A DNA stretch of 64,000 nucleotides, taken from positions 2,790,001 through 2,854,000 of the forward strand of contig FNSS01000001.1 in the NCBI GenBank assembly GCA_900104855.1. The letters run 5' to 3'. Under the pieces are notes generated by a model. That model saw only the letters and a list, made by a program, of their open reading frames with translations, was not told the origin of the DNA and did not search any database. A program made the position numbers and the translations under genes. Below are positions 1 through 64,000 of this stretch, in pieces. Numbering within the stretch: the first letter of the stretch is position 1; every line of letters starts with the position of its first letter. The stretch is from Rhizobiales bacterium GAS188 (lineage in GTDB: Bacteria > Pseudomonadota > Alphaproteobacteria > Rhizobiales > Beijerinckiaceae).

Positions 1-1
1 G

Positions 2-409
2 ATCGCCGAGGGCCTCCATATCGGCAGGTTTCCGACCAGTGCCGAGCTGCGCCGGGGAAAGTTCCGCTGCGTCGTCGACCTGACGGCGGAATTCGCGGCG
101 CCGCGCTTTGCAAGTAACTTGGCAGGTCGATGGCAGTCGGTGCCGATGCTCGATCTCGTGGCACCGCCCCCGGACGCACTCATCGAAGCCGCGACCGCAA
201 TCGAGCGGGCGCGGCCACAGGGGCCGATCCTCGTCTGTTGCGCGCTCGGTTATGGGCGCAGCGTCGCCGCCGTCGCGACCTGGCTGATCCGCAGCGGGCG
301 GGCGCGAGATGTGGCCGAGGCCGCGGCACAACTGAAGGCAGCGCGGCCGAGGCTTGCCTTGTCGCGAGCTCAGCTCGCAGCCATCGCGGAGGCGGTGCGT
401 GAACCCTGA
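2..409 (+). CDS. Dual-specificity/tyrosine phosphatase domain protein (5' truncated by window edge)
   Basis: The reading frame is open from base 2, so only the C-terminal part of the protein is present. The visible 135 residues form a small dual-specificity phosphatase domain. Its P-loop has the C-x5-R signature (CALGYGRS), with the nucleophilic Cys and the phosphate-binding Arg both present. In proteobacteria this domain is often fused behind a PAP2 phosphatase in a phospholipid operon. The genes that follow (acyltransferase, CdsA) fit that setting, so the missing N-terminus may be PAP2; that part is inference. The stop codon overlaps the next gene's GTG start, indicating translational coupling. 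Confidence 0.8.
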   Translation: MAEGLHIGRFPTSAELRRGKFRCVVDLTAEFAAPRFASNLAGRWQSVPMLDLVAPPPDALIEAATAIERARPQGPILVCCALGYGRSVAAVATWLIRSGRARDVAEAAAQLKAARPRLALSRAQLAAIAEAVREP

Positions 410-845
410 GGAACGCGCCATCTGCGTGGTGATGGCGGCGCTGCTCCGGCGCGGCCGCCTGATCCATGGTCTCAGCCTGCCCGTCACCCTCCTGGCTCTC
501 GTTGCGGCGCCGCTCGTCGCGCTCGAGCTCGACATACGTCTTGGTTCGGCTGTTCTGGTCGCGACTGTGATCGCCGGGTTTTGCGAGGCGGTGCTCGCCG
601 CGCGCGTCGCCTTCGATGCCGATCTCTTCGAGCGCCTCGGCGCCGGCGACCTCGACCTTCCCACCCTCGACGCCGCGCTCGCAAGGCTGCGTCTCGCGCC
701 AGCCGCAAAGCTCGGACGGCCCCTCGATGCGCGCCTCGCCGGCGCCAGGCGCCTATTGGCGCTGCAGCTCACCGCGCTCCTCTTGCAACTCATCCTCGTT
801 ATGGCCTGGCTCGTCCTGTTCCGGCTCTCGGGAGGGCAGATATGA
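399..845 (+). CDS. Small membrane protein of the phospholipid operon, function unknown
   Basis: A protein of about 148 residues with hydrophobic segments near residues 20-55 and at the C-terminus (a Leu/Val-rich stretch before the end), so probably an inner-membrane protein. The GTG at 399 is chosen because it overlaps the upstream stop (407-409); an in-frame ATG at 432 is the alternative. Its stop overlaps the ATG of the acyltransferase. I recognise no catalytic motif. It lies between a phosphatase and an acyltransferase, so a role in membrane lipid turnover is likely but unproven. Confidence 0.65.
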   Translation: MNPEERAICVVMAALLRRGRLIHGLSLPVTLLALVAAPLVALELDIRLGSAVLVATVIAGFCEAVLAARVAFDADLFERLGAGDLDLPTLDAALARLRLAPAAKLGRPLDARLAGARRLLALQLTALLLQLILVMAWLVLFRLSGGQI

Positions 846-1510
846 TCGCCCGCTGCGCGGCGGGACTGCTCGCGGCGCTCGTCACCATTCTGGCGCGGCT
901 CGTGACCGGCGTCAGGGCCGATTGGCGGGGCTGCCTGCCGGAGCTGCGCCAGCGCATCTATTTCGCCAATCACGGCAGCCACGGCGATTTCGTGCTGGTC
1001 TGGACGGTGCTGCTGCCGAGCTTGCGCGCCGTCACACGTCCGGTCGCCGGCGCCGACTATTGGGACAGGCCCGGCTTGCGCCGCTTCATCGGCCGCAATG
1101 TCTTCAACGCCTTGATGATCGACCGCAATCCGACGCCGAGCGGGCCGCATCCGGTAGCGCTGATGGCGGAGGCGGTGCGGCAGGGCTCCTCCCTGATCCT
1201 GTTCCCGGAAGGCACGCGCAACACCACCGATCAGCCGCTATTGTCGTTCCGCAGCGGGCTCTTCCATCTCGCCAAGGCCGCAGCCGAGGTCGAGCTCGTG
1301 CCGGTCTGGATCGACAATATCGCGCGCGTGATGCCCAAGGGTGAGATGTTCCCGATCCCGCTCCTGTGCGGCGTGATCTTCGGTGAGCCGCTGCGGCTCG
1401 AAGAGGGCGAACAGAAGGACGCTTTTCTGGATCGCTCCCGTGCCGCCCTGCTGGCGCTGCGGCCCCGAGATTCCTCCAGAGAAGATTCCTCCAGGGACAT
1501 GCATCCATGA
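842..1510 (+). CDS. Lysophospholipid (1-acylglycerol-3-phosphate) acyltransferase, PlsC family
   Basis: About 222 residues. The block I acyltransferase motif NHGSHGD (NHx4D) supplies the catalytic His-Asp pair, and FPEGTRNTTD is the block III phosphate-binding motif. It would acylate lysophosphatidic acid or a similar lipid at the inner membrane; an N-terminal hydrophobic helix supports anchoring. The ATG at 842 overlaps the upstream TGA, and the gene's own stop overlaps the ATG of cdsA (ATGA at 1507-1510), so four genes are coupled in one operon. The longer in-frame extension upstream of 842 is basic shadow sequence and was rejected. Confidence 0.88.
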   Translation: MIARCAAGLLAALVTILARLVTGVRADWRGCLPELRQRIYFANHGSHGDFVLVWTVLLPSLRAVTRPVAGADYWDRPGLRRFIGRNVFNALMIDRNPTPSGPHPVALMAEAVRQGSSLILFPEGTRNTTDQPLLSFRSGLFHLAKAAAEVELVPVWIDNIARVMPKGEMFPIPLLCGVIFGEPLRLEEGEQKDAFLDRSRAALLALRPRDSSREDSSRDMHP

Positions 1511-2448
1511 ACATGCCGCGCGAGAGCTTCATGCTGTTCGGGGGCGTCGTGGCGGTGCTCCTCCTCGCCTCGGTGATCGGGGCCGTCCTGGCGAAGCGGG
1601 CGGGGCCGGAGCCCAATGCGGCGATCGAGAACCTTAATGCCCGCGTCAAGGCCTGGTGGGTGATGGTGCTGCTGATCGCGCTCGCCTTCCTGTTCGGCAA
1701 GGGCGGCGTCATCCTGCTCTTCGGCTTCGCCTCCTTCACGGCCCTGCGCGAATTCATGACGCTCACCCCGACCCGGCGCGGCGACCATTGGGCGTTGGCG
1801 GCCGTGTTCTTCGTGAGCCTGCCGCTGCAATATTATCTCGTCTGGATCGAATGGTACGGGCTCTACACCGTCTTCATCCCGGTCTATTGCTTCCTGCTCC
1901 TGCCTATCATCGCCGCATTGCGGGGCGACACCACCCATTTCCTCGAACGCATCGCCTTCGTGCAATGGGGGTTGATGATCTGCGTCTTCTGCGTGAGCCA
2001 TGCGCCGGCCCTCCTCGACTTGCCGATACCGGGCTTCGAGCAGCACAACCTGCTGCTCATCGCTTTCCTGGTGCTGGTGGTGCAGGGCTCGGACGTCCTG
2101 CAATATGTGTTCGGCAAGCTGTTCGGGCGCCACAAGGTCGCGCCTTCGCTGTCGCCCTCTAAGACCTGGGAAGGCTTGATCGGCGGCGTCGCCAGCGCCA
2201 CGGCGCTCGGCGCGGCGCTTTGGTGGATCACGCCCTTCACGCCGCTTCAGGCCGCCGCCATGGCGTTCGTCATCTGCCTGCTCGGCTTCTTCGGCGGGCT
2301 TGTCATGTCGGGCATCAAGCGCGATCGCGGCGTCAAGGATTGGGGCCGCATGATCGAAGGCCATGGCGGCATGCTCGACCGACTGGACAGCGTGATCTTC
2401 GCCGCCCCGATCTTCTTCCACATGACGCGCTACTGGTTCAGCGTATGA
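1507..2448 (+). CDS. cdsA: Phosphatidate cytidylyltransferase
   Basis: Makes CDP-diacylglycerol from phosphatidic acid and CTP. It is a 313-residue polytopic membrane protein with several hydrophobic helices. The family signature near the C-terminus is intact: SGIKRDRGVKDWG followed by GHGGMLDRLDS, which carries the metal-binding Asp residues. The start overlaps the acyltransferase stop by four bases. Acyltransferase followed by CdsA gives phosphatidic acid and then CDP-DAG, so the operon is a compact phospholipid module. It may be a second cdsA copy rather than the housekeeping one; the sequence alone cannot decide. Confidence 0.92.
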   Translation: MNMPRESFMLFGGVVAVLLLASVIGAVLAKRAGPEPNAAIENLNARVKAWWVMVLLIALAFLFGKGGVILLFGFASFTALREFMTLTPTRRGDHWALAAVFFVSLPLQYYLVWIEWYGLYTVFIPVYCFLLLPIIAALRGDTTHFLERIAFVQWGLMICVFCVSHAPALLDLPIPGFEQHNLLLIAFLVLVVQGSDVLQYVFGKLFGRHKVAPSLSPSKTWEGLIGGVASATALGAALWWITPFTPLQAAAMAFVICLLGFFGGLVMSGIKRDRGVKDWGRMIEGHGGMLDRLDSVIFAAPIFFHMTRYWFSV

Positions 2449-2487
2449 GGCTCATGCCGCGAAGGCGTGGATCCCCGCTGGCGCTGG

Positions 2488-3585
2488 TCAGGCCGCCCGA
2501 TCCGGAAACAGCGCCCGTAGGCCTTCGCGTGTCGCGGGCGCGACGCCGCGCTCGGTGATCAGGCCGGTGACGAGGCGCGACGGCGTCACGTCGAAGGCGT
2601 GATTGGCGGCCCGGGTCGCCTCGGGCGTGATGCGCACCCGCGTCATTTGCCCGTCCGGGCCGAGGCCTGCCACATGCGTGACCTCGTCGCCGGAGCGCTC
2701 CTCGATCGGGATGTCGCGCACCCCGTCCTCGACCGAAAAATCGATGGTGGGCGAGGGCAGCGCCACATAGAAGGGCACGCCATTATCCTTGGCGGCGAGC
2801 GCCTTGAGATAGGTGCCGATCTTGTTGGCGACATCGCCCTTGGCGGTCACCCGGTCGGTGCCGACGATGACGAGATCGACAAGGCCGTGCTGCATCAGAT
2901 GGCCGCCGGAATTGTCGGAGACGAGCGTATGCGGCACGCCCTGCTCGCCGAGCTCGAAAGCCGTCAGGTAGGCGCCCTGATTGCGCGGCCGCGTCTCGTC
3001 GACGAAGACATGGATGGGCAGCCCCTTCTCCTGCGCCGCATAGATCGGGCTCGTGGCGGTGCCGCGATCGACGGTCGCGAGCCAGCCCGCATTGCAATGG
3101 GTGAGCACATTGACGGGCGCGCCGCCAGCTTTCTTCGACGCGATCTCCTCGATCAGCTTGAGACCGTGCCGGCCGATCCCCTCATTGATCGCCACATCCT
3201 CATCGCAGATGGCCCGCGCTTCGGCGAAGGCCGCCTCGGCGCGCCGTGCCGGAGCCAAGGGCCGCACCCGCGCCGCCAGCCGGTCGAGCGCCCATTTGAG
3301 GTTGATGGCGGTCGGGCGCGAGCGCACCAGGAGATCATAGCCGGCGCCGAGCCCCGCATCGGACGGATCGGCGGCGAGCGCCAGCGCCAGCCCATAGGCG
3401 CCGGCCGCCCCGATCAGCGGCGCCCCGCGCACCTGCATCGAGGAAATGGCATGCGCCATCTCGCCGGACGTTGTGAGGCGCAGCCGCTCGATGCGGAACG
3501 GCAATTTGGTCTGGTCGAGGATGCCGACGCTTTTGCCGTCCTCCTCGAGCCAGATGGTGCGGGTATGGCGACCTTCGATCAGCAT
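2488..3585 (-). CDS. mtnA: S-methyl-5-thioribose-1-phosphate isomerase
   Basis: Converts methylthioribose-1-phosphate to methylthioribulose-1-phosphate in methionine salvage. It has the full family length (365 residues) with [13 protein letters not shown] near residue 55, the catalytic Cys in THCNAGWLA and the catalytic Asp in [21 protein letters not shown] strong ribosome binding site (GGAAGGAG) precedes the ATG at 3585. No other mtn gene lies alongside, so salvage is dispersed, or the enzyme serves a shunt for methylthioribose or 5-deoxyribose phosphates. It is convergent with cdsA. Confidence 0.93.
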
Positions 3586-3644
3586 GGCACGGCTCCTTCC
3601 GGAAGGCCCTATCTAGGCCCGCCGGCCGACGAAGGGAAGTTCGC

Positions 3645-4430
3645 TCAGGCAATCGCCTTGATCAGCGCCATGGCGGCGGCGGGTGCCCGCACCTTGGCGC
3701 CCGAGATCATATAGATGAACACCTCGCGCTTGCCTTTGGCGGCCTCGGTGGGATCGATGCGCGGCAGGTCTTTATGCGTCTCGCCCTTCTCCCAAGCCCG
3801 GGCGCGGCTGAGCCAGGCCTTGATCTCGGCAGGCTCATAGCCAGTCTCGACCTCCTCGCGGGTGCGCTGCAGGCGCGCATAGACGAAATCGGCCGTGACA
3901 TCGGCGATGCCCGGGTATTTGTCCGAATCGGCGAAGACGATGGCGACGCCATGCCGGCGCGCCAACGCAATGAAGGCCGGTACGCAGAAGCTCTCATGGC
4001 GCACTTCGACCACATGGCGCAGGCGAACTCCGTCCTGTTCCTTGGGCAGGAGCGCCAGGAAGGCGCCGAAATCTTCCTCGTCGAATTTCTTGGTCGGCGC
4101 AAATTGCCACAGGATCGGCCCGAGCTTGTGCTTGAGCTCCGTGAGGCCGCTCGCCAGGAACTTCTCGACCGAGGAACCGGCCTCCGCCAGGATGCGGCGA
4201 TTGGTGGCGAAGCGGATGGCCTTCAGCGAGAAGACGAAATCATCCGGCGTCTCCTGCGCCCAGCGCCTGTAGGTATCGGGCTTCTGAGTCGAATAATAAG
4301 TGCCGTTGATCTCGATCGAAGTGAGCTTGCGGCTCGCATATTCGAGCTCGCGCGTCTTCGCCAGGCCATCAGGGAAGAAGCTGCCCCGCCACGGCTCGAA
4401 GGTCCAACCACCGATTCCGACCCTGATCAT
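3645..4430 (-). CDS. DUF72 domain protein (YecE-like TIM barrel)
   Basis: 261 residues from the ATG at 4430, which has GAGGGG eight bases upstream. The protein begins IRVGIGGWTFEPWRG and contains SIEINGTYYSTQKPDTYRRW and FADSDKYPGIADVTADFVYARL, the hallmarks of DUF72. The family adopts a TIM-barrel fold; its biochemical function is not established. An in-frame extension to 4646 lacks homology and is rejected. It lies downstream of the FtrB-like gene on the same strand but 249 bases away, so it probably has its own transcript. Confidence 0.88.
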   Translation of the reverse strand: MIRVGIGGWTFEPWRGSFFPDGLAKTRELEYASRKLTSIEINGTYYSTQKPDTYRRWAQETPDDFVFSLKAIRFATNRRILAEAGSSVEKFLASGLTELKHKLGPILWQFAPTKKFDEEDFGAFLALLPKEQDGVRLRHVVEVRHESFCVPAFIALARRHGVAIVFADSDKYPGIADVTADFVYARLQRTREEVETGYEPAEIKAWLSRARAWEKGETHKDLPRIDPTEAAKGKREVFIYMISGAKVRAPAAAMALIKAIA

Positions 4431-4449
4431 CTCAATTCCCCTCTTGCGA

Positions 4450-4662
4450 TCACGGCTCCGCTGATGCGCTTGCAACGCCACCGGAACCTCTTCGTTGCCA
4501 TTCCGTTTCAGTGTCGACGAAGCTGAGGAGGATCGCAATGCCGAGCGACGGCAAATCCGAATAGGCCGGCATGCGGAAACCACAGGCCAGCATATCGGGT
4601 GGGCCATCAATGCCGTGGGCCGGGGAGGGGCCGCGGCGACGCGCAAGCGCGACGCCGGGCAT
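4450..4662 (-). pseudogene. Possible remnant of a c-type cytochrome C-terminus
   Basis: A 70-codon open frame between the DUF72 gene and the FtrB-like gene. Its middle reads MPAYSDLPSLGIAILLSFV, which resembles the end of cytochrome c domains (Met ligand followed by Ala-Tyr, then an 'IAALLSFV'-like helix). No CxxCH haem motif is visible upstream, and the flanks are low-complexity. If real, it is a decayed fragment. The resemblance is short and could be chance. Confidence 0.2.
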
Positions 4663-4679
4663 TGATCGGCCAGCGGGCG

Positions 4680-5072
4680 CTATTCGGCGATCACCACGCC
4701 TTTGGCGGTGTCGGTATTGTATTCGCCGACGAACGGGTAGGTGCCGGGATCGAGGGCTCGCAGCCGCATCACGGCTTCGCTGCGCCCGGCGATCACCTTC
4801 TCGATCTTGAGCGTGGTCGAGTCGAACTCTTCCGCCGTCGAATCGAGGTTCTTGATGAGGATCTGCGTCCTCTGCCCAGCCGGGACATGGATCTCGGCCG
4901 GAGTGAAGACATGCTTCTCCAAGATGACGACGATCTGGCCGCTCTCATTCACGGGGGTGAGGCGCGAGGGCGCCGCGGGCGCACCGGCCGTCTGGGCCAG
5001 GATCGGCTCGCTTGCGAAAACCGCAAGCGAAGCCGCGAGCGCCAAAATCCCGAGCCGCATCGTCCCGCTCAT
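4680..5072 (-). CDS. Periplasmic cupredoxin, FtrB-like
   Basis: 130 residues with an N-terminal signal peptide (MRLGILALAASLAVFASEPILAQ) and a single cupredoxin-like domain containing EKHVFTPAEIHVPAGQ and a C-terminal GTYPFVGEYN segment. In FtrABCD iron-uptake systems of Bordetella and Brucella, FtrB is a periplasmic cupredoxin proposed to oxidise Fe(II) bound by FtrA before transport by FtrC. The ATG at 5072 overlaps the TAA of the upstream gene, so the two are translated together. Neither the FTR1-type permease nor the FtrD ferredoxin follows; see findings. Confidence 0.78.
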   Translation of the reverse strand: MSGTMRLGILALAASLAVFASEPILAQTAGAPAAPSRLTPVNESGQIVVILEKHVFTPAEIHVPAGQRTQILIKNLDSTAEEFDSTTLKIEKVIAGRSEAVMRLRALDPGTYPFVGEYNTDTAKGVVIAE

Positions 5073-5626
5073 TATTTCTTCGGCTTGCTCGGATAATCGA
5101 AGGTCCAGGAGACGGTGATCGGCTCCCACCAGGCCGGCACGCCCGTCGCCTTGTCGACATGGCGCAGGAAGCCGGCTTTGGAGGGCGGCGAGAGCACATA
5201 GGTGATCTTGTAGGAGCCCGGCCCGTCCATCTTGAAGTTGTTGGCATAATGGGGTCCGTCGCCGGCCGTCATCGCGGCGAGCACCTTGCTTTCCTTGTAT
5301 TTGCTGCCGGCCTTCTCGACCGTGGTGGCGATGGTCAGATAGGGAATCCAGGCATCCTCGGCAAAGCCGTGCTTCTCGTCTTTCGTCGCATGCACGTCGA
5401 TCTCGACATGGATGGCGTTCGGATCCATCGACATGCCGGGCGGATGCCGGTCCATCTCGATACCGGTGAGATAATTGGGCACGAGCTGAATGCCCTCCTT
5501 CACGACCGGCTCGCCGATATAGAACTCGGCCGCCAGCGCGGCGTTCGCGCCAAATGCCAGCCCCGCGCACAGGGCCGAAACCGCCATCACTCGTCTCACC
5601 GCAGCACCTCTCCGAAACGGCATCAT
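5072..5626 (-). CDS. Periplasmic iron-binding protein, FtrA/P19/Tp34 family
   Basis: 184 residues with a signal peptide (hydrophobic segment ending AALAAEF) and a complete Tp34/P19 domain: EFYIGEPVVKEGIQLVPNY, GIEMDRHPPGMSM (Met/His ligands), HVEIDVHATKDEKHGF and a late H in FLRHVDKATG. The family binds Cu and Fe(II) in the periplasm for high-affinity ferrous uptake. It is the first gene of a two-gene unit with the cupredoxin. ATG codons at 5626 and 5623 are both usable. Confidence 0.86.
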   Translation of the reverse strand: MMPFRRGAAVRRVMAVSALCAGLAFGANAALAAEFYIGEPVVKEGIQLVPNYLTGIEMDRHPPGMSMDPNAIHVEIDVHATKDEKHGFAEDAWIPYLTIATTVEKAGSKYKESKVLAAMTAGDGPHYANNFKMDGPGSYKITYVLSPPSKAGFLRHVDKATGVPAWWEPITVSWTFDYPSKPKK

Positions 5627-5676
5627 CGCCTGTTGGCGGGCTACGCGCCTGGCGGAGAAAGGTCAATGATTTCCGC

Positions 5677-5690
5677 TAATTATAGAATTA
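5677..5690. promoter_or_regulatory. AT-rich inverted repeat upstream of the FtrA-like gene
   Basis: TAATT-ATAG-AATTA, a perfect dyad in otherwise GC-rich DNA, about 50 bases upstream of the FtrA-like start. On the minus strand it contains a TATAAT hexamer, so it may be a -10 element overlapped by an operator. AT-rich dyads are typical of iron-response sites (Irr/ICE type) in this group, but the match to a known consensus is not exact. Confidence 0.35.
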
Positions 5691-5707
5691 TTCCAGTTCC
5701 AAACTGG

Positions 5708-6601
5708 CTACGCATTCGCCTCGACGCGCATCCAATCGAGCACGGCCTGATCATGCGGCGCCAATGCCCGGCCGGCCTTGTGGGTGATGAAATGCCCGGC
5801 CTCGCCGGCGAGCTCGATCTCCGACAGCCGCAGCAGGCGCCCCTCCGCCAGCGCCGCGTCGGCCAGAGGACGCGAGGCCAGCAGCACACCGGCGCCTGCC
5901 CTTGCGGCTTCGAACGCGACCACAAAACTGTCGCAGGTGAGGAAGGCCAGGCCGGGAGGGGGCAGGCCGGCGCAGGCGAACCAGGCGGGCCACATCTCGC
6001 GTGCGCCCGAAACCGAGAGCAGCGGCAGATGGGCCCAGTCCGCCGGCTCATGAAGACGGCGCATGAGCTCCGGCGCAGCCGCTGGCACCAGGCGCTCGAA
6101 GGTGAGACGATAGCTCTCGCGATCCGCGAACGGCCCGATGCCGAAGCGAATGTCGAAATCGATGTCGAGGTCTTCGGGCTCGCCCGCATAATCGGCCGGA
6201 ACATGGATGGTCGTGATCTCGAGCCGCGTATCCGGAAAGGCTTTGGCAAAAGCCGGCAGGCGCGGCGCCAGCCAAAGAGCCGTGAAGGAGATGGGGCTGC
6301 GGATCGTCACGACCCGGCCGGCCCGCGGCCCGAACAGCTCGGCCGTGCTGCTCGCTAATGAACGGAAGGCCGCCTGGACATGCGGCAGATAGGCGCCGCC
6401 CTCGGGTGTCAGCTCGACGCCACGCCGCAGGCGGCGGAACAGCGCGGCTCCCAAAGCCTCCTCCAGGCATTTGATGTGCTGGCTGACGGCGGCCTGCGTC
6501 AGGCCGAGCTCCTCGCCCGCGGCGGTGAAATTCTGGCGGCGAGCGGAGGCCTCGAAGCTGCGCAGCCAGGTGAGCGGGGGCAGATGCATCTGGTTTGCCA
6601 T
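5708..6601 (-). CDS. LysR-family regulator (GcvA-like), probable regulator of tmpAB
   Basis: 297 residues from the ATG at 6601. The N-terminal winged HTH reads LRSFEASARRQNFTAAGEEL and then LTQAAVSQHIKCLEEALG, followed by a LysR substrate domain. It is divergent from tmpA with 104 bases between the start codons, and a 10-bp perfect dyad starts at its own start codon. Divergent orientation and the dyad suggest autoregulation and control of tmpAB, with the phosphonate as possible inducer. A longer in-frame start at 6688 would place the HTH abnormally far in and is rejected. Confidence 0.88.
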   Translation of the reverse strand: MANQMHLPPLTWLRSFEASARRQNFTAAGEELGLTQAAVSQHIKCLEEALGAALFRRLRRGVELTPEGGAYLPHVQAAFRSLASSTAELFGPRAGRVVTIRSPISFTALWLAPRLPAFAKAFPDTRLEITTIHVPADYAGEPEDLDIDFDIRFGIGPFADRESYRLTFERLVPAAAPELMRRLHEPADWAHLPLLSVSGAREMWPAWFACAGLPPPGLAFLTCDSFVVAFEAARAGAGVLLASRPLADAALAEGRLLRLSEIELAGEAGHFITHKAGRALAPHDQAVLDWMRVEANA

Positions 6602-6634
6602 AATGAAAAAAGGGCCAATGCTCGTTTTTTCATT
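6602..6634. promoter_or_regulatory. Candidate LysR operator between regulator and tmpA
   Basis: AATGAAAAAA (6602-6611) and TTTTTTCATT (6625-6634) form a perfect 10-bp inverted repeat with a 13-base spacer. It lies directly upstream of the LysR start and about 70 bases before tmpA. The size and spacing suit a LysR-type recognition or activation site. Confidence 0.55.
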
Positions 6635-6705
6635 GTTTGTGCGATGGCAGGGCTTTTCGCAAGATCCGCAAGAATAATTCTGTGGCAACCGATGGGTGGG
6701 CTCTC

Positions 6706-7863
6706 ATGAAGGCAGACAGCATCGAGATCACGGATGGGGGGCGGGCCGCGCGCATCACCTGGACGGACGGGCAGGCGAGCCGCTTCCACGCTCTCTGGCT
6801 GCGCGACAATGCGCTCGATCCCAAGACCCGCAGCGCCGGCAACGGCCAGCGGCTGATCACCGTGCTCGACATCCCGGCCTCGACCGTCATCGGCTCGGCC
6901 TCGGTCGCGCCGAACGGCGATGTCTGCGTGAGCTTCGCGCCTGACGGCCACGAGACGATCTTCCCAGCCGCATGGCTGCGCGAACGGGTCTATGACAAGA
7001 GCGCCGCGGCCGGAAACGGCTGGGTGGCGCCCGAGATCGAGCTCTGGAACGGAAAGCTGCAAGGGAATGTGCCGACCGGCTCCTACGCGCAGCTGCGCCA
7101 GGACCGGCGCGCGCTCCGGGAATGGCTCGCCGCGGTGCGCCGCTATGGCTTCGCGATGCTCAGCGAGGTGCCGCGCCAATCCGGCAGCTTATGCGAGGTG
7201 GCCGAGCTGTTCGGCTATGTGCGGGAGACGAATTACGGGCGCTGGTTCGAAGTCAGGGCCGAGGTCAATCCCACAAATCTCGCCTACACCAATCTCGGCC
7301 TGCAGGCCCATACGGACAACCCCTATCGCGATCCCGTACCGACCCTGCAGCTCCTCTGTTGCCTCGAGAACTCGGTCGAGGGCGGGGATTCCACGGTGGT
7401 CGACGGCTTCATGGTCGCCGAGCGGCTGCGGCGGGATAATCCACGCGGCTTCGAGCTTCTCAGCCGCTATCCGGCGCGCTTCGAATATGCCGGATCGGCG
7501 GGCGTACGTCTTGGCGCCAAGCGCCCCTTCATCGAGCTCGGCCCGGACGGCGAGATGATCGCCATCCGTTTCAACAACCGCTCGGCGGCACCTTTCGTCG
7601 ATGTGGCTTATGCCGACATGCCGGATTTCTACGCCGCCTACCGGCAATTCGCCGAGATTCTCGAGGACAGCAGCATGGAGGTGACCTTCAGGCTCCTGCC
7701 CGGTGAGCTCTTCATCGTCGACAACACCCGCGTCCTGCATGCCCGCAAGAAGTTCTCCGGCAGCGGCCAGCGCTGGCTGCAGGGTTGCTACGCCGACAAG
7801 GACGGGCTGCTCTCCACTCTTGCGGCCATCGAGGCCGAAAGCTTCAGCGAGGCGGCCGAATGA
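6706..7863 (+). CDS. tmpA: 2-trimethylaminoethylphosphonate hydroxylase (TmpA-like Fe(II)/2-oxoglutarate oxygenase)
   Basis: 385 residues in the gamma-butyrobetaine hydroxylase/TauD superfamily. It has an N-terminal DUF971-like region ([17 protein letters not shown]), the iron-binding pair in [11 protein letters not shown], and the distal His with the 2-oxoglutarate Arg in [13 protein letters not shown]. Alone it could be called gamma-butyrobetaine dioxygenase. The ATGA overlap with an HD-domain oxygenase gene instead matches TmpA-TmpB, described in Leisingera, where TmpA hydroxylates C1 of 2-(trimethylammonio)ethylphosphonate. The ATG at 6706 is chosen because the domain begins directly after it. 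Substrate assignment is by context. Confidence 0.8.
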
Positions 7864-8468
7864 CAAAGCCAACTCTCGACGCCAGAAGCATCGTCCCCTT
7901 CCTCACCGACATCTTCGAGCGGCGCGGGGCCGAGGAATATCTCGGCGAGCCCGTGACCATGGCCGAGCACATGCTGCAAGGTGCCTGGTTCGCCGAGCAG
8001 GAGAAGGCGAGCGACGAGCTGGTGGCGGCGGCGCTGCTGCACGATATCGGCCATTTCACCAGCGAGTTCGGCACTTATTCGCCGGATGACACCGAGGACA
8101 AGCATCACGACGAGGCAGGGGCCGAGGTGCTGGCGCCGTTCTTCCCACCCATCATCACCGAATGCGTGCGCCTGCATGTCGCGGCCAAGCGCTATCTCTG
8201 CGCTACGGATCCCGGCTATCACGCCAAGCTCTCGAAAGCCTCCGCCCACACCCTTTCGCTGCAGGGCGGCCCGATGGATGCGGCGGAAGTCGCAGAATTC
8301 CGCCGAAACCCCTTCCACAATGATGCGGTGCGGGTGCGCCTCTGGGACGAAGCCGGCAAGGTCGCCGGCATGCAGACCCGCCGCTTCCGCGACTATGCGC
8401 CGCTGCTGCAGCGCGTCGTCGACCGTTTCCTCGGCAGAGGGGCGGCAGCGAGCGCTGCCAGGAGCTGA
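7860..8468 (+). CDS. tmpB: (R)-1-hydroxy-2-trimethylaminoethylphosphonate oxygenase (TmpB/PhnZ-type HD di-iron enzyme)
   Basis: 202 residues of the 'phosphonate degradation associated HD' family. LLHDIGH gives the HD pair and [11 protein letters not shown] the next ligands; [11 protein letters not shown] is the early His motif, and EEYLGEP upstream carries the Tyr/Glu that gate the mixed-valent di-iron site in PhnZ and TmpB. It cleaves the C-P bond of the TmpA product to glycine betaine and phosphate. It overlaps tmpA by four bases, so both are made together. The cytoplasmic pathway would supply betaine and phosphate. Confidence 0.82.
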
Positions 8469-8490
8469 GCTAAGCGCTCGCGCGCCTAAC

Positions 8491-8518
8491 CTTCTCCCGC
8501 TCTTTCGCGGGAGAAGGA
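8491..8518. repeat. Dispersed palindrome, single hairpin copy
   Basis: CCTTCTCCCGC and GCGGGAGAAGG flank a 6-base loop. The same arm recurs at 12057, 28456, 41593 and 41702, always between genes. Here it sits after tmpB and may end its transcript. Confidence 0.8.
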
Positions 8519-8646
8519 GAGCGCCCAGCCGCTTCGCGCCCACAGATTTCGGCTTTGCCGGGATCGCGATGGCGGCTAACCTCTCCTCTTGCTGCCGGCC
8601 AAGCCAGAAGATCTTGGGCCGCGCCGGAAGGGAGGAGGGCGACGCC

Positions 8647-10560
8647 ATGTCGATAACTCTCAAAGCCGGTGCCGGCGATCTCGCCGCGACCAAGCGGGCC
8701 TTGGCGCCGGCGGCTCTGGCCTGCATGGGGGTGGTGTTCGGCGATATCGGCACGAGCCCGCTCTATGCGCTGAGAGAAGGCGTGAAGGCCGCAAGCCCGC
8801 AAGGCACCGTTTCGCCTGAAGCTGTGCTCGGCGTCGTCTCCTTGATCTTCTGGTCGCTGATCCTCGTGATCTCGATCAAATATGCGATCCTGATCATGCG
8901 CGCCGACAATCACGGCGAAGGCGGCATCCTCGCCCTGCTGGCGCTGATCTCACCACGCCGGGCGCATCCCAGCCGCCGGCGCACCGTCATCCTGGTGCTC
9001 GGCCTCATCGGGGCGACGCTGCTCTATGGCGACGGCGCCATCACGCCGGCGATCTCGGTGCTCAGCGCCATCGAGGGCATCGAGGTCTATGCGCCGCAAC
9101 TGCACAAGGCGATCGTGCCGCTCACCGTGGTGATCCTGATCCTGCTCTTCCTCATCCAGCGCAAGGGCACCTCCTTCGTCGGCGGCATCTTCGGGCCGAT
9201 CATGCTGTTCTGGTTCGCGATCATCGGCATCCTCGGCCTCGCCGGCATCGTGAGCAACCCGGCGGTGCTCGCAGCGCTCAGCCCCTGGCCGGCCATCACC
9301 TATCTGTTCCACGCAGGCCCCCTGGCGCTCGCGGTCATCGGCGGCGCCTTCCTGGCGGTCACGGGTGGGGAGGCCTTCTATGCCGATATGGGCCATTTCG
9401 GCCCTTTGCCGATCCGCGTCGCCTGGTTCGGCGTGGCGCTTCCCTGCCTCACCTTGAATTATTTCGGGCAGGGCGCGCTGCTCTTGAACGATCCCGCCGC
9501 CATCGAGAACCCCTTTTACCAGCTCGCCCCGCACTGGTCGCATTACGGGCTCGTCCTGCTCTCGACGGTCGCGACCGTGATCGCCTCCCAATCCATCATC
9601 TCCGGCGCCTATTCGCTGACGCAGCAGGCGGTGCAGCTCGGCTTCCTGCCGCGCATGAAAGTCATCCACACCGCGAGCCATGAGATCGGCCAGATCTACG
9701 TCCCGCTGGTGAACTGGGCGCTCGCCGTCGCGACGCTGATCGCGACCATCGGCTTCGGCTCGTCGGACGCGCTCGCCGGCGCCTTCGGCATCGCGGTCTC
9801 GCTGCTGATGGCGATCACCACGCTGCTCGCGACCTTCGTGGCGCTGCATTGGAAGCATAACCGCCTCATCGTCTACACGGTGAATGGCAGCTTCCTTTTG
9901 CTCGACCTTCTGTTCTTCGCCTCGACCTCGACCAAGCTCTTCGATGGCGGCTGGTTCCCGCTCATCCTCTCCTTCGTCATCGCCTTCCTGATGCTGACCT
10001 GGCGCAAGGGCGAGGAGATCCTCGACCACCGCCGCGTCGAGATCCGCCAGAAGTCGGCCCAACTCCTCGAGGAGATCGAGAAGGACCCACCTTTCCGGCT
10101 GCCCGGCACAGCGGTGGTGCTCGGCCGCATGGCCAAGGGCGTCCCCTTGGCGCTGACCCACAATCTCAAGCACAACCGGGTGCTGCAGGAGCATGTCTAT
10201 CTGGTCGCCATCGAAACCAAGGGAATTCCGCGCGTCGCCGACGATCAGAGGGTCGAGGTGACGCCGATCGCCGAGGGACTGACGCGCATCGCGCTGTGGT
10301 TCGGCTATATGGAGCGCCCGGACGTGCCCAAGGGCCTGGCGCTAGCCGTCGCCCAAGGGCTGATCCCGGCCTGCGACCTTGCCAAGGTGACCTATTATAC
10401 CGGGCATGAGACGATCATCCCGGTCTCGCGGATGTCGGGCATGTCCGTCTGGCGCGAGTCGCTGTTTGCATTCATGCATCACAATGCGCAGCGTCCCGGC
10501 ACTTATTTCAACATCCCGAGCGCGCAGATCATGGAAATCGGCATCGAATTCGAGATCTGA
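8647..10560 (+). CDS. kup: KUP/HAK/KT-family potassium uptake protein
   Basis: 637 residues from the ATG at 8647. About twelve hydrophobic helices fill the first 430 residues, followed by a C-terminal cytoplasmic domain of about 190 residues. The family start is intact: GVVFGDIGTSPLYALRE, then YGDGAITPAISVLSAIEG and GGEAFYADMGHFG. It imports K+ with protons across the inner membrane. The in-frame extension upstream to 7981 lies inside tmpB and is an artefact of an open frame. It has no obvious operon partner. Confidence 0.92.
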   Translation: MSITLKAGAGDLAATKRALAPAALACMGVVFGDIGTSPLYALREGVKAASPQGTVSPEAVLGVVSLIFWSLILVISIKYAILIMRADNHGEGGILALLALISPRRAHPSRRRTVILVLGLIGATLLYGDGAITPAISVLSAIEGIEVYAPQLHKAIVPLTVVILILLFLIQRKGTSFVGGIFGPIMLFWFAIIGILGLAGIVSNPAVLAALSPWPAITYLFHAGPLALAVIGGAFLAVTGGEAFYADMGHFGPLPIRVAWFGVALPCLTLNYFGQGALLLNDPAAIENPFYQLAPHWSHYGLVLLSTVATVIASQSIISGAYSLTQQAVQLGFLPRMKVIHTASHEIGQIYVPLVNWALAVATLIATIGFGSSDALAGAFGIAVSLLMAITTLLATFVALHWKHNRLIVYTVNGSFLLLDLLFFASTSTKLFDGGWFPLILSFVIAFLMLTWRKGEEILDHRRVEIRQKSAQLLEEIEKDPPFRLPGTAVVLGRMAKGVPLALTHNLKHNRVLQEHVYLVAIETKGIPRVADDQRVEVTPIAEGLTRIALWFGYMERPDVPKGLALAVAQGLIPACDLAKVTYYTGHETIIPVSRMSGMSVWRESLFAFMHHNAQRPGTYFNIPSAQIMEIGIEFEI

Positions 10561-10659
10561 GAGCGCCTACTCTTGCGATGGAGAGCCGGTCCGGGCTCGA
10601 CTTTGGGCCGGTCGATGCCTAACTCGTCGGCGCTAACGCCAATCCTTGGGAGCGTCAGG

Positions 10660-12036
<1,377 letters not shown>

Positions 12037-12056
12037 GGGGGGCCTTCCTGCGCTCA

Positions 12057-12084
12057 CCTTCTCCCGCCCTTTTGCGCGAGAAGG
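12057..12084. repeat. Dispersed palindrome between convergent fumC and transaminase gene
   Basis: CCTTCTCCCGC and GCGCGAGAAGG, a diverged copy with one arm mismatch. It fills the 58-base gap between convergent genes and could act as a bidirectional terminator. Confidence 0.65.
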
Positions 12085-12094
12085 AAGCGCCCTG

Positions 12095-12964
12095 CTACAG
12101 CGCCGAGTTCGCCCTGGCCTCCTGGCGCGCCGCCTCGATATAGATGTCGCGCAGGCGGCGAACGACCGGGCCGGGCTGGCCGCCGCCGATCCGGCGACCA
12201 TCGACTTCGACCACCGCCTTGACGAAGCTCGTGGCGCTCGTGACAAAGCATTCCTGCGCGGCGAACACCTCGTCGAGCGTGAACAGGCGCTCCTCGATCG
12301 CCAGCTCCTTCTCGCGGGCGAGCCGGATCACCGATTGGCGCGTGATGCCGGGCAGGATGGCGTTTGAGTTCGGCCGCGTCACGATGCGCCCCTCCTCGGT
12401 GACGATGAACACCGTCGAGGAGCCGCCTTCGGTCACCACGCCGTCCTCATGCATGATGGCCTCCTGGCATCCGGCCGCGGCCGCCGCCTGCTTGGCCAGC
12501 ACCTGGGCGAGCAGCGCCACGCTCTTGATGTCGCGACGCGCCCAGCGGATATCTGCGACCGCATGCAGCTTGATGCCGGAGACGGATTTCGGATCGTCGA
12601 CCATGACGCGCGCCTGGGTGAACATCACGAGGCTCGGCTTGGCATCGGCCGGGAAGGCGAACTCGCGGTCCGCGGCGCCACGAGTCACCTGCAGGTAGAT
12701 CGAGCCCTCGACCAGGCGGTTGCGCGAGATCAGCTCCTTTTGCACCTTGACGATCTCGGCCTTGGAGCAGGGCATCGCGAGATGGATCTCGCCAAGCGAG
12801 CGCTCGAGCCTGGCGAGATGCGCGTCATTGTCGACGAGCCCGCCATCGAGCACCGCGCTGACCTCGTAGATGCCGTCGGCGAAGATGAAGCCGCGATCGA
12901 AGATCGAGATCTTCGCTTCCGCTTCGGGGACGAAAGCCCCGTTGACATAGACGATGCGGGACAA
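12095..12964 (-). CDS. dat: D-amino acid aminotransferase (fold-type IV PLP enzyme)
   Basis: 289 residues. The PLP lysine is in RRDIKSVALLAQVLAKQ, the usual D-alanine transaminase motif; EGGSSTVFIV and ILPGITRQSVI follow as in the family. It transfers amino groups between D-amino acids and 2-oxoacids and can supply D-Glu or D-Ala. Branched-chain aminotransferase (IlvE) is the main alternative, but the N-terminus (YVNGAFVPEAEAKISIFDRGF) and the 'DIKS' motif favour Dat. It is divergent from the DapA-like gene with a 176-base intergenic region. Confidence 0.85.
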   Translation of the reverse strand: MSRIVYVNGAFVPEAEAKISIFDRGFIFADGIYEVSAVLDGGLVDNDAHLARLERSLGEIHLAMPCSKAEIVKVQKELISRNRLVEGSIYLQVTRGAADREFAFPADAKPSLVMFTQARVMVDDPKSVSGIKLHAVADIRWARRDIKSVALLAQVLAKQAAAAAGCQEAIMHEDGVVTEGGSSTVFIVTEEGRIVTRPNSNAILPGITRQSVIRLAREKELAIEERLFTLDEVFAAQECFVTSATSFVKAVVEVDGRRIGGGQPGPVVRRLRDIYIEAARQEARANSAL

Positions 12965-13140
12965 GGCGCGGCTCCTCGAGGCAGGTTGCGACGATGAGGC
13001 GACATAAGCCGCAAAACCATTGGCTGCAATTCTCTTGGCCGCAAATTTCGCTTGCGCCAGCAGCCAAATTTCTCTTGCGCTAGCTTTTTTCTGGGCCTTT
13101 TATCGCGCGCCTCGCTAAAGAACACCCTTCCGGAGGTGAC

Positions 13141-14088
13141 ATGCCGCAGCTGACGACCGACGCCTCAGGCGTCCATGTGATCGCGCCGACGCCTTTCGAC
13201 GAGACGGGCGCGCTCGACCTCGTCTCGACGGCCAAGATGGTGGATCGCTACCTCGCAGCGGGCGCCACCGGCCTCACCATCCTCGGCATCATGGGCGAGG
13301 CGCCGAAGCTGACGGCCGCCGAATCCCGCCTCTTCGTCAAGGAGGTGCTGGCGCGCGTCGGTGGGCGGGTGGCTGTGACGGTCGGCGTCTCCTCGCCGGG
13401 CTTTGCGGCGATGAGCGACCTCACCAAAGCCGTGATGGATATGGGCGCCTCGGGCGTCATGATCGCACCCACCCCGGCGCTGCGCACCGACGACCAGATC
13501 GTTTCCTATTTCGCCGATGCCGCCGAGGCCATCGGCGCTGATGTGCCGTTCGTGCTGCAGGATTACCCGCAGACCACCAATGTGGTCATGACGCCCAAGG
13601 TGATCGCGCGCATCATCACGGCGAACTCGTCCTGCGTCATGCTCAAGCATGAGGATTGGCCGGGCCTCGACAAGATCACCAGCTTGCGGCGCATGCAGGC
13701 GGCAGGCGAGCTGCGCCGCGTCTCGATCCTGGTCGGCAATGGCGGCATGTTCCTCCCCTACGAGATGGAACGCGGCGCCGACGGCGCGATGACGGGCTAT
13801 GCCTATCCGGAGATGCTGGTCGGCGTCGTGGCGCTGTGCCGGGGCGGCAAACGGGCCGAGGCGCATGACCTGTTCGACCGGCATCTGCCGCTGGTGCGCT
13901 ACGAGACGCAGCCGGGCATCGGGCTCGCCGTGCGCAAATATGTGCTGAAGCGGCGTGGATTCATCGCCCATGACACGCAGCGCAAGCCCGGGCCGAAATT
14001 ATCGACCGAGACCATCGCCGATATCGAATGGCTGATGGCGCGCATCGAAGCACCGCAAGCCGCCCGGGCGCAGGGCATTGCCGCATAG
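13141..14088 (+). CDS. DapA-like class I aldolase/lyase (dihydrodipicolinate synthase family)
   Basis: 315 residues forming a TIM barrel. The Schiff-base lysine is in CVMLKHEDWPG and the catalytic Tyr in VLQDYPQTTNV. The phosphate-binding loop region reads LGIMGEAPKLTAAE; true DapA has 'GTTGE', so this is a paralogue acting on another oxoacid. The SD CGGAGGTG sits right before the ATG. The neighbouring SDR gene, 39 bases downstream, is likely co-transcribed and could oxidise or reduce the same compound. The substrate is unknown. Confidence 0.78.
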   Translation: MPQLTTDASGVHVIAPTPFDETGALDLVSTAKMVDRYLAAGATGLTILGIMGEAPKLTAAESRLFVKEVLARVGGRVAVTVGVSSPGFAAMSDLTKAVMDMGASGVMIAPTPALRTDDQIVSYFADAAEAIGADVPFVLQDYPQTTNVVMTPKVIARIITANSSCVMLKHEDWPGLDKITSLRRMQAAGELRRVSILVGNGGMFLPYEMERGADGAMTGYAYPEMLVGVVALCRGGKRAEAHDLFDRHLPLVRYETQPGIGLAVRKYVLKRRGFIAHDTQRKPGPKLSTETIADIEWLMARIEAPQAARAQGIAA

Positions 14089-14127
14089 AGAGCTGGCCGC
14101 CCAAAGAACTGGCCGCACAAGGAACGG

Positions 14128-14907
14128 ATGAGCCGCATGAAGATCGGGTTGAAGGATAAGCGCGCTTTGGTGCTGGGCGCGAGCAAAGGGCTCGGCTTCG
14201 GCATCGCCAAGGGGCTAGCCGAAGAAGGCGCCAAAGTCGCGATCGCCAGCCGCACGCTGGAAGCCGCGAGCGCCGCCGCCGCCAAGATCGGCGCCAAGGG
14301 CTTTGCCTGCGATACCGGCAAGCTCGAGCAGGTCGAGGCGCTGCATGCGGCCGTCGTCAAAGATCTCGGCGGCATCGACATCCTGGTGCTGAATTCCGGC
14401 GGGCCACCGCCCGGCGGCGCCCAAGGCGTGTCGAGCGCCCAATGGCGCAGCTCCTTCGAAGGCATGTTCGTGGGGCTGGTGCGGCTCGCCGATCTCGCCC
14501 TGCCCGGCATGATCGAGCGCCAATGGGGCCGCATCATCTCGGTGATCTCGTCTGGCGTGATCGAGCCGATCCCCAATCTCGCCATCTCCAACGCCATCCG
14601 GCCGGCGCTCGTCGGCTGGGGCAAGTCGCTGGCGAACGAGGTGGCGCGCCACGGCATCACCGTCAACGCGGTGGCGCCGGGACGCATCGCCACCGACCGC
14701 TTGACCCAGCTCGACAAGGCCAATGCCGAGAAACAGGGCAAATCGGTCGCCGAGATGGAAGCCGCCGCCAAATCGCGCATCCCGGCCGGCCGTTACGGCG
14801 CGGTCGAGGAATACGCCAATGCGGCCGTGTTCCTGGCAAGCGAGGCCGCCGCCTATATGACCGGATCGATCCTGCGGGTCGATGGCGGACAGATCGCCAG
14901 CCACTGA
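14128..14907 (+). CDS. Atypical short-chain dehydrogenase/reductase-like protein
   Basis: 259 residues with a good Rossmann fold: LVLGASKGLGFGIAKGLAEE for cofactor, LNSGGPPPGG in place of NNAG, and an intact C-terminal YMTGSILRVDGGQ. The catalytic YxxxK is missing: NLAISNAIRPALVGWGKSLA aligns Ser and Arg at the Tyr and Lys positions. A subfamily with this 'LxxSNxxR' pattern is widespread, so the change is not a sequencing error. Enzymatic activity is therefore uncertain. The ATG at 14128 is followed by a second in-frame ATG at 14137. It lies in an apparent operon with the DapA-like gene. Confidence 0.82.
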   Translation: MSRMKIGLKDKRALVLGASKGLGFGIAKGLAEEGAKVAIASRTLEAASAAAAKIGAKGFACDTGKLEQVEALHAAVVKDLGGIDILVLNSGGPPPGGAQGVSSAQWRSSFEGMFVGLVRLADLALPGMIERQWGRIISVISSGVIEPIPNLAISNAIRPALVGWGKSLANEVARHGITVNAVAPGRIATDRLTQLDKANAEKQGKSVAEMEAAAKSRIPAGRYGAVEEYANAAVFLASEAAAYMTGSILRVDGGQIASH

Positions 14908-15037
14908 GCCTCTGGCGTGACTGCACCGTTAAGGCCGCGTTCACCACGACGACGCCACAGTCTTGGCCCCAGGGTCGATCCTTCCGCTGGTAAGCGATAG
15001 CCCTGCCCGCATCGGGGGGATCACGGACGAACGAGCC

Positions 15038-15829
15038 ATGTGCCGATTCCTCGCCTATCGCGGGGCGACGATCTTCCTCGAAGACCTCGTCTCCTCGCCC
15101 TGCCATTCGCTCATCCGCCAATCGCTCAGCGCGGAAGAATCGAAGGCCCCCACCAATGGCGACGGGTTTGGCGTCGGCTGGTACGGCGAGCGCGACGAAC
15201 CCGGCCATTATCGCGAGGTGAGGCCAGCCTGGTCGGACGAGAACCTTTTGTCGCTGGCGCGCCAGGTGCGCTCGGGATTGTTCTTCGCCCATGTGCGGGC
15301 CGCAACGGGCACCGCCACCACCCGCGCCAATTGCCACCCCTTCGTGCGCGGCCGCTTCATGTTCATGCATAACGGCCAGGTCGGCGGCTGGAGCCGGGTG
15401 CGGCGCGCCATCGAGAGCCTCATTCCGGACGAGCTCTATCTCGACCGGCTCGGCACCACGGACTCGGAAGCCCTGTTCCTGCGCATCCTCGCCCGCATCG
15501 ACGAAGGCCTGGCGCCGCTCGACGCCATGCAGGCGACGCTCGCCGAGGCGCGCTCCCTGATGCGCAAGGCCGGCGTCAAGGAGGCCTTGCGCTTCGCGGC
15601 CGCCCTCACCGACGGGCGCGACCTGTTCGCGGTGCGCTGGGCGAGCGACGACAAGCCGCCGAGCCTCTATCTGTGCGAGCGCGAGGACTGCGTCATCGTC
15701 GCCTCCGAGCCGGTCGACGAGGCCCGCGAATGCTGGCAGGCGCTCGGTCCGCACAGCGCCCTGATCGCCAGGGCGGGCGAAACGGCGCGCATTGCCCCCT
15801 TCGAGATCGAGAAGGCCGCGGCCGCTTGA
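15038..15829 (+). CDS. Class II glutamine amidotransferase (YafJ-like)
   Basis: 263 residues. The protein starts MCRFLAYRG, placing the N-terminal nucleophile Cys at residue 2, which fixes the start at 15038. NGDGFGVGWYG, FAHVRAATGTATTRANCHPF and FMHNGQVGGW are the glutaminase motifs. The domain releases ammonia from glutamine or hydrolyses gamma-glutamyl bonds; no synthase domain is attached. YafJ and EgtC are the nearest types; the target is unknown. It stands alone downstream of the SDR gene. Confidence 0.85.
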   Translation: MCRFLAYRGATIFLEDLVSSPCHSLIRQSLSAEESKAPTNGDGFGVGWYGERDEPGHYREVRPAWSDENLLSLARQVRSGLFFAHVRAATGTATTRANCHPFVRGRFMFMHNGQVGGWSRVRRAIESLIPDELYLDRLGTTDSEALFLRILARIDEGLAPLDAMQATLAEARSLMRKAGVKEALRFAAALTDGRDLFAVRWASDDKPPSLYLCEREDCVIVASEPVDEARECWQALGPHSALIARAGETARIAPFEIEKAAAA

Positions 15830-15833
15830 TCAG

Positions 15834-15908
15834 GGCGAGTAGCGAATGGCGAATAGCGAGTGACCGTCGACCGCTCAAACCCCCACTACTCGCCATTCGC
15901 TACTCGCC
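15834..15908. repeat. Inverted repeat with internal tandem units
   Basis: A 19-base arm, GGCGAGTAGCGAATGGCGA (15834-15852), has its exact reverse complement at 15890-15908. Within each arm the units 'GCGAATG' and 'GCGAGTAG' alternate, so it is a tandem and inverted repeat. It lies between the amidotransferase gene and PBP1a. Confidence 0.8.
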
Positions 15909-16009
15909 ATTCACCCTCCGTCCGCTTTACCGCACCTTAATCCGCCACATTCACAGTCGAGACGAAAGCTCGGCTCGGGACATGGTGAACGGGTAGGGTA
16001 CAAGCCTCG

Positions 16010-18307
16010 ATGGGGTATGGCGGACGTGGAGCGAATTCCCGCCCGCGCCGGGAGCCGTCCTTTGGCGCCGGTCGCGGTGGTGAGGATTTGCGCCTGGCTC
16101 CGGAGGATCGCGCCGTCCAGCCGCGCAAATCGGGCGGCCAATCGCCGCAAGCGGGCCGGGCCGCCGCGGATCGGCCCCCGTCGCGCGCCAAGGCCTCATC
16201 CGGCGGCTCGGGCGGCAATCGCGGCCGTTCGCGCCGCGGCAAGGCCGGAAACCGCTCGCTGATCAAGCGCCTGTTCGTCTGGTGCCTGACGCTCGGCGTC
16301 TGGGGAACGATCGCGCTTGCCTGCCTCGTCGGCTATTATTTCACCAAGCTGCCGCCGATCGACCAGCTCGCAGTGCCCAAACGGCCGCCGAATATCGCCA
16401 TTCTGGCTTCCGACGGCACGCTGATCGCCAATCGCGGCGAGACGGGCGGGCGCACCATCTCCCTGACGGAACTGCCGGCCTATGCACCGAAGGCCTTCGT
16501 CGCCATCGAGGATCGGCGCTTCTACAAGCATTTCGGCATCGATCCGCTCGGCCTGGCGCGCGCCATGGCGGTCATGGCCTGGCGGCGCGGCCATGGCGGA
16601 TTGCAGGGCGGCTCGACGCTCACCCAGCAGCTCGCCAAGAACCTGTTCCTGACCCAGGAGCGCACCTTGTCCCGCAAGATCCAGGAGGCGATCCTGGCTG
16701 TGTGGCTCGAGCGCAAATACACCAAGGACCAGATTCTCGAGCTCTATCTCAATCGCGTCTATTTCGGCGCCGGCGCCTACGGCCTTGAGGCCGCGGCGCA
16801 ACGCTATTTCTCGAAGCCCGCTCGCGCCTTGTCGCTCGCCGAAGCGGCGACGCTCGCCGGCGTCGTGCAGGCGCCGGGTCGGCTGGCCCCGAACCGCAAT
16901 CCGGACGCGGCCGAAAAGCGCGCCTCGATCGTCATCGCCGATATGCGCGATCAGGGCTTCATCACCGACGGCATGGCCAAGATCGCCCTGGGGCATCCGG
17001 CCCAAGCGGTCGAGAATGTCGGGGGGAGCGCTGCGAATTACGCGGCCGATTACGTCATGGACGCGCTCGACGAGAAGATCGGCGCGCTCGAAGGCGACAT
17101 GACGGTCGCGACCACGCTCGACAGCCGCATGCAGTCGCTCGCCGAGCACGTGCTCGGCGAAGAGCTCGACGCCAAGGGCGCGAAGCTCGATGTCAGCCAG
17201 GGTGCGCTCGTGGCGCTGGCGCCGGACGGCGCCGTGAAGGCGCTGGTCGGCGGACGCGACTACACCAAGAGCCAGTTCAACCGCGCCACTTCGGCGCGCC
17301 GCCAGCCGGGCTCCTCCTTCAAGCCCTTCACCTATCTGACCGCCATCGAGCACGGCCTCACCCCCGACTCGGTGCGCGAGGACGCGCCGGTCAACATCAA
17401 GGGCTGGATGCCCGAGAACTACACGCATCAATATTTCGGGCAGGTGACGCTGCGACAGGCGCTCGCCATGTCGCTGAACACCGTGGCGGTGCGGCTCGCC
17501 AATGAGTTCGGGCCGAAGGCGGTCGCGGCGACCGCGACGCGGCTCGGCATCCAGAGCCAGCTGCAAGCGACGCCCTCGATCGCGCTCGGCACCTCCGAGG
17601 TCACGCCGCTCGAGCTGGTCGGCGCCTATGCGCCCTTCGCCAATGGCGGGCTCGGCGTCGAACCGCATGTGATCACGAGCGTCAAATCGGCCTCGGGCCA
17701 GATCCTCTTCCGCCAGCCGGTCGAGAGCCATGGCCGCGTCATCGACCAGAACGCGCAATCCATGATGGTCGACATGATGCGCGAGACCATGCGCAGCGGC
17801 ACGGCGCGCAAATACGAGATCGCCAATTGGGATACGGCCGGCAAGACCGGCACCACCCAGGACTATCGCGACGCCTGGTTCGTCGGTTACTCGGCCACCC
17901 TTGTGACCGGGGTCTGGGTCGGCAATGACGATGATTCGCCGATGAAGAAGGTGACGGGCGGCGGCTTGCCGGCCGAGATCTGGAACCGCTTCATGCGGGC
18001 GGCTCTCGCCGGCTCGACTCCCGTGCCCTTGCCGACGGTGCAGTGGGAACGTGCCCCCGGCCTCGCCGATCCGTCACCGCCGCTGGCCTCAGGCCCGGCC
18101 CCGATCAACCCCGGCGGCGGCGCACCGCCCTCCGTGCAACCCGGCCCGCTGGTGCTCAATGCCGGCGGCGTCGCCGGCCAGGCCCAGCCCATTGCGGGCG
18201 GCGTGCCGCGGCCGCCGGCCCCGATCCCGAACGTATCGTCGGATCGCACCTGGGCGCCCCCACCGCCACGCCAGAAAAGCCTCTTCGACGCGCTCTTCGG
18301 CAATTGA
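16010..18307 (+). CDS. Bifunctional penicillin-binding protein 1A
   Basis: 765 residues. A basic, Gly/Arg-rich cytoplasmic tail of about 80 residues precedes one transmembrane helix (LFVWCLTLGVWGTIALACLV). The GT51 transglycosylase domain follows (AIEDRRFYKHFGID with the catalytic Glu, then GGSTLTQQLAKNLFL), then the transpeptidase domain with SSFK, SLNT and KTGTT motifs. It polymerises and crosslinks peptidoglycan in the periplasm. The C-terminal Pro/Gly-rich tail is probably disordered. The GT51 start and TM segment agree with ATG 16010; a shorter start inside the basic tail is possible. Confidence 0.92.
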   Translation: MGYGGRGANSRPRREPSFGAGRGGEDLRLAPEDRAVQPRKSGGQSPQAGRAAADRPPSRAKASSGGSGGNRGRSRRGKAGNRSLIKRLFVWCLTLGVWGTIALACLVGYYFTKLPPIDQLAVPKRPPNIAILASDGTLIANRGETGGRTISLTELPAYAPKAFVAIEDRRFYKHFGIDPLGLARAMAVMAWRRGHGGLQGGSTLTQQLAKNLFLTQERTLSRKIQEAILAVWLERKYTKDQILELYLNRVYFGAGAYGLEAAAQRYFSKPARALSLAEAATLAGVVQAPGRLAPNRNPDAAEKRASIVIADMRDQGFITDGMAKIALGHPAQAVENVGGSAANYAADYVMDALDEKIGALEGDMTVATTLDSRMQSLAEHVLGEELDAKGAKLDVSQGALVALAPDGAVKALVGGRDYTKSQFNRATSARRQPGSSFKPFTYLTAIEHGLTPDSVREDAPVNIKGWMPENYTHQYFGQVTLRQALAMSLNTVAVRLANEFGPKAVAATATRLGIQSQLQATPSIALGTSEVTPLELVGAYAPFANGGLGVEPHVITSVKSASGQILFRQPVESHGRVIDQNAQSMMVDMMRETMRSGTARKYEIANWDTAGKTGTTQDYRDAWFVGYSATLVTGVWVGNDDDSPMKKVTGGGLPAEIWNRFMRAALAGSTPVPLPTVQWERAPGLADPSPPLASGPAPINPGGGAPPSVQPGPLVLNAGGVAGQAQPIAGGVPRPPAPIPNVSSDRTWAPPPPRQKSLFDALFGN

Positions 18308-18350
18308 CGTCGCGTTGAGCCTATCTCGGTGAGGCTGTGAACAAAGCGCC

Positions 18351-18380
18351 TGGCCGGCCGCTTTTCAGGGCGGCCGGCCA
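18351..18380. terminator. Hairpin between convergent PBP1a and kinase genes
   Basis: TGGCCGGCCGC (18351-18361) pairs perfectly with GCGGCCGGCCA (18370-18380) around an 8-base loop containing TTTT. The placement between convergent stop codons fits a bidirectional terminator, though no long T tract follows. Confidence 0.6.
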
Positions 18381-18412
18381 AGCAGGGGCGTCCCCGACAC
18401 CCCTCCCGTCAC

Positions 18413-21400
18413 TCACGCGGCGATGACCCGCTCCCGCGGAAATACGACCTCGACCAACGTGCCCTCATTGCTGGTGCTCGAGATCGACAGGTTCGCCTGA
18501 TTGGCTTTCACCAGCGCTTTGGTCAGCGACAGGCCGAGCCCGCTGCCGCCGGGCCGCAAGGTGGTGGCGAATTGCTTGAAGGGCTCCATGGCCTCGGCAA
18601 GCTCGCGCTCGGACATGCCGATGCCGGTGTCGCGCACCCGGAAGATCACCTCGCCCTTGTCGGACAGCGCCGTCGAGACGATCACCTGGCCGCCGGGTTC
18701 GGTGAACTTCACCGCATTCGACAGAATGTTGAGCACGATCTGCTTGACGCTGCGGGCATCGGCGATGATCGCCGGCAGGCCTTGCGCGAGGCTCTGGCGC
18801 ATCAGCACCCGCGAACGCGCCGCCTCCATCTGCACCAGCGCCGCGCTGGCGCCGACCTCGGCGTTGAGGCTCACATTCGAGAAGGACAATTCCATGCGTC
18901 CGGCCTCGATCTTCGACAGGTCGAGGAGGTCGTTGACCAGGCTGATGATGTGCGTGCCGGAGGAGCGGATGTCCCTGACATATTCCTTGTAGCGCTCATT
19001 CTGCAGCGGGCCGAAGCGCTCCTCGGCGATGATGTCAGCGAAGCCCACGATCGAGTTGAGGGGCGTGCGGATCTCGTGGCTCACCTTGGCGAGGAATTCC
19101 GATTTCTGCGCCGTGGTGCGCTCCGCCGTGACGCGCGCCTCGACCAGCCCCGCCTCGGAGGACTTCACCGCCGAAAGATCGCGGAACACCACATTCAGGC
19201 GCGGCGAAGGCCGGCTCGCATGGCTGAGGAACAACTTCATCGACAAGGGGAGGCGCCGACCCTGGCGCTCGCGCCCGGTGATCTCGACCGGCTCGGGCAG
19301 GGCGGCTTGCCGGCTGGGCGACCGCGCGACCGCGAGCGCCGCGCCGATCGCATGATGGCATTCGGGCGCGATGAGGACGGCCAGCGCCTCGCCGGCGATC
19401 TCGCCTGCCCCATAGCCGAACAGCTTCTCGGCGGAAGGGTTCATGGCAAGGATGCGCCCGAGCTCGTCGACCGTCACCACCCCGTCGCTGGTGCCGTCGA
19501 GGATGGCCTGCAGATCATCGATCCGCGTCTGCTTGGCCGCAAGCGCCAATTGGTGGCTCGCCTCCAATCCCTTGGTCTCGCTGGCGAGCGAGCGGCGCAA
19601 GGTCATGAGGGTGGCGGATTCGCCGCGCCATTTGATGGCCTGGCAGCGGGCATCGACTTCGATGACCTCACCGTCGCGGGTCTTGATCGCCACCGCATGG
19701 TCCGTGCCGCGATCGGCGTGATCGGCGAACAGCTTCTCGATGCCCCCATGCGCATCGAACTCGGCGAGATTCGCATAGCCGAGGAGATCGAGCAGCGTCT
19801 TGTTGGCTGCGACCGCCGCACCGTCGCGATGCACCAGGATGCCGACCGGCAAGCGGCTGATGATGGTGATCAGATCGGCCGCGGCCACATCCGCGAGGCC
19901 TTGGGCGTCACCGGCAGCTTCGGACTGCGGTTCCGCGTTCGTCGGCGCGCCGGCATCGAAGCCGTTGCCGGAGGACGGCGGCTGGGTCCAGGCAGCGCCG
20001 AGCGCTTTGGCGATATCGGCGAAGGCATCGCGCTCGGCAGGCGAAAGCGGCGGCCCCTCCGCATCCTTGAGACGGCTCGGCTCGGCCCCAGGCGGACGCA
20101 ACGTGATGACATTCGACGCACGCGCCTGAGGCTCGATCGGCGGTTCGATCAATTTGGGTAAAGCGATGACCGTCTCGCCATGGCCGGCGGCAGTGCGGAA
20201 GGGCGCCATGGCCTGCAGGAGCGGCGCCATCTCTCCCGACGCCAACTCCCTCGATGCCAGCTCGCTCGATATTTGGCTGGCCGAACCGAGCGAAGCCGCC
20301 CTATGCCCGAGCGCGCCTGATTGCGCAGCCTCGGAGATCTCACTGAAGGCGGGCGTAGCGACGCCGGCCTCCGCCTCATCGGCCCCTTCATCGGCCGGAA
20401 ACTCCGCCCCGACCGGGTCGGCCGTACCGCCATCGTCGAAGGCCGCTTTCGAAGCCTCCGGCTCGGTCATTGCGCCATTGGCAAGCGGCGGATCAGCCCA
20501 GCCTGCTTGCGTCCGCCCGGCGCTTGCGACCGCCATGAAGCCGCGATAGCCGGCAGCCCGACGCCCGTGATCGAGCACCGGGGCGCCGAACAGGGCGCCG
20601 ATGAAGGAGGTGCCGTCGGGCGCCGCGAGCGTCACGACCGGCAGACCGGCGATCGGCTGGCCGGCCGCGATGGCCTCAGCGACGGCCGCGCCGTTCTCGG
20701 CGAAGAGTTCGCCGAGCATTGCCGGCTGCATCGGCGCGCCACGCCCGAGCGCCTGTGACAGGCTGGCGCCGGGACCCGCGAGCAGGCGTCCGGTCTCGTC
20801 GGTCTGCCAGGTCAGCCGGCGGCTCGACACCGCGATTGCGGTCTCGCCCTGATGCTTGCCGCCATCCGCAGCGCCTGGAGGCGAGGCGAGATGGGACGCG
20901 TCAGAATCTGCAGCCTCGGCGGCGGCCGACACCGGCCTGGCGGGCGGCACGGCGCGGCCATCCGGAACGATCGGCGGCGCGAGCACGGTCGCGACCGCGA
21001 CCAGGGCTTCGCCGCCATCCGCGAGACGAGCCCGGCTGAACAGCAAGGTGGCGCCGGAGGGCCTGCGCCCATGCGAAATCCGCCGACGCTCGAGCCAGGG
21101 GCGTTCCGTGCGGGAGGCTCGATCGAGCGCGGCATCGATATCTGCAGGACTGGCTTCTGCAGGATTAGCTTCGGCTCGGGGCAGGCCGAAGACCGCGGCG
21201 CCGAGCTCATTCCACCACAGCGCCCTGCCGTCGGCGAGCGCCCAGACCGCGGCGGCTGCGCCTTTCGCCAGTAGGGCCTCGATCGTCGACCCGTTCGTGC
21301 CTTGATTCGTGCCCAGCACCGCGCCTTCGGCCGAACGACCTTGGGCCGAAAGATTTTGGGCCGAAAGATCCTGGGCCAAGGGGTGATGTGGCCAGGCATC

Positions 21401-21457
21401 CGTGACGTTATCGGGGCGAGATTGCCCGCGGTCCGGCGGCGACATTACGTTGAACAC
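18413..21457 (-). CDS. PAS-domain sensor histidine kinase, PdhS-like
   Basis: 1014 residues. A long, low-complexity Ala/Pro/Glu-rich N-terminal half precedes two PAS-like domains (near residues 535-640 and 650-770) and a HisKA/HATPase core at the C-terminus: SHEIRTPLNSIVGFADIIAE carries the phospho-His, SNAVKFTEPGG is the N box, RDTGIGMS the G1 box and GGSGLGLSL the G2 box. The DHp sequence with 'EERFGPLQNERYKEYVRDI' resembles PdhS/DivJ/PleC kinases that act on DivK in alphaproteobacterial cell-cycle control. No TM helix is obvious, as for PdhS. The GTG at 21457 has GAAGAGGA upstream; ATG 21445 is the alternative. Confidence 0.8.
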   Translation of the reverse strand: MFNVMSPPDRGQSRPDNVTDAWPHHPLAQDLSAQNLSAQGRSAEGAVLGTNQGTNGSTIEALLAKGAAAAVWALADGRALWWNELGAAVFGLPRAEANPAEASPADIDAALDRASRTERPWLERRRISHGRRPSGATLLFSRARLADGGEALVAVATVLAPPIVPDGRAVPPARPVSAAAEAADSDASHLASPPGAADGGKHQGETAIAVSSRRLTWQTDETGRLLAGPGASLSQALGRGAPMQPAMLGELFAENGAAVAEAIAAGQPIAGLPVVTLAAPDGTSFIGALFGAPVLDHGRRAAGYRGFMAVASAGRTQAGWADPPLANGAMTEPEASKAAFDDGGTADPVGAEFPADEGADEAEAGVATPAFSEISEAAQSGALGHRAASLGSASQISSELASRELASGEMAPLLQAMAPFRTAAGHGETVIALPKLIEPPIEPQARASNVITLRPPGAEPSRLKDAEGPPLSPAERDAFADIAKALGAAWTQPPSSGNGFDAGAPTNAEPQSEAAGDAQGLADVAAADLITIISRLPVGILVHRDGAAVAANKTLLDLLGYANLAEFDAHGGIEKLFADHADRGTDHAVAIKTRDGEVIEVDARCQAIKWRGESATLMTLRRSLASETKGLEASHQLALAAKQTRIDDLQAILDGTSDGVVTVDELGRILAMNPSAEKLFGYGAGEIAGEALAVLIAPECHHAIGAALAVARSPSRQAALPEPVEITGRERQGRRLPLSMKLFLSHASRPSPRLNVVFRDLSAVKSSEAGLVEARVTAERTTAQKSEFLAKVSHEIRTPLNSIVGFADIIAEERFGPLQNERYKEYVRDIRSSGTHIISLVNDLLDLSKIEAGRMELSFSNVSLNAEVGASAALVQMEAARSRVLMRQSLAQGLPAIIADARSVKQIVLNILSNAVKFTEPGGQVIVSTALSDKGEVIFRVRDTGIGMSERELAEAMEPFKQFATTLRPGGSGLGLSLTKALVKANQANLSISSTSNEGTLVEVVFPRERVIAA

Positions 21458-21710
21458 CCATCCTCTTCGCGAAACACCACGTCAAACCGCGCATCCCGAT
21501 TCGGGACATCCTGGGTCAAGCCTCGGTAACGCTTTATAGACCATGTTGCCCGCGCCTGTCGCATCGAATCGCCGGCCTGTCCAAAGCCCGATGGACGTAG
21601 GGTTAATGCTGGGTATGGCATTTAAGGCTCAGGTGACAAATCGGTTGCGACGCTGCTAGCCTTCAGCGCAGCTGCGATCTGATTCGCGCGCCAACCGGGC
21701 AAAAGCTGCG

Positions 21711-22097
21711 ATGGTGACCGATCAACTGAGCCGCGCCGTGCCCTACGAAGTTCGCGACTTCGCCGATAGAAGCGTGGAACAAGCGAAAAAGGCCTTTGAC
21801 GGCTTCATCGGTGTGGTCAACGCGGCCATCGACGACGAATCGCCGCGGCCGGCCGAAAGCCCGGCATCGGCGGCCAACCTGTCGCGCCTCGCCGTCGGTT
21901 TCGCGGAACGCAACGTGCAAGGCGCCTTCGAACTCGCCCACAACATGCTGCACGCCACCGATCTCACGCAAATGCTTGAATTGCAGCGGGTTTTCCTCGA
22001 GACTCAGATGAAGGCGCTGAAAAGCCAGATGCGCAGCCTGGAACGGGCCAGCGCCGCCGGCTCGCCGCCTGCCGGAGTGACGCACAAGGCGAGGTGA
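21711..22097 (+). CDS. Phasin family protein
   Basis: 128 residues of a helical, amphipathic class-2 phasin (DFADRSVEQAKKAFDGFIG, FAERNVQGAFELAHNML, MLELQRVFLETQMKALKSQM). Phasins coat polyhydroxyalkanoate granules; short stand-alone ones may also have chaperone-like roles. It is a single gene flanked by non-coding gaps of about 250 bases. No pha synthesis gene is nearby. Confidence 0.82.
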   Translation: MVTDQLSRAVPYEVRDFADRSVEQAKKAFDGFIGVVNAAIDDESPRPAESPASAANLSRLAVGFAERNVQGAFELAHNMLHATDLTQMLELQRVFLETQMKALKSQMRSLERASAAGSPPAGVTHKAR

Positions 22098-22330
22098 GCG
22101 TGGGACCGCGACCGTCTCGGTCGCCCTTCCTTCCCGACGGCACAGCTCACCGTCGCAAGAGCGGGCGGGACGCCCTCGGGAGCGCCTGCCCATGCCCCGC
22201 GCCTCAGCGATGCAGTCACGTAAGGGTCATGCAACTGGCACGCTCGAGCGAAATCGGCTTTGATGCGCTTTCGCGCTGCCCTGCGACTCCGCGGAGCCGA
22301 GCCTGAGCGCCTGATGAGCAATTTCGCCCG

Positions 22331-23623
22331 ATGACCGACATCGCCACCCGCGTCTACAACCATCAATGGCGCATCGACCCGATCATCCGGTCCGTGCTCG
22401 ACACGGATTTCTACAAGCTCCTGATGGCCCAGACGATCTTCCGCCGCCACAAGGATGCGCGGGTCACTTTCGGCATCATCAACCGCACCGAGCGCATCCG
22501 GATCGGCGACCTGATCGATGAGGGCGCCTTGCGCGAGCAGCTCGACAATGTGCGCAGTTTGTCGCTGTCGCGCGGCGAATCGACCTGGCTGCGCGGCAAC
22601 ACCTTCTACGGCAAGCGGCAGATGTTCTCGCCCGATTTCATGGAATGGCTCGAGCGCTTCCGCTTCCCGCCCTACCATCTCGAGAAGCGGGCCGGGCAAT
22701 ATGAGCTGACCTTCGAGGGGCCCTGGATCGAGACCACCATGTGGGAGATCCCGGCGCTCGCCATCCTGAACGAGCTGCGCTCGCGCGCCGTGCTCGACGG
22801 CATGGGGCGCTTCGAGCTGCAGGTGCTCTATGCGCGCGCCATGACCCGCGTCTGGGAGAAGATCGAGCGCCTGCGGGCGCTGGGACGCCCGAGCATCGCG
22901 GATTTCGGCACCAGGCGCCGGCATGGCTTCCTGTGGCAGGATTGGTGCGTGCAGGCCATGATGGAAGGCCTCGGCTCGAGCTTCCTCGGCACCTCGAACT
23001 GCCTGATCGCGCTGCGCCGCGAGGTCGAGGCGGTCGGCACCAACGCCCATGAGCTGCCGATGGTCTATGCGGCGCTGGCCGAAGACGACGCGGCGCTCGC
23101 CCAGGCTCCCTATGATGTGCTCGAGGATTGGCAGGAGGATTATGACGGCAACCTGCTCGTCCTGCTGCCTGACACCTTCGGCACCACCGGCTTCCTGCGC
23201 CATGCGCCCGATTGGGTGTCGCGCTGGACCGGCATCCGCGTCGATTCCAAGGAGCCGATCGAAGGCGGCGAGGAGGCGATCGCCTGGTGGCGGTCGCGCG
23301 GCCAGGACCCGCTCAAGAAGCTCGCCATCTTCTCGGACGGCCTCGATGTCGATGCCATCGAGAAGGTGCACCGGCATTTCTCGGGCCGCATGCGGCTCGG
23401 CTATGGCTGGGGAACGCTGCTCACCAATGATTTCCGCGGCCTCGCCGATGATGGCGTGCTCGACCCCATCTCGATCGTCTGCAAGGTGAAGGCGGTGAAT
23501 GGCCGCGGCGCCGTGAAGCTCTCCGACAATGCCACCAAGGCCACGGGGCCGAAGGACGAGATTGCCCGCTATCGCCGCGTCTTCGAGGCGAAGGACGCCC
23601 CCGCCATGCCGGTGCTGGTTTAG
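22331..23623 (+). CDS. pncB: Nicotinate phosphoribosyltransferase
   Basis: 430 residues. It makes nicotinate mononucleotide from nicotinate and PRPP with ATP hydrolysis, in NAD salvage. [11 protein letters not shown] near residue 22 and [14 protein letters not shown] with [11 protein letters not shown] near the C-terminus are family motifs (PRPP/phosphate binding). The reactive His lies in the [12 protein letters not shown] region. The 233 bases upstream hold no recognisable gene or RNA. Confidence 0.93.
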
Positions 23624-23632
23624 GGCTTTCGG

Positions 23633-23661
23633 TTGCGCCATCCAATTCGTTCACGTATAAG
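23633..23661 (+). promoter_or_regulatory. Probable sigma70-type promoter for the leu leader
   Basis: TTGCGC and TATAAG are separated by exactly 17 bases, overlapping the end of the pncB intergenic junction. It would start transcription near 23668, about 65 bases before the leader-peptide ATG and 260 before leuA. Confidence 0.5.
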
Positions 23662-23734
23662 CCGCCCGTGCGGCGCTGCGCCGCCAAAGGGCCGAATTTT
23701 CGGGTGAATCGTGACCGCAACCGGTTTCCGCGCG

Positions 23735-23830
23735 ATGGAGGACGAGGCTTTTGCCTCCACCCTCGCGCATGCCTTGTTGCCGGCGCGTGCCCTTTCGCTT
23801 CTCGGCCTTCTTCTCCTTAGCTGCCCCTGA
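23735..23830 (+). CDS. leuL: leuA leader peptide (leucine-rich attenuator peptide)
   Basis: A 31-codon open frame ending ALSLLGLLLLSCP-stop, with nine leucines among its last eighteen residues and a run of four (codons ctt ctt ctc ctt). An upstream in-frame GTG at 23711 would add eight residues. The leucine run lies directly before a stem-loop that begins in the stop region, and the next gene is leuA. This is the arrangement of ribosome-mediated attenuation: leucine shortage stalls the ribosome and alters folding. Leucine-rich leaders before leuA are known in proteobacteria from comparative work; here the call rests on sequence and position. Confidence 0.8.
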   Translation: MEDEAFASTLAHALLPARALSLLGLLLLSCP

Positions 23831-23864
23831 GGGCCGGCCGGGCTGACGCCTGGGCGCTCAGGGG
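23824..23864 (+). promoter_or_regulatory. Attenuator stem-loop at the end of the leu leader
   Basis: CCCCTGAG (23824-23831, spanning the leader stop codon) pairs perfectly with CTCAGGGG (23857-23864). A second hairpin (GGAGCG 23884-23889 with CGCTCC 23905-23910) precedes the leuA ribosome binding site GAGAAGG. There is no T tract, so termination may be weak or Rho-assisted. Confidence 0.55.
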
Positions 23865-23931
23865 ATGAGGTGAAGCATCTTCTGGAGCGTGACGGTTCTT
23901 CCGGCGCTCCGCAGCCGAGAAGGACTCAGAC

Positions 23932-25521
23932 ATGACCAGCACGAAAACCACCGGCGCCGGCAAGGCGAGCGTATCGCCGAAAGACCGCGTCATCATCTTC
24001 GACACCACCTTGCGCGACGGCGAGCAATCGCCCGGCGCCACCATGACCTTCGAGGAGAAGCTCGAGGTCGCCGATCTGCTCGACGAGATGGGCGTCGACG
24101 TCATCGAGGCGGGCTTCCCGATCGCCAGCCAAGGCGATTTCGAGTCCGTCCTGGCCGTCTCCAAGCGTGCCAAGAACGCCGTCATCGCCGGTTTGGCGCG
24201 GGCCAACGCCAAGGATATCGACCGCTGCGCCGAGGCCGTGAAGCCGGCCAAGCGCGGGCGCATCCACACCGTCATCGCCACCTCGCCGCTGCACATGAAG
24301 GCGAAGCTGCAGATGGAGCCCGAGGCGGTGCTGCAAGCCGTCATCGACAGCGTGACGCGGGCCCGCAACCATATCGACGACGTCGAATGGTCGAGCGAGG
24401 ACGGCACCAGGAGCGAGATCGACTTCCTGTGCCGCTGCGTCGAGGCCGCCATCAAGGCCGGCGCCACCACGGTCAATATCCCGGACACTGTCGGCTACAC
24501 CACGCCCGACGAATATCGGGCCTTGTTCGAGACGGTGATCCGGCGCGTGCCCAATTCCGACAAAGCGGTGTTCTCGGTGCATTGCCATAATGATCTCGGC
24601 CTCGCGGTCGCCAATTCGCTGGCCGGCTGCATCGGCGGGGCGCGCCAGATCGAATGCGCCGTCAACGGCCTCGGCGAGCGCGCCGGCAACACCTCGCTCG
24701 AGGAGGTGGTGATGGCGATGCGGGTGCGCCCCGACGTGCTGCCCTTCCAGACCCGCATCGACACCACGAAGCTGATGCGGGCTTCCAAGCTCGTCTCGGC
24801 CGTGTCCTCCTTCCCGGTGCAGTACAACAAGGCGATCGTCGGCCGGAACGCCTTCGCGCATGAGAGCGGCATCCATCAGGACGGCATGCTGAAGAACCCG
24901 CTCACCTATGAGATCATGACGCCCGAGAGCGTCGGCGTGTCGAAGACCTCGCTGGTGATGGGCAAGCATTCGGGCCGTAACGCCTTCCGCACCAAGCTCG
25001 CCGAGCTCGGCTACAAGCTCGCCGACAACCAGCTGGAAGACGCTTTCGCGCGCTTCAAGGACCTCGCCGACCGCAAGAAGATCGTCTACGACGAGGATAT
25101 CGAGGCGCTGGTCGACGAGAACATCGCGACCGCCCAGGACAGCATCAAGCTCGTCTCGCTCACCGTGATCGCCGGCACGCGCGGACCGCAGCGCGCCACC
25201 ATGCGCCTGTCGATCGACGGGCGCGCCGTGACCGAGGAGGTCGAGGGTAACGGCCCGGTCGACGCCACCTTCAACGCCATCAAGGCGATCGTGCCGCATG
25301 AGGCGGTGCTCGAGCTCTACCAGGTGCATGCGGTGACCGAAGGCACGGACGCCCAGGCCGAAGTGTCGGTGCGCCTCGCCGAGGAAGGCAAGACCGTGAC
25401 GGCGCGCGCCGCCGACCCCGACACTCTCGTCGCCTCGGCCAAGGCCTATCTCGGCGCGCTCAACCGGCTCCTGATCAAGCGCAAGCGCGGCAAGCCCGAG
25501 GCCATGTCGGCCGCGGAGTGA
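23932..25521 (+). CDS. leuA: 2-isopropylmalate synthase
   Basis: 529 residues. It condenses acetyl-CoA with 2-oxoisovalerate, the first step of leucine synthesis. FDTTLRDGEQSPGATM at residue 23 is the metal and catalytic signature; HCHNDLGLAVANSLAG binds metal; NAFAHESGIHQDGMLKNP follows. A C-terminal regulatory (LeuA dimer) domain of about 130 residues implies leucine feedback. GAGAAGG eight bases before the ATG is a good RBS. Expression is probably also controlled by the leader peptide upstream. Confidence 0.95.
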   Translation: MTSTKTTGAGKASVSPKDRVIIFDTTLRDGEQSPGATMTFEEKLEVADLLDEMGVDVIEAGFPIASQGDFESVLAVSKRAKNAVIAGLARANAKDIDRCAEAVKPAKRGRIHTVIATSPLHMKAKLQMEPEAVLQAVIDSVTRARNHIDDVEWSSEDGTRSEIDFLCRCVEAAIKAGATTVNIPDTVGYTTPDEYRALFETVIRRVPNSDKAVFSVHCHNDLGLAVANSLAGCIGGARQIECAVNGLGERAGNTSLEEVVMAMRVRPDVLPFQTRIDTTKLMRASKLVSAVSSFPVQYNKAIVGRNAFAHESGIHQDGMLKNPLTYEIMTPESVGVSKTSLVMGKHSGRNAFRTKLAELGYKLADNQLEDAFARFKDLADRKKIVYDEDIEALVDENIATAQDSIKLVSLTVIAGTRGPQRATMRLSIDGRAVTEEVEGNGPVDATFNAIKAIVPHEAVLELYQVHAVTEGTDAQAEVSVRLAEEGKTVTARAADPDTLVASAKAYLGALNRLLIKRKRGKPEAMSAAE

Positions 25522-25669
25522 GGCGGGCACCTCGGACCGCCACCATCCTGGTGGCTCTTCCTTTTCGGCCGCCACCGATCTGGAGGTTGGCAAGAGCCGC
25601 CTGGAAGCCGGCGATCCGAATGGCGCTCTGGCCGGCTTGATCCCGAGCGGGCTTCTGCCTTAGCCTGAG

Positions 25670-25935
25670 AATCGACGGTGCCCTCACGGGTGAAACGGGA
25701 ACGCGGTCAGGCTTAGGTGTCATGCCTTGGCCGATGCCGCGGCTGCCCCCGCAACTGTAGGCGACATAGCCGCGCCAATAGCCACTGGAGCGATCCGGGA
25801 AGGCGGCGCGACTCGGCAGGATCGGGATCGGCATGCGCAACATGCCGGCACCGATCGGGCCGTGCCGAGGTCGGGCGATCGACGCCAGTCGATCGGAACC
25901 GTCGGGTGTCGCGAGCCAGGAGACCGGCCGTCTGA
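25670..25935 (+). promoter_or_regulatory. Cobalamin (B12) riboswitch
   Basis: The 523-base gap between leuA and the NiCoT gene contains the B12 aptamer landmarks in order: GGTGCC...GAAACGGGAACGCGGT, then GCCGCGGCTGCCCCCGCAAC, GCCACTGGAGCGATCCGGGAAGGCG, and the B12 box GAGCCAGGAGACCGGCC at 25913-25929. CCGGCCG (25924-25930) can pair with CGGCCGG (25956-25962), giving a switch helix that competes with the B12 box. The outer boundaries are approximate. It should shut off the transporter when adenosylcobalamin is plentiful. Confidence 0.9.
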
Positions 25936-26001
25936 ACGTCGACGCGTGCCAACGCCGGCCGGGGTGTGCCGACGGATGGTCCCGGGAGCCGTCAGGCTTT
26001 C

Positions 26002-26041
26002 TGGTCCTCGCTCGCGCCGACTGACTGTCAGGCGAGGACCA
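26002..26041 (+). promoter_or_regulatory. Ribosome-binding-site sequestering hairpin of the riboswitch
   Basis: TGGTCCTCGC (26002-26011) is perfectly complementary to GCGAGGACCA (26032-26041). The 3' arm contains GAGGA, the only ribosome binding site for the ATG at 26045. When formed it would block translation, so the switch probably acts at translation initiation. Confidence 0.7.
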
Positions 26042-26044
26042 CGG

Positions 26045-27094
26045 ATGAAATCTCTACTGAATGCCATTTCCGACGACGCGGCGGGCGATCAGCGCAGCCG
26101 AGTCATCGGCATCTATGCCCTGCTCGGGGCGCTCAATATCGGGGTCTGGAGCTGGGCCATCATCCAGCTCTCGGACCGCCCGGCGCTCATCGGCACCGCC
26201 TTCCTCGCCTATGTGCTCGGCTTGCGGCACGCCGTCGATGCCGACCATATCGCGGCGATCGACAATGTGGTGCGCAAGCTGATGCAGGAGGGCAAGCGGC
26301 CGCTCGCGGTCGGGCTCTATTTCGCGCTCGGACATTCGCTGGTGGTGATCCTGGCGGCGGCCGCGATCGCGGCGACCGCCGCCGCCATCCAGGGCGAGTT
26401 CGAGAGCTTCAAGTCGATCGGCTCGGTGATCAGCACCTCGATCTCCGCCATCTTCTTGCTTGGCATCGCGGCGATCAACCTCGTCATCCTGCGCGGCGTC
26501 TGGCGCAGCTTCCAGAAGGCGCGGCGTGGCGAGAAAGTGCTCGAGGACGAGCTGAACATGTTGCTCGCCGGGCGCGGTCTGCTGGCGCGCCTGTTCCGGC
26601 CGCTGTTCCGCATGGTGACCAAGAGCTGGCACCTGTTCCCGATCGGCTTCCTGTTCGGCTTCGGCTTCGACACCGCGACCGAGATCAGCCTGTTCGCGGT
26701 GGCGGCGGGCCAGGCCTCGGGCGGCATGTCCTTCTCGACCGTGATGATCTTCCCGGCCCTGTTCACGGCCGGCATGACGCTCGTCGACACCACCGACAGC
26801 GTGCTGATGGTCGGCGCCTATGGCTGGGCCTTCCTCAACCCCATCCGCAAGATCTGGTACAACCTCACCATCACCTCGGTGTCGGTGGTGGTCGCCGTGC
26901 TGATCGGCGGCATCGAGGCGCTCGGCCTGATCGCCGATCGCTTCGGCCTCGATACCGGCGTCTGGAAGGTGATCGGCGACCTCAATGACGACCTCGCCAA
27001 TTTCGGCTTCATCGTCGTCGGCGTGTTCGTGGCGAGCTGGGTGCTCTCCTTCCTGATCTACAAGCTGCGCCGCTTCGAGGAGCGACCCGTCTGA
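26045..27094 (+). CDS. NiCoT-family cobalt/nickel transporter
   Basis: 349 residues with about eight membrane helices. RHAVDADHIAAIDN is the HX4DH metal signature of the family in helix II; LGHSLVV and GFDTATEISLF are the other conserved motifs. Family members take up Ni2+ or Co2+ at low concentration. The B12 riboswitch directly upstream argues for cobalt import for cobalamin synthesis. The ATG at 26045 is selected because the RBS and hairpin end there; the open frame extending upstream is riboswitch sequence. Confidence 0.92.
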   Translation: MKSLLNAISDDAAGDQRSRVIGIYALLGALNIGVWSWAIIQLSDRPALIGTAFLAYVLGLRHAVDADHIAAIDNVVRKLMQEGKRPLAVGLYFALGHSLVVILAAAAIAATAAAIQGEFESFKSIGSVISTSISAIFLLGIAAINLVILRGVWRSFQKARRGEKVLEDELNMLLAGRGLLARLFRPLFRMVTKSWHLFPIGFLFGFGFDTATEISLFAVAAGQASGGMSFSTVMIFPALFTAGMTLVDTTDSVLMVGAYGWAFLNPIRKIWYNLTITSVSVVVAVLIGGIEALGLIADRFGLDTGVWKVIGDLNDDLANFGFIVVGVFVASWVLSFLIYKLRRFEERPV

Positions 27095-27223
27095 CGCGGC
27101 GCCCGGATTTGGGCGGCGATCGGAACCTCGCGGGAAGTTGATGCCCGAGAGCCCGCCTCGGCCGCCTTAAAGCCTCGCACCTCAAGGCTCACGATCGGCG
27201 TTTCGCAGGTCGTTGGCCGGCCA

Positions 27224-27258
27224 TTGACACAGGACTGTCAAGGAAGTGTGATACTTCC
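27224..27258 (+). promoter_or_regulatory. Promoter with two overlapping dyads, upstream of the ABC importer
   Basis: TTGACA (27224-27229) and TGTGAT (27247-27252) are spaced 17 bases. The -35 is half of a perfect dyad TTGACA-N6-TGTCAA (27224-27241), and a second dyad GGAAGT-N5-ACTTCC (27242-27258) covers the -10. Two operator-like dyads on one promoter suggest tight repression. Confidence 0.5.
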
Positions 27259-27328
27259 CTCGCTGCGCTCGCTCATAGACAGGAGCGCGCTCGGAAGAGA
27301 ATTTCCAGGGACGCGTCGAGGTCAAAAC

Positions 27329-28435
27329 ATGAAGCATAAATTAGCACTTCTCACATCGGCCGCCGTCGTGGCGATCGTGGCGTCCTCGGGACTGGCGGTT
27401 GCCCAGGTACCCGATGCGCTCGTCGCAGCTGCCAAGAAGGAAGGCCAGCTCTCCGTCATCGCGCTGCCGCGCGACTGGTGCGGCTACGGTGCCATCATCG
27501 ACGGCTTCAAGGCGAAATACGGCCTGACCGTCAACGAGCTCAACCCCGATGCTGGCTCCGGCGACGAGGTCGAGGCCATCAAGGCCAATAAGGGCAATGC
27601 AGGCCCGCAGGCGCCCGACGTGATCGATGTCGGCCTGGCCTTCGGCCCGTCCTCCAAGAAGGACGGGCTGATCCAGCCCTACAAGGTCTCGACCTGGGCC
27701 TCGATCCCCGACTCCGCCAAGGATGCGGACGGCTCTTGGTACGGCGATTATTACGGCGTCCTGACCTTCGAAGTGAACAAGGACATCATCAAGAAGTCGC
27801 CGGCCGATTGGTCGGATCTTCTGGGTGCCGACTACAAGAACGCCGTCGGGCTGGCGGGCGATCCGCGCGTCTCGAGCCAAGCCATCCAGGCCGTGCTGGC
27901 GGCAGGAATTTCGGGCGCCAATGGCGACCTCGCCAAGGCACCGGAAGCCGGGCTGAAATTCTTCGCCGACCTCAACAAGAAGGGCAATTTCGTCCCCGTG
28001 ATCGGCAAGGCGAGCTCGGTCGCGCAAGGCTCGACGCCCGTCCTGATCCGCTGGGACTATAATGCACTCGGCGATCGCGACACCCTCAAGGGCAATCCGC
28101 CGATCGATGTGGTGGTGCCGAAGACCGGCGTCATCGCCGGCGTCTATGTGCAGGCGATCTCGGCCTTCGCGCCTCACCCTAATGCCGCCAAGCTGTGGGT
28201 CGAGTATCTCTATTCGGATGAAGGCCAGATCGGCTATCTGAAGGGTTATTGCCACCCGATCCGCTTCAAGGACCTTGCGGCCAACAAGAAGGTCCCGGCC
28301 GACCTGCTGGCGAAGCTGCCGCCGGCCGAAGCTTATGAGACGGCCGTGTTCCCGACGCTCGACCAGCTCGCCGTGTCGAACCCGGCGATCACCAAGCAAT
28401 GGGACAGCGTGGTCGGCGCCAACGTCGTCAAGTAA
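27329..28435 (+). CDS. ABC importer periplasmic substrate-binding protein (family 1)
   Basis: 368 residues from the ATG at 27329, with a Sec signal peptide (KHKLALLTSAAVVAIVASSGLAVAQ). The mature protein begins VPDALVAAAKKEGQLSVIALP and has the two-lobed Fe3+/putrescine-type binding protein pattern (VIDVGLAFGPS, WYGDYYGVLTFEVNKDI, HPNAAKLWVEYLYSDEGQ). Related proteins bind iron, polyamines, thiamine or 2-aminoethylphosphonate. Nothing here fixes the ligand. It is the first gene of a four-gene importer; a palindromic repeat separates it from the permeases. Confidence 0.85.
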   Translation: MKHKLALLTSAAVVAIVASSGLAVAQVPDALVAAAKKEGQLSVIALPRDWCGYGAIIDGFKAKYGLTVNELNPDAGSGDEVEAIKANKGNAGPQAPDVIDVGLAFGPSSKKDGLIQPYKVSTWASIPDSAKDADGSWYGDYYGVLTFEVNKDIIKKSPADWSDLLGADYKNAVGLAGDPRVSSQAIQAVLAAGISGANGDLAKAPEAGLKFFADLNKKGNFVPVIGKASSVAQGSTPVLIRWDYNALGDRDTLKGNPPIDVVVPKTGVIAGVYVQAISAFAPHPNAAKLWVEYLYSDEGQIGYLKGYCHPIRFKDLAANKKVPADLLAKLPPAEAYETAVFPTLDQLAVSNPAITKQWDSVVGANVVK

Positions 28436-28451
28436 GGTCGGGCTCCAGCGC

Positions 28452-28597
28452 AGCTCCTTCTCCCGCTCTTCGCGGGAGAAGGAGCTGAGACAAAGTCGAG
28501 GCGGATGAGGGCGTTTCCCGGTCCGCCCAGCTCCCTCACCCGACCTCATTGCGTTCGGCCTCCCCTCTCCGGCGAAAGGGCGGGAGAGGGGAGGCTC
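28452..28597. repeat. Composite two-hairpin intergenic repeat (RIME-like)
   Basis: The left hairpin is a perfect 15-bp stem (AGCTCCTTCTCCCGC at 28452-28466 with its complement at 28472-28486). The right is a 13-bp stem (28558-28570 with 28583-28595). Between them lie 'GAGGCGGATGAGGG' and 'CCCTCACC' blocks that recur in the element at 41592. It lies between the binding-protein and permease genes, where it could attenuate downstream expression. Confidence 0.75.
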
Positions 28598-28644
28598 GTG
28601 ACTCACCTGCCCCCTTTCATGCGTGACCGTTCGGGAAGGCCCTG

Positions 28645-29544
28645 ATGGCGCAGATGCAAGCCGAAGCTGCTCTCCTGCCCGCCGCGGCGGCGCGCCCGCA
28701 GCGCATCTCCTTCGCCTTCCTCGGCGTCATCCCGTTCTTCGTCTTCGCCGTCATGTTCCTGCTTTGGCCGACGGCCTTCCTGGTCATCGGCGGCTTTCAG
28801 GATAGCGAAGGCCATTTCACCCTCGCCAATATCCGGCACCTCGCCGAACCGACTATCCTCAACGCCTATTGGATCAGCATCGAGATCAGCGTCGCCTCGG
28901 CGTTGCTCGGGGCCATATTCGGCTTCTTTCTCGCGGCCGCGGTGGTGCTCGGCGGGCTGCCGGGCTGGCTGCGCCCGACGCTGATGACCTTTTGCGGCGT
29001 TGCCTCGAATTTCGCCGGCCTGCCGCTCGCCTTCGCCTTCCTGGCGACGCTCGGGCGGACCGGCCTCGTGACCGCGCTGCTGGTCAAGTATCTGGACTTC
29101 AACCTCTACGCCACCGGCTTCAACGTGCTGAGCTTCACCGGGCTCACCATCACCTATCTGTATTTCCAGATCCCCTTGATGGTGCTGATCCTGACGCCGG
29201 CGCTCGACGGGCTGAAGCGCGAATGGCGCGAAGCTGCCGAGATCCTCGGCGCCAGCAACTGGCAATATTGGCGCCATGTCGCCATCCCGGTGCTGTGGCC
29301 GAGCTTCCTCGGCACGACGCTCTTGCTGTTCGCCAATTCCTTCGGCGCGGTGGCCACCGCAATCGGCCTCACGGGGTCCTCGCTCAACATCGTCCCGATC
29401 CTGCTCTACGCGCAGAGCCGGGGCGACGTGCTGCACGACCAGAACCTCGGCTATGCGCTGGCGCTCGGCATGATCGTCATCACCGGGTTGTCGAACGGCG
29501 CCTATATCTGGCTGCGCGCGCGCGGCGAGAGGTGGCTCAAATGA
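28645..29544 (+). CDS. ABC importer permease 1
   Basis: 299 residues with six hydrophobic helices and the EAA loop EWREAAEILGASNWQYWRHVAIP in cytoplasmic position near residue 195. It is a PotB-like subunit of a spermidine/iron-type importer. Its stop overlaps the start of permease 2 (ATGA), so the two are co-translated. Confidence 0.87.
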   Translation: MAQMQAEAALLPAAAARPQRISFAFLGVIPFFVFAVMFLLWPTAFLVIGGFQDSEGHFTLANIRHLAEPTILNAYWISIEISVASALLGAIFGFFLAAAVVLGGLPGWLRPTLMTFCGVASNFAGLPLAFAFLATLGRTGLVTALLVKYLDFNLYATGFNVLSFTGLTITYLYFQIPLMVLILTPALDGLKREWREAAEILGASNWQYWRHVAIPVLWPSFLGTTLLLFANSFGAVATAIGLTGSSLNIVPILLYAQSRGDVLHDQNLGYALALGMIVITGLSNGAYIWLRARGERWLK

Positions 29545-30329
29545 AGGTCTCGCGCCTCGGTCCCTGGCTCGCCATCGCCATCGGGACGGCCTATTTCCTG
29601 ATCCCGCTGATCGCGACCTTCGAGTTCTCGCTGCGCATGCGCCGCGGCGAATATTCCTTCGACGCTTACCGCATCGTGCTCGCCGATCCGAAATTCCAGG
29701 CGGCCTTCGGCTATTCGACGCTGATCGCCCTTGCCACCATCGCGCTCGGCGTGCTGCTCGTGGTGCCGACTGCCTATTGGATCGAGCTGAAGCTGCGCAA
29801 GCTGCGCCCGCTGGTCGAGTTCATCACGCTCCTGCCGCTCGTCATTCCGGCGATCGTCATCGTCTTCGGCTATCTGCACACTTACAACTCGTCCTCGCTG
29901 ATCCCGTTCACGGCGACCCCGCGCGGCACCGACCTGCTGCTGACGCTCGGCTATGTGACGCTCGCACTCCCCTACATGTATCGCGCCGTCGACACCGGCC
30001 TGCGCTCGATCGATGTGCGGACCTTGACGGAAGCCGCGGAGAGCCTCGGCGCCAGCTGGAGCACCATCCTGTTCAAGGTGATCTTCCCCAATGTGCGGGT
30101 GGCGATCCTGTCCGGTGCCTTCCTGACCTTCGCGATCGTGATCGGCGAGTTCACCCTGGCGAGCCTGTTGGATCGACCAGCCTTTGGCCCTTACATGCAG
30201 CTCGTGGGCGCCAACCGCGCCTATGAGCCCTCGGCGCTTGCGATCGTCGCCTTCATCGTCACCTGGGGCTGCATGGGCATCATCCAGCTCTTCGGGCGCG
30301 ACCGGCGCGCCGCGATGGCGGGGCGCTGA
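29541..30329 (+). CDS. ABC importer permease 2
   Basis: 262 residues from the ATG at 29541, with six hydrophobic helices and the EAA motif EAAESLGASWSTILFKVIFP. It is PotC-like and pairs with permease 1 to form the membrane channel. The overlap with the previous stop fixes the start; the long +1-frame ORF across this region is a shadow. Confidence 0.87.
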   Translation: MKVSRLGPWLAIAIGTAYFLIPLIATFEFSLRMRRGEYSFDAYRIVLADPKFQAAFGYSTLIALATIALGVLLVVPTAYWIELKLRKLRPLVEFITLLPLVIPAIVIVFGYLHTYNSSSLIPFTATPRGTDLLLTLGYVTLALPYMYRAVDTGLRSIDVRTLTEAAESLGASWSTILFKVIFPNVRVAILSGAFLTFAIVIGEFTLASLLDRPAFGPYMQLVGANRAYEPSALAIVAFIVTWGCMGIIQLFGRDRRAAMAGR

Positions 30330-30412
30330 CATGACCACTGCTGTGACCTGGCCGCTGATATGATTTGGCCGCCGACATACGGGGCCGCTCGTTTGCGTCA
30401 ATCGGAGCGAAC

Positions 30413-31483
30413 ATGAAATTTCTCGAGATCGAGAATTTGCGCAAAGTCTTCGCCGGCAGCGTCGGGGTGCAGCATTTCGACATCGCGGTCGAGCGCGGCG
30501 AGTTCATCTCCTTCCTCGGCCCCTCGGGCTGCGGCAAGACCACGACCTTGCGCATGGTGGCTGGCTTCGAACAGCCGACCGCCGGCTCGATCCGCATCGA
30601 CGGGCGCGATGTGGTCGGCCTGCGCCCCAACCAGCGCAATATCGGCATGGTGTTCCAGTCCTATGCGCTGTTCCCCAACATGACGGTGGCGCAGAACATC
30701 GCCTTCGGCCTCAAGATCGCCAAACGCCCCGAGGCCGAGATCAAGCCGCGTGTCGCCGAGATGCTGGAGATGATCAAGCTGCCGCATCTCGGCGACCGCT
30801 ACCCCTACCAGCTCTCGGGCGGCCAGCAGCAGCGGGTGGCGCTCGCTCGCGCGCTTGCCGGCAAGCCGCAGCTGCTCCTGCTCGACGAGCCGCTCTCGGC
30901 GCTCGACGCCAAGATCCGCGCCTCGCTGCGGAGCGAGATCCGCGAGCTGCAGCGCAAGCTCGGCATTACCACCATCTATGTGACGCATGACCAGGAAGAA
31001 GCGCTGGCGATGTCGGACCGCATCGTGGTGATGAGCGAAGGCCGCATCGAGCAGCTCGGCACGCCTTTCGAGATCTATAACCGCCCCAATACCCGTTTCG
31101 TGGCCTCCTTCGTCGGCACGCTGAACATTCTGCGCGGCGTGGTGAGCGACCCGCAGAAGGGAACGGCCCGCATCGACGAGCAGGAGATCCGCATGGCACA
31201 GCAGATCTCCGACGCCAAGGCTGGGGACCGGCGCGCCTTCGCGGTGCGGCCCGAGGCGGTGTCGCTCGCTGAAGCAGGCGGCGACCGCAACGCCCTGCAC
31301 GGCACCATCGAGGATGTGAGCTTCCTCGGCGCCATCGTGCGCATCCGGGTGCGCCTCAAGGAGAATGTGATCTCGCTCGATACCTTCAACAACCCGGCCG
31401 CCCCACCGCCCGAGCGCGGCCGGCAGGCGACCATCTCCTTCGCCCCGGCCGATCTGCAGCTGCTCGAGGGCGCGGAGGCCTGA
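30413..31483 (+). CDS. ABC importer ATPase (PotA/FbpC type)
   Basis: 356 residues. Walker A GPSGCGKTT, Q-loop MVFQSYALFP, signature LSGGQQQRVALARAL, Walker B LLLLDEP and the switch His in IYVTHDQEEALAMSDR are all intact. A C-terminal TOBE domain of about 120 residues follows. It powers the preceding permeases. The ATG at 30413 is preferred because the domain starts directly after it and GGAGCG lies upstream. Confidence 0.9.
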   Translation: MKFLEIENLRKVFAGSVGVQHFDIAVERGEFISFLGPSGCGKTTTLRMVAGFEQPTAGSIRIDGRDVVGLRPNQRNIGMVFQSYALFPNMTVAQNIAFGLKIAKRPEAEIKPRVAEMLEMIKLPHLGDRYPYQLSGGQQQRVALARALAGKPQLLLLDEPLSALDAKIRASLRSEIRELQRKLGITTIYVTHDQEEALAMSDRIVVMSEGRIEQLGTPFEIYNRPNTRFVASFVGTLNILRGVVSDPQKGTARIDEQEIRMAQQISDAKAGDRRAFAVRPEAVSLAEAGGDRNALHGTIEDVSFLGAIVRIRVRLKENVISLDTFNNPAAPPPERGRQATISFAPADLQLLEGAEA

Positions 31484-31503
31484 GCGGCATTGAGCTCCCC
31501 GTT

Positions 31504-32217
31504 CTAGTCGAGCGCGATTCTGATCCGCCGGTTGTGGCGGCCCTTATTGTCGATCTTGAGGATGCGCAGCCGCCTTTCGCCGCGGGTCGAGGGAAGATGC
31601 GTGCCGCCGCAGGCCTGCCGGTCGAGGCCGGCGATCTCGACGATGCGGACCAGCCCGTCGCTGGTGGGCGGGGGCGCCACTGAGCGGGTGCGGATCAGGC
31701 CGGGCTCGGCCTGCGCAGCTGCAAGCGGCACATAAGAGTCGCTGACGCGCAGATCCTCGGCGATCGCCGCGTTGATCGGCGCCTCGAGGGCACGCAGGCG
31801 GTCGTTATCGGCGTCCGGCAAGTCGAAATCCATGCGCGCCGTGCCGTCATCATTCATCTGCACGCCGGTGACCAGCGCCCTGTCGAAGCTGCGATAGACA
31901 CAGGCATTGAGGATATGCGTGTAGGTGTGCATCAGCGTCATCATGCGGCGGAATTTTGCATCGACGACGACCTCGATCTTGCCGGTGATCTCCAGCTCCT
32001 GCGCCAGCAGCACCCAATGCCGGCCGTCGATGCTCTCGAAGCCGGCGATCACCGCCTCGCCGCCCGACCAGCCTATATGGCCGCGATCGGCGAGCTGGCC
32101 GCCGCCGCCCTGGAAGAAGGGGGAGCGCGAAAGGACCAACCGGCCGGGACGGCTCTCCACCACCTCGGTCTCGAGCGTCAGCTGGTCGGGATGGTCGTGA
32201 TAGAAGGCGCGCGACAT
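31504..32217 (-). CDS. AlaX-type alanyl-tRNA editing protein
   Basis: 237 residues. FFQGGGGQLADRG, the zinc motif MHTYTHIL (HxxxH) and ACGGTHLPSTRGE (Cys and His ligands) match the stand-alone AlaRS editing domain, which hydrolyses Ser or Gly mischarged on tRNA-Ala. Some related proteins act on other Zn-dependent hydrolysis substrates, so this is a family-level call. It is convergent with the ABC ATPase gene and divergent from the AraC gene. Confidence 0.83.
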   Translation of the reverse strand: MSRAFYHDHPDQLTLETEVVESRPGRLVLSRSPFFQGGGGQLADRGHIGWSGGEAVIAGFESIDGRHWVLLAQELEITGKIEVVVDAKFRRMMTLMHTYTHILNACVYRSFDRALVTGVQMNDDGTARMDFDLPDADNDRLRALEAPINAAIAEDLRVSDSYVPLAAAQAEPGLIRTRSVAPPPTSDGLVRIVEIAGLDRQACGGTHLPSTRGERRLRILKIDNKGRHNRRIRIALD

Positions 32218-32317
32218 GTGCCTGCACTGGCACGAGATGGCGACGGCGTATTGGCGAAAATTGCACTGAGGTCGGCGGGTGCGCTATTCTGGTGCGGCTT
32301 TCCTCCTGGAACGGACC

Positions 32318-33169
32318 ATGGCGCGTCGCAATCGCCGCAATTCGAGCCGCTATTGGTGGGATGGCGAAATTCCGGGCCTCAGTTTGCTGGAGGCCGATTT
32401 CACCACCCATGAATACCCACCGCATATGCATGAGGCGCTGGTGGTGGCGGTCACCGAGGATGGCGGCTCGAAGATCAAGAGCCGCGGCACGATCGAACAG
32501 GCGACCGCCTCGACCCTGTTCGTGTTCAACCCCATGGAAACGCATGCGGGCTGGATGGGACGGAGTGAGCGCTGGCGCTATCGGGCCTTCTATCTGACCA
32601 AGACGGCGATCGATGCGGTCGCCGCGATGCTCGGCCGCCAGACGGTCCCGTATTTTACCCGCAACCTCATCGACGATACGCAGCTGATCACGGCCTTTCT
32701 GGCCTTGCACCGCGTCATCGCCGAGGCAGGCGACCGGTTCGAGACCAGCGAGCTCCTGGTCGGCGCTTTCGGGCAGCTCTTCGCCCGTCATGGCAGCGGC
32801 GACCGCGCCATCGCGCGCGGGCCGCGCGACCGCAATTTGCTGCTCGGCATCTGCCGGCGCATGCAGGAGGAATACGGCCGGGAGCTGAGCCTCAAGGAGT
32901 TGAGCCGGGCCGCCGGCCTCACGCAGTTTCAGCTCATCGGCCTGTTCAAGCGCGGGCTCGGCGTGACCCCGCATGCCTATTTGACGCATCTGCGCCTATG
33001 CGCTGCCTGCCGCGACCTGCGCCGCGGCGCGCCGATCGCCCGGACGGCGCTGGAATCGGGCTTCTACGATCAGAGCGCGCTCACCAAATCCTTCAAGCGC
33101 TGGTATGGCATCACGCCCTTGCAATTCGCGAGCGCCGCCAAGCTGCCGGGAGCCTCGGCCGGCCACTGA
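32318..33169 (+). CDS. AraC-family transcriptional regulator
   Basis: 283 residues from the ATG at 32318. It has an N-terminal cupin-like sensing domain ([29 protein letters not shown]) and C-terminal double HTH ([38 protein letters not shown], then [21 protein letters not shown]; only pieces quoted). It is divergent from the AlaX gene. By orientation it may control AlaX or the downstream gcdH. Confidence 0.87.
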
Positions 33170-33240
33170 AACTAGCGCCTTTGCACGGCGCCGCCAGTCT
33201 CTATAAGACGGTCCCCGATCGCGGTTCTTATTTTGCTATC

Positions 33241-33287
33241 GCATCATTTTGTCCCGAAAAGCGGAAGGCCACTTTTCGGAATGATGC
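33241..33287. repeat. Palindromic repeat directly upstream of gcdH
   Basis: GCATCAT...CCGAAAAG (33241-33261) is mirrored by CTTTTCGG...ATGATGC (33272-33287). The hairpin ends three bases before the GGAGGAGG ribosome binding site. It resembles dispersed palindromes in Rhizobiales intergenic DNA, recalled from general knowledge rather than searched. Confidence 0.65.
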
Positions 33288-33303
33288 TTGGAGGAGGCAG
33301 CCC

Positions 33304-34521
33304 ATGAGCCTGACGCAGCACAAGCCGAGCGGAACGCAGACCGAGGCGCGCTTCGACTGGTCCGACCCCTTCGAGCTCGAGCACCAGCTGCACGAAGAGG
33401 AGCGCATGGTACGCGACACGGCGCGCGATTATGCGCAGGGCAAGCTGCTGCCGCGCGTCACCTCCGCCTATCTGGACGAGCGCTTCGACCGCGAGATCAT
33501 GACCGAGATGGGCGCGCTCGGCCTGCTCGGCTCGACCATCCCGGAAACCTATGGCGGGGCGGGGCTCGGCTATGTCAGCTATGGCCTCGCGGCGCGCGAG
33601 GTGGAGCGCGTCGATTCCGGTTATCGCTCGGCGATGAGCGTTCAATCCTCGCTCGTGATGTACCCGATCTACGCCTATGGCGATGAGAGCCAGCGCAAGA
33701 AATACCTCCCGAAGCTCTCGACCGGCGAATGGATCGGCTGTTTCGGCCTGACCGAGCCGGATGCCGGCTCCGATCCGGGCTCGATGCGCACACGCGCCGA
33801 GAAGATCTCCGGCGGCTATCGCCTCACCGGCTCGAAGATGTGGATCACCAATTCGCCGGTCGCCGATATCGCGGTCGTCTGGGCGAAATCGGCCGCCCAT
33901 GAAGGCAAGATCCGCGGCTTCATTCTGGAGCGCGGCATGAAGGGGCTCTCGACCCCCAAAATCGAGAAGAAATTGTCGTTGCGCGCCTCGGTCACCGGCG
34001 AGGTGGTGATGGACGGGGTCGAGGTGCCGGAAGGCAATCTCCTGCCCAATGTCGCGGGGCTGAAGGGGCCGTTCGGCTGCCTCAACCGGGCCCGTTACGG
34101 CATCGCCTGGGGCGCCATGGGCGCGGCCGAGGCCTGTTTCCATGCGGCACGCGACTATACGCTGAACCGCAAGCAGTTCGGACGGCCGCTCGCCGCCAAC
34201 CAGCTCATCCAGAAGAAGCTCGCCGATATGCAGACCGAGATCGCGCTCGGCCTGCAGGCGGCGCTCCGGGCCGGCCGCATGTTCGACGAGGGCAAGCTCG
34301 CCCCCGACACGATCTCGCTGATCAAGCGCAATAATTGCGGCAAGGCGCTCGATATCGCTCGCCAGGCGCGCGACATGCATGGCGGCAACGGCATCTCCGC
34401 CGAGTTCCATGTGATGCGCCATCTCACCAATCTCGAGACGGTGAACACCTATGAGGGCACCCATGACGTGCACGCCCTGATCCTCGGGCGCGCCATCACC
34501 GGTATTCAGGCCTTTTCGTAA
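33304..34521 (+). CDS. gcdH: Glutaryl-CoA dehydrogenase
   Basis: 405 residues in the acyl-CoA dehydrogenase family. It oxidatively decarboxylates glutaryl-CoA to crotonyl-CoA in lysine, tryptophan or aromatic catabolism, passing electrons to [18 protein letters not shown] binds FAD; the catalytic Glu is in [20 protein letters not shown], typical of GcdH; the Arg in [13 protein letters not shown] contacts the distal carboxylate. GGAGGAGG before ATG 33304 fixes the start. The upstream in-frame extension is AraC-gene sequence. Confidence 0.9.
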
Positions 34522-34579
34522 GGCCTGAAGCCGGCAAGCGCCCCCTAGAGCAAACGTACACCGTCAACGTCGCAAGTGA

Positions 34580-36289
34580 GTGCCGCAAGTGAGTGACCCA
34601 CGCCTGAGTTCGCCCTTGCGACCGCGCAGCGGCGGCCAGATCCTCGTCGACCAGCTGCTGGCCCAAGGCGTCGAGCGCGCCACTTGCGTGCCCGGCGAGA
34701 GCTATCTCGCCGTGCTCGACGCGCTGCATGACGCCGCGATCGACGTCATGATCTGCCGCCAGGAAGGCGGGGCCGCGATGATGGCCGATGCCTATGGCAA
34801 GCTCACCGGGCGCCCGGGCATCTGCTTCGTGACGCGCGGTCCCGGCGCCTCCAACGCCTCGCCCGGCATCCATATCGCGATGCAGGATTCGACGCCGATG
34901 ATCGTCTTCGTCGGCCAGGTCGAGCGCGGCATGCGCGAGCGCGAGGCCTTCCAGGAGCTCGACTACAAGGCGGTGTTCGGCACCATGGCCAAATGGGCCG
35001 TCGAGATCGACGATGCGGCCCGCATCCCCGAGATCGTGGCGCGCGCTTTCCGCGTGGCGCTGCAGGGACGTCAGGGGCCGGTGGTGATCGCGCTCCCCGA
35101 GGACGTGCTCACCGATATGGCGGCGGTCGCCGACGCGCCGCGCGTCGAGCCGGCTCAGCCCGCACCGGGCGACACCGAGATGGCGAAGCTGCAGGCCCTG
35201 CTCGCCGCGGCCGAACGCCCGTTCGTCATCCTGGGCGGCTCCGGCTGGTCGGAGGAAGCACGGGCCGCGATGATCCGCTTCGCCGAGCGCTTCGACCTGC
35301 CGATGACCACGAGCTTCCGCCGCTCGGCGCTGTTCCCGGCCGACCACGCGAATTATGCGGGTGATCTCGGCGTCGGGCCGAGCCCGAAGCTCGCGGGGCG
35401 CGTCAAGGAGGCCGACCTCGTCCTGTTGGTCGGCGGACGCTTCTCCGAACAGCAATCGGCCTCCTACACGCTGCTCGACGTGCCGGTGCCGCGGCAGAAG
35501 CTGGTACATGTCTACCCCGATGCCGCGGAGCTCGGACGCGTCTACCAGCCGACCCTCGCCATCAACGCGACACCTGCCGCCTTCGCGGCGGCGCTCGACA
35601 AGCTCCCAACCCCGAACCGGCTGGCCTGGGGCGAACGCACCGCCTCAGCTCGCGCCGAATTTCTCGACTGGACCGGCGAGCCGCGCGCCTTGCCGGGCGC
35701 CTTCCAGCTCGGCGAGGCGATGCTCTGGCTGCGCGACCGCCTGCCGGCGGACGCCATCGTGGCGAACGGGGCCGGCAATTACGCCACCTGGGTGCACCGC
35801 TATTATCGCTTCCGGCAATTCGGCACCCAGCTCGCGCCGACGTCCGGCTCGATGGGCTATGGCACCCCGGCGGCCGTGATGGCCAAGCGCCAATGTCCGG
35901 AGCGTATCGTCGTGGCCTTCGCGGGCGATGGCTGCTTCCTGATGAACGGCCAGGAATTCGCGACCGCAGTGCAATATGAGCTGCCGATCGTCGTCGTCGT
36001 GGTCGATAACGGCATGTACGGCACGATCCGCATGCATCAGGAGCTGCATTATCCGCGCCGCATCTCAGGGACGGCGCTGAGGAACCCGGATTTCGCCGCC
36101 TATGCGCGGGCCTTCGGCGGCCATGGCGAAAGAGTGGAGAGAACCGAAGACTTCGCGCCCGCCTTCGAGCGGGCGCTGGCCTCCGGCAGGCCCTCGATCC
36201 TGCATTGCATCGTCGATCCTGAGGCGCTGACGCCAGCCCGCACCTTGTCGGAGATCCGCGCCGCCGGCGAGAAGGCGCAAGCGGGCTAA
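34580..36289 (+). CDS. Thiamine-diphosphate-dependent enzyme (acetolactate synthase-like)
   Basis: 569 residues with three ThDP domains: Pyr domain with the catalytic Glu in CVPGESYLAVLDAL, a central domain, and the PP domain with GDGCFLMNGQEFATA...VVDNGMYGT. No C-terminal or partner small subunit is present, so a catabolic decarboxylase or acyloin-forming enzyme is as likely as acetolactate synthase. GTG starts at 34580 and 34589 are both possible; a duplicated GCAAGTGAGTG surrounds them. It sits between gcdH and a MaoC hydratase. Confidence 0.8.
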   Translation: MPQVSDPRLSSPLRPRSGGQILVDQLLAQGVERATCVPGESYLAVLDALHDAAIDVMICRQEGGAAMMADAYGKLTGRPGICFVTRGPGASNASPGIHIAMQDSTPMIVFVGQVERGMREREAFQELDYKAVFGTMAKWAVEIDDAARIPEIVARAFRVALQGRQGPVVIALPEDVLTDMAAVADAPRVEPAQPAPGDTEMAKLQALLAAAERPFVILGGSGWSEEARAAMIRFAERFDLPMTTSFRRSALFPADHANYAGDLGVGPSPKLAGRVKEADLVLLVGGRFSEQQSASYTLLDVPVPRQKLVHVYPDAAELGRVYQPTLAINATPAAFAAALDKLPTPNRLAWGERTASARAEFLDWTGEPRALPGAFQLGEAMLWLRDRLPADAIVANGAGNYATWVHRYYRFRQFGTQLAPTSGSMGYGTPAAVMAKRQCPERIVVAFAGDGCFLMNGQEFATAVQYELPIVVVVVDNGMYGTIRMHQELHYPRRISGTALRNPDFAAYARAFGGHGERVERTEDFAPAFERALASGRPSILHCIVDPEALTPARTLSEIRAAGEKAQAG

Positions 36290-36315
36290 GTAGCGGTCAC
36301 GAGGAAGGTCACTGC

Positions 36316-36771
36316 ATGCTGGAGATCGAGAAACCGAGCGACATTGCGGCCTATGTGGGCAAGGAGCTCGGCACGAGCGAGTGGCTGACGGTCGATCAGG
36401 CGATGATCGACACATTTGCCGAGGTGACCGGCGACGACCAGTGGATCCATATCGATGTCGAGCGGGCCAAGCGCGAGATGCCGGACGGCAAGACCATCGC
36501 GCATGGCTATCTGACGGTGTCGCTGATCCCGAAGCTCTTGCGCGGCATCTGGCGGGTGAAACAGCGCTCGCGCAGCATCAATTACGGCTCGAACAAGATC
36601 CGCTTCCTCAACCCCGTGCAATCGGGCGACCGCATCCGCCTGGTGCAGAGCCTGAAGGCTGCCGATCCGGTCGAAGGCGGCCAGCGCCTCACCTTCGAGT
36701 CCAAGGTCGAGATCGAAGGCAAGCCGCGCCCGGCGGCGATCGCCGAGACCATCGCGCTCGCCTATGATTGA
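36316..36771 (+). CDS. MaoC-family (R)-specific enoyl-CoA hydratase
   Basis: 151 residues forming a single hot-dog fold. The hydratase-2 motif is intact: FAEVTGDDQWIHIDVERAK (catalytic Asp and His) followed by PDGKTIAHGYLT. It hydrates trans-2-enoyl-CoA to (R)-3-hydroxyacyl-CoA. It begins 26 bases after the ThDP gene on the same strand, so is probably co-transcribed. It may link fatty-acid degradation to polyhydroxyalkanoate, since a phasin is encoded in the window. Confidence 0.85.
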   Translation: MLEIEKPSDIAAYVGKELGTSEWLTVDQAMIDTFAEVTGDDQWIHIDVERAKREMPDGKTIAHGYLTVSLIPKLLRGIWRVKQRSRSINYGSNKIRFLNPVQSGDRIRLVQSLKAADPVEGGQRLTFESKVEIEGKPRPAAIAETIALAYD

Positions 36772-36785
36772 GGGGCTATCCCGTC

Positions 36786-36809
36786 ATGGCCGGGCGTCGG
36801 CCCGGCCAT
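36786..36809. repeat. Hairpin repeat after the MaoC gene
   Basis: ATGGCCGGG and CCCGGCCAT pair perfectly around CGTCGG, followed by CCACGCCTTCCT. A related copy with the same tail occurs at 54618-54652. It may also end the MaoC transcript. Confidence 0.6.
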
Positions 36810-36905
36810 CCACGCCTTCCTCGGGCTGATCGGATAAACTCTCAACCATAAGGTTAGGCCCTGCCACCCTTGCGGGCGCCGCATGACCTCGCCTACATCG
36901 GACAG

Positions 36906-39035
36906 ATGAGCGCCGGCGAAGACCTTCCCCCAAACGAGATCGAAGCCGAGGCCGAAAGCGAGGACCTCGAGGACGGGCTCGCGCCGCTCGAGCCTGACGA
37001 CGCAACCGAGGAGGACGAGGCCTCCCCGGCCGCGCTTGGCGGCGGCGCGGCGGTCATCCGCCGGCAGCTCAAGACCGCGCCCAACGCACCCGGCGTCTAT
37101 CGCATGTTCGCGGCCAATGGCGACGTGCTCTATGTCGGCAAGGCCCGCAATATCCGGGCTCGCATTGCCGCCTATGCGCGCGGCCAGGCCCATACCAACC
37201 GCATCACCCGCATGATCGCCGAGACGGCGACCATGGAATTCGTCACCACGGGCACCGAAACCGAGGCGCTGCTGCTCGAGGCGAACCTCATCAAGCAGCT
37301 GAAGCCGCGCTACAACGTGCTGCTGCGCGACGACAAATCCTTCCCCTATATCCTGGTCACCAAGGACCATGTGTCGCCCCAGATCACCAAGCATCGCGGC
37401 GCCCGCAACCGGCCAGGCGATTATTACGGCCCCTTCGCCAGCGTCTGGGCCGTCAACCGCACGCTGAACGCCCTGCAGCGCGCCTTCCTGCTGCGCTCCT
37501 GCTCGGATTCCTTTTACGAGAACCGCACCCGGCCCTGCCTGCTGTTCCAGATCAAGCGCTGCTCCGGGCCCTGCACCGGCGAGATCCCGCATACGGCCTA
37601 TGCGGAGCTGGTCACCGAGGCGCGCGATTTCCTCTCCGGCAAGAGCCGCACCGTGCGGGCAAGGCTCGGCACGGAGATGCAGGAAGCTTCGGACGCGCTC
37701 GAGTTCGAGCGCGCCGCCAGATTGCGCGACCGTATCGCGGCACTTTCCGCGATCCAGGCGAGCCAGGACATCAACCCGCAATCGACCGAGGAGGCCGACG
37801 TGTTCGCGCTGGCGCGCCAGGCGGGCCATGTCTGCGTCGAGGCCTTCTTCTTCCGCAACTACCAGAACTGGGGCAATCGCGCCTATTTTCCCAAGGCCGA
37901 TCCGTCCTTGCCGGATGCCGAAGTGCTCGGCGCCTTCCTGGCCCAGTTCTACGACGACAAGCCCACACCGAGGCTGATCCTGCTGTCGCATGAGGTCGAG
38001 GACCAGGAGCTGTTGCGCGAAGCCCTGTCGGCGCGCGCCGGCAGGCGGCTCGAGATCATCGCGCCCAAGCGCGGCGAGAAGCACGATCTGGTGGCGCATG
38101 CCGCCAAGAACGGCGCCGAGGCCCTGGCGCGCCGCCTCGCCGACACCTCCTCGCAGGAGAAGCTGCTCGCCGCGGCAGGCACGACCTTCGGCCAGACGAC
38201 GCCGCCGCGCCGCGTCGAGGTCTATGACAACTCCCATATCATGGGCACGAATGCGATCGGGGCGATGATCGTCGCAGGCCCCCAGGGCTTCATGAAGACG
38301 CATTATCGCACCTTCAACATCAAGTCCGAGGAGCTGACGCCCGGCGACGATTACGGGATGATGCGCGAAGTGCTCAAGCGCCGCTTCGCCCGGCTGGTGA
38401 AGGAGAATCCGCGCGCGGAGTCGCCGCAGGCCGTAGCGGACAGCCAGCCGGGTCTCGAGGAAGCAAGCGGGGCGCGCGTCTTAGGGCTTCCGACGGAGTT
38501 GGGGCTTCCGGCGGAGTTGGAGCTTCCCGCGGAGTCCTCGGCCGGTAAGGATGGCCAAGATCTGGATCCGGACGCCTTTCCGGCTTGGCCGGATCTCGTG
38601 ATCATCGATGGCGGCAAAGGCCAGCTGCAGGCGGCGCTCGACGCCCTTGCCGAGGTCGGCGCGGCCGATGTGCCGGTGGTGTCGATCGCCAAGGGGCCGG
38701 ACCGCAATGCCGGGCGCGAGAGCTTCCATATTCCGGGCCGCGAGCCCTTCCGGCTGGAGCCGCGCGATCCGACGCTGTATTTCATCCAGCGCCTGCGCGA
38801 CGAGGCGCATCGTTTCGCCATCGGCACGCATCGCGCCAAGCGCTCGCGCGAGCTGGTCAGGAGCCCGCTCGACGAGATCGGGGGCGTCGGCCCGCGCCGC
38901 AAGCGCGCCCTGCTCTTGCATTTCGGCACCGTCAAGGCGATCGAGCGCGCCTCGCTCGACGATCTCGCCCATACGCCGGGCGTGAACGAAGCGACCGCCA
39001 AGGCCGTCTACGGCTTCTTCCACCCGCAGTCCTGA
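36906..39035 (+). CDS. uvrC: UvrABC nucleotide excision repair endonuclease subunit C
   Basis: 709 residues from ATG 36906 (ATG 36870 adds 12). Order: acidic N-terminal tail, GIY-YIG nuclease (APGVYRMF...[13 protein letters not shown]), Cys cluster, UVR domain ([14 protein letters not shown]), RNase H-like nuclease ([32 protein letters not shown]) and C-terminal helix-hairpin-helix ([13 protein letters not shown]). It makes both incisions around DNA lesions. The RNase H domain is split by an insert of about 60 residues containing three tandem 18-base repeats (38484-38537). The acidic tail and the insert make it longer than the usual 600-650. Confidence 0.93.
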
Positions 39036-39102
39036 GCCGGGCTGGCCGCGGCTGTCCCCATCGCCGTGGGTAACGATAGCGCTTATGTGATAGGTCAGCG
39101 AT

Positions 39103-39127
39103 TTATGTCGGCCCGAAGCCGGCATAA
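39103..39127. terminator. Hairpin downstream of uvrC
   Basis: A 10-bp stem (39103-39112 with 39118-39127, one G-T pair) closes a CCGAA loop. A second GC palindrome (GCGGCCGC twice, 39134-39155) follows. Either could terminate uvrC. Confidence 0.5.
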
Positions 39128-39208
39128 GAGGGCGCGGCCGCCTTTGCGCGGCCGCTTCGCAGGCATCGATCAAGAAAAACCACCGACCAAAGGCAACCGA
39201 GGATCGAC

Positions 39209-39916
39209 ATGATCACGCTTTATGGAATGACGAGCCCCAATGTGGTGAAGATCATCATCGCGCTCGAGGAGCTGCAACTGCCTTTCGAGCTGAAAACCGT
39301 GGATGTCTTCGCCGGCCAGCAATTCGATCCGGAGTTCGTCAAGCTTAATCCGAGCGCCAAGGTGCCGGTGATCACCGATTCGGACGGGCCCGGCGGCAAG
39401 CCCTATACGCTGTTCGAATCGGGCGCGATCCTGCTCTATCTCGCCGAGAAGACCGGCAAGTTCCTGCCGACCGAGCCTGCGGCGCGCTATGACGTCCTGC
39501 AATGGCTGATGGTGCAGCTGACAGGCGTCGGGCCGATGTTCGGCCAGTTCGTGCATTTCTTCCGTTTCATGCCAGGCGATGAGTATTCGGTGAGCCGCTA
39601 CCGCACCCAGGTCAAACGGCTCTGCGAGGTGCTGGATGCGAGGCTCGCCCAGGTGCCGTTTCTCGGCGGCGCCGAATATTCGATCGCCGACATCGCCACT
39701 TTCCCCTGGGCGCGCAACATCAAGGCGTTCCCCGGACAGGACGCGAGCGCCTACCCGCATATCGCGGCCTGGGTCGAAAAGATCGCGGCGCGTCCGCCGG
39801 TGGCGCGCGCCATCGCCATGATCGAGAAGGTACGGCCGACGCTCACCACCCCCGACACGGCGGCCCCGGATACGCTCGACAAGCTGTTCGGGCGCGGCAA
39901 GCACGCGCTGGCTTGA
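39209..39916 (+). CDS. Glutathione S-transferase family protein
   Basis: 235 residues. The N-terminal thioredoxin-like domain has YGMTSPNVVKIIIALEEL (the Thr/Asn active-site region seen in YfcG/YghU-type nu-class GSTs), the cis-Pro motif AKVPVITD, and the glutathione-binding ES in TLFESGAILLYLAEK. A helical C-terminal domain follows. Some members are disulfide reductases rather than transferases. It is a single gene with its own RBS region (CGAGGATCGAC). Confidence 0.88.
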   Translation: MITLYGMTSPNVVKIIIALEELQLPFELKTVDVFAGQQFDPEFVKLNPSAKVPVITDSDGPGGKPYTLFESGAILLYLAEKTGKFLPTEPAARYDVLQWLMVQLTGVGPMFGQFVHFFRFMPGDEYSVSRYRTQVKRLCEVLDARLAQVPFLGGAEYSIADIATFPWARNIKAFPGQDASAYPHIAAWVEKIAARPPVARAIAMIEKVRPTLTTPDTAAPDTLDKLFGRGKHALA

Positions 39917-39946
39917 GCCCGTGATATCGGTCCAGTGCTATTCCGG

Positions 39947-40735
39947 CTAAAGCCGGGGCGGCGTCGACAGGAAGCCGATCTCGCTGCCCTCGATCACGGC
40001 GCAAGTGAGGCGCCCGGTCGCATAGGCGCCGGTATCGACATTCACCCGGTTGGCGCGGAGTTCGGGCTGCGCCACCGGCGTATGTCCGTGCACGATCGTC
40101 ATGCCGAAATCCTGTCCCCAATACAGGAACTCCTCGCGGATCCAGATCAGGTCATGGGGGTCTTGCGCCTCGAGCGCCACGCCCGGCCGCACCCCGGCAT
40201 GGCAGAAGAAGTAATCACCGATCCGATCGCAGAATTTGAGCGAGAGGAAGAAATCCCGGTGCGGCTCCGGCATCGCGGCCAGCAAGGCGTTACGCGCTTC
40301 GCCAAAACCGCGGCCGAAGCGCATCTCGCCGATCTCGACGCCATAGGAGATCAGCGTCTCGAGCCCGCCGAAGCCGCGCCATTGGTGACCGTCGAGCGGA
40401 TCGGCGAGGAAGCGCAGCATCGCCTCCTCGTGATTGCCCATCAGGAAGATCGAATGAGGCCGCGCTTCGGCAAAGCCGATGAGCATGTCGATCACCTGGC
40501 GCGAGGCCGGGCCGCGATCGATATAGTCGCCGAGAAAGACCACCGTGACCGAGGGTGACGGCCTGCGCGCCGCGTCGGCCGCGATGATCTCCTGCATCTC
40601 GGCGAGGAGATCGGCCCGGCCATGGATGTCGCCGACTGCATAGACGCGTTCGCCCGGGGGCAAGCGCTTGGGCACCCTGTAACGCACCCGCCGCGCCACC
40701 TGATCGCTCAAGCCGATATTCCTGGCGTCGCTCAT
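39947..40735 (-). CDS. Metallophosphoesterase (PPP-type serine/threonine phosphatase-like)
   Basis: 262 residues from ATG 40735. The di-metal site motifs are present in order: VYAVGDIHGRADLL (GDxHG), FLGDYIDRGP (GDxxDRG), LMGNHEEAML (GNHE), and HGHTPVAQPE. The family includes protein phosphatases and diadenosine tetraphosphatases. It is convergent with the GST gene. The target cannot be told from sequence. Confidence 0.87.
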   Translation of the reverse strand: MSDARNIGLSDQVARRVRYRVPKRLPPGERVYAVGDIHGRADLLAEMQEIIAADAARRPSPSVTVVFLGDYIDRGPASRQVIDMLIGFAEARPHSIFLMGNHEEAMLRFLADPLDGHQWRGFGGLETLISYGVEIGEMRFGRGFGEARNALLAAMPEPHRDFFLSLKFCDRIGDYFFCHAGVRPGVALEAQDPHDLIWIREEFLYWGQDFGMTIVHGHTPVAQPELRANRVNVDTGAYATGRLTCAVIEGSEIGFLSTPPRL

Positions 40736-40851
40736 CGATCCGCCTGCCAACCCATTGCCCGCGCAGGGCCGCTCTCGACTCTTGGGGCGCTAATGATCAT
40801 CCTGGATCGTGGCAGGCTGGTGTCCAGCCGATTCGCAAGGGGAGTGAGCCA

Positions 40852-41571
40852 ATGTCAGCCGACTACTGCCACCCGACCGCGCCGCATAAGAAGCTCCGCA
40901 TGCCGAACTGGTATGTGTCGAGCCTGATGATGGATCGCGCCCTCGATGCGGTCGCCCGCCGCGTCAAGAAGCTCGATCGCAAGCACGACATCCCCTATGT
41001 GGCCGGGTATTCCAAGGACGGCAAGACGATCTATATCGACCGCCATTTGCCGAGCGAGATGGAATATAAGGGCCGCAAGATCAACACGGACCGCTTCCTG
41101 CTCCTGCATGAGGAGGTGGAGAAGACGCTGATCGATCAGCTGAACCTGCATTATCTGCATGCCCATCAGATCGCCACGCGAGCCGAGGAGGCCGCCGTGC
41201 GCGCCGCCGGGATCAACTGGCGCGACTATGACCGCTTCATGCAGAAATACGTGAAGAAGATGGGCGATGAGGGCCTCAGCAAGATTCCGGGCGATCTCGA
41301 CCTCAAACCCTATCGCGACGAGCACGACACGGAACTGCTCGAGCGCATGGCGACCTCGGTGGCCAAGGGCGAACACCCGCCGGGCGTCGACAAGGCCAAG
41401 CTGCACACCAAGATCAAGTCGCATATCGCCCATCTCGCCACCCACGCGCATTCGGCGAAGGCCGGAGGCGTAGCGATCGCCAGGAAGGCGGCTCCGGTGA
41501 AGAAGGCGGCAGCTAAGAAGGCGGCGGCTAAGAAAGCCCCTGTGAAGAAGGTTGCTGCGAAGCGCAAATAA
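40852..41571 (+). CDS. Uncharacterised protein with HEEVE motif and histone-H1-like tail
   Basis: 239 residues. I do not recognise the family. Residues near 80-110 read LLLHEEVEKTLIDQLNLHYLHAHQIATRAEE, here quoted in parts: LLLHEEVEKTL then HYLHAHQIATRAEE. A His-Glu pair followed by further His and Glu residues on two helices could bind a metal. The last 35 residues are Ala/Lys/Pro repeats (KKAAAKKAAAKKAPVKK) like histone H1 or alginate-regulator tails that bind DNA or RNA. The domain is cytoplasmic, with no signal or TM helix. The RBS is GGGGAGTG before ATG 40852. Confidence 0.75.
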   Translation: MSADYCHPTAPHKKLRMPNWYVSSLMMDRALDAVARRVKKLDRKHDIPYVAGYSKDGKTIYIDRHLPSEMEYKGRKINTDRFLLLHEEVEKTLIDQLNLHYLHAHQIATRAEEAAVRAAGINWRDYDRFMQKYVKKMGDEGLSKIPGDLDLKPYRDEHDTELLERMATSVAKGEHPPGVDKAKLHTKIKSHIAHLATHAHSAKAGGVAIARKAAPVKKAAAKKAAAKKAPVKKVAAKRK

Positions 41572-41591
41572 GGGACACCACTCGCGCGCTT

Positions 41592-41728
41592 ACCTTCTCC
41601 CGCTCTTGGGCGGGAGAAGGTGCCGAGGCGAAGCCGAGGCGGATGAGGGGCGGTTGAGCGCTTCACCGGCGTCCCTCATCCGCCCTCACTACGTTCGGGC
41701 ACCTTCTCCCGCAAAGAGCGGGAGAAGG
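41592..41728. repeat. Composite two-hairpin intergenic repeat (RIME-like), second copy
   Basis: Hairpin ACCTTCTCCCGC/GCGGGAGAAGGT (41592-41621) and hairpin CCTTCTCCCGC/GCGGGAGAAGG (41702-41728) flank about 80 bases that contain GAGGCGGATGAGGGG and CCCTCATCCGCC, themselves complementary. The whole element can therefore fold as one long cruciform. It fills the gap between convergent genes. Confidence 0.8.
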
Positions 41729-41737
41729 AAGAAGGTG

Positions 41738-44700
41738 TCACTCCTCCATGGTCAGGAGGCTCGCATTGCCGCCCGCCGCGGCTGTGTTGATCGAAACGAC
41801 CTGCTCGGTGGCAAAGCGCTTCAGATAATTCGGGCCGCCAGCCTTCGGGCCGGTGCCCGAGAGGCCGTGACCGCCGAAGGGCTGCACGCCGACGACGGCG
41901 CCGATCATGTTGCGGTTGATGTAGAGATTGCCGGCATGGGACAGCTCGGTCACCAGCTTGGCGGTGTCGTCGATGCGCGAATGCAGCCCCATGGTCAGCC
42001 CGTAACCGGTCGAGTTGATCTCGCCCATCAGGCGCGCCAGTTGTCCGGCCTTGTAGCGCACCACATGCAGGATCGGCCCGAACACCTCCTGCTTCAGCTC
42101 GGCGGCGCGCTCGAGGCGGATGACGCAAGGCGCGACGAAGCTGCCGGTCGAGGGCGCGGCCCCCGCATAGAGCACCTGCCCTTGCGCGCGCCTCTCCGCC
42201 ACATAGGCGTCGAGCTTCTGCTTGGCCTCGGCATCGATGACGGGGCCGACCTGCACCGAGGGATCGCGAGGATCGCCGATCTTCAGTTCCTTGGCGGCGC
42301 CGATCACCATCTCCAGCATGCGCTCGGCAACATCTTCCTGCAGGCAGAGCAGCCGCAAGGCCGAGCAGCGCTGGCCGGCAGAGCGGAAGGCCGAGAGCAC
42401 CACATCGTCGGAGACCTGCTCGGGCAACGCGGTGGCGTCGACGATCATGGCGTTGATGCCGCCGGTCTCGGCGATCAGCGGCACGATCGGCCCGTCCTTG
42501 GCGGCGAGCGCCCGGTTGATGAGCCGCGCCACCTCGGTCGAGCCCGTGAAGGCGACACCGGCTACCGCCTCATGCGCGACCAGCGCCGCGCCGACATCGC
42601 CCGCGCCCGGCACGAAGGCGAGCGCACCCTTGGGCACGCCGGCTTCGTGCAGCAGTTTCACGGCCTCGAAGGCAATCAGCGGCGTCTGCTCGGCGGGCTT
42701 GGCGACCGCCGCATTGCCGGCCGCCAGCGCCGCCGTCACCTGGCCGGTGAAGATCGCCAGCGGGAAGTTCCAGGGGCTGATGCAGACGAACACGCCGCGC
42801 CCGCGCAGGCTGAGGCGGTTCTCCTCTCCGGCAGGCCCCGGCAGCACCTCGCCATCGGCGAAGCCGAGCCGGGCCTGCGCCGCGTAATAGCGGCAGAAAT
42901 CGACCGCTTCACGGATCTCGGCGAGCGCATCGTCCAAGGTCTTGCCGGCCTCGGCCTGCAGCAGGGCGGTGAAGCGCCCCTGGCGCGCCTCGATGAGGTC
43001 GGCGGCGCGATCGAGGCAGGCGGCACGCTGCGTGGCGGGAGTGGCGTTCCAGGACGGGGCGGCGCGTGAGGCGCTGGCCATGGCGCGCGCCACTGTGGCG
43101 CGATCGGCCTCCACCACCTGCCCGACCGGCTTGCCGTCGATCGGGCTGTCGACGCTGCGCGCCGAGCCGGTGCCCTGCTTGCCGTCGATGAGGGGCACGG
43201 CGCACAAGCCCTGCCCGGCTCCTTGCCGCGCCGCGCCGAGAAAGGCCGCGAGGCTGTCGCGATGGCCGAACTCGACACCGGCCGAATTCTTGCGGGCCGC
43301 GCCATAGAGAGCGGCCGGCAGCGGCAGACGCGGATTGGCAGCCTTGGCGGCGCTGCCGACCCGCACCAGGGGTCGCTCGATCAGGCTCTCGACCGGCACG
43401 TCGGGATCGGCCGCCATACTGACGAAGGAGGAATTGGCGCCGTTCTCGAGCAGGCGACGCACCAGATAGGCAAGGAGATCGCGATGCCCGCCGACCGGCG
43501 CATAGGTGCGGCAGGCGACGCCCGGCGCCATCTCGGCGAGCTCGCCATAGAGCGCCTCTCCCATGCCGTGCAGCCGCTGGAACTCGAAGCCTTCATCGGT
43601 GGCGCCGTTGGCGCGCTTGGCCTCGCCCGCCGCATGCAGGGCGCTCGCGACCGTCAGCGCGTTGTGGGTGGCGATCTGCGGATAGATGCGCGGGCGCAGC
43701 GAGAGCAGCTTCTCGGCACAGGCGAGATAGTTGAGATCGGTCATCGCCTTGCGGGTGAAGACCGGATAGCCGTCAAGCCCACGCTCCTGGGCGCGCTTGA
43801 CCTCGGTATCCCAATAGGCGCCCTTGACGAGGCGCACCATGAAGCGCCGGTCGAGCGTCTCGGCGAGCGAGGCGATCCAGTCGATCACCGCAAGGGCGCG
43901 CTTCTGATAGGCCTGGATGGCAAGCCCGAAGCCGTCCCAATCGGCGAGCGACGCATTGGCCGCGACGGCGCCGATCACGTCGAGGGAGAGCTCGAGCCGG
44001 TCGGCCTCCTCGGCATCGACGGTGAAGTTGAGGTCATGGGCCTTGGCCATGCGGGCGAGCTCGACGACGCGCGGCACGAGCTCGGCCATGACACGCTCGC
44101 GGCTCGTCGCCTCATAGCGGGGATGCAGCGCCGACAGCTTGACCGAGATGCCCGGCCGGTTGGGCAAAGGCGTGTTGCCGGCAGCCCGGCCGATGGCTTC
44201 GATCGCCTTGGCGTAGCTGTCGAAATAGCGGGCCGCATCCTCGGCGGTGCGGGCGCCTTCGCCGAGCATGTCGAAGGAATAGCGCGCCAGCCTCCCGGTT
44301 CCGGAGCGAGCCCGCTTGAGGGCCGCCTCGATGGTCTCGCCGAGCACGAAATGATTGCCCATGACGCGCATCGCCTGGCGGGTCGCGGTGCGCACCGCCG
44401 GCAGGCCGATGCGCTTGGCGAGGCCGGCAACGATGCTGTGCGGCGTCTCGCCCGGCTGGATGATGCGCGAGGTGATCGACAAGGCCCAGGCCGAGGCGGA
44501 GACGAGAAGCGCATCCGACTTCGTCTCGTGATGGGCGAAATCGCCCTGGCCGAGCTTGTCCTCGATCAGCCGGTCGGCGGTTGCGGCGTCCGGCACGCGC
44601 AGCAGCGCCTCGGCGAGCACCATCAGGGCGAGGCCCTCCTTGGTGGAGAGCGAATATTCGCGCAGCACTTCCTCGACGCCGCCGATGCCGCCGCTTCTGC

Positions 44701-44866
44701 CGCGGATGGCGCCGATCAGGCGGCGCGCATCGGTGTCGATCGCGGACTCCTCGGCCGGCGTGCCGTCGGCGCGGCCGAGCAGGGAGCGGGCGAGCTTCTC
44801 GTCATCGGGCGCGAAGGCCGCCGTGAATTCAGGTATCGGACAGGCTGAGGGCTCGGTTGCCGGCAT
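41738..44866 (-). CDS. putA: Bifunctional proline dehydrogenase / L-glutamate-gamma-semialdehyde dehydrogenase
   Basis: 1042 residues from ATG 44866 (GGAG upstream). The N-terminal PRODH barrel has NRPGISVKLSALHPRYE, LNFTVDAEEADRLELSLD and RFMVRLVKGAYWDTEVKRAQ (FAD site). The C-terminal aldehyde dehydrogenase has the catalytic Cys in AFRSAGQRCSALRLL and the Glu in LIAETGGINAMIVD. It oxidises proline to glutamate, feeding electrons to quinone. There is no N-terminal ribbon-helix-helix domain, so this PutA does not repress itself. The SorC-type gene upstream, 135 bases away on the same strand, is a candidate regulator. Confidence 0.94.
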   Translation of the reverse strand: MPATEPSACPIPEFTAAFAPDDEKLARSLLGRADGTPAEESAIDTDARRLIGAIRGRSGGIGGVEEVLREYSLSTKEGLALMVLAEALLRVPDAATADRLIEDKLGQGDFAHHETKSDALLVSASAWALSITSRIIQPGETPHSIVAGLAKRIGLPAVRTATRQAMRVMGNHFVLGETIEAALKRARSGTGRLARYSFDMLGEGARTAEDAARYFDSYAKAIEAIGRAAGNTPLPNRPGISVKLSALHPRYEATSRERVMAELVPRVVELARMAKAHDLNFTVDAEEADRLELSLDVIGAVAANASLADWDGFGLAIQAYQKRALAVIDWIASLAETLDRRFMVRLVKGAYWDTEVKRAQERGLDGYPVFTRKAMTDLNYLACAEKLLSLRPRIYPQIATHNALTVASALHAAGEAKRANGATDEGFEFQRLHGMGEALYGELAEMAPGVACRTYAPVGGHRDLLAYLVRRLLENGANSSFVSMAADPDVPVESLIERPLVRVGSAAKAANPRLPLPAALYGAARKNSAGVEFGHRDSLAAFLGAARQGAGQGLCAVPLIDGKQGTGSARSVDSPIDGKPVGQVVEADRATVARAMASASRAAPSWNATPATQRAACLDRAADLIEARQGRFTALLQAEAGKTLDDALAEIREAVDFCRYYAAQARLGFADGEVLPGPAGEENRLSLRGRGVFVCISPWNFPLAIFTGQVTAALAAGNAAVAKPAEQTPLIAFEAVKLLHEAGVPKGALAFVPGAGDVGAALVAHEAVAGVAFTGSTEVARLINRALAAKDGPIVPLIAETGGINAMIVDATALPEQVSDDVVLSAFRSAGQRCSALRLLCLQEDVAERMLEMVIGAAKELKIGDPRDPSVQVGPVIDAEAKQKLDAYVAERRAQGQVLYAGAAPSTGSFVAPCVIRLERAAELKQEVFGPILHVVRYKAGQLARLMGEINSTGYGLTMGLHSRIDDTAKLVTELSHAGNLYINRNMIGAVVGVQPFGGHGLSGTGPKAGGPNYLKRFATEQVVSINTAAAGGNASLLTMEE

Positions 44867-45001
44867 GACAAGCTCCTGACGTCGCCGGGCCGGAGAGGTC
44901 GGCGGCTCGGGCGTGGTGAACTCAAGTCGACGTCGTCTCATTCGGACGTCGTATTCTCGTTGTCGTATTATCGGTCTTGGCCCGCATGAAGATCTTGGCC
45001 G

Positions 45002-46033
45002 CTACGAGGTTTCTTGGCCGTTGTCTTTGGCGAGCGCCAGCACTGCGGTCGCGGTGATCTCGTCGGTGATGAACACGGTCGGGCGCAGCGCCCGCATGGC
45101 GCTCAAGATGGCTTCGGTCTTATGGGCGCCGCCCGAGGTCAGGATGCGTACCGGCGTCGAGGTCAGGGTCTCGATCGGCACCGCCATCACGGTCTCGTTG
45201 ATCGGGTGATCGACGAGATGGCCCTGGCGATCGAAATAATGGCAGAGGAGATCGCCCGCCGCGCCCTTGGCGATGAGGGATTTGCGCTCGCGCTCGGAGA
45301 CGAAGCCGAAGCGGAAGATGGTGTTGTCGGTCGACATGCCGCCGGCGCTGACCACGACGGCGTCGAGCGACCGCGCAAAGTCGAGAATGTCCTTCAAGCC
45401 GCAGCGCTCGACCAGGGCCCGCTTGGTCGCCACGCTGTCGACGAAGGCGGGGGCGGCGATCAGATAACAATCGGCATGGAACAGACGCGAGAACTGCCAG
45501 GCGAATTCGGAGGGGTTGTACTGCCGGGTCTTGGTGATGCCGCCGAGCAGCGACACCACCGACAGATTGCTCACCTGCTTCTCGCTGATGAAAGGCAAGG
45601 AGTTGATCAGCGTCCGGCCCCAGCCGAGCCCGATCTTCATGTCGCTGCGCAACAGCTTGGAGATATAGTCCCCGGTGGCGGCGCCGATCGGCAAGGTCGG
45701 GTCGGCGGCGCTGCTCGAAACCGGCGCGACGATCGCCTCCGTCACCCCAAAAACCCGCTGCAGCTCGAATTCGAGCCGCAAGAGCTCGGCCACATTGCGG
45801 CTGACCGATACGCGCACCTCGTGCAAGGCCCGCGCATCGCTCAACAGTCGCACCACCGTGACGCGCCCGACGCCCAATGTCTCGGCGATGGCGTTCTGCG
45901 TCATCTCCTCGACATAATACATCCAGGCGGCGCGCAATCTCAGTCGCGCGGAGCGGCGCCCGGTGCCGAGATCCGACACATCGAGCTCCGTGTCCGCCCC
46001 GGCCGGCTCCGATCTCGCCTTGCGTCTCGCCAT
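45002..46033 (-). CDS. SorC/DeoR-type sugar-binding transcriptional regulator
   Basis: 343 residues from ATG 46033 with GGAAGG upstream. The HTH is near residues 30-70 (MTQNAIAETLGVGRVTVVRLLSD), followed by the SorC effector domain of the NagB/RpiA sugar-phosphate isomerase fold (GLGWGRTLINSLPF, VVSLLGGITKTRQYNP, ILTSGGAHKTEAI). Such proteins sense phosphorylated sugars. Its gene lies upstream of putA on the same strand, an unusual pairing since alphaproteobacterial putA is normally under an Lrp-type PutR. Confidence 0.86.
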   Translation of the reverse strand: MARRKARSEPAGADTELDVSDLGTGRRSARLRLRAAWMYYVEEMTQNAIAETLGVGRVTVVRLLSDARALHEVRVSVSRNVAELLRLEFELQRVFGVTEAIVAPVSSSAADPTLPIGAATGDYISKLLRSDMKIGLGWGRTLINSLPFISEKQVSNLSVVSLLGGITKTRQYNPSEFAWQFSRLFHADCYLIAAPAFVDSVATKRALVERCGLKDILDFARSLDAVVVSAGGMSTDNTIFRFGFVSERERKSLIAKGAAGDLLCHYFDRQGHLVDHPINETVMAVPIETLTSTPVRILTSGGAHKTEAILSAMRALRPTVFITDEITATAVLALAKDNGQETS

Positions 46034-46221
46034 GCCTTCCTGCTCCCGATCCCCATGCAGTACAAGGAAATTCCGCCCGTGCAAGAGGCGGTCGCGAAAC
46101 GGCGCCACATCCCGCCTGCCGAGCGCCGCAACCGTCCTATGGCCGCGAGCCTTCATCGTGACCCTCGGCCCAGTACGTGCTATGCTGAAACGGTCATGTT
46201 TCATCCATTCCCAGGTTTTCG

Positions 46222-47046
46222 ATGCGGCATTTGACCGACGATATCGTGTTGTCCGTGAAGGACGCGGTGCGCAATCTCCGCTACGCGATCCGCAGCGAGG
46301 CGGAGTCATCGCGGGCCTCCGCCTTCGGTGATGCCGGGGCGAAGCCGGCCTTCGACCGCATGATGCCGCGCGGCAGGCGGCGCAGCCATATGGCGCGCTT
46401 CGTCGACAGCGTCTTCACCGAGGTCGAGAGCGGGGCGCTGGCGCTGGTCTCGCCGGCTCGCGATATCGGGCACAGCATCGTCTTTCCGCGACCGGTCTCG
46501 GCTTATTTCCGGCCCGGCGATGCGGCCCGGGACGAGGCGGCGGAGCGGCTGTTCGCGCGCACCCATTATCACGCCGTGAAGGCGCTGTTGCGCAGCTTCG
46601 GGCTCAACAACATGCTGATCTTCGAGCATGCCATCGGACGGGCCCGCGACGCGGTGCTGACGCGCCAAGCGGATCTCGTCGCAAGCGTCTGCGAACGGCC
46701 AATGCTTGCCGGCGAGGCCGAGCGGGTGCGCCTTTGCGCGGCCTTGGCCTGCGGCCTGGTCGCGGCGCGCCCTATCAAGGAGATCGACCTCTCCATGGCG
46801 GATGCGGCGCTGCCGCGCGGCCTCCTCGCCTCGCCGAACGCCTATTGCTTCGCGGTGATCGGGCTTTCGACCGCGATCGCCTCGACCCATGAGCAGGCCG
46901 AGCTTCCGGCCGGTTCCGAGATCCTGGAGAGCGCCAATGCGGTGGTCGATGTGCGCTTCGAGCGCTTTGCGACCGCGCTCGAGGCCGAGGATCCGGTCGC
47001 GGCCTTGACGGTCGAGTTCGCGGAGGTCCTGCCCTTCCTGCCGTGA
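46222..47046 (+). CDS. Hypothetical protein
   Basis: 274 residues, not recognised. It is helical and charged in its first 75 residues (MPRGRRRSHMARFVD is strongly basic), with no signal peptide or clear membrane helix, and weakly hydrophobic stretches near LRLCAALACGLVAARP and AVIGLSTAIAS. It is divergent from the SorC gene across 188 bases, so could share its promoter region. The open frame has strong third-position GC, supporting real coding. Confidence 0.6.
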   Translation: MRHLTDDIVLSVKDAVRNLRYAIRSEAESSRASAFGDAGAKPAFDRMMPRGRRRSHMARFVDSVFTEVESGALALVSPARDIGHSIVFPRPVSAYFRPGDAARDEAAERLFARTHYHAVKALLRSFGLNNMLIFEHAIGRARDAVLTRQADLVASVCERPMLAGEAERVRLCAALACGLVAARPIKEIDLSMADAALPRGLLASPNAYCFAVIGLSTAIASTHEQAELPAGSEILESANAVVDVRFERFATALEAEDPVAALTVEFAEVLPFLP

Positions 47047-47227
47047 CGCGGCGCAGGCGCGCCATGAGCGGCCATAGACGACCGTCATCGCAGATCCGGA
47101 AACCGGGCTGTCGGCGCTTCTCCCATGCTGGCCCCTTCACGCGAATGTGGGATTTGCGTTAGCGGCGGGCCTTGCTTCAGGCAAACGAATAGATTTGAAG
47201 GTTGCTATTCGTTATGCTGATAGCGAC

Positions 47228-48094
47228 ATGAGCGCGCCTCTGGACCTCGACCTCTTGAGAAGCTTTGTCGCCGTCGTCGAAAGCGGCAGCTTCTCGAATG
47301 CCGCGCCAAGCATCGGGCGCAGCCAATCCGCGGTCAGCATGCAGATGCAGCGGCTGGAGCAGGCTGTCGGCAAGCAGCTCCTGATTCGCACCCCGCGTTC
47401 GGTGACGCCGAGCCAGGCCGGCGAAGGCTTCCTGACCTATGCGCGCCGGCTGCTCAAATTATCGGATGAGGCATGGGCGAGCGTCACCCGACCGGAAGAG
47501 GCCGGCTTCGTCCGCCTCGGCGTGCCGGACGATTATGCGGCTTTCCTGCTGCCGCCCGCTTTGTCGCGCTTCGCGGCCGAGCATCCGCTTGTGACGGTGG
47601 AGCTGATCTGCGAGCCCTCGAGCGCGCTGGTGCGCGCCATCGAGGAGGGGCGGCTCGATCTCGCCATCGTCACACGCCTGCCGACCCAGCCTCTCGAAGT
47701 GATGCGGCGGGAGCGCTTCGTCTGGGTGGCCTCGCCGCATCATGTCGCCTGGGAGAACGACCCGGTCCCGATCGCCTTGTTCGAGCCCGGCTGCGCCGCC
47801 CGCCTCAATGTGTTGCGGACGCTCGGCGATTCGGACCGCTCCTATCGCTGCACCTATTCGAGCCCGAGCCTGTTCGGCCTCATCGCGGTGGTCCAGGCCG
47901 GGCTCGCCGTCGCGGGGCTTTGCGAGTGCAGCGTGCCCCCTTCATTGCGCGTCATCGGCGAGAATGAAGGGCTGCCGCCGCTCGACGAGCTGGAGATCGG
48001 CATCTTGCGCAATCCCACCTCGGCGACGGCCGCCGTCGAGCGGCTGAACGAATGTCTTCGCCGGGATCTGTCGCAGAGAGCGCCTTTTGCATAA
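47228..48094 (+). CDS. LysR-family transcriptional regulator
   Basis: 288 residues from ATG 47228. The HTH is LDLDLLRSFVAVVESGSFSN and SIGRSQSAVSMQMQRLEQAV, followed by a substrate domain. The 'SAPLDLDLLRSFVAVVE' start is typical of a LysR branch that regulates membrane transporters. Upstream, TGCTATTCGTTATGCTGATAGC is partly dyadic (GCTATNNNNNNNNNNGATAGC) and may be its own operator. It is convergent with the slipin gene, so its target is unclear. Confidence 0.86.
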   Translation: MSAPLDLDLLRSFVAVVESGSFSNAAPSIGRSQSAVSMQMQRLEQAVGKQLLIRTPRSVTPSQAGEGFLTYARRLLKLSDEAWASVTRPEEAGFVRLGVPDDYAAFLLPPALSRFAAEHPLVTVELICEPSSALVRAIEEGRLDLAIVTRLPTQPLEVMRRERFVWVASPHHVAWENDPVPIALFEPGCAARLNVLRTLGDSDRSYRCTYSSPSLFGLIAVVQAGLAVAGLCECSVPPSLRVIGENEGLPPLDELEIGILRNPTSATAAVERLNECLRRDLSQRAPFA

Positions 48095-48170
48095 TTCTGA
48101 GTGGCCTCACAGAGACTAACCCGCGACACGTCGAACGGAGGGGCCGCCGATCTCGACAGCCCCTCCGCCA

Positions 48171-49319
48171 TCAGGTCGTCTCGGGCGCCTTCAGGCGCAC
48201 GAGCTTGTGCAGGAGCGCGTCGAAGCCCTGCCCCTCGCCGGCATGGAGATCGATGCGACCGACCTTCTCCACCAGCCGCTCGAGCGATTCGAGCTCCTTC
48301 AGCCTCAAGAGGAGAGGGTTCTCCTCCATCAGCTTGGCGGTGTTGAGGAGCGAACGCGTCGCCGCGGTCTCCTCCTGGCGGCGGATGAGGTTGGCCTTGG
48401 TCGTCCGCTCCGCCTCCACCACCTTGTTCACGAGCTCGCGGATCTCGCCGGGAAGGATGACGTCCTTCACGCCGAGCTCCGTCACTTCGACACCCGCCTC
48501 CGAGGTGCGCTCGCGCACGAAGACGCGAAGCTCCTCGTCGAGCGTGCTCTTGGCCGACAGCACCTCGTCGAGCGTGCGTCCGGCAACCGCCTCGCGGATC
48601 GCGAACTGCACCAGACGGTACAGCCACGCATCCACATCCGCGACCGTGGCCACGAGCCGCTCCGGATCGATGATCCGGCGGAAGGCCGTGAGCGTCACGC
48701 GCAGCGCGATGCGATCCTTGGTCAGCATCTCTTGCGCCGTGATCTCGACTGCCTGCGGCCGCAGATCGAGGCGCTTGACCTCGATCTTCCGACCGACCGT
48801 CCAGTAGGCGTGCCGGCCGGGCGGCAAGCGCTCGACGAGCCGCCCCTCGACATGCAGCAGGCCAGCCTCGTGGTTCTCCACCACGACCTCGCTGACGAGC
48901 AGGTTGCGCTCGCGCGTGATCATGGCGAGATGACGCGCCTCGACCTTCGGCTCGCTCGCAATGTCGATGCGCTCGACATCGACCTTGGTCGCGACCTTCC
49001 AGAAGACGCGGACCTGCCACGGCGCCATCAGGACATGCGGGCGCCGGTCGAGGCTCACGATGGCGATCTCATTCGCCCTCGTCTCGACCGCCTCGAAGAG
49101 TTCAGCCGCGATCTGCGGCTGCCCGGCCTTCAGCACGGCGTAACGCTCGGCAGGGAATTCCGCCCGCGTCGCCTGATGCGTTTCGACCGTGTACTCGCCC
49201 CACGGGTCGAACAGACGGTGCCGTCCGGGTTCGAGCACTCGCTCCAACCGGCCGTTGCGCGACAGGAGGGCGCGCTCGCCATCCTTCACCGTCAGACGCA
49301 ACATCAGATGCCGGTTCAT
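48171..49319 (-). CDS. Slipin/SPFH (band 7) family protein
   Basis: 382 residues. An N-terminal region of about 130 residues with two similar segments (ALLSRNGRLERVLEPGRHRL and GLLHVEGRLVERLPPGRHAY) precedes an SPFH domain (VEVKRLDLRPQ-like, TKDRIALRVTLTAF, AIREAVAGRTLDEVL, GVEVTELGVKDVILPGEI) and a coiled C-terminus. No transmembrane helix is visible, unlike most slipins. A good RBS (AAGGAG) precedes the ATG. Slipins of this form occur in sigma54/RtcR-controlled RNA-repair loci in other bacteria, but no rtcA, rtcB or rtcR is in this window. A string of tRNA-like sequences lies immediately upstream on the same strand. Confidence 0.85.
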   Translation of the reverse strand: MNRHLMLRLTVKDGERALLSRNGRLERVLEPGRHRLFDPWGEYTVETHQATRAEFPAERYAVLKAGQPQIAAELFEAVETRANEIAIVSLDRRPHVLMAPWQVRVFWKVATKVDVERIDIASEPKVEARHLAMITRERNLLVSEVVVENHEAGLLHVEGRLVERLPPGRHAYWTVGRKIEVKRLDLRPQAVEITAQEMLTKDRIALRVTLTAFRRIIDPERLVATVADVDAWLYRLVQFAIREAVAGRTLDEVLSAKSTLDEELRVFVRERTSEAGVEVTELGVKDVILPGEIRELVNKVVEAERTTKANLIRRQEETAATRSLLNTAKLMEENPLLLRLKELESLERLVEKVGRIDLHAGEGQGFDALLHKLVRLKAPETT

Positions 49320-49338
49320 GGCACGTCTCCTTTCTGGG

Positions 49339-49357
49339 CCACGCGGTAGAGCCGCGT
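49339..49357 (-). promoter_or_regulatory. Hairpin in the slipin 5' leader
   Basis: CACGCGG-CTCTA-CCGCGTG on the minus strand, a perfect 7-bp stem ending eight bases before the AAGGAG ribosome binding site. It could modulate slipin translation or bound the RNA array upstream. Confidence 0.45.
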
Positions 49358-49361
49358 GCCT

Positions 49362-49439
49362 TGGCTTCAGGGACAGGATGCGGGTTCCGGACGCGTCTTC
49401 CCGTGCGAAGGACGGGCCGAGGCTTGAGCCTGCCTGAAG
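49362..49439 (-). ncRNA. Candidate tRNA-like RNA 4 (cloverleaf-like, encoded CCA)
   Basis: On the minus strand CTTCAGG (49439-49433) pairs perfectly with CCTGAAG (49371-49365), directly followed by CCA (49364-49362). Inside are AGGC-TCAA-GCCT, an anticodon-arm-like CCCGT-CCTTCGC-ACGGG (5-bp stem, 7-base loop), and a weak third arm. The size (78 bases) and terminal CCA suit a tRNA-like molecule, but the T-arm lacks the TTCGA consensus. Free folding in GC-rich DNA could imitate part of this. Confidence 0.35.
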
Positions 49440-49463
49440 GACGGGCGCGCGACAGCGATCACC

Positions 49464-49528
49464 GCGCCGTGGCGCAGCGGTCGAATAGCGGACCCGGCAT
49501 CCGGCGCAGGCGGTATCCGCCGCGGCGC
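49464..49528 (-). ncRNA. Candidate tRNA-like RNA 3 (four-helix fold)
   Basis: GCGCCGC at 49528-49522 pairs with ACGGCGC at 49470-49464 (one G-T pair), enclosing GGCGG-ATA-CCGCC, CCGG-ATG-CCGG and a third arm whose loop contains TTCGA. Total 65 bases. The plus strand could fold the same way, and there its first arm resembles a tRNA D-arm (GGCGCAGCGGTC). No CCA end. Strand and reality are uncertain. Confidence 0.28.
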
Positions 49529-49643
49529 AGGGCCGATCTCACGGTGTCCAGGTACGATCGAAGAGCCTTGCGGCTAACGGCCGGACCGCGACTGAAGTGC
49601 GCGTCCGGTCCCCTGAGAGGTAATCAGCTTATCAGGCTGAACC

Positions 49644-49719
49644 GGAGCGTTGGAGCGGGATTCGAACCCGCGACACGATGATTAGAAGTCACCTGCTCTA
49701 CCCTACTGAGCTATCCTGT
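49644..49719 (-). ncRNA. tRNA-Arg(UCU)-like element with defective acceptor stem
   Basis: D-arm GCTC-AGTAGGGTA-GAGC, anticodon arm GGTGA-CTTCTAA-TCATC (anticodon TCT, T33 and A37 correct) and T-arm GCGGG-TTCGAAT-CCCGC are all proper. The acceptor stem is not: only 3 of 7 pairs form between AACAGGA and TCCAACG, and the 3' end is CTCC rather than CCA. It begins directly at the CCA of the preceding element. It cannot be a normal aminoacylated tRNA, and may be a pseudogene, a 5'-truncated copy, or part of a fused RNA. Confidence 0.7.
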
Positions 49720-49791
49720 TGGCACAATCGACTGGACTCGAACCAGCTACCTCCGGGACATCCCGGCGCTCTACCGTTGAGCTACGATCGT
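49720..49791 (-). ncRNA. tRNA-like RNA with a 4-base anticodon loop and encoded CCA
   Basis: A complete cloverleaf on the minus strand: acceptor ACGATCG/CGATTGT (7 bp), D-arm GCTC-AACGGTA-GAGC, anticodon-position stem CCGGG/CCCGG closed by only ATGT, variable AGGTA, T-arm GCTGG-TTCGAGT-CCAGT, discriminator G and CCA. Length 72. The missing three loop bases remove the anticodon, so it cannot decode, while the acceptor, T-loop and CCA that processing enzymes need are kept. It is the 5'-most element of the array that runs toward the slipin gene. Confidence 0.75.
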
Positions 49792-50069
49792 CTCTTCGTT
49801 CAGCGGAACACGAAGCCGCAGAGCGGCCCGCGCCAGCCGGGATCTCACGAGCCCGGACACATGGCTGAGCGAAGGGCCGCGTCTATGCAGCGACTGGAAA
49901 GAAAACGCAACGGCCTGAATGCGAGTACTTCAAAACAAAACTGCTCTGTTGCTTCAATGCCACAGATGAATGCAGAGAATGAGAGGCGCGGCGCGGTTCT
50001 TCGTCCAAATATCTCATTTCTCGAAGCGCCGCCTGCCCAAGCTCTGCCGCCGGAGCGTCGGGCCTCCGC
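49792..50069. other. Non-coding gap between tRNA-like array and racemase gene
   Basis: No gene is seen. The part next to the array folds into GC hairpins on the minus strand (CCGGG..CCCGG within 49836-49856 and GCCGC-N3-GCGGC within 49812-49830). The stretch 49880-49980 is visibly richer in A and T (AAAGAAAACG, AAAACAAAAC) than its surroundings and is where a promoter for the array would be expected. No convincing sigma54 (-24/-12) or sigma70 promoter was found by eye. Confidence 0.4.
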
Positions 50070-50777
50070 TTACGCTGTCGCAGCTGAGCCTTGCACCGCG
50101 CGACGCAGCGCCGCCTGCGCCAGCAAGCGTGTGGAATCGAGCGTCGGCAGCGGAGAGTTCGCGTCGTTCATGATCAACGGGATCTCGGTGCAGCCGAGAA
50201 TGACGGCGTCGCAGCCCTCGTGTTTCATCCGCCCGAAGGTGCGTTGAAATTCGGCGACCGCCTCGGGCTTGAAGACGCCGTAAGTCAGCTCATCCATGAT
50301 GATGCGATTGATCTCTGCACGTTCGGCAGTGTTCGGGCGCAGATACTCCAATCCGCGCGCTGTGAGCTTCCCGGGATAGACTTCGCTGTCGACGAGCCAA
50401 CGGGTTCCGGTCAGGCCGAGACGGCGAAAGCCGCGCTCGACGGCCTCTGCGGCGACGACCTCGGCGATGTGCAGCCAAGGCAGCGGCGATCGCTGCTCGA
50501 TGTAAGGAAGCGCCTGGTGGATGGTGTTGTCGGGGCAGATCAGGAAATCGGCACCGATCTTCGCCAGCTTCTCTGCGGAGGACAGCATCAGCTCGCCCAC
50601 GCCCTGCCAGTCATCGCGGTCGAGGCATTTCACGTAATCGGCGAGCGAATGCGTGTGCATCGAGACCTCGGGATGGGCGTGCCGGCCGAGCAGCTCAGCG
50701 CCTTCCACGCAGATGGTCCGATAGCAAAGAGCTGCGCCTTCGGCCGAGCAGGCAACGATACCGATATGGTGAGGCAT
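50070..50777 (-). CDS. Aspartate/glutamate racemase family protein
   Basis: 235 residues from ATG 50777. Two catalytic Cys motifs are present, FLICPDNTIHQ (usually C-N-T) and VILGCTEIPLI, and GIVACSAEGAALCYR is the N-terminal loop. It belongs to the YgeA/RacX-like broad racemase group rather than MurI. It would interconvert an amino-acid pair without cofactor. The first motif has an extra Pro-Asp before Asn-Thr, as in RacX-type enzymes. It is flanked by the tRNA-like region and, divergently, GrpB. Confidence 0.8.
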   Translation of the reverse strand: MPHHIGIVACSAEGAALCYRTICVEGAELLGRHAHPEVSMHTHSLADYVKCLDRDDWQGVGELMLSSAEKLAKIGADFLICPDNTIHQALPYIEQRSPLPWLHIAEVVAAEAVERGFRRLGLTGTRWLVDSEVYPGKLTARGLEYLRPNTAERAEINRIIMDELTYGVFKPEAVAEFQRTFGRMKHEGCDAVILGCTEIPLIMNDANSPLPTLDSTRLLAQAALRRAVQGSAATA

Positions 50778-51018
50778 GGGGAGCGTCTTCCGTGACGTAA
50801 TGGAGGCGAACCGATTGCGGGCTGCCATGGTAGGCACCCGTGGTTTGGATTATTGCCGAGACCGGCGGGGGTTTCCAGACTCATCTGACGGCGCTGCACG
50901 GCCCGTTCGTCGTTCTGCGCGAACCGAAGATGGCGGACCATCGATCCCCACGGCGGCGCCTGCTATGTCGGTTTGTTGCGAACATTGGCGACGAACCAAG
51001 TTCAGTGGAGAGGAGACG

Positions 51019-51549
51019 ATGCCAGCGCCCTTCCGAGTCGAGCTCATGCCCCATGATTCTCGCTGGGCCCAAGCCGCCGAGGTTGAGTGCGATGTGCTCG
51101 CCTCCGCGCTCGGCTCAATTCTGGTAGCCGTGCACCACGTCGGATCGACATCGATTCCCGACATTTCGGCCAAGCCAATCCCGGACCTCCTCCCCGTCGT
51201 CACCGAACTTGACGAGCTGGACGGGCGCCGAGGGAGCCTGGAAGCCTTGGGCTATGTCTGGTGGGGCGAATATGGTTTGCCGGGGCGGCGCTATTGCACA
51301 AAGGATGATCACGCCACCGGTCGACGCCTGATCCAGCTTCATTGCTTCGGGAAGGGCAATTCCGAGATCGACCGCCATCTCGCCTTCCGAGACTATTTGC
51401 GGAATCGGCCCGGTGTTGCGCGGGCCTACGACCTCGAGAAGGCCCGTTGCCGCGCGCTGCACCCGGACGATTCCCATGCCTACGGCGCCTGCAAGAGCGA
51501 CTGGATCAAGCGGATCGAGGCTGAGGCGTTGGCGGCGTCAATATCCTGA
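51019..51549 (+). CDS. GrpB family protein (UPF0157, nucleotidyltransferase fold)
   Basis: 176 residues from ATG 51019 (AGGAG upstream). HHVGSTSIPDISAKPIPDLLPVV is the GrpB signature, quoted here as HHVGSTSIPDISAKPI then PDLLPVV; FRDYLRNRPGVARAYDLEK follows. The fold is related to minimal nucleotidyltransferases; the substrate is unknown. Open frame upstream of 51019 has no homology and is rejected. The 241 bases between this gene and the divergent racemase show nothing I can name. Confidence 0.85.
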   Translation: MPAPFRVELMPHDSRWAQAAEVECDVLASALGSILVAVHHVGSTSIPDISAKPIPDLLPVVTELDELDGRRGSLEALGYVWWGEYGLPGRRYCTKDDHATGRRLIQLHCFGKGNSEIDRHLAFRDYLRNRPGVARAYDLEKARCRALHPDDSHAYGACKSDWIKRIEAEALAASIS

Positions 51550-51707
51550 GGTCTGGGGCAGTCCCTGCCGCGCCCCATCGGGCGGCTTGTCAATGGTCGT
51601 TCGATTAGACCCTCCGCCCTCCGTTCGGTCTCGGCTTGGCCAGGCCATCTACGCCTTTGTGATCCTCGCGACGATAGCCGAGCTTGAATGACTCGACGAT
51701 CATGATA

Positions 51708-51727
51708 TATCTTGTGCGGATAAGATA
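51708..51727. promoter_or_regulatory. Candidate operator of the toxin-antitoxin pair
   Basis: TATCTT (51708-51713) and AAGATA (51722-51727) form a dyad with an 8-base spacer, two bases before the toxin ATG, in an AT-rich patch. Such a site would suit autoregulation by the HTH antitoxin. Confidence 0.5.
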
Positions 51728-51729
51728 AG

Positions 51730-52101
51730 ATGCCGGGTTATGACGAACTCGAAGTGCTGCTCTCGCTGGATGGCGCAAGCTTCGAGGCGGCCGATGGGTA
51801 TGTGGTCGAATTCATGGCGCAGCGGACGGATGTCACGCCGGAACGCCCGCACGGCATCAGCTACGCGCTGGTGTTTCGCCCCAAGGATGGTGAGCCTTAA
51901 GTGCGCTTCGACAATGCCCACGCAGTCGAGCGGCCGGGCGGACGATTCGTCAAGGGCTCGCCCGCTTACGACCATTGGCATCGGACTGGGAACGATACGG
52001 GTCGCCCCTATGCATTCACGACGGCGGCAAAGTTGCTCGAGGACTTTTGGCGAGAAGTGAAACGCGTGACGACGGAAAGGCGAATCCCCAATGACCTATA
52101 A
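51730..52101 (+). pseudogene. DUF6516/TumE-type toxin gene interrupted by an in-frame TAA
   Basis: Codons 1-56 (MPGYDELEVLLSLDGASF ... LVFRPKDGEP) end at TAA 51898-51900. The same frame continues immediately (GTG 51901) as VRFDNAHAVERPGGRFVKG ... RPYAFTTAAKLLEDFWREVKRV. Intact family members run straight through this point: a variable N-terminus, then 'FDNAH', 'DHWHR' and 'Y.F..A..LLEDFW.EV'. The stop therefore splits one toxin, most simply by a nonsense mutation. A coupled two-ORF arrangement (TAAGTG) or readthrough is possible. The antitoxin gene overlaps the end. Confidence 0.72.
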
Positions 52102-52516
52102 GATAGGCACCGTCGGCGAATTCATGCGGTGGACGAAGCGTGTCGTCGCCAATCCCGCCACTGCGGCGGACACGCCCAAGCGTTGGTTCGACAGCAAGGC
52201 AAGCGCCGAGGCCGCCCTGGCGGAGACCTCGCCCGAGGCTATGGTGAAGCTCCTATCTCCGGAGAACCTGGAGATGCTGAAGATCATTGGCACAGTGCGG
52301 CTCAATTCCATGCGTGAGCTCGCCTCACTCGTTCGTCGCAAGGAATCGAATCTCTCCCGCACATTGAAGAAGCTCGAACGCGCCGGAATCGTGGGCTTCG
52401 AAAGCGGCCCTGGCCGGACGCTGACGCCACGGTTGCTGGCGCGTCGGGTGACGCTGGATCTCGACCTCGTCGGCACTAGCGGCAAGGTGTCCGTGCAACG
52501 GCCTGTGGTTCGATAG
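52091..52516 (+). CDS. HTH antitoxin (TumA-like)
   Basis: 141 residues. A C-terminal winged HTH is evident: LEMLKIIGTVRLNSMRELAS, RKESNLSRTLKKLERAGIVGF. This arrangement, a DUF6516 toxin overlapping a downstream MarR-like HTH protein by a few bases, is the TumE-TumA layout. The protein probably binds both toxin and promoter. Here it appears intact while the toxin is broken, so it may persist only as a regulator or an anti-addiction remnant. Confidence 0.75.
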   Translation: MTYKIGTVGEFMRWTKRVVANPATAADTPKRWFDSKASAEAALAETSPEAMVKLLSPENLEMLKIIGTVRLNSMRELASLVRRKESNLSRTLKKLERAGIVGFESGPGRTLTPRLLARRVTLDLDLVGTSGKVSVQRPVVR

Positions 52517-52578
52517 CGGTCCGATAGCGATAAGGGGTTTGCGCGAACCCGATCGATGCGCGCCGGACCGTGAACACC

Positions 52579-54561
52579 TCAGATTTCCGTCACGCATTTT
52601 TTGGCGCGCGGGATCGATGAGGGGCTCATGCTGAGCTCAGTGACGCCCATGCGGATGAAGGTCGCGATCAGATCGGGACGTGCCGCCGCCTCGCCGCAGA
52701 CGCCGACCCAGATGCCGGCCTTGCGGGCGGCGCGGCAGACGAGATCGACGGCCCGCAGCACCGCCGGATGATCGGCGCGGTTGAGATGCGCGACGAGCGG
52801 ATTGAGGCGATCGGCCGCCATCACATATTGGGCAAGGTCATTGGTGCCGATCGAGAAGAAGGCGACTTCCTTGGCGAAATCGGCCGCCAAAAGCGCGGCG
52901 GCCGGCGTCTCGATCATGATGCCGAGCTCAGGCTCGCCGAACGCAACGCCGCGTTCCGCAAGCTCGGCACGGCATTGCGTGAGGAGTTCCTTGGTGCGCT
53001 GCACCTCCTCGATATCGGCCACCATGGGCAGCATGATCTTGATGTTGCCGCTCAGCGACGCGCGCAGCAGCGCCTTGAGCTGCGGCTTGAAGATGTCGGG
53101 GCGATCGAGGCACATGCGCACCCCGCGCCAGCCGAGGAAGGGATTATGTTCCGCCGGGAAGTCGATGCCCGGCACCGGCTTGTCGCCACCGACGTCGAGG
53201 GTGCGCACGATGACCGGATGCGGCGCGAAGGCCGAAGCGAGCTTTGCGTAGACGGCTTCCTGCTCGTCTTCCGAAGGCGGCGATTTGCCTTCCATGAACA
53301 GGAGCTCGGTGCGGAACAGGCCGACCCCCATGGCGCCGGCGCCCAGCGCCTGATCGATCTCGTTCAACGAGCCGAGATTGGCCGCAATCTCGATCAATCG
53401 TCCGTCGCGCGTTCGCGGCTCGGCGCTCCGGAAGGCGTCGAGCGCAATACGCTCGCGCTGCTCCTCGGCGATGCGGGCCTCGAGGCGCGCTGCGTCAGCC
53501 TCATCCGGATCGAGGAAGACTTCGCCCGTGGCGCCGTCGAGACCGATCCTGGCGACGCCGCGCAGCCGGGCCACATCCCCGCCATAGCCGAGCACCGCCG
53601 GGATGCCGTAAGTGCGCGCCAGGATCGCCACATGCGAGGTGGCGGCGCCTGTCACGCACACGATGCCGGCGACGCGTTGCAGCGGCGCCTTGGCGAGATC
53701 GATGGCGCTGAGCTCCTCGGCCACGATGACGGCGCCTTGCGGCAGCTCGGCAAGCGTCACCGGCGCGCGACCCGACAGCGCCAATGTGATGGCACGCGCC
53801 AGACCCCGCACATCCTCGGCGCGGGCCCGCAGATAGGCATCGTCGATGCGCCCGAAGCGCGCCGCAAGCGCCGCGCCGACATCGAGCGTTGCCGAGATCG
53901 CATCGAGGCCGCCGCCGATGCGCGCCTCGATGGCGCCGGCGAATTCCGCGTCGCGCGCGAGCTCCGCCAGCGCCGCGATGATGGCGTCCTGCTCGTTGGC
54001 CGGCCGCGGCGCGGTGGAAGCGTCGCGCGAAGCCGCGATGACACTGTTTAAGGCGTCGCGGAAGCGCGCGATCTCGTCCACGGTTTCGTTCTCGGCGAGC
54101 CGGCAGGACTCGGGTTGCACAGGCTCCGCGAAAAACGCGAAGGCGGGCCCAAGGGCCGTGCCTTCGCTCGCCGGCACACCCCTCCCGGTCGGCGAAGCAT
54201 CACCCTGTGGGGCAGACGCAGCGAATCCCAGACCGGAGATGCTGTTAGCAGCGGCCGCAGCTCCGAGCGGGATATGGCCGGCCTCCGGGGTCTCGATGAA
54301 GGCAACAAGCCTCTCGACCGCCTCTTGCGCGTCGGCGCCTTCGGCCCGAATGATGATCTCGTCGGCCTCCTTGACGCCGAGCAACATCAGCTTCACCGAG
54401 CTCTTGGCATTGGCGGCGCGGCCGTCGCGCAGGATTTCGAGGTCGCAAGCGAAGCTCTTGGCGAGCTTGACGAACTCGGTCGCCGGCCGCGCATGCAAGC
54501 CTTCCCGCACCCGAACCCAGGCCTTGCGCTGAATCCATGCTTTGCGCTCGAGCGCCATCAT
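52579..54561 (-). CDS. HPr-Enzyme I fusion (PEP-protein phosphotransferase)
   Basis: 660 residues. Residues 1-95 are an HPr domain with the phospho-His23 in REGLHARPATEFVKLA; the usual Ser46 region reads AKSSVKLMLLGV. Residues from about 125 onward are Enzyme I: phospho-His310 in TGAATSHVAILART, the PEP-binding barrel with GLFRTELLFM and GIMIETPAAAL, and the C-terminal Cys in GVCGEAAARPDLI. It passes phosphate from PEP to SrlB in the same operon, so this island carries its own general PTS proteins. ATG 54561 or 54558. Confidence 0.9.
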   Translation of the reverse strand: MMALERKAWIQRKAWVRVREGLHARPATEFVKLAKSFACDLEILRDGRAANAKSSVKLMLLGVKEADEIIIRAEGADAQEAVERLVAFIETPEAGHIPLGAAAAANSISGLGFAASAPQGDASPTGRGVPASEGTALGPAFAFFAEPVQPESCRLAENETVDEIARFRDALNSVIAASRDASTAPRPANEQDAIIAALAELARDAEFAGAIEARIGGGLDAISATLDVGAALAARFGRIDDAYLRARAEDVRGLARAITLALSGRAPVTLAELPQGAVIVAEELSAIDLAKAPLQRVAGIVCVTGAATSHVAILARTYGIPAVLGYGGDVARLRGVARIGLDGATGEVFLDPDEADAARLEARIAEEQRERIALDAFRSAEPRTRDGRLIEIAANLGSLNEIDQALGAGAMGVGLFRTELLFMEGKSPPSEDEQEAVYAKLASAFAPHPVIVRTLDVGGDKPVPGIDFPAEHNPFLGWRGVRMCLDRPDIFKPQLKALLRASLSGNIKIMLPMVADIEEVQRTKELLTQCRAELAERGVAFGEPELGIMIETPAAALLAADFAKEVAFFSIGTNDLAQYVMAADRLNPLVAHLNRADHPAVLRAVDLVCRAARKAGIWVGVCGEAAARPDLIATFIRMGVTELSMSPSSIPRAKKCVTEI

Positions 54562-54617
54562 GTCCCTTCCTTCATTGGAGCGCCGGTCTCGACGCGCTGT
54601 CTCGCGGTAACGCGTCG

Positions 54618-54652
54618 TGACCGTGCTTCGGTCCGGTCATCCACGCCTTCCT
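54618..54652. repeat. Short repeat related to the hairpin at 36786
   Basis: TGACCG and CGGTCCGGTCA flank a short loop, followed by TCCACGCCTTCCT, the same tail as at 36809-36820. It lies between srlB and the HPr-EI gene. Confidence 0.5.
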
Positions 54653-54741
54653 ACATTCCGTTAGAGGTGGCTGCGTTTGCACCACCTGCTTGCAAAAGGC
54701 ATGGATGGCAGAGCCGAACCCGGCCCTGACGCGCTGGGGCC

Positions 54742-55122
54742 TCAGCCCGAGATGGAGATCTCGGCGCCGACCGCGATGGCAGCGGCCAGCGCTTCGCGAT
54801 CGACCGGGGCGACATAGAGCTCGCCCGGCCGCCCGGTTTCGATGGAGCCGTTGAAGTTGATCACCACATGGCCGAGATCTGCGACCTTCTTCCAGGCCGT
54901 CTCGCCGATCGCGGTGAGCCTGGTCGACACGGAGCCGATCCTGAGCTCGGAGCCGACCGTGGGAGCCGCCACGGTCGGCCCGCTCTTGACCTGATGCAGG
55001 ACGGAGATCTCGGCGAGCTCCGGCGGCGCACCCGCAGCAAACAGGATGAGCATGCCGCCGCCGATGAGATCGCGCGCCTCCGGCCCGATCTCGGTAATGG
55101 TTGTCGCGTAGAAGACCGTCAC
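54742..55122 (-). CDS. srlB: PTS glucitol/sorbitol-type IIA component
   Basis: 126 residues in the EIIA-Gut family. The phospho-His is in LAEISVLHQVKSG and the family end GHVVINFNGSIETGRPGELYV is present. It accepts phosphate from the HPr-EI fusion and passes it to the SrlE IIB cysteine. It is the third PTS gene of the minus-strand operon, 13 bases after srlE. Confidence 0.9.
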   Translation of the reverse strand: MTVFYATTITEIGPEARDLIGGGMLILFAAGAPPELAEISVLHQVKSGPTVAAPTVGSELRIGSVSTRLTAIGETAWKKVADLGHVVINFNGSIETGRPGELYVAPVDREALAAAIAVGAEISISG

Positions 55123-55135
55123 GTCTTGCTCTCTT

Positions 55136-56131
55136 TCACATCAGGAAGCTTGCGAGCCAGGCGATCAGGACCGAGACCGGCCCCATGACCTGGCGGCTCA
55201 CCAGCACCGCCGGAACGCCGATCTCGATGGTCTTGGGTTTCGCCTCGCCGAGCGCCAGGCCGACGGGCACGAAATCGCAGCCGACCTGTGTGTTGTAGGC
55301 AAACAGCGCCGGCAGAGCCATATGCGGCGCGATGGTGCCGAGCGCGATCTGCGGGCCGATGATGGCGACGCCGATCACCTGGGCGATCACGGCGCCAGGT
55401 CCGAGGATCGGCGACAGGAAGGGCAGGCCGCAAATCACCGAGATGATGACGAGCCCAACGATGTTGTTGGCGAGCGGCCCCATCGGGGCGGCCAGCAGGT
55501 CGCCGATCCCCGTATAGAGGATGAGGCCGATCAGCATGGTCACGAAGGCCATGAAGGGCAGGACGTTGCGGATGATCTGATCGATGGTCCGCCGACCGGC
55601 ATTGAAGAACACGTTGACGAAACGGCCCATGATGCGGCCGATGCCGGCGATGATGCCGATGAGCCCGCCTTGCCCGTCGGGGGGCGGGGCGGCTTGGCTC
55701 GCTGCGGCCACACTCGCGCCCGCGGCGCTCGCGACCACGGGAGCAGCGCTGCCATCGGCGAGCTTGATGCTGTTCGAGGTCACGCCCGACACATAGATGT
55801 CCTCGGTGATGAACTGGGCGAGGGGCCCCGATTGGCCGACCGGGGTGAGGTTGATGGTGGGGATGCGCTTGCGCGGATAGACCCCGCAGCGCGCCGTGCC
55901 GCCGCAATCGATGACCACGCAGGCGATCTCGCCCTCGACCGGAGGCGCCTTGAAGCCGTCGACCGCGGTGCCCCCCGTCATCTCGGCGATCCTGAGCGCC
56001 ACCGGCGGGATGCCGCCGCCCGTCACCGCCACGATCTTGTCGCGCTGTGCATCGGGCGTGATCACCAGAGGCCCGCCCCAGCCGCCAGGACCCGCATCGA
56101 TGCGCACCGCCTTGAATTGCTTCTCAGCCAT
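55136..56131 (-). CDS. srlE: PTS glucitol/sorbitol-type IIBC component
   Basis: 331 residues from ATG 56131 (AAGG eight bases upstream); an alternative ATG at 56161 overlaps the srlA stop. The N-terminal IIB domain has VVIDCGGTARCGVYPRKRIP with the phospho-Cys, then SGPLAQFITEDIYVSGV; a Pro/Ala linker follows; the C-terminal half is membrane-embedded (IIGPQIALGTIAPHMALP, GCDFVPVGLALGEAKP). It phosphorylates the incoming polyol. Homology starts just after ATG 56131. Confidence 0.9.
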   Translation of the reverse strand: MAEKQFKAVRIDAGPGGWGGPLVITPDAQRDKIVAVTGGGIPPVALRIAEMTGGTAVDGFKAPPVEGEIACVVIDCGGTARCGVYPRKRIPTINLTPVGQSGPLAQFITEDIYVSGVTSNSIKLADGSAAPVVASAAGASVAAASQAAPPPDGQGGLIGIIAGIGRIMGRFVNVFFNAGRRTIDQIIRNVLPFMAFVTMLIGLILYTGIGDLLAAPMGPLANNIVGLVIISVICGLPFLSPILGPGAVIAQVIGVAIIGPQIALGTIAPHMALPALFAYNTQVGCDFVPVGLALGEAKPKTIEIGVPAVLVSRQVMGPVSVLIAWLASFLM

Positions 56132-56157
56132 GATGGATGCCTTCCCTGCCCCGCCGC

Positions 56158-56967
56158 TCATAGTTCCACACCCTGGCGGCGGGCCATGAAGGCGGTGATG
56201 CGCTCGGTGACGATGCCCTTGAGCAGGATCACCACGAGGCCGACGATGAAGTACCAGATAGCGACGGTGACATGGTAATTGGCCGGCACCTTGCCGGCCT
56301 TCTCGAGCTCGAGCAGCGCCACCAGCACGCCGCCCCAGACGAAATATTCGCCGGGATTGGCGTGCGGGAAGAGGCCGAGGATCGGATGCACGAAGGAGAC
56401 GGCCGAATCATAGAAGGCCGGCTTGTGCTTCTCCTCCAGGAAGGTGCCGAAGGTGTAGGCCATCGGATTGGTCAAGAAGAACACGGCGATCAGCGGCAAC
56501 ACGGTGTAGCGCGTCAGCGCCACGCGGCCGGCCGCCCGGGCAAAGCCGTGCACGCGCTCCTCGCCGATCAGCCCGGTGACGGCGTAGAAAGCGGTCATCA
56601 GCACGACCAGCGTCGGGATGATGCCGGTGACGAAGCCCACGAACACCTGGCCGCCCTTCTGGAACACGCCGATGAAATGCGTGCCGATCAAGGTCAGCCA
56701 GCCGAGATGCTGCTCCTGGCTCACCTGCTTGACGCGCTCGGCATAGCTGGCAGCGTCGCCTGCCGGCGGCGTGTTCTGGGCGAGCACGATGAGGTTCGCG
56801 CCATGCTCGGCGAGTTGCGGCATCGCGCCATGGCCGATCGATTGCGCCCAAAGCCCGCCTTGCACGAAGGACGTGATCGCGTGGACCGGCGCGTCGGCAT
56901 GCAGCGCCGCAAGCGAGAATGCCTGCGTCACGAACTCCGTCGATTGCGCCATCATCATCATCACCAT
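56158..56967 (-). CDS. srlA: PTS glucitol/sorbitol-type IIC component with long N-terminal extension
   Basis: 269 residues. From residue 88 it matches SrlA: GTHFIGVFQKGGQVFVGFVTG, FFLTNPMAYTFGTFLEEKHKPAFY, GLFPHANPGEYFVWGG. E. coli SrlA is about 187 residues and starts there. The extra 88 residues (QSTEFVTQAFSLAALHADAP...) are soluble in character and of unknown role. It forms the translocation channel with SrlE. The stop overlaps the first possible srlE start by four bases. Confidence 0.88.
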   Translation of the reverse strand: MVMMMMAQSTEFVTQAFSLAALHADAPVHAITSFVQGGLWAQSIGHGAMPQLAEHGANLIVLAQNTPPAGDAASYAERVKQVSQEQHLGWLTLIGTHFIGVFQKGGQVFVGFVTGIIPTLVVLMTAFYAVTGLIGEERVHGFARAAGRVALTRYTVLPLIAVFFLTNPMAYTFGTFLEEKHKPAFYDSAVSFVHPILGLFPHANPGEYFVWGGVLVALLELEKAGKVPANYHVTVAIWYFIVGLVVILLKGIVTERITAFMARRQGVEL

Positions 56968-57051
56968 GTCGCGTCCCCTTCCTCGCTGCGCCGGCTCTCG
57001 AATGGCCGACGTCTTGCCTCGAACTTTGCCTCGAACTTTGCCTCGGACCCG

Positions 57052-57483
57052 CTACACGGCGGCCGCGTGCGGCGCCGCGATTTCCGTCGCCTGGCGTGCG
57101 GCGCGAGCCTTATCGATCTGCGCGATCGCCTGAGCCAGCGCCGTCTCGCGTCCCTTGCCGTTGGCACCGAAAACCGCGCCGGAGCGCAACTCGTCGAGAG
57201 CACGGCCCTCGAATTCGCCGAGCGGCTTGAACTTGGCCAGCACGCTGCGCCCTTCCATCACGAGAAGCCGGCGCACCCGGGCATCGGGCCCGAGCACCAG
57301 CAGCAGGATGACGCCCTTGCCGAAGGCGGCGCGCGCATTGCCGGCGCCAAGATAGCCGTCCGACCATTGGCGGGTGATGGCGCCCATCACCTCGCGATAG
57401 TGGCGCATCTGCACGAAGGTGCCGAGCGCCTGGAGGCCCCAGGCGATCACCAAGACGATCAGCGCTATCTGCCAGAGTTGCAC
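57052..57483 (-). CDS. gutM: GutM-like glucitol operon activator
   Basis: 143 residues from GTG 57483; a longer ATG start at 57564 gives 170. One N-terminal membrane helix (LWQIALIVLVIAWGLQALG) precedes YREVMGAITRQWSDGYLGAGN and GRSVLAKFKPL, the GutM pattern. E. coli GutM is 119 residues and modulates gut operon expression. It is the first gene of the minus-strand PTS operon. No SrlR/GutR repressor gene lies in the window. The shorter start better matches family length. Confidence 0.8.
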   Translation of the reverse strand: MQLWQIALIVLVIAWGLQALGTFVQMRHYREVMGAITRQWSDGYLGAGNARAAFGKGVILLLVLGPDARVRRLLVMEGRSVLAKFKPLGEFEGRALDELRSGAVFGANGKGRETALAQAIAQIDKARAARQATEIAAPHAAAV

Positions 57484-57560
57484 GCCTAGATCCCCGCCGG
57501 CTCGCGGCCGGTTGCGCTCCCATCCCTGCCCCGCGAGCTTCCGCCCCTGGAAGCGTGAAG

Positions 57561-57583
57561 GCATTTGGAGCTTGAGGGCAAAT
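57561..57583. promoter_or_regulatory. Candidate operator, copy 1 (PTS operon side)
   Basis: GCATTTGGAGCT followed by CAAAT after eight more bases, just upstream of gutM in an AT-rich patch. The same GCATTTGGA-CT core occurs at 58409 upstream of the oxidoreductase gene, so one regulator may bind both. Confidence 0.45.
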
Positions 57584-57730
57584 TAGAATATTTGTCTTTT
57601 CGAATGTCAATGTGTTCTTTTCCGCGCATCACGGAAACCGGCCTGGAATCTCTCCTGGAGTTTTGCCGGGTTGACCTTGCGCGCGCCGCGACGAATGGTT
57701 GTCCCGGCGGCGAATTCGGGATCGGTGGAT

Positions 57731-58369
57731 ATGGAGCTCGGCCTCACGGATGAACTGACGGGCGTGGCGGATCTGCGCCATCAGGTCCGGCATCTGCGTT
57801 GGTTCAAGAGCTCGTTCCGGCGCGATGCGGCGCTGATCGCGGAGCATCACGGCGTCGTCTTGAAGATCGACGACCGGCGCCTCACCGAGGTCTTCCTCAA
57901 CTGGATCGAAGCCTTCAACCGGCAGAAATCCTATGCGGCGCTCGACCGGCGCGACTTCACCTTGTTCGCGGCAGGGCTGCTGCTGCGCGAGTTCCTGAGG
58001 GTCCGTCCGGTGACGGAAGCTGACCCGCGACCGACAGGCGCCGCGGTGGGTGACGCCTGGTCGAGCTCGATCGTGCGCTTCTGGCCGGAAGGCTTCCTCT
58101 ACACCAATTACTGCCTGAGCGTGCTCAGCGCCGTGGTGCAGCAGGAATTCGGCGAGACGCTCAGCCTCGCCAAATGCGCCGACGATCTGCGCCTCTGGTG
58201 GTCCTACCGGGAGAATGTGCGCGAGGATCCCTCCATGGCCATTGCCTTCTTCGACAAATTCGTGGGCGAGGAGCCGAATTGGCGGGTTCCCGACTCGGCC
58301 GAAAGCCGCGCCGCCATGCGGCGCGCCACCAAGAAGCTGTTTGCCGGACAGGGGCTTCTGGGGCACTGA
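57731..58369 (+). CDS. Unknown protein between the divergent arms of the polyol island
   Basis: 212 residues, family not recognised. It starts MELGLTDELTGVADLRHQVR, with RRLTEVFLNWIEAFNRQKSY in the first third, and FWPEGFLYTNYCLSVLSAVV and LRLWWSYRENVREDPSMAIAFF later. Soluble, no signal peptide, no obvious HTH. GGTGG precedes ATG 57731. It lies between gutM (divergent) and the oxidoreductase operon, so a role in the same pathway or its control is plausible only from position. Confidence 0.65.
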   Translation: MELGLTDELTGVADLRHQVRHLRWFKSSFRRDAALIAEHHGVVLKIDDRRLTEVFLNWIEAFNRQKSYAALDRRDFTLFAAGLLLREFLRVRPVTEADPRPTGAAVGDAWSSSIVRFWPEGFLYTNYCLSVLSAVVQQEFGETLSLAKCADDLRLWWSYRENVREDPSMAIAFFDKFVGEEPNWRVPDSAESRAAMRRATKKLFAGQGLLGH

Positions 58370-58408
58370 CGGCGCCTAGGCGCTTGTGACGAGTGCTTGC
58401 ACATTCCA

Positions 58409-58427
58409 GCATTTGGAACTACAAATG
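58409..58427. promoter_or_regulatory. Candidate operator, copy 2 (oxidoreductase operon side)
   Basis: CATTTG-GAACTA-CAAATG (58410-58427) is a perfect dyad, 60 bases upstream of the oxidoreductase ATG, sharing GCATTTGGARCT with the copy near gutM. It sits in a locally AT-rich stretch. Confidence 0.55.
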
Positions 58428-58486
58428 TACATGAGGCGCGCCTATAGGTCAGCGCTCTTGGCGGCGGCATCCGGGACCCTCGGGGA

Positions 58487-59911
58487 ATGATGACCAATCA
58501 GATCGTCGGCAACGGCAATGCAGGAATAGGCTTGGCCGGAAATGGCTCGACTGGAATGGGTCTGGCCAAAATGGGTTTGGCGGCTGAGATCGCTGCTTAT
58601 GCCGAGCATCACGGGCCGGTCACCATCGGCCTGGCCGGGGCAGGCCAGATGGGCACCGACATCGTGGTCGAGGTGGCGCTGATGCAAGGCGTGCGCATCG
58701 GCGCGATCTCGGAGATCCACCCGCAAGCAGCGATCGACGCGGCATTGATGGCAGGGCATGCGGCGGGCGACGTGGTGCGGACCGAGACCGCTTCGGCCAT
58801 CGACGGCGCCATCGAAGCCGGCAAGGTCGCGGTCACGGAGAGCTACGAGGCGCTATGCGCTGCAGGTCACATCGATGTGGTGATCGATGCGACCGGCAAC
58901 CCCAATATCGGCACCCTGGTCGCGCTCGAGGCGATGCGGCACGGCAAGCATGTGGTGATGCTCAATGTCGAGGCCGACATCACCATCGGCCGCTTCCTCA
59001 AGGAGGAGGCGAGGAAGGCCGGCGTCGTCTATACGGGAGCTGCGGGCGACGAGCCGGCGGCGACGCTCGAGCTCATCGGCTTCGCCCAGAGCCTCGGCTT
59101 CGAGATCGTGGCGGCCGGCAAGGGCAAGAACAATCCCCTGAAATTCGACGCCATGCCGGAGGAGTACGAGGCGGAGGCGCGCGCCCGCAACATGAATGCG
59201 CGCATGCTGGTCGAGTTCGTCGACGGCTCGAAGACGATGATCGAGATGGTCGCGGTCGCCAACGCCACCGGCCTCGTGCCCGACGTGCCGGGCATGCATG
59301 GCCCCTCGGCGACGCGCGAAGAGCTCGCCCAGGTCCTGGCCACCAAGCAGGATGGCGGCATCCTGACGCGCTCCGGCGTCGTCGATTACTCTATCGGCAA
59401 GGGCGTGGCACCCGGCGTGTTCTGCATCGTCAAGCCGCGCCATGAGCGCGTCAACGAGCGCATGAGCGATCTCAAGGTCGGGCCCGGCCCCTGCTACGCG
59501 CTGCTGCGCCCCTATCACCTGACGAGCCTCGAGACGCCGCTCTCGGCGGTGCGCGCCGTCATGCACAAACGTCCGGACATGCAGCCGCTCGATCACCCGG
59601 TCGCCGAATGCGTGGCGGTCGCGAAGCGCGACCTCGGCCCCGGCCAGAAACTCGGCAAGATCGGCGAGCGCGATTATCGCGGCTTCGCCATGCGCTGGAT
59701 CGAGGCGCGCGAGGCGGGCGCCTTGCCGCTCGGCCTCGCCGAGGCCGCCAAGGTCGTGAAGCCGGTCAAGGCCGGCGAGAAGCTCACTTACGAGAATTGC
59801 GTGCCCGATGACGGTTTCGTGGTGACGCAGACCCGCCGCCGCCTCGACCAGAGCGATGCGCGCTTTCTTCCGGCGCGAGAGCAGGGTGCCCGCGCGGCGC
59901 AGAGGAGCTGA
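58487..59911 (+). CDS. Homoserine-dehydrogenase-like NAD(P)-dependent oxidoreductase with SAF domain (DRL-type candidate)
   Basis: 474 residues. After a Gly-rich N-terminal 30 residues comes a Rossmann domain ([22 protein letters not shown]; quoted as [14 protein letters not shown]), a central catalytic region ([40 protein letters not shown]) and a C-terminal SAF domain ([34 protein letters not shown]). This architecture is that of DXP-reductoisomerase-like (DRL) enzymes, shown in Brucella abortus to interconvert 1-deoxyxylulose 5-phosphate and 2-C-methylerythritol 4-phosphate. The SAF domain often brings wrong 'FlgA' labels. It heads an operon with an acetoin-dehydrogenase-like complex. Assignment to DRL is inference; starts at 58556 or 58571 would drop the Gly-rich leader. 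Confidence 0.72.
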
Positions 59912-59913
59912 CC

Positions 59914-60957
59914 ATGGCGCTCGACACGATCGAGTCCCCCCGCGTCCGGGTCTCGCCCGACAACTCAGCTGTCGAGAACAGCCCGGCGATCTACCGGCGC
60001 CTGTCCGCCGAGGCATTGCGCGAGGCGTTGCGCAAGATGCATCTCATCCGCCGCTTCGAGGAAGGCGCCGAGGATGCCTATATGCGCGGCCTCGTGCATG
60101 GGACGATGCATTTGTCGATCGGCCAGGAGGCGAGCGCGGTCGGCATCTGCCTGCCGCTCACGGATGACGACTACATCACCTCGACGCATCGCGGCCACGG
60201 CCATTGCATCGCCAAGGGCGCCGAGGTGTCGCGCATGTTCGCGGAATTCTTCGGCAAAGAGGACGGCTATTGCCGCGGCCGCGGCGGCTCGATGCATATT
60301 GCCGATGTGTCGAAGGGCAATATCGGCGCGAACGGCATCGTGGGCGGCGGCATCCCGATCGCGGTCGGCGTTGGCTTGTCGATGAAGAAGCAGAAGCGGC
60401 AATCGGTGGTCGTCTCCTTCTTCGGCGACGGCGCCAACAATGAGGGCGCCTTCCACGAGGCTTTGAACATCGCCTCGATCTGGAAATTGCCGGTGATCTT
60501 CGTGTGCGAGAACAATGGCTACGGCATGTCGACCTCGACCGAGCGCTCGACCGCCGTCCGGGATGTGGCGGAACGCGCGCAGGCCTATGCGATGCCGGGC
60601 GTGATCGTCGACGGCAACCGCTTCGCCGAGGTGGCGCAAGCTTCCTTCGATGCGGTCGAGCGCGCAAGGCGCGGCGAAGGCCCGACCCTGATCGAGAGCA
60701 AGACCTATCGCATCCGCGGCCATTCGCGCTCGGACCGCAACCGCTACCGCACCAAGGAGGAGATCGAGGCCTGGCAGGCGCGCGACCCGATCCACGCCTT
60801 CGAGACGGAGCTCGCCGAACTCGGCCTCGTTTCGGCCGGCGAGATCGAGGCGATCCGCGCCGATGTCGAGCGCGAGATCGCCGACGGCATCGAATTCGCC
60901 AAGGCGAGCCCCTCGCCCTCGGTCGAGGAGCTGACGCGCTATGTCTATACGGATTGA
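59914..60957 (+). CDS. 2-oxoacid/acetoin-type dehydrogenase E1 alpha subunit
   Basis: 347 residues. The ThDP motif is [20 protein letters not shown] ending in [28 protein letters not shown] and [20 protein letters not shown] are the E1-alpha motifs. The phosphorylation-loop region [12 protein letters not shown] is present. It starts two bases after the oxidoreductase stop, so is translationally coupled. In acetoin dehydrogenase this subunit cleaves an acyloin next to the carbonyl; in pyruvate dehydrogenase it decarboxylates. The alpha/beta-hydrolase-type E2 downstream favours the acetoin branch. Confidence 0.87.
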
Positions 60958-60969
60958 GGCGGCACGCCG

Positions 60970-61989
60970 ATGACCGCCAAAAATGCCCCCAAAAATGCCC
61001 CCATTCGCGAATTGAGCTATGCCCAGGCGATCCAGGAGGCGATGGCGATCGCCATGGAGGCCGATGAGCGCGTCTTCCTGATGGGCGAGGATATCGGCGT
61101 CTATGGCGGTGCCTTCCAGGTGACGGGCGACCTCGTGCACCGCTTCGGCAGCGACCGGGTGATGGACACGCCGATCTCCGAGCTCGGCGCCGCCGGCGTC
61201 GCGGTCGGCGCGGCGCTGACCGGGATGCGCCCGATCTTCGAGTTCCAATTCTCCGATTTCGCCACGCTCGCTATGGAGCAGATCGTCAACCAGGCCGCCA
61301 AGATCCGTTTCATGCTGGGCGGCGAGGTGTCGGTGCCGCTGGTGATGCGCTTCCCCTCGGGCTCGGGCACGGGCGCGGCCGCGCAGCACAGCCAGAGCCT
61401 CGAAGCCTGGTTCGCCCATGTGCCGGGCCTCAAGGTGCTGCAGCCTTCGACGCCCCATGACGCCAAGGGCTGCCTGCTCGCGGCCATCGCCGATCCCGAT
61501 CCCGTGATGATCTTCGAGCATAAGCTCCTCTACAAGATGAAGGGCGAAGTGCCGGAAGGCCATTACACGGTGCCGATCGGCAAGGCGGAGATACGGCGCG
61601 CCGGGCGCGACGTGACCATCGTCGCGACCTCGATCATGGTGCATCGCTCGCTCGAGGCCGCCGAAGAGCTGGCGCAGGAGGGCATCGAGGCCGAGGTCAT
61701 CGATCTGCGCTCGCTGCGCCCGATCGACACCGCGACGCTGGTCGAGAGCGTCAAGCGCACCCATCGCCTGGTCTGCGTCTATGAGGGCGTCAAGACGCTC
61801 GGCATCGGTGCCGAGGTGAGCGCCGCCATCGCCGAGAGCGAGGCCTTCGACTTCCTCGACGCGCCGATCCTGCGGCTTGGCGGCGCCGAATGCCCCATCC
61901 CCTATAATCCGGAGCTCGAGAAGGCCGCCGTGCCGCAGACGCCGGTGATCACCGCTGCCGTGCGCCGCCTCGTCTGCGGCAAGGTCTGA
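60970..61989 (+). CDS. 2-oxoacid/acetoin-type dehydrogenase E1 beta subunit
   Basis: 339 residues. [20 protein letters not shown], the catalytic-site segment [38 protein letters not shown] and the C-terminal transketolase domain with [15 protein letters not shown] are typical of E1 beta. It forms the heterotetramer with the preceding subunit. A 12-base gap separates the genes. The N-terminus carries a small KNAPKNAP duplication. Confidence 0.88.
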
Positions 61990-61994
61990 GCGCT

Positions 61995-63305
61995 ATGCCG
62001 ACCGAGGTGATTCTGCCGCGTGTCGACATGGACATGGCGGAGGGGCGGATTTCGCGCTGGTATGTCGAGAACGGCGCGAGCGTCGCCAAAGGCCAGCCGA
62101 TCTTCGAGATCGAAACCGACAAGGCCGCGATGGAGGTCGAGGCGCCGGCTTCCGGCATCATCCGCGATCTCGCCACCACGCTCGACACGCCGCTACCGGT
62201 CGGCAGCACGGTGGCCTGGATCGATGCGGAGGGCGAGGCCGCAAGGACAGCGCCCAGCCTCGACTCGCAAACCGCAACGAAGCCGGCCGCGCCGGCCCGC
62301 GCACCCGCGACCAAGCCGAAAGACGGGGCTGGAATTTCGCATGGACCTCACGCGGATACGGTTGCGGGTGAGGCCTGGCCGCGCGCCACACCGATGGCGC
62401 GCCGCTTGGCGCGCGACAACGGCATCGACCTTGCGAGCGTCGCGGGCTCGGGGCCGAAAGGACGCGTGCAAGCAGCCGACATCACGGCCGCGGCGCCAAG
62501 CCGAGCCGAGACCAAGTCTACGCCGGCCGCCGCGCCGGCGTCAGGCGGCGAGCTGCACCGTCAATGGCTGCGCCAGGGCGAAGGCACGCCGCTGGTGCTG
62601 CTGCACGGCTTCGGCGGCGATCTCAATGCCTGGCGCCTGTTCCTGGCTACGGTCCGGCCGCAATGCCCGGTACTCGGCATCGACCTGCCAGGCCATGGTG
62701 GCTCCGCTGCTCGGCCCATGATCGGCTTCGACGATACGGTTTCCGCGGTCGCCGAGACGCTGCGGGCCGAGAAGCTCGATGCCGTGCATCTCGCCGGGCA
62801 TTCGCTCGGCGGCGCGGTGGCGACGGCGCTCGCCGGACGCGAAGGCAGCGCGGCGCGCTCGCTCTTCCTCGTCGCGCCTGCGGGGCTCGGACCGGACATC
62901 AACGGCGCCTTCATCTCGGGCTTCCTGCGGGCGCGTAGTGCCGCGAGCCTCGCGCCCTGGATGCGGCTGCTGGCCTCCGATCCCACGGCGCTCGGATCGG
63001 CCTTCGTCGAGGCGACCTTGCGCCAACGCCAAGCCGAGTCGGCGCAGGAAGGGCTTGAGCAGATCTCGGCCCGCCTGTTTCCCGACGGCACACAGGCCTT
63101 CGATGTGCGGCCGATTCTCGAGCACCTCGCCATTCCGGTGAAACTCGTGTTCGGCTCGGATGACCGCATCATCCCGGCCCGCCACTCGCAGGGGCTACCG
63201 GGCCAGGTGGCCGTGCATCTCTTCGCCGGCATCGGCCATATGCCGCATTTCGAAGCGCGCGATCAGGTCGCGCGGCTGGCCCGTGAGCTGATGCGATCGG
63301 CATGA
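61995..63305 (+). CDS. Acetoin-dehydrogenase-type E2: lipoyl domain, PSBD and alpha/beta hydrolase
   Basis: 436 residues. The lipoyl domain (1-78) has Lys43 in EIETDKAAMEVEA; a Pro/Ala linker follows; the peripheral subunit-binding domain is near 132-163 (PMARRLARDNGIDLASVAGS). Instead of the catalytic acetyltransferase trimer domain, residues 185-436 are an alpha/beta hydrolase with LLHGFGGD, Ser270 in AGHSLGGAV, Asp near 389 (FGSDDRIIPA) and His415 (GIGHMPH). This composition is known for AcoC of acetoin systems. No E3 gene follows, so a shared lipoamide dehydrogenase must serve. Confidence 0.88.
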   Translation: MPTEVILPRVDMDMAEGRISRWYVENGASVAKGQPIFEIETDKAAMEVEAPASGIIRDLATTLDTPLPVGSTVAWIDAEGEAARTAPSLDSQTATKPAAPARAPATKPKDGAGISHGPHADTVAGEAWPRATPMARRLARDNGIDLASVAGSGPKGRVQAADITAAAPSRAETKSTPAAAPASGGELHRQWLRQGEGTPLVLLHGFGGDLNAWRLFLATVRPQCPVLGIDLPGHGGSAARPMIGFDDTVSAVAETLRAEKLDAVHLAGHSLGGAVATALAGREGSAARSLFLVAPAGLGPDINGAFISGFLRARSAASLAPWMRLLASDPTALGSAFVEATLRQRQAESAQEGLEQISARLFPDGTQAFDVRPILEHLAIPVKLVFGSDDRIIPARHSQGLPGQVAVHLFAGIGHMPHFEARDQVARLARELMRSA

Positions 63306-63469
63306 GACCCGGCCGAGGCACGGCGAGACCGGCCTCGATTGCGGTTGAAGGCGCCAGGCGCAACATTGCCGGATATGGTCCCGACGGTTAGCGTGCGCTC
63401 TCATGGAAGATGCGGATGCTGACAGGCGAATTGCGCAACCAGACCACCTTCCGAGGCGAGCTCTAAGCG

Positions 63470-63766
63470 ATGCAGATCGACTTCGACTGGGACCCGGCGA
63501 AGGCGAAACGCAATGCTGCAAAGCATCGGGCGACCTTCGAGGAGGCCATGACGGTGTTTCGCGACCCGCACGCGCTCTCCATGTTAGACACGGACCACAG
63601 TATCGGGGAGGAGCGCTGGATCACCTTAGGGGCAACAACCAGTGGAAATCTTCTCTTGGTTGTGCACAGTTGGCGGGAGACCGCGGCCGGTCGGGTCGGG
63701 GTGCGGATCATATCGGCGAGACGGCCGACGAAAAGCGAGGCGCGCCAATATCGCGAGGGCTCATGA
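63470..63766 (+). CDS. brnT: BrnT family toxin
   Basis: 98 residues. FDWDPAKAKRNAAKHRATFEEA with later VFRDPHAL, ERWITLGAT and VRIISARRPTKSEARQYRE is the complete BrnT/DUF497 RNase-like toxin of type II systems. Its stop overlaps the antitoxin ATG (ATGA). The 164 bases upstream hold no gene; the pair lies just outside the polyol island. Confidence 0.9.
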   Translation: MQIDFDWDPAKAKRNAAKHRATFEEAMTVFRDPHALSMLDTDHSIGEERWITLGATTSGNLLLVVHSWRETAAGRVGVRIISARRPTKSEARQYREGS

Positions 63767-63963
63767 AGGACCAGTATGATTTTTCAAAAGCAGAGCGTGG
63801 CCGGTTCCACCGCCCAGGTGCGACGCTGGTGCCGCCGGTTCACCTCGATCCCGAGGTGCTGGCCTTCCTCGCGGCACGCGCCGAGGCACGCGGTGTGCCG
63901 CTGAGCGAGCTTGTCAACACCTTGCTGAAGAAAGACATTGAGCTGATCGAGGCAGCCGAATAA
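63763..63963 (+). CDS. brnA: BrnA family antitoxin
   Basis: 66 residues from ATG 63763. The C-terminus PVHLDPEVLAFLAARAEARG then VPLSELVNTLLKKDIEL is a ribbon-helix-helix DNA-binding domain; the N-terminal DFSKAERGRFHRPG is the toxin-facing segment. It neutralises BrnT and autorepresses. The larger upstream open frame in the same phase is not coding. Confidence 0.88.
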   Translation: MKDQYDFSKAERGRFHRPGATLVPPVHLDPEVLAFLAARAEARGVPLSELVNTLLKKDIELIEAAE

Positions 63964-64000
63964 CGCAACGCGCCATCAGGGACACCGGCAACATCACGTT

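Follow-up and report, generated by a model that had tools for sequence, protein, structure and literature searches.

A predicted operon for the catabolism of 2-C-methyl-D-erythritol or a closely similar 2-methyltetrol in a Rhizobiales bacterium

Results

A candidate methylerythritol catabolic cluster

The window (the whole stretch of 64,000 nucleotides of Rhizobiales bacterium GAS188 analysed here) carries a gene cluster that probably serves the breakdown of 2-C-methyl-D-erythritol, or of a closely similar 2-methyltetrol, by a route leading from 2-C-methylerythritol 4-phosphate (MEP) through 1-deoxyxylulose 5-phosphate (DXP) to acetyl-CoA and glyceraldehyde 3-phosphate. The first-pass annotation had interpreted the locus as an MEP pathway run in reverse, and the present analysis supports that interpretation as a well-supported prediction.

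In the proposed route, the glucitol-type PTS, with its own HPr-Enzyme I (HPr-EI), would import methylerythritol and phosphorylate it to MEP, which the oxidoreductase DXR-II (DRL), running backwards, would oxidise to DXP. The E1/E2 complex would split this acyloin by retro-carboligation, releasing D-glyceraldehyde 3-phosphate, while on lipoate the acetyl half would be oxidised to acetyl-CoA; lipoamide dehydrogenase (E3) is presumably supplied from elsewhere in the genome. The oxidation of MEP is thermodynamically uphill, which weighs against the route, but irreversible cleavage of DXP would pull this unfavourable step. The SorC-type regulator probably senses the phosphorylated substrate. We infer the direction of DRL, the substrate of E1, the products, the source of E3 and the regulation, and the cleavage of DXP by E1/E2 is the least secure step of the predicted pathway.

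The PTS block (52579-57564, minus strand) and the DRL/E1/E2 block (58487-63305, plus strand) are divergent within 52579-63305 (Table 1), and the gaps separating DRL, E1 alpha, E1 beta and E2 are 2, 12 and 5 bases in that order. Every gene named in the first-pass annotation was recovered in place, but the set proved wider, since comparison with relatives also assigned to it orfX, the SorC-type regulator and a second conserved gene (46222-47046). The arrangement is very unlikely to have arisen by chance, because it recurs in many genera and two phyla. A scan of the gutM-DRL interval for promoters and terminators found none, and an inverted-repeat search of the same interval returned one 81% palindrome, inside orfX. 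OrfX, which had no match in Pfam or NCBIfam, has homologues in 22 fetched loci, including the window's own copy (L001).

Table 1. Features assigned to the cluster, with their positions in the window
Feature	Coordinates	Strand	Evidence
SorC/DeoR-type sugar-binding transcriptional regulator	45002..45922	-	Pfam Sugar-bind 188 bits
Second conserved protein, family not matched	46222..47046	+	Homologues in nine other loci
HPr-Enzyme I fusion (PEP:protein phosphotransferase that supplies the PTS)	52579..54561	-	Pfam PTS-HPr, PEP-utilisers_N, PEP-utilizers and PEP-utilizers_C, each over its cut-off
PTS IIA, glucitol type (srlB)	54742..55122	-	Pfam PTSIIA_gutA 94.4 bits, cut-off 25
PTS IIB, glucitol type (srlE)	55136..56161	-	NCBIfam PTSGlctlSorbSrlE 439.7 bits, cut-off 400
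PTS IIC, glucitol type (srlA)	56158..56967	-	NCBIfam PTSGlctlSorbSrlA 184.8 bits, cut-off 150
GutM-like protein	57052..57564	-	Pfam GutM 72.8 bits, cut-off 25; start may be 57483 (gene caller)
orfX, conserved protein, family not matched	57695..58369	+	Homologues in fetched relatives' loci
DXR-II (DRL) oxidoreductase	58487..59911	+	Pfam DRL_cat 222 bits, cut-off 27; Brucella DRL 481 bits
ThDP-dependent E1 alpha	59914..60957	+	Pfam E1_dh 297 bits
ThDP-dependent E1 beta	60970..61989	+	Pfam Transket_pyr, Transketolase_C
E2: lipoyl, E3-binding and alpha/beta-hydrolase domains	61995..63305	+	Pfam Biotin_lipoyl, E3_binding, Abhydrolase_6

The clustered oxidoreductase is DXR-II

The oxidoreductase had been described as homoserine-dehydrogenase-like with an SAF domain; its identity as a DRL was borne out, but the SAF domain was unscored in Pfam at E <= 0.001. 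Its alignment with Brucella DRL (3upl/3upy) spans 427 ungapped columns and reaches residue 431 of 446. The active-site comparison with the Brucella enzyme found all ten DXR-II diagnostic residues tested (G121, E174, F178, K191, K193, T229, H250, R320, Y322 and V351, Brucella numbering), and the E1-linked DRLs keep them in 27 of 27 sequences, except V351, kept in 26 (104 of the 106 DRL rows were used for this comparison; the DRL tree has 63 rows, after removal of near-copies from Mesorhizobium (29) and Ancylobacter (12), of L001 and L002, and of sequences shorter than 300 amino acids). The window DRL thus has the catalytic and diagnostic residues of Brucella DRL 3upl and of the DXR-II clade of PMC3847144. 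The described role of this family is MEP synthesis, whereas the window DRL sits in a PTS-E1/E2 cluster and a second DRL lies beside ispD.

That second DRL, about 0.7 kb from the ispD gene, emerged from a search of the host genome for a separate dxr, which found no dxr-I. In six other genomes (G085, G188, G264, G322, G336 and G372) no DXR was found apart from the clustered DRL: searches detected neither another DRL (E <= 1e-60) nor DXR-I nor HMG-CoA synthase, and IspG is present, so the natural pair of the clustered enzyme there would be MEP/DXP. On sequence grounds, the residues and, in relatives, genomic necessity identify the clustered DRL as a DXR-II. Ten of the 33 genomes with the cluster-clade E1 have one DRL and no DXR-I, and in these DRL must at least also serve synthesis, a point against the catabolic reading. 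DXR-I exceeded its cut-off in 11 of the 80 genomes searched (77 with a DRL at least 49% identical, plus G104, G162 and G370; 19 with only DLO-like matches were left out).

Linkage across genomes and plasmids

E1 alpha of the cluster clade occurs at 34 places in 33 of the 397 genomes of the order, and 28 of these places lie within 10 kb of a DRL at least 49% identical; none is close to any of the 23 more divergent, DLO-like matches. Such a DRL is present in 32 of the 33 E1 genomes against 77 of 397 overall. PTS IIB was found in 20 of the 397 genomes (E <= 1e-60; weakest match 2.8e-153), 19 of them with the cluster-clade E1 and 18 with DXR-II. Fisher p values, uncorrected for kinship among the 397 genomes, are 9e-25 for E1-DRL, 1e-22 for PTS-E1 and 4e-12 for PTS-DRL; the E-value limits for DRL, E1 and PTS IIB were fixed before the results. 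A DLO-type dehydrogenase was considered for the clustered gene and rejected on the DXR-II residues and the lack of any E1 near DLO-like genes.

On plasmids, 33 records carry the cluster-clade E1 and DRL directly adjoins it in 32, a comparison that covered 45 of the 46 DRL records. Rhizobia, along with further bacteria of soils or plants, account for many of the cluster-bearing plasmid records. A Priestia plasmid (Bacillota) holds E1-E2-E3, DRL, GutM, glucitol PTS and HPr together. Recurrence in the 397 genomes, the plasmids and Priestia links PTS, DRL and E1/E2 to one another, in line with the earlier proposal.

The same enzymes are paired with several transporter types. In some relatives a sugar ABC transporter and a PfkB kinase replace the PTS, together with E3 and lipA, which fits a phosphorylated intermediate, and some clusters have a second, galactitol-type PTS. 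Two observations count against the pathway: in the named survey, 68 of the 80 DRL loci have no cluster-clade E1 in the stretch covered (up to 10 kb a side), and Listeria, Ligilactobacillus and Enterococcus have DRL and PTS with no E1/E2 within the fetched stretches.

The transport system and its regulator

GutM, IIC, IIB, IIA and HPr-EI all exceed their Pfam cut-offs, as expected of the glucitol-type PTS first proposed, although IIA falls under the NCBIfam cut-offs. IIC, IIB, IIA and GutM are common to this system and the enterobacterial srl/gut glucitol PTS, which differs in that here an HPr-EI fusion lies beside the PTS, as it also does in relatives, and DRL and E1/E2 accompany the PTS. According to the title of Testa et al. 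(2004), 2-C-methyl-D-erythritol is transported into Salmonella by the sorbitol PTS.

The SorC-type regulator gene lies 6.6 kb to the left of the PTS block and shares 66% identity with its SorC counterpart in the Terrarubrum cluster, and its homologue shares a locus with DRL in L007-L016, L091 and L120. The product of 46222-47046 had no match in Pfam or NCBIfam, and all nine other loci with its homologues have a glucitol PTS.

The E1/E2 complex

The complex had been called acetoin-dehydrogenase-like, a description that holds for E2 and fails for E1. The alpha/beta-hydrolase domain of E2 is confirmed by Pfam and by the NCBIfam acetoin-dehydrogenase E2 model NF011457 (399.7 bits, cut-off 307), an architecture common to the acetoin dehydrogenase complex (AcoABC). 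Acetoin dehydrogenase cleaves a methyl acyloin to acetyl-CoA and an aldehyde, the chemistry proposed here for DXP. E1 alpha lies in another clade, outside that of the acetoin references, whose support is 99/91. These references were L122, L124 and L126 (chosen by E2 annotation or neighbours) and an archaeal E1, L125, beside a kinase read as AcoX; one tree had 41 rows, without L001, L088, L089 and L109, and the other a chosen subset of 32.

The cluster E1 shares the ThDP fold of pyruvate dehydrogenase (PDH) E1 and DXP synthase, but its clade has invariant residues of its own. The E1 alpha loop R275-N276-R277 (RNR) reads AQT or PGL in three acetoin references, and E1 beta K189 and R250 occur in 33 of 33 sequences of the DRL-linked clade (the 33 were compared with the three acetoin references and five others). 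The DRL-clade E1 has basic residues absent from the three acetoin dehydrogenases. R250 is also found in the E1 read as the genome's own PDH and is therefore no mark of DXP; own PDH, like AcoX, SurE, MBL and hopanoid gene, is a label read from translations or annotations. In E. coli, DXP is produced as a result of PDH mutations, Q408R and L633R among them, and 1-deoxyxylulose is formed by purified PDH (PMC3424233).

Occurrence of dxs and possible auxotrophy

The gene dxs is present in 8 of the 11 genomes tested, the host among them, and a role of the cluster E1 as replacement for DXP synthase was ruled out on this ground; in G372, with DRL and E1 and no dxs found, such a role may still apply. 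G372 also has PTS, IspD and IspG. Loss of dxs affects 3 of 20 PTS carriers against 14 of 377 other genomes, a weak difference (p = 0.047), and one genome among the three has a completeness of 58%.

G104 has PTS, IspD and IspG and no cluster-clade E1, and a whole-genome search found no dxs, dxr-I or intact DRL; that the PTS is kept here while both enzymes are missing counts against the catabolic pathway. G104 may be a natural methylerythritol auxotroph. The genes thiC, thiG, thiE, thiD and ispH were not seen in 2.22 Mb of this genome (about 85% of some 2.6 Mb), and the missing thiC, thiG, thiE and thiD would fit auxotrophy; the missing ispH, and pdxJ, which is present and needs DXP, point the other way.

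Discussion

Methylerythritol might instead be salvaged for biosynthesis, the PTS feeding MEP to IspD, DRL making some DXP for B1 and B6, and E1/E2 being an accompanying ordinary PDH. This is unlikely, yet it would accommodate the gene complements of G372 and G104, the Listeria-type clusters in whose fetched stretches E1/E2 is missing, and an E1 alpha whose nearest NCBIfam equivalog is pyruvate dehydrogenase, with the window protein just below the cut-off of 393.9 (380.4) and the Priestia protein just above it (396.7). Against an ordinary PDH, the E1 clade is nearly confined to genomes (32 of 33) and plasmid records (32 of 33) that also have DRL, and the host has other E1 genes, one read as its PDH. 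The dxs genes of most genomes tested, host included, and the DXP-requiring pdxJ of G104 also argue against salvage.

Degradation of another branched polyol by the same chemistry, such as 2-C-methylthreitol or a hydroxymethyl-branched tetritol yielding acetyl-CoA or another acyl-CoA, is somewhat less likely still. This PTS family takes several polyols, and both the galactitol-type PTS and the variety of transporters would suit such substrates; the conserved DXR-II residues, and the six genomes with no DXR found besides the clustered DRL, favour MEP instead. That a true acetoin dehydrogenase (acoABC) stands beside a DRL gene by chance is highly improbable: the hydrolase-bearing E2 that passes the acetoin model would suit it, and its rejection follows from the E1 clade. 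The sigma-54 regulator and AcoX-like kinase of reference loci L122 and L126 are, moreover, absent from the ten cluster genes by Pfam (further neighbours were read as translations), a SorC regulator takes the place of the sigma-54 AcoR, the one Rhizobium cluster member scanned has an ordinary acyltransferase E2, and the linkage with DRL recurs in two phyla. Just as improbable is a normal sorbitol operon whose neighbours are unrelated to it, a reading favoured by the match of every PTS part and GutM to glucitol families; it was rejected because no sorbitol-6-phosphate dehydrogenase or short-chain dehydrogenase was found by Pfam among the ten cluster genes and because, in the 397 genomes, PTS IIB is nearly always accompanied by the DRL-clade E1 (19 of 20) and DRL (18 of 20).

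Catabolism of methylerythritol or a close 2-methyltetrol therefore stays the preferred prediction. The first-pass annotation knew of no described pathway of this kind, and a search of the open-licence PMC literature likewise found no description of methylerythritol utilisation or of such a pathway; a 2026 review (PMC13001223) mentions Dxr-II, with no word beginning 'catabol' in the part available. Plants divert an MEP-pathway intermediate into hemiterpene glycosides, according to a title in the reference list of PMC7581940.

If correct, the pathway would have no precedent as a catabolic route for methylerythritol, as far as the open-licence PMC literature shows, and a recognisable clade of ThDP enzymes would gain a new activity, DXP dehydrogenase (CoA-acetylating). 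Plants and the majority of bacteria produce the methylerythritol carbon skeleton, and 2-methyltetrols form in air from isoprene. With the plant glycosides and the soil or plant-associated carriers of the cluster, this would put substrate and niche at hand.

More tentatively, and a little short of what we would call probable, DXR-II may serve, and perhaps first served, methylerythritol catabolism in general, with MEP made by a PTS or by a kinase and an ABC transporter and DXP split by the DXP dehydrogenase, an enzyme complex with no name so far. Why DXR-II exists beside DXR-I has been posed as a question (PMC3847144), and Finegoldia and Anaerococcus have DXR-II with no other MEP or MVA enzyme found (PMC3847144). 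The proposed catabolism would address both cases, and recruitment of DXR-II from or into isoprenoid synthesis would explain its presence in bacteria that have DXR-I or lack the MEP pathway.

Identity of the cluster genes

The first-pass annotation had described a glucitol-type phosphotransferase system (PTS) divergent from genes for a DRL-type oxidoreductase (DXR-II, the DXP/MEP oxidoreductase) and for the E1 alpha, E1 beta and E2 subunits of a thiamine diphosphate-dependent dehydrogenase complex, and every gene of this set was found at its coordinates and matched its family. The DRL, E1 alpha, E1 beta and E2 genes are separated by 2, 12 and 5 bases, respectively. The DRL aligns with the Brucella enzyme (3upl, 3upy) over 427 gap-free columns at 481 bits. 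DXR-II is set apart from two groups, DLO1 and DLO2, and none of the four DLO members tested complemented (PMC3847144). The same study gives residues that are important for activity or differ in DLO, namely those of the fosmidomycin site (K191, K193, T229), those of the dimer cavity (E174, F178, R320, Y322) and three at which DXR-II diverges from DLO (G121, H250, V351) (PMC3847144). With positions mapped by pairwise alignment at an offset of 21, the window protein has all ten, which upholds its assignment to DRL, and all ten recur in the second DRL of the genome; nine of the residues never vary across 27 E1-linked DRLs, 26 of which have V351. The window DRL very likely acts on MEP and DXP.

Upstream of the DRL lies orfX, which has no Pfam or NCBIfam match. 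In three loci from metagenome-assembled genomes (L007, L008 and L016) the PTS is absent and, of the genes matched to the left of the DRL, SorC lies closest; the outer neighbours in L007 (GST and PutA, with ispH, thrB and rnhA on the right, read from translations) correspond to those found in the window and in the flank on its right. Short genes flank the cluster on both sides and, judging by their translations, look like toxin-antitoxin pairs.

Coordinates of features in and around the window and in other fetched loci (L-numbers, fetched loci; G-numbers, surveyed genomes)
Feature	Position	Remark
SorC regulator and second conserved gene of no known family	45002-47046	5.5-6.6 kb left of PTS, other genes between
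Short flanking genes	51740-52516; 63470-63963	both sides of cluster
orfX	57695-58369	conserved protein; accompanies cluster in PTS and ABC-kinase types
orfX homologues		L009, L013, L018, L019, L031, L069, L092-L097, L102-L104, L113, L114, L116, L119-L121
DRL	58487-59911 (+)	
Extra ispD, GAS188	G000:C1:6042684-6043352	besides the one near second DRL
Extra ispH, GAS188	L090 7031-7999	about 8 kb right of cluster
Fructose-6-phosphate aldolase and transketolase, Ligilactobacillus	L099 14913-17572	near DRL
Fructose-6-phosphate aldolase, G210	L107 ~9670	near DRL; 36% identity
Thiamine synthesis genes, Rhizobium	L094 18816-24043	run right of cluster

Linkage of DRL, E1 and PTS

Among the best 80 of 180 confirmed DRL loci on genome contigs, E1 alpha lies directly after or near the DRL in 11, five of which also carry the PTS, and a twelfth contig (L031), which holds GutM, ends within E1 alpha. 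No E1 of this clade was found within the fetched stretch in the other 68, as in an Ancylobacter locus (L010) that has only SorC and DRL. A survey of 397 genomes of the order (E <= 1e-60 for DRL, 1e-110 for E1 alpha and 1e-60 for PTS IIB) gave 117 DRL matches in 97 genomes, of which 94, in 77 genomes, were at least 49% identical and the other 23 were DLO-like (34-46%). E1 alpha of the DRL-linked clade occurred at 34 places in 33 genomes and PTS IIB in 20 genomes. DXR-II lay within 10 kb of E1 at 28 of the 34 places, a DLO-like gene at none. DXR-II was present in 32 of the 33 E1 genomes, and the PTS genomes had this E1 in 19 of 20 cases and DXR-II in 18, the exceptions to co-occurrence being G162 (58% complete) and G104. 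Fisher tests over the 397 genomes, which ignore kinship, gave p = 9e-25 for E1 with DRL, 1e-22 for PTS with E1 and 4e-12 for PTS with DRL; by genus, DRL (all matches) occurred in 46, E1 in 18 and PTS in 12 of 142.

The plasmid collection contained E1 of this clade in 33 records, and DRL directly adjoined it in 32 (45 of the 46 DRL records listed), the exception being NZ_CP129381. The 27 E1-linked DRLs fall into two deep alphaproteobacterial lineages of a 63-row DRL tree, so that the linkage is not confined to one DRL lineage. On this tree the linkage label changes six times, at least four of these changes being forced by well-supported branches, against a mean of 20.6 after shuffling, which indicates either an early origin of the linkage or its repeated gain and loss.

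The E1 and E2 components

The complex had been called acetoin-dehydrogenase-like, and this description stands for the window E2, which carries an alpha/beta-hydrolase domain like the acetoin E2 model, but not for E1 alpha. E1 alpha sequences from DRL-linked loci group in a single clade (27 rows, support 91/91, 96% of 200 bootstrap trees), and four acetoin-type E1 group in another (99/91). The DRL-linked clade also includes the E1 of six genomes in which DRL lies elsewhere or was not found. With the E1 of a Priestia aryabhattai plasmid added, the alphaproteobacterial clade has support of 98/98, and the Priestia and Clostridioides difficile plasmid E1 sit beside it on long branches with weaker support (88/72). 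The latter plasmid (L123) encodes a SorC regulator, E1 alpha (59% identical to that of Priestia), E1 beta, E2, E3 and an MFS transporter, and its E1 may have a sugar, not acetoin, as substrate.

Within the clade a loop of E1 alpha carries R275 and N276 in 33 of 33 sequences and R277 in 31, and E1 beta carries K189 and R250 in all 33; three acetoin references lack these residues. R250 is shared with the E1 beta of the putative own pyruvate dehydrogenase (PDH) of GAS188 (read from annotation and translation), and the Priestia loop reads AKK. In human PDH a regulatory serine sits in the matching loop, at the entrance to the active site, which makes it plausible that the basic loop would clamp a phosphate. 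Against the NCBIfam PDH equivalog (cut-off 393.9), the Priestia E1 alpha scores just over (396.7) and the window E1 alpha just under (380.4). In the one Rhizobium E2 scanned (L094), a 2-oxoacid dehydrogenase acyltransferase domain of the usual kind takes the place of the alpha/beta-hydrolase, and both types fit an acyl-CoA product. A study of E. coli PDH reports mutations, including Q408R and L633R, that lead to DXP production, and formation of 1-deoxyxylulose from pyruvate and glyceraldehyde by the purified enzyme (PMC3424233), a precedent for PDH-type E1 chemistry on this carbon skeleton. DXP is probably the substrate of the cluster E1.

Thiamine synthesis genes adjoin the Rhizobium cluster. 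E1 depends on thiamine diphosphate as its cofactor, and DXP is a substrate of thiazole synthase.

Biosynthetic and proposed catabolic roles of DRL

The GAS188 genome (9.09 Mb, three contigs) has one dxs and two DRLs, and a whole-genome search for a separate dxr found no DXR-I. The second DRL, 62% identical to the window copy, has an ispD gene about 0.7 kb away, with ispH and putative hopanoid genes (read from translations and annotation) in the same region, and would naturally be the biosynthetic enzyme, leaving the window DRL free for another task. The genome also has an extra ispD and an extra ispH.

Such a division is not universal. The 33 E1 genomes include seven with DXR-I, 16 with two DRLs (G248 having both), G162 with neither, and ten with one DRL and no DXR-I, so that synthesis and the proposed catabolism are not always assigned to separate enzymes. 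In six (G085, G188, G264, G322, G336 and G372; 98-100% complete) the sole DRL found lies within 10 kb of E1, IspG is present, and neither DXR-I nor HMG-CoA synthase was found. Barring a replacement enzyme of another kind, the clustered DRL thus makes MEP there, which argues that DRLs of this kind are genuine DXP/MEP enzymes. Both DRL copies of G183 are E1-linked.

G104 (L102) retains PTS, GutM, orfX, SorC, IspD, IspG and pdxJ, whose product needs DXP; a genome search found neither dxs nor DXR-I, and DRL only as a 59-residue remnant beside the PTS. G372 (L121) has PTS, DRL, E1/E2, IspD and IspG, and no dxs was found at E <= 1e-40 in its 260-contig assembly; provided that the assembly is complete, it may depend on imported methylerythritol.

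Transport variants

The DRL-E1-E2 core occurs with the glucitol PTS on plasmids of Terrarubrum, Pseudoroseomonas, Rhizobium and Nitratireductor, with a sugar ABC transporter, PfkB-type kinase, E3 and lipA in Sinorhizobium meliloti Rm41 and on an Agrobacterium plasmid, and with a different ABC transporter in Aminobacter. The one Mesorhizobium locus examined (L023) lacks E1 and combines DRL with an FGGY kinase, a SorC regulator and an ABC transporter. PTS and kinase would both yield a phosphorylated polyol, as the proposed route through MEP would require. In Alsobacter and Microvirga the genes near the core encode an ABC transporter, a SurE-like protein and an MBL-fold protein (labels from translations and annotation). 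This set of transporter, SurE-like phosphatase and MBL-fold hydrolase, seen at L009, L012, L013 and L019, might import a phosphorylated or cyclic-phosphate substrate.

The Priestia plasmid, from the Bacillota, encodes E1 alpha, E1 beta, E2, E3, two SorC regulators, an MFS transporter, DRL and FGGY kinase, with GutM, three PTS genes and HPr on the divergent side. E1 and E2 are absent from the fetched stretches of the DRL and PTS loci of Listeria, Ligilactobacillus and Enterococcus. The aldolase near DRL in Ligilactobacillus, there with transketolase, and in G210 might be another way to handle or cleave DXP.

A proposed pathway for methylerythritol catabolism

No description of a pathway of this kind was found in the open-licence PMC papers searched. 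In Salmonella the sorbitol PTS reportedly carries methylerythritol. Methylerythritol is quite likely the PTS substrate and would enter the cell as MEP, which we take to be the product given the chemistry of these systems; DRL would convert MEP to DXP, and E1/E2 would split DXP into acetyl-CoA and glyceraldehyde 3-phosphate. The judgements on the DRL, the PTS substrate and the E1 substrate are mutually dependent, and the chain as a whole, by which these bacteria would catabolise methylerythritol, is on balance the function that we favour for the cluster.
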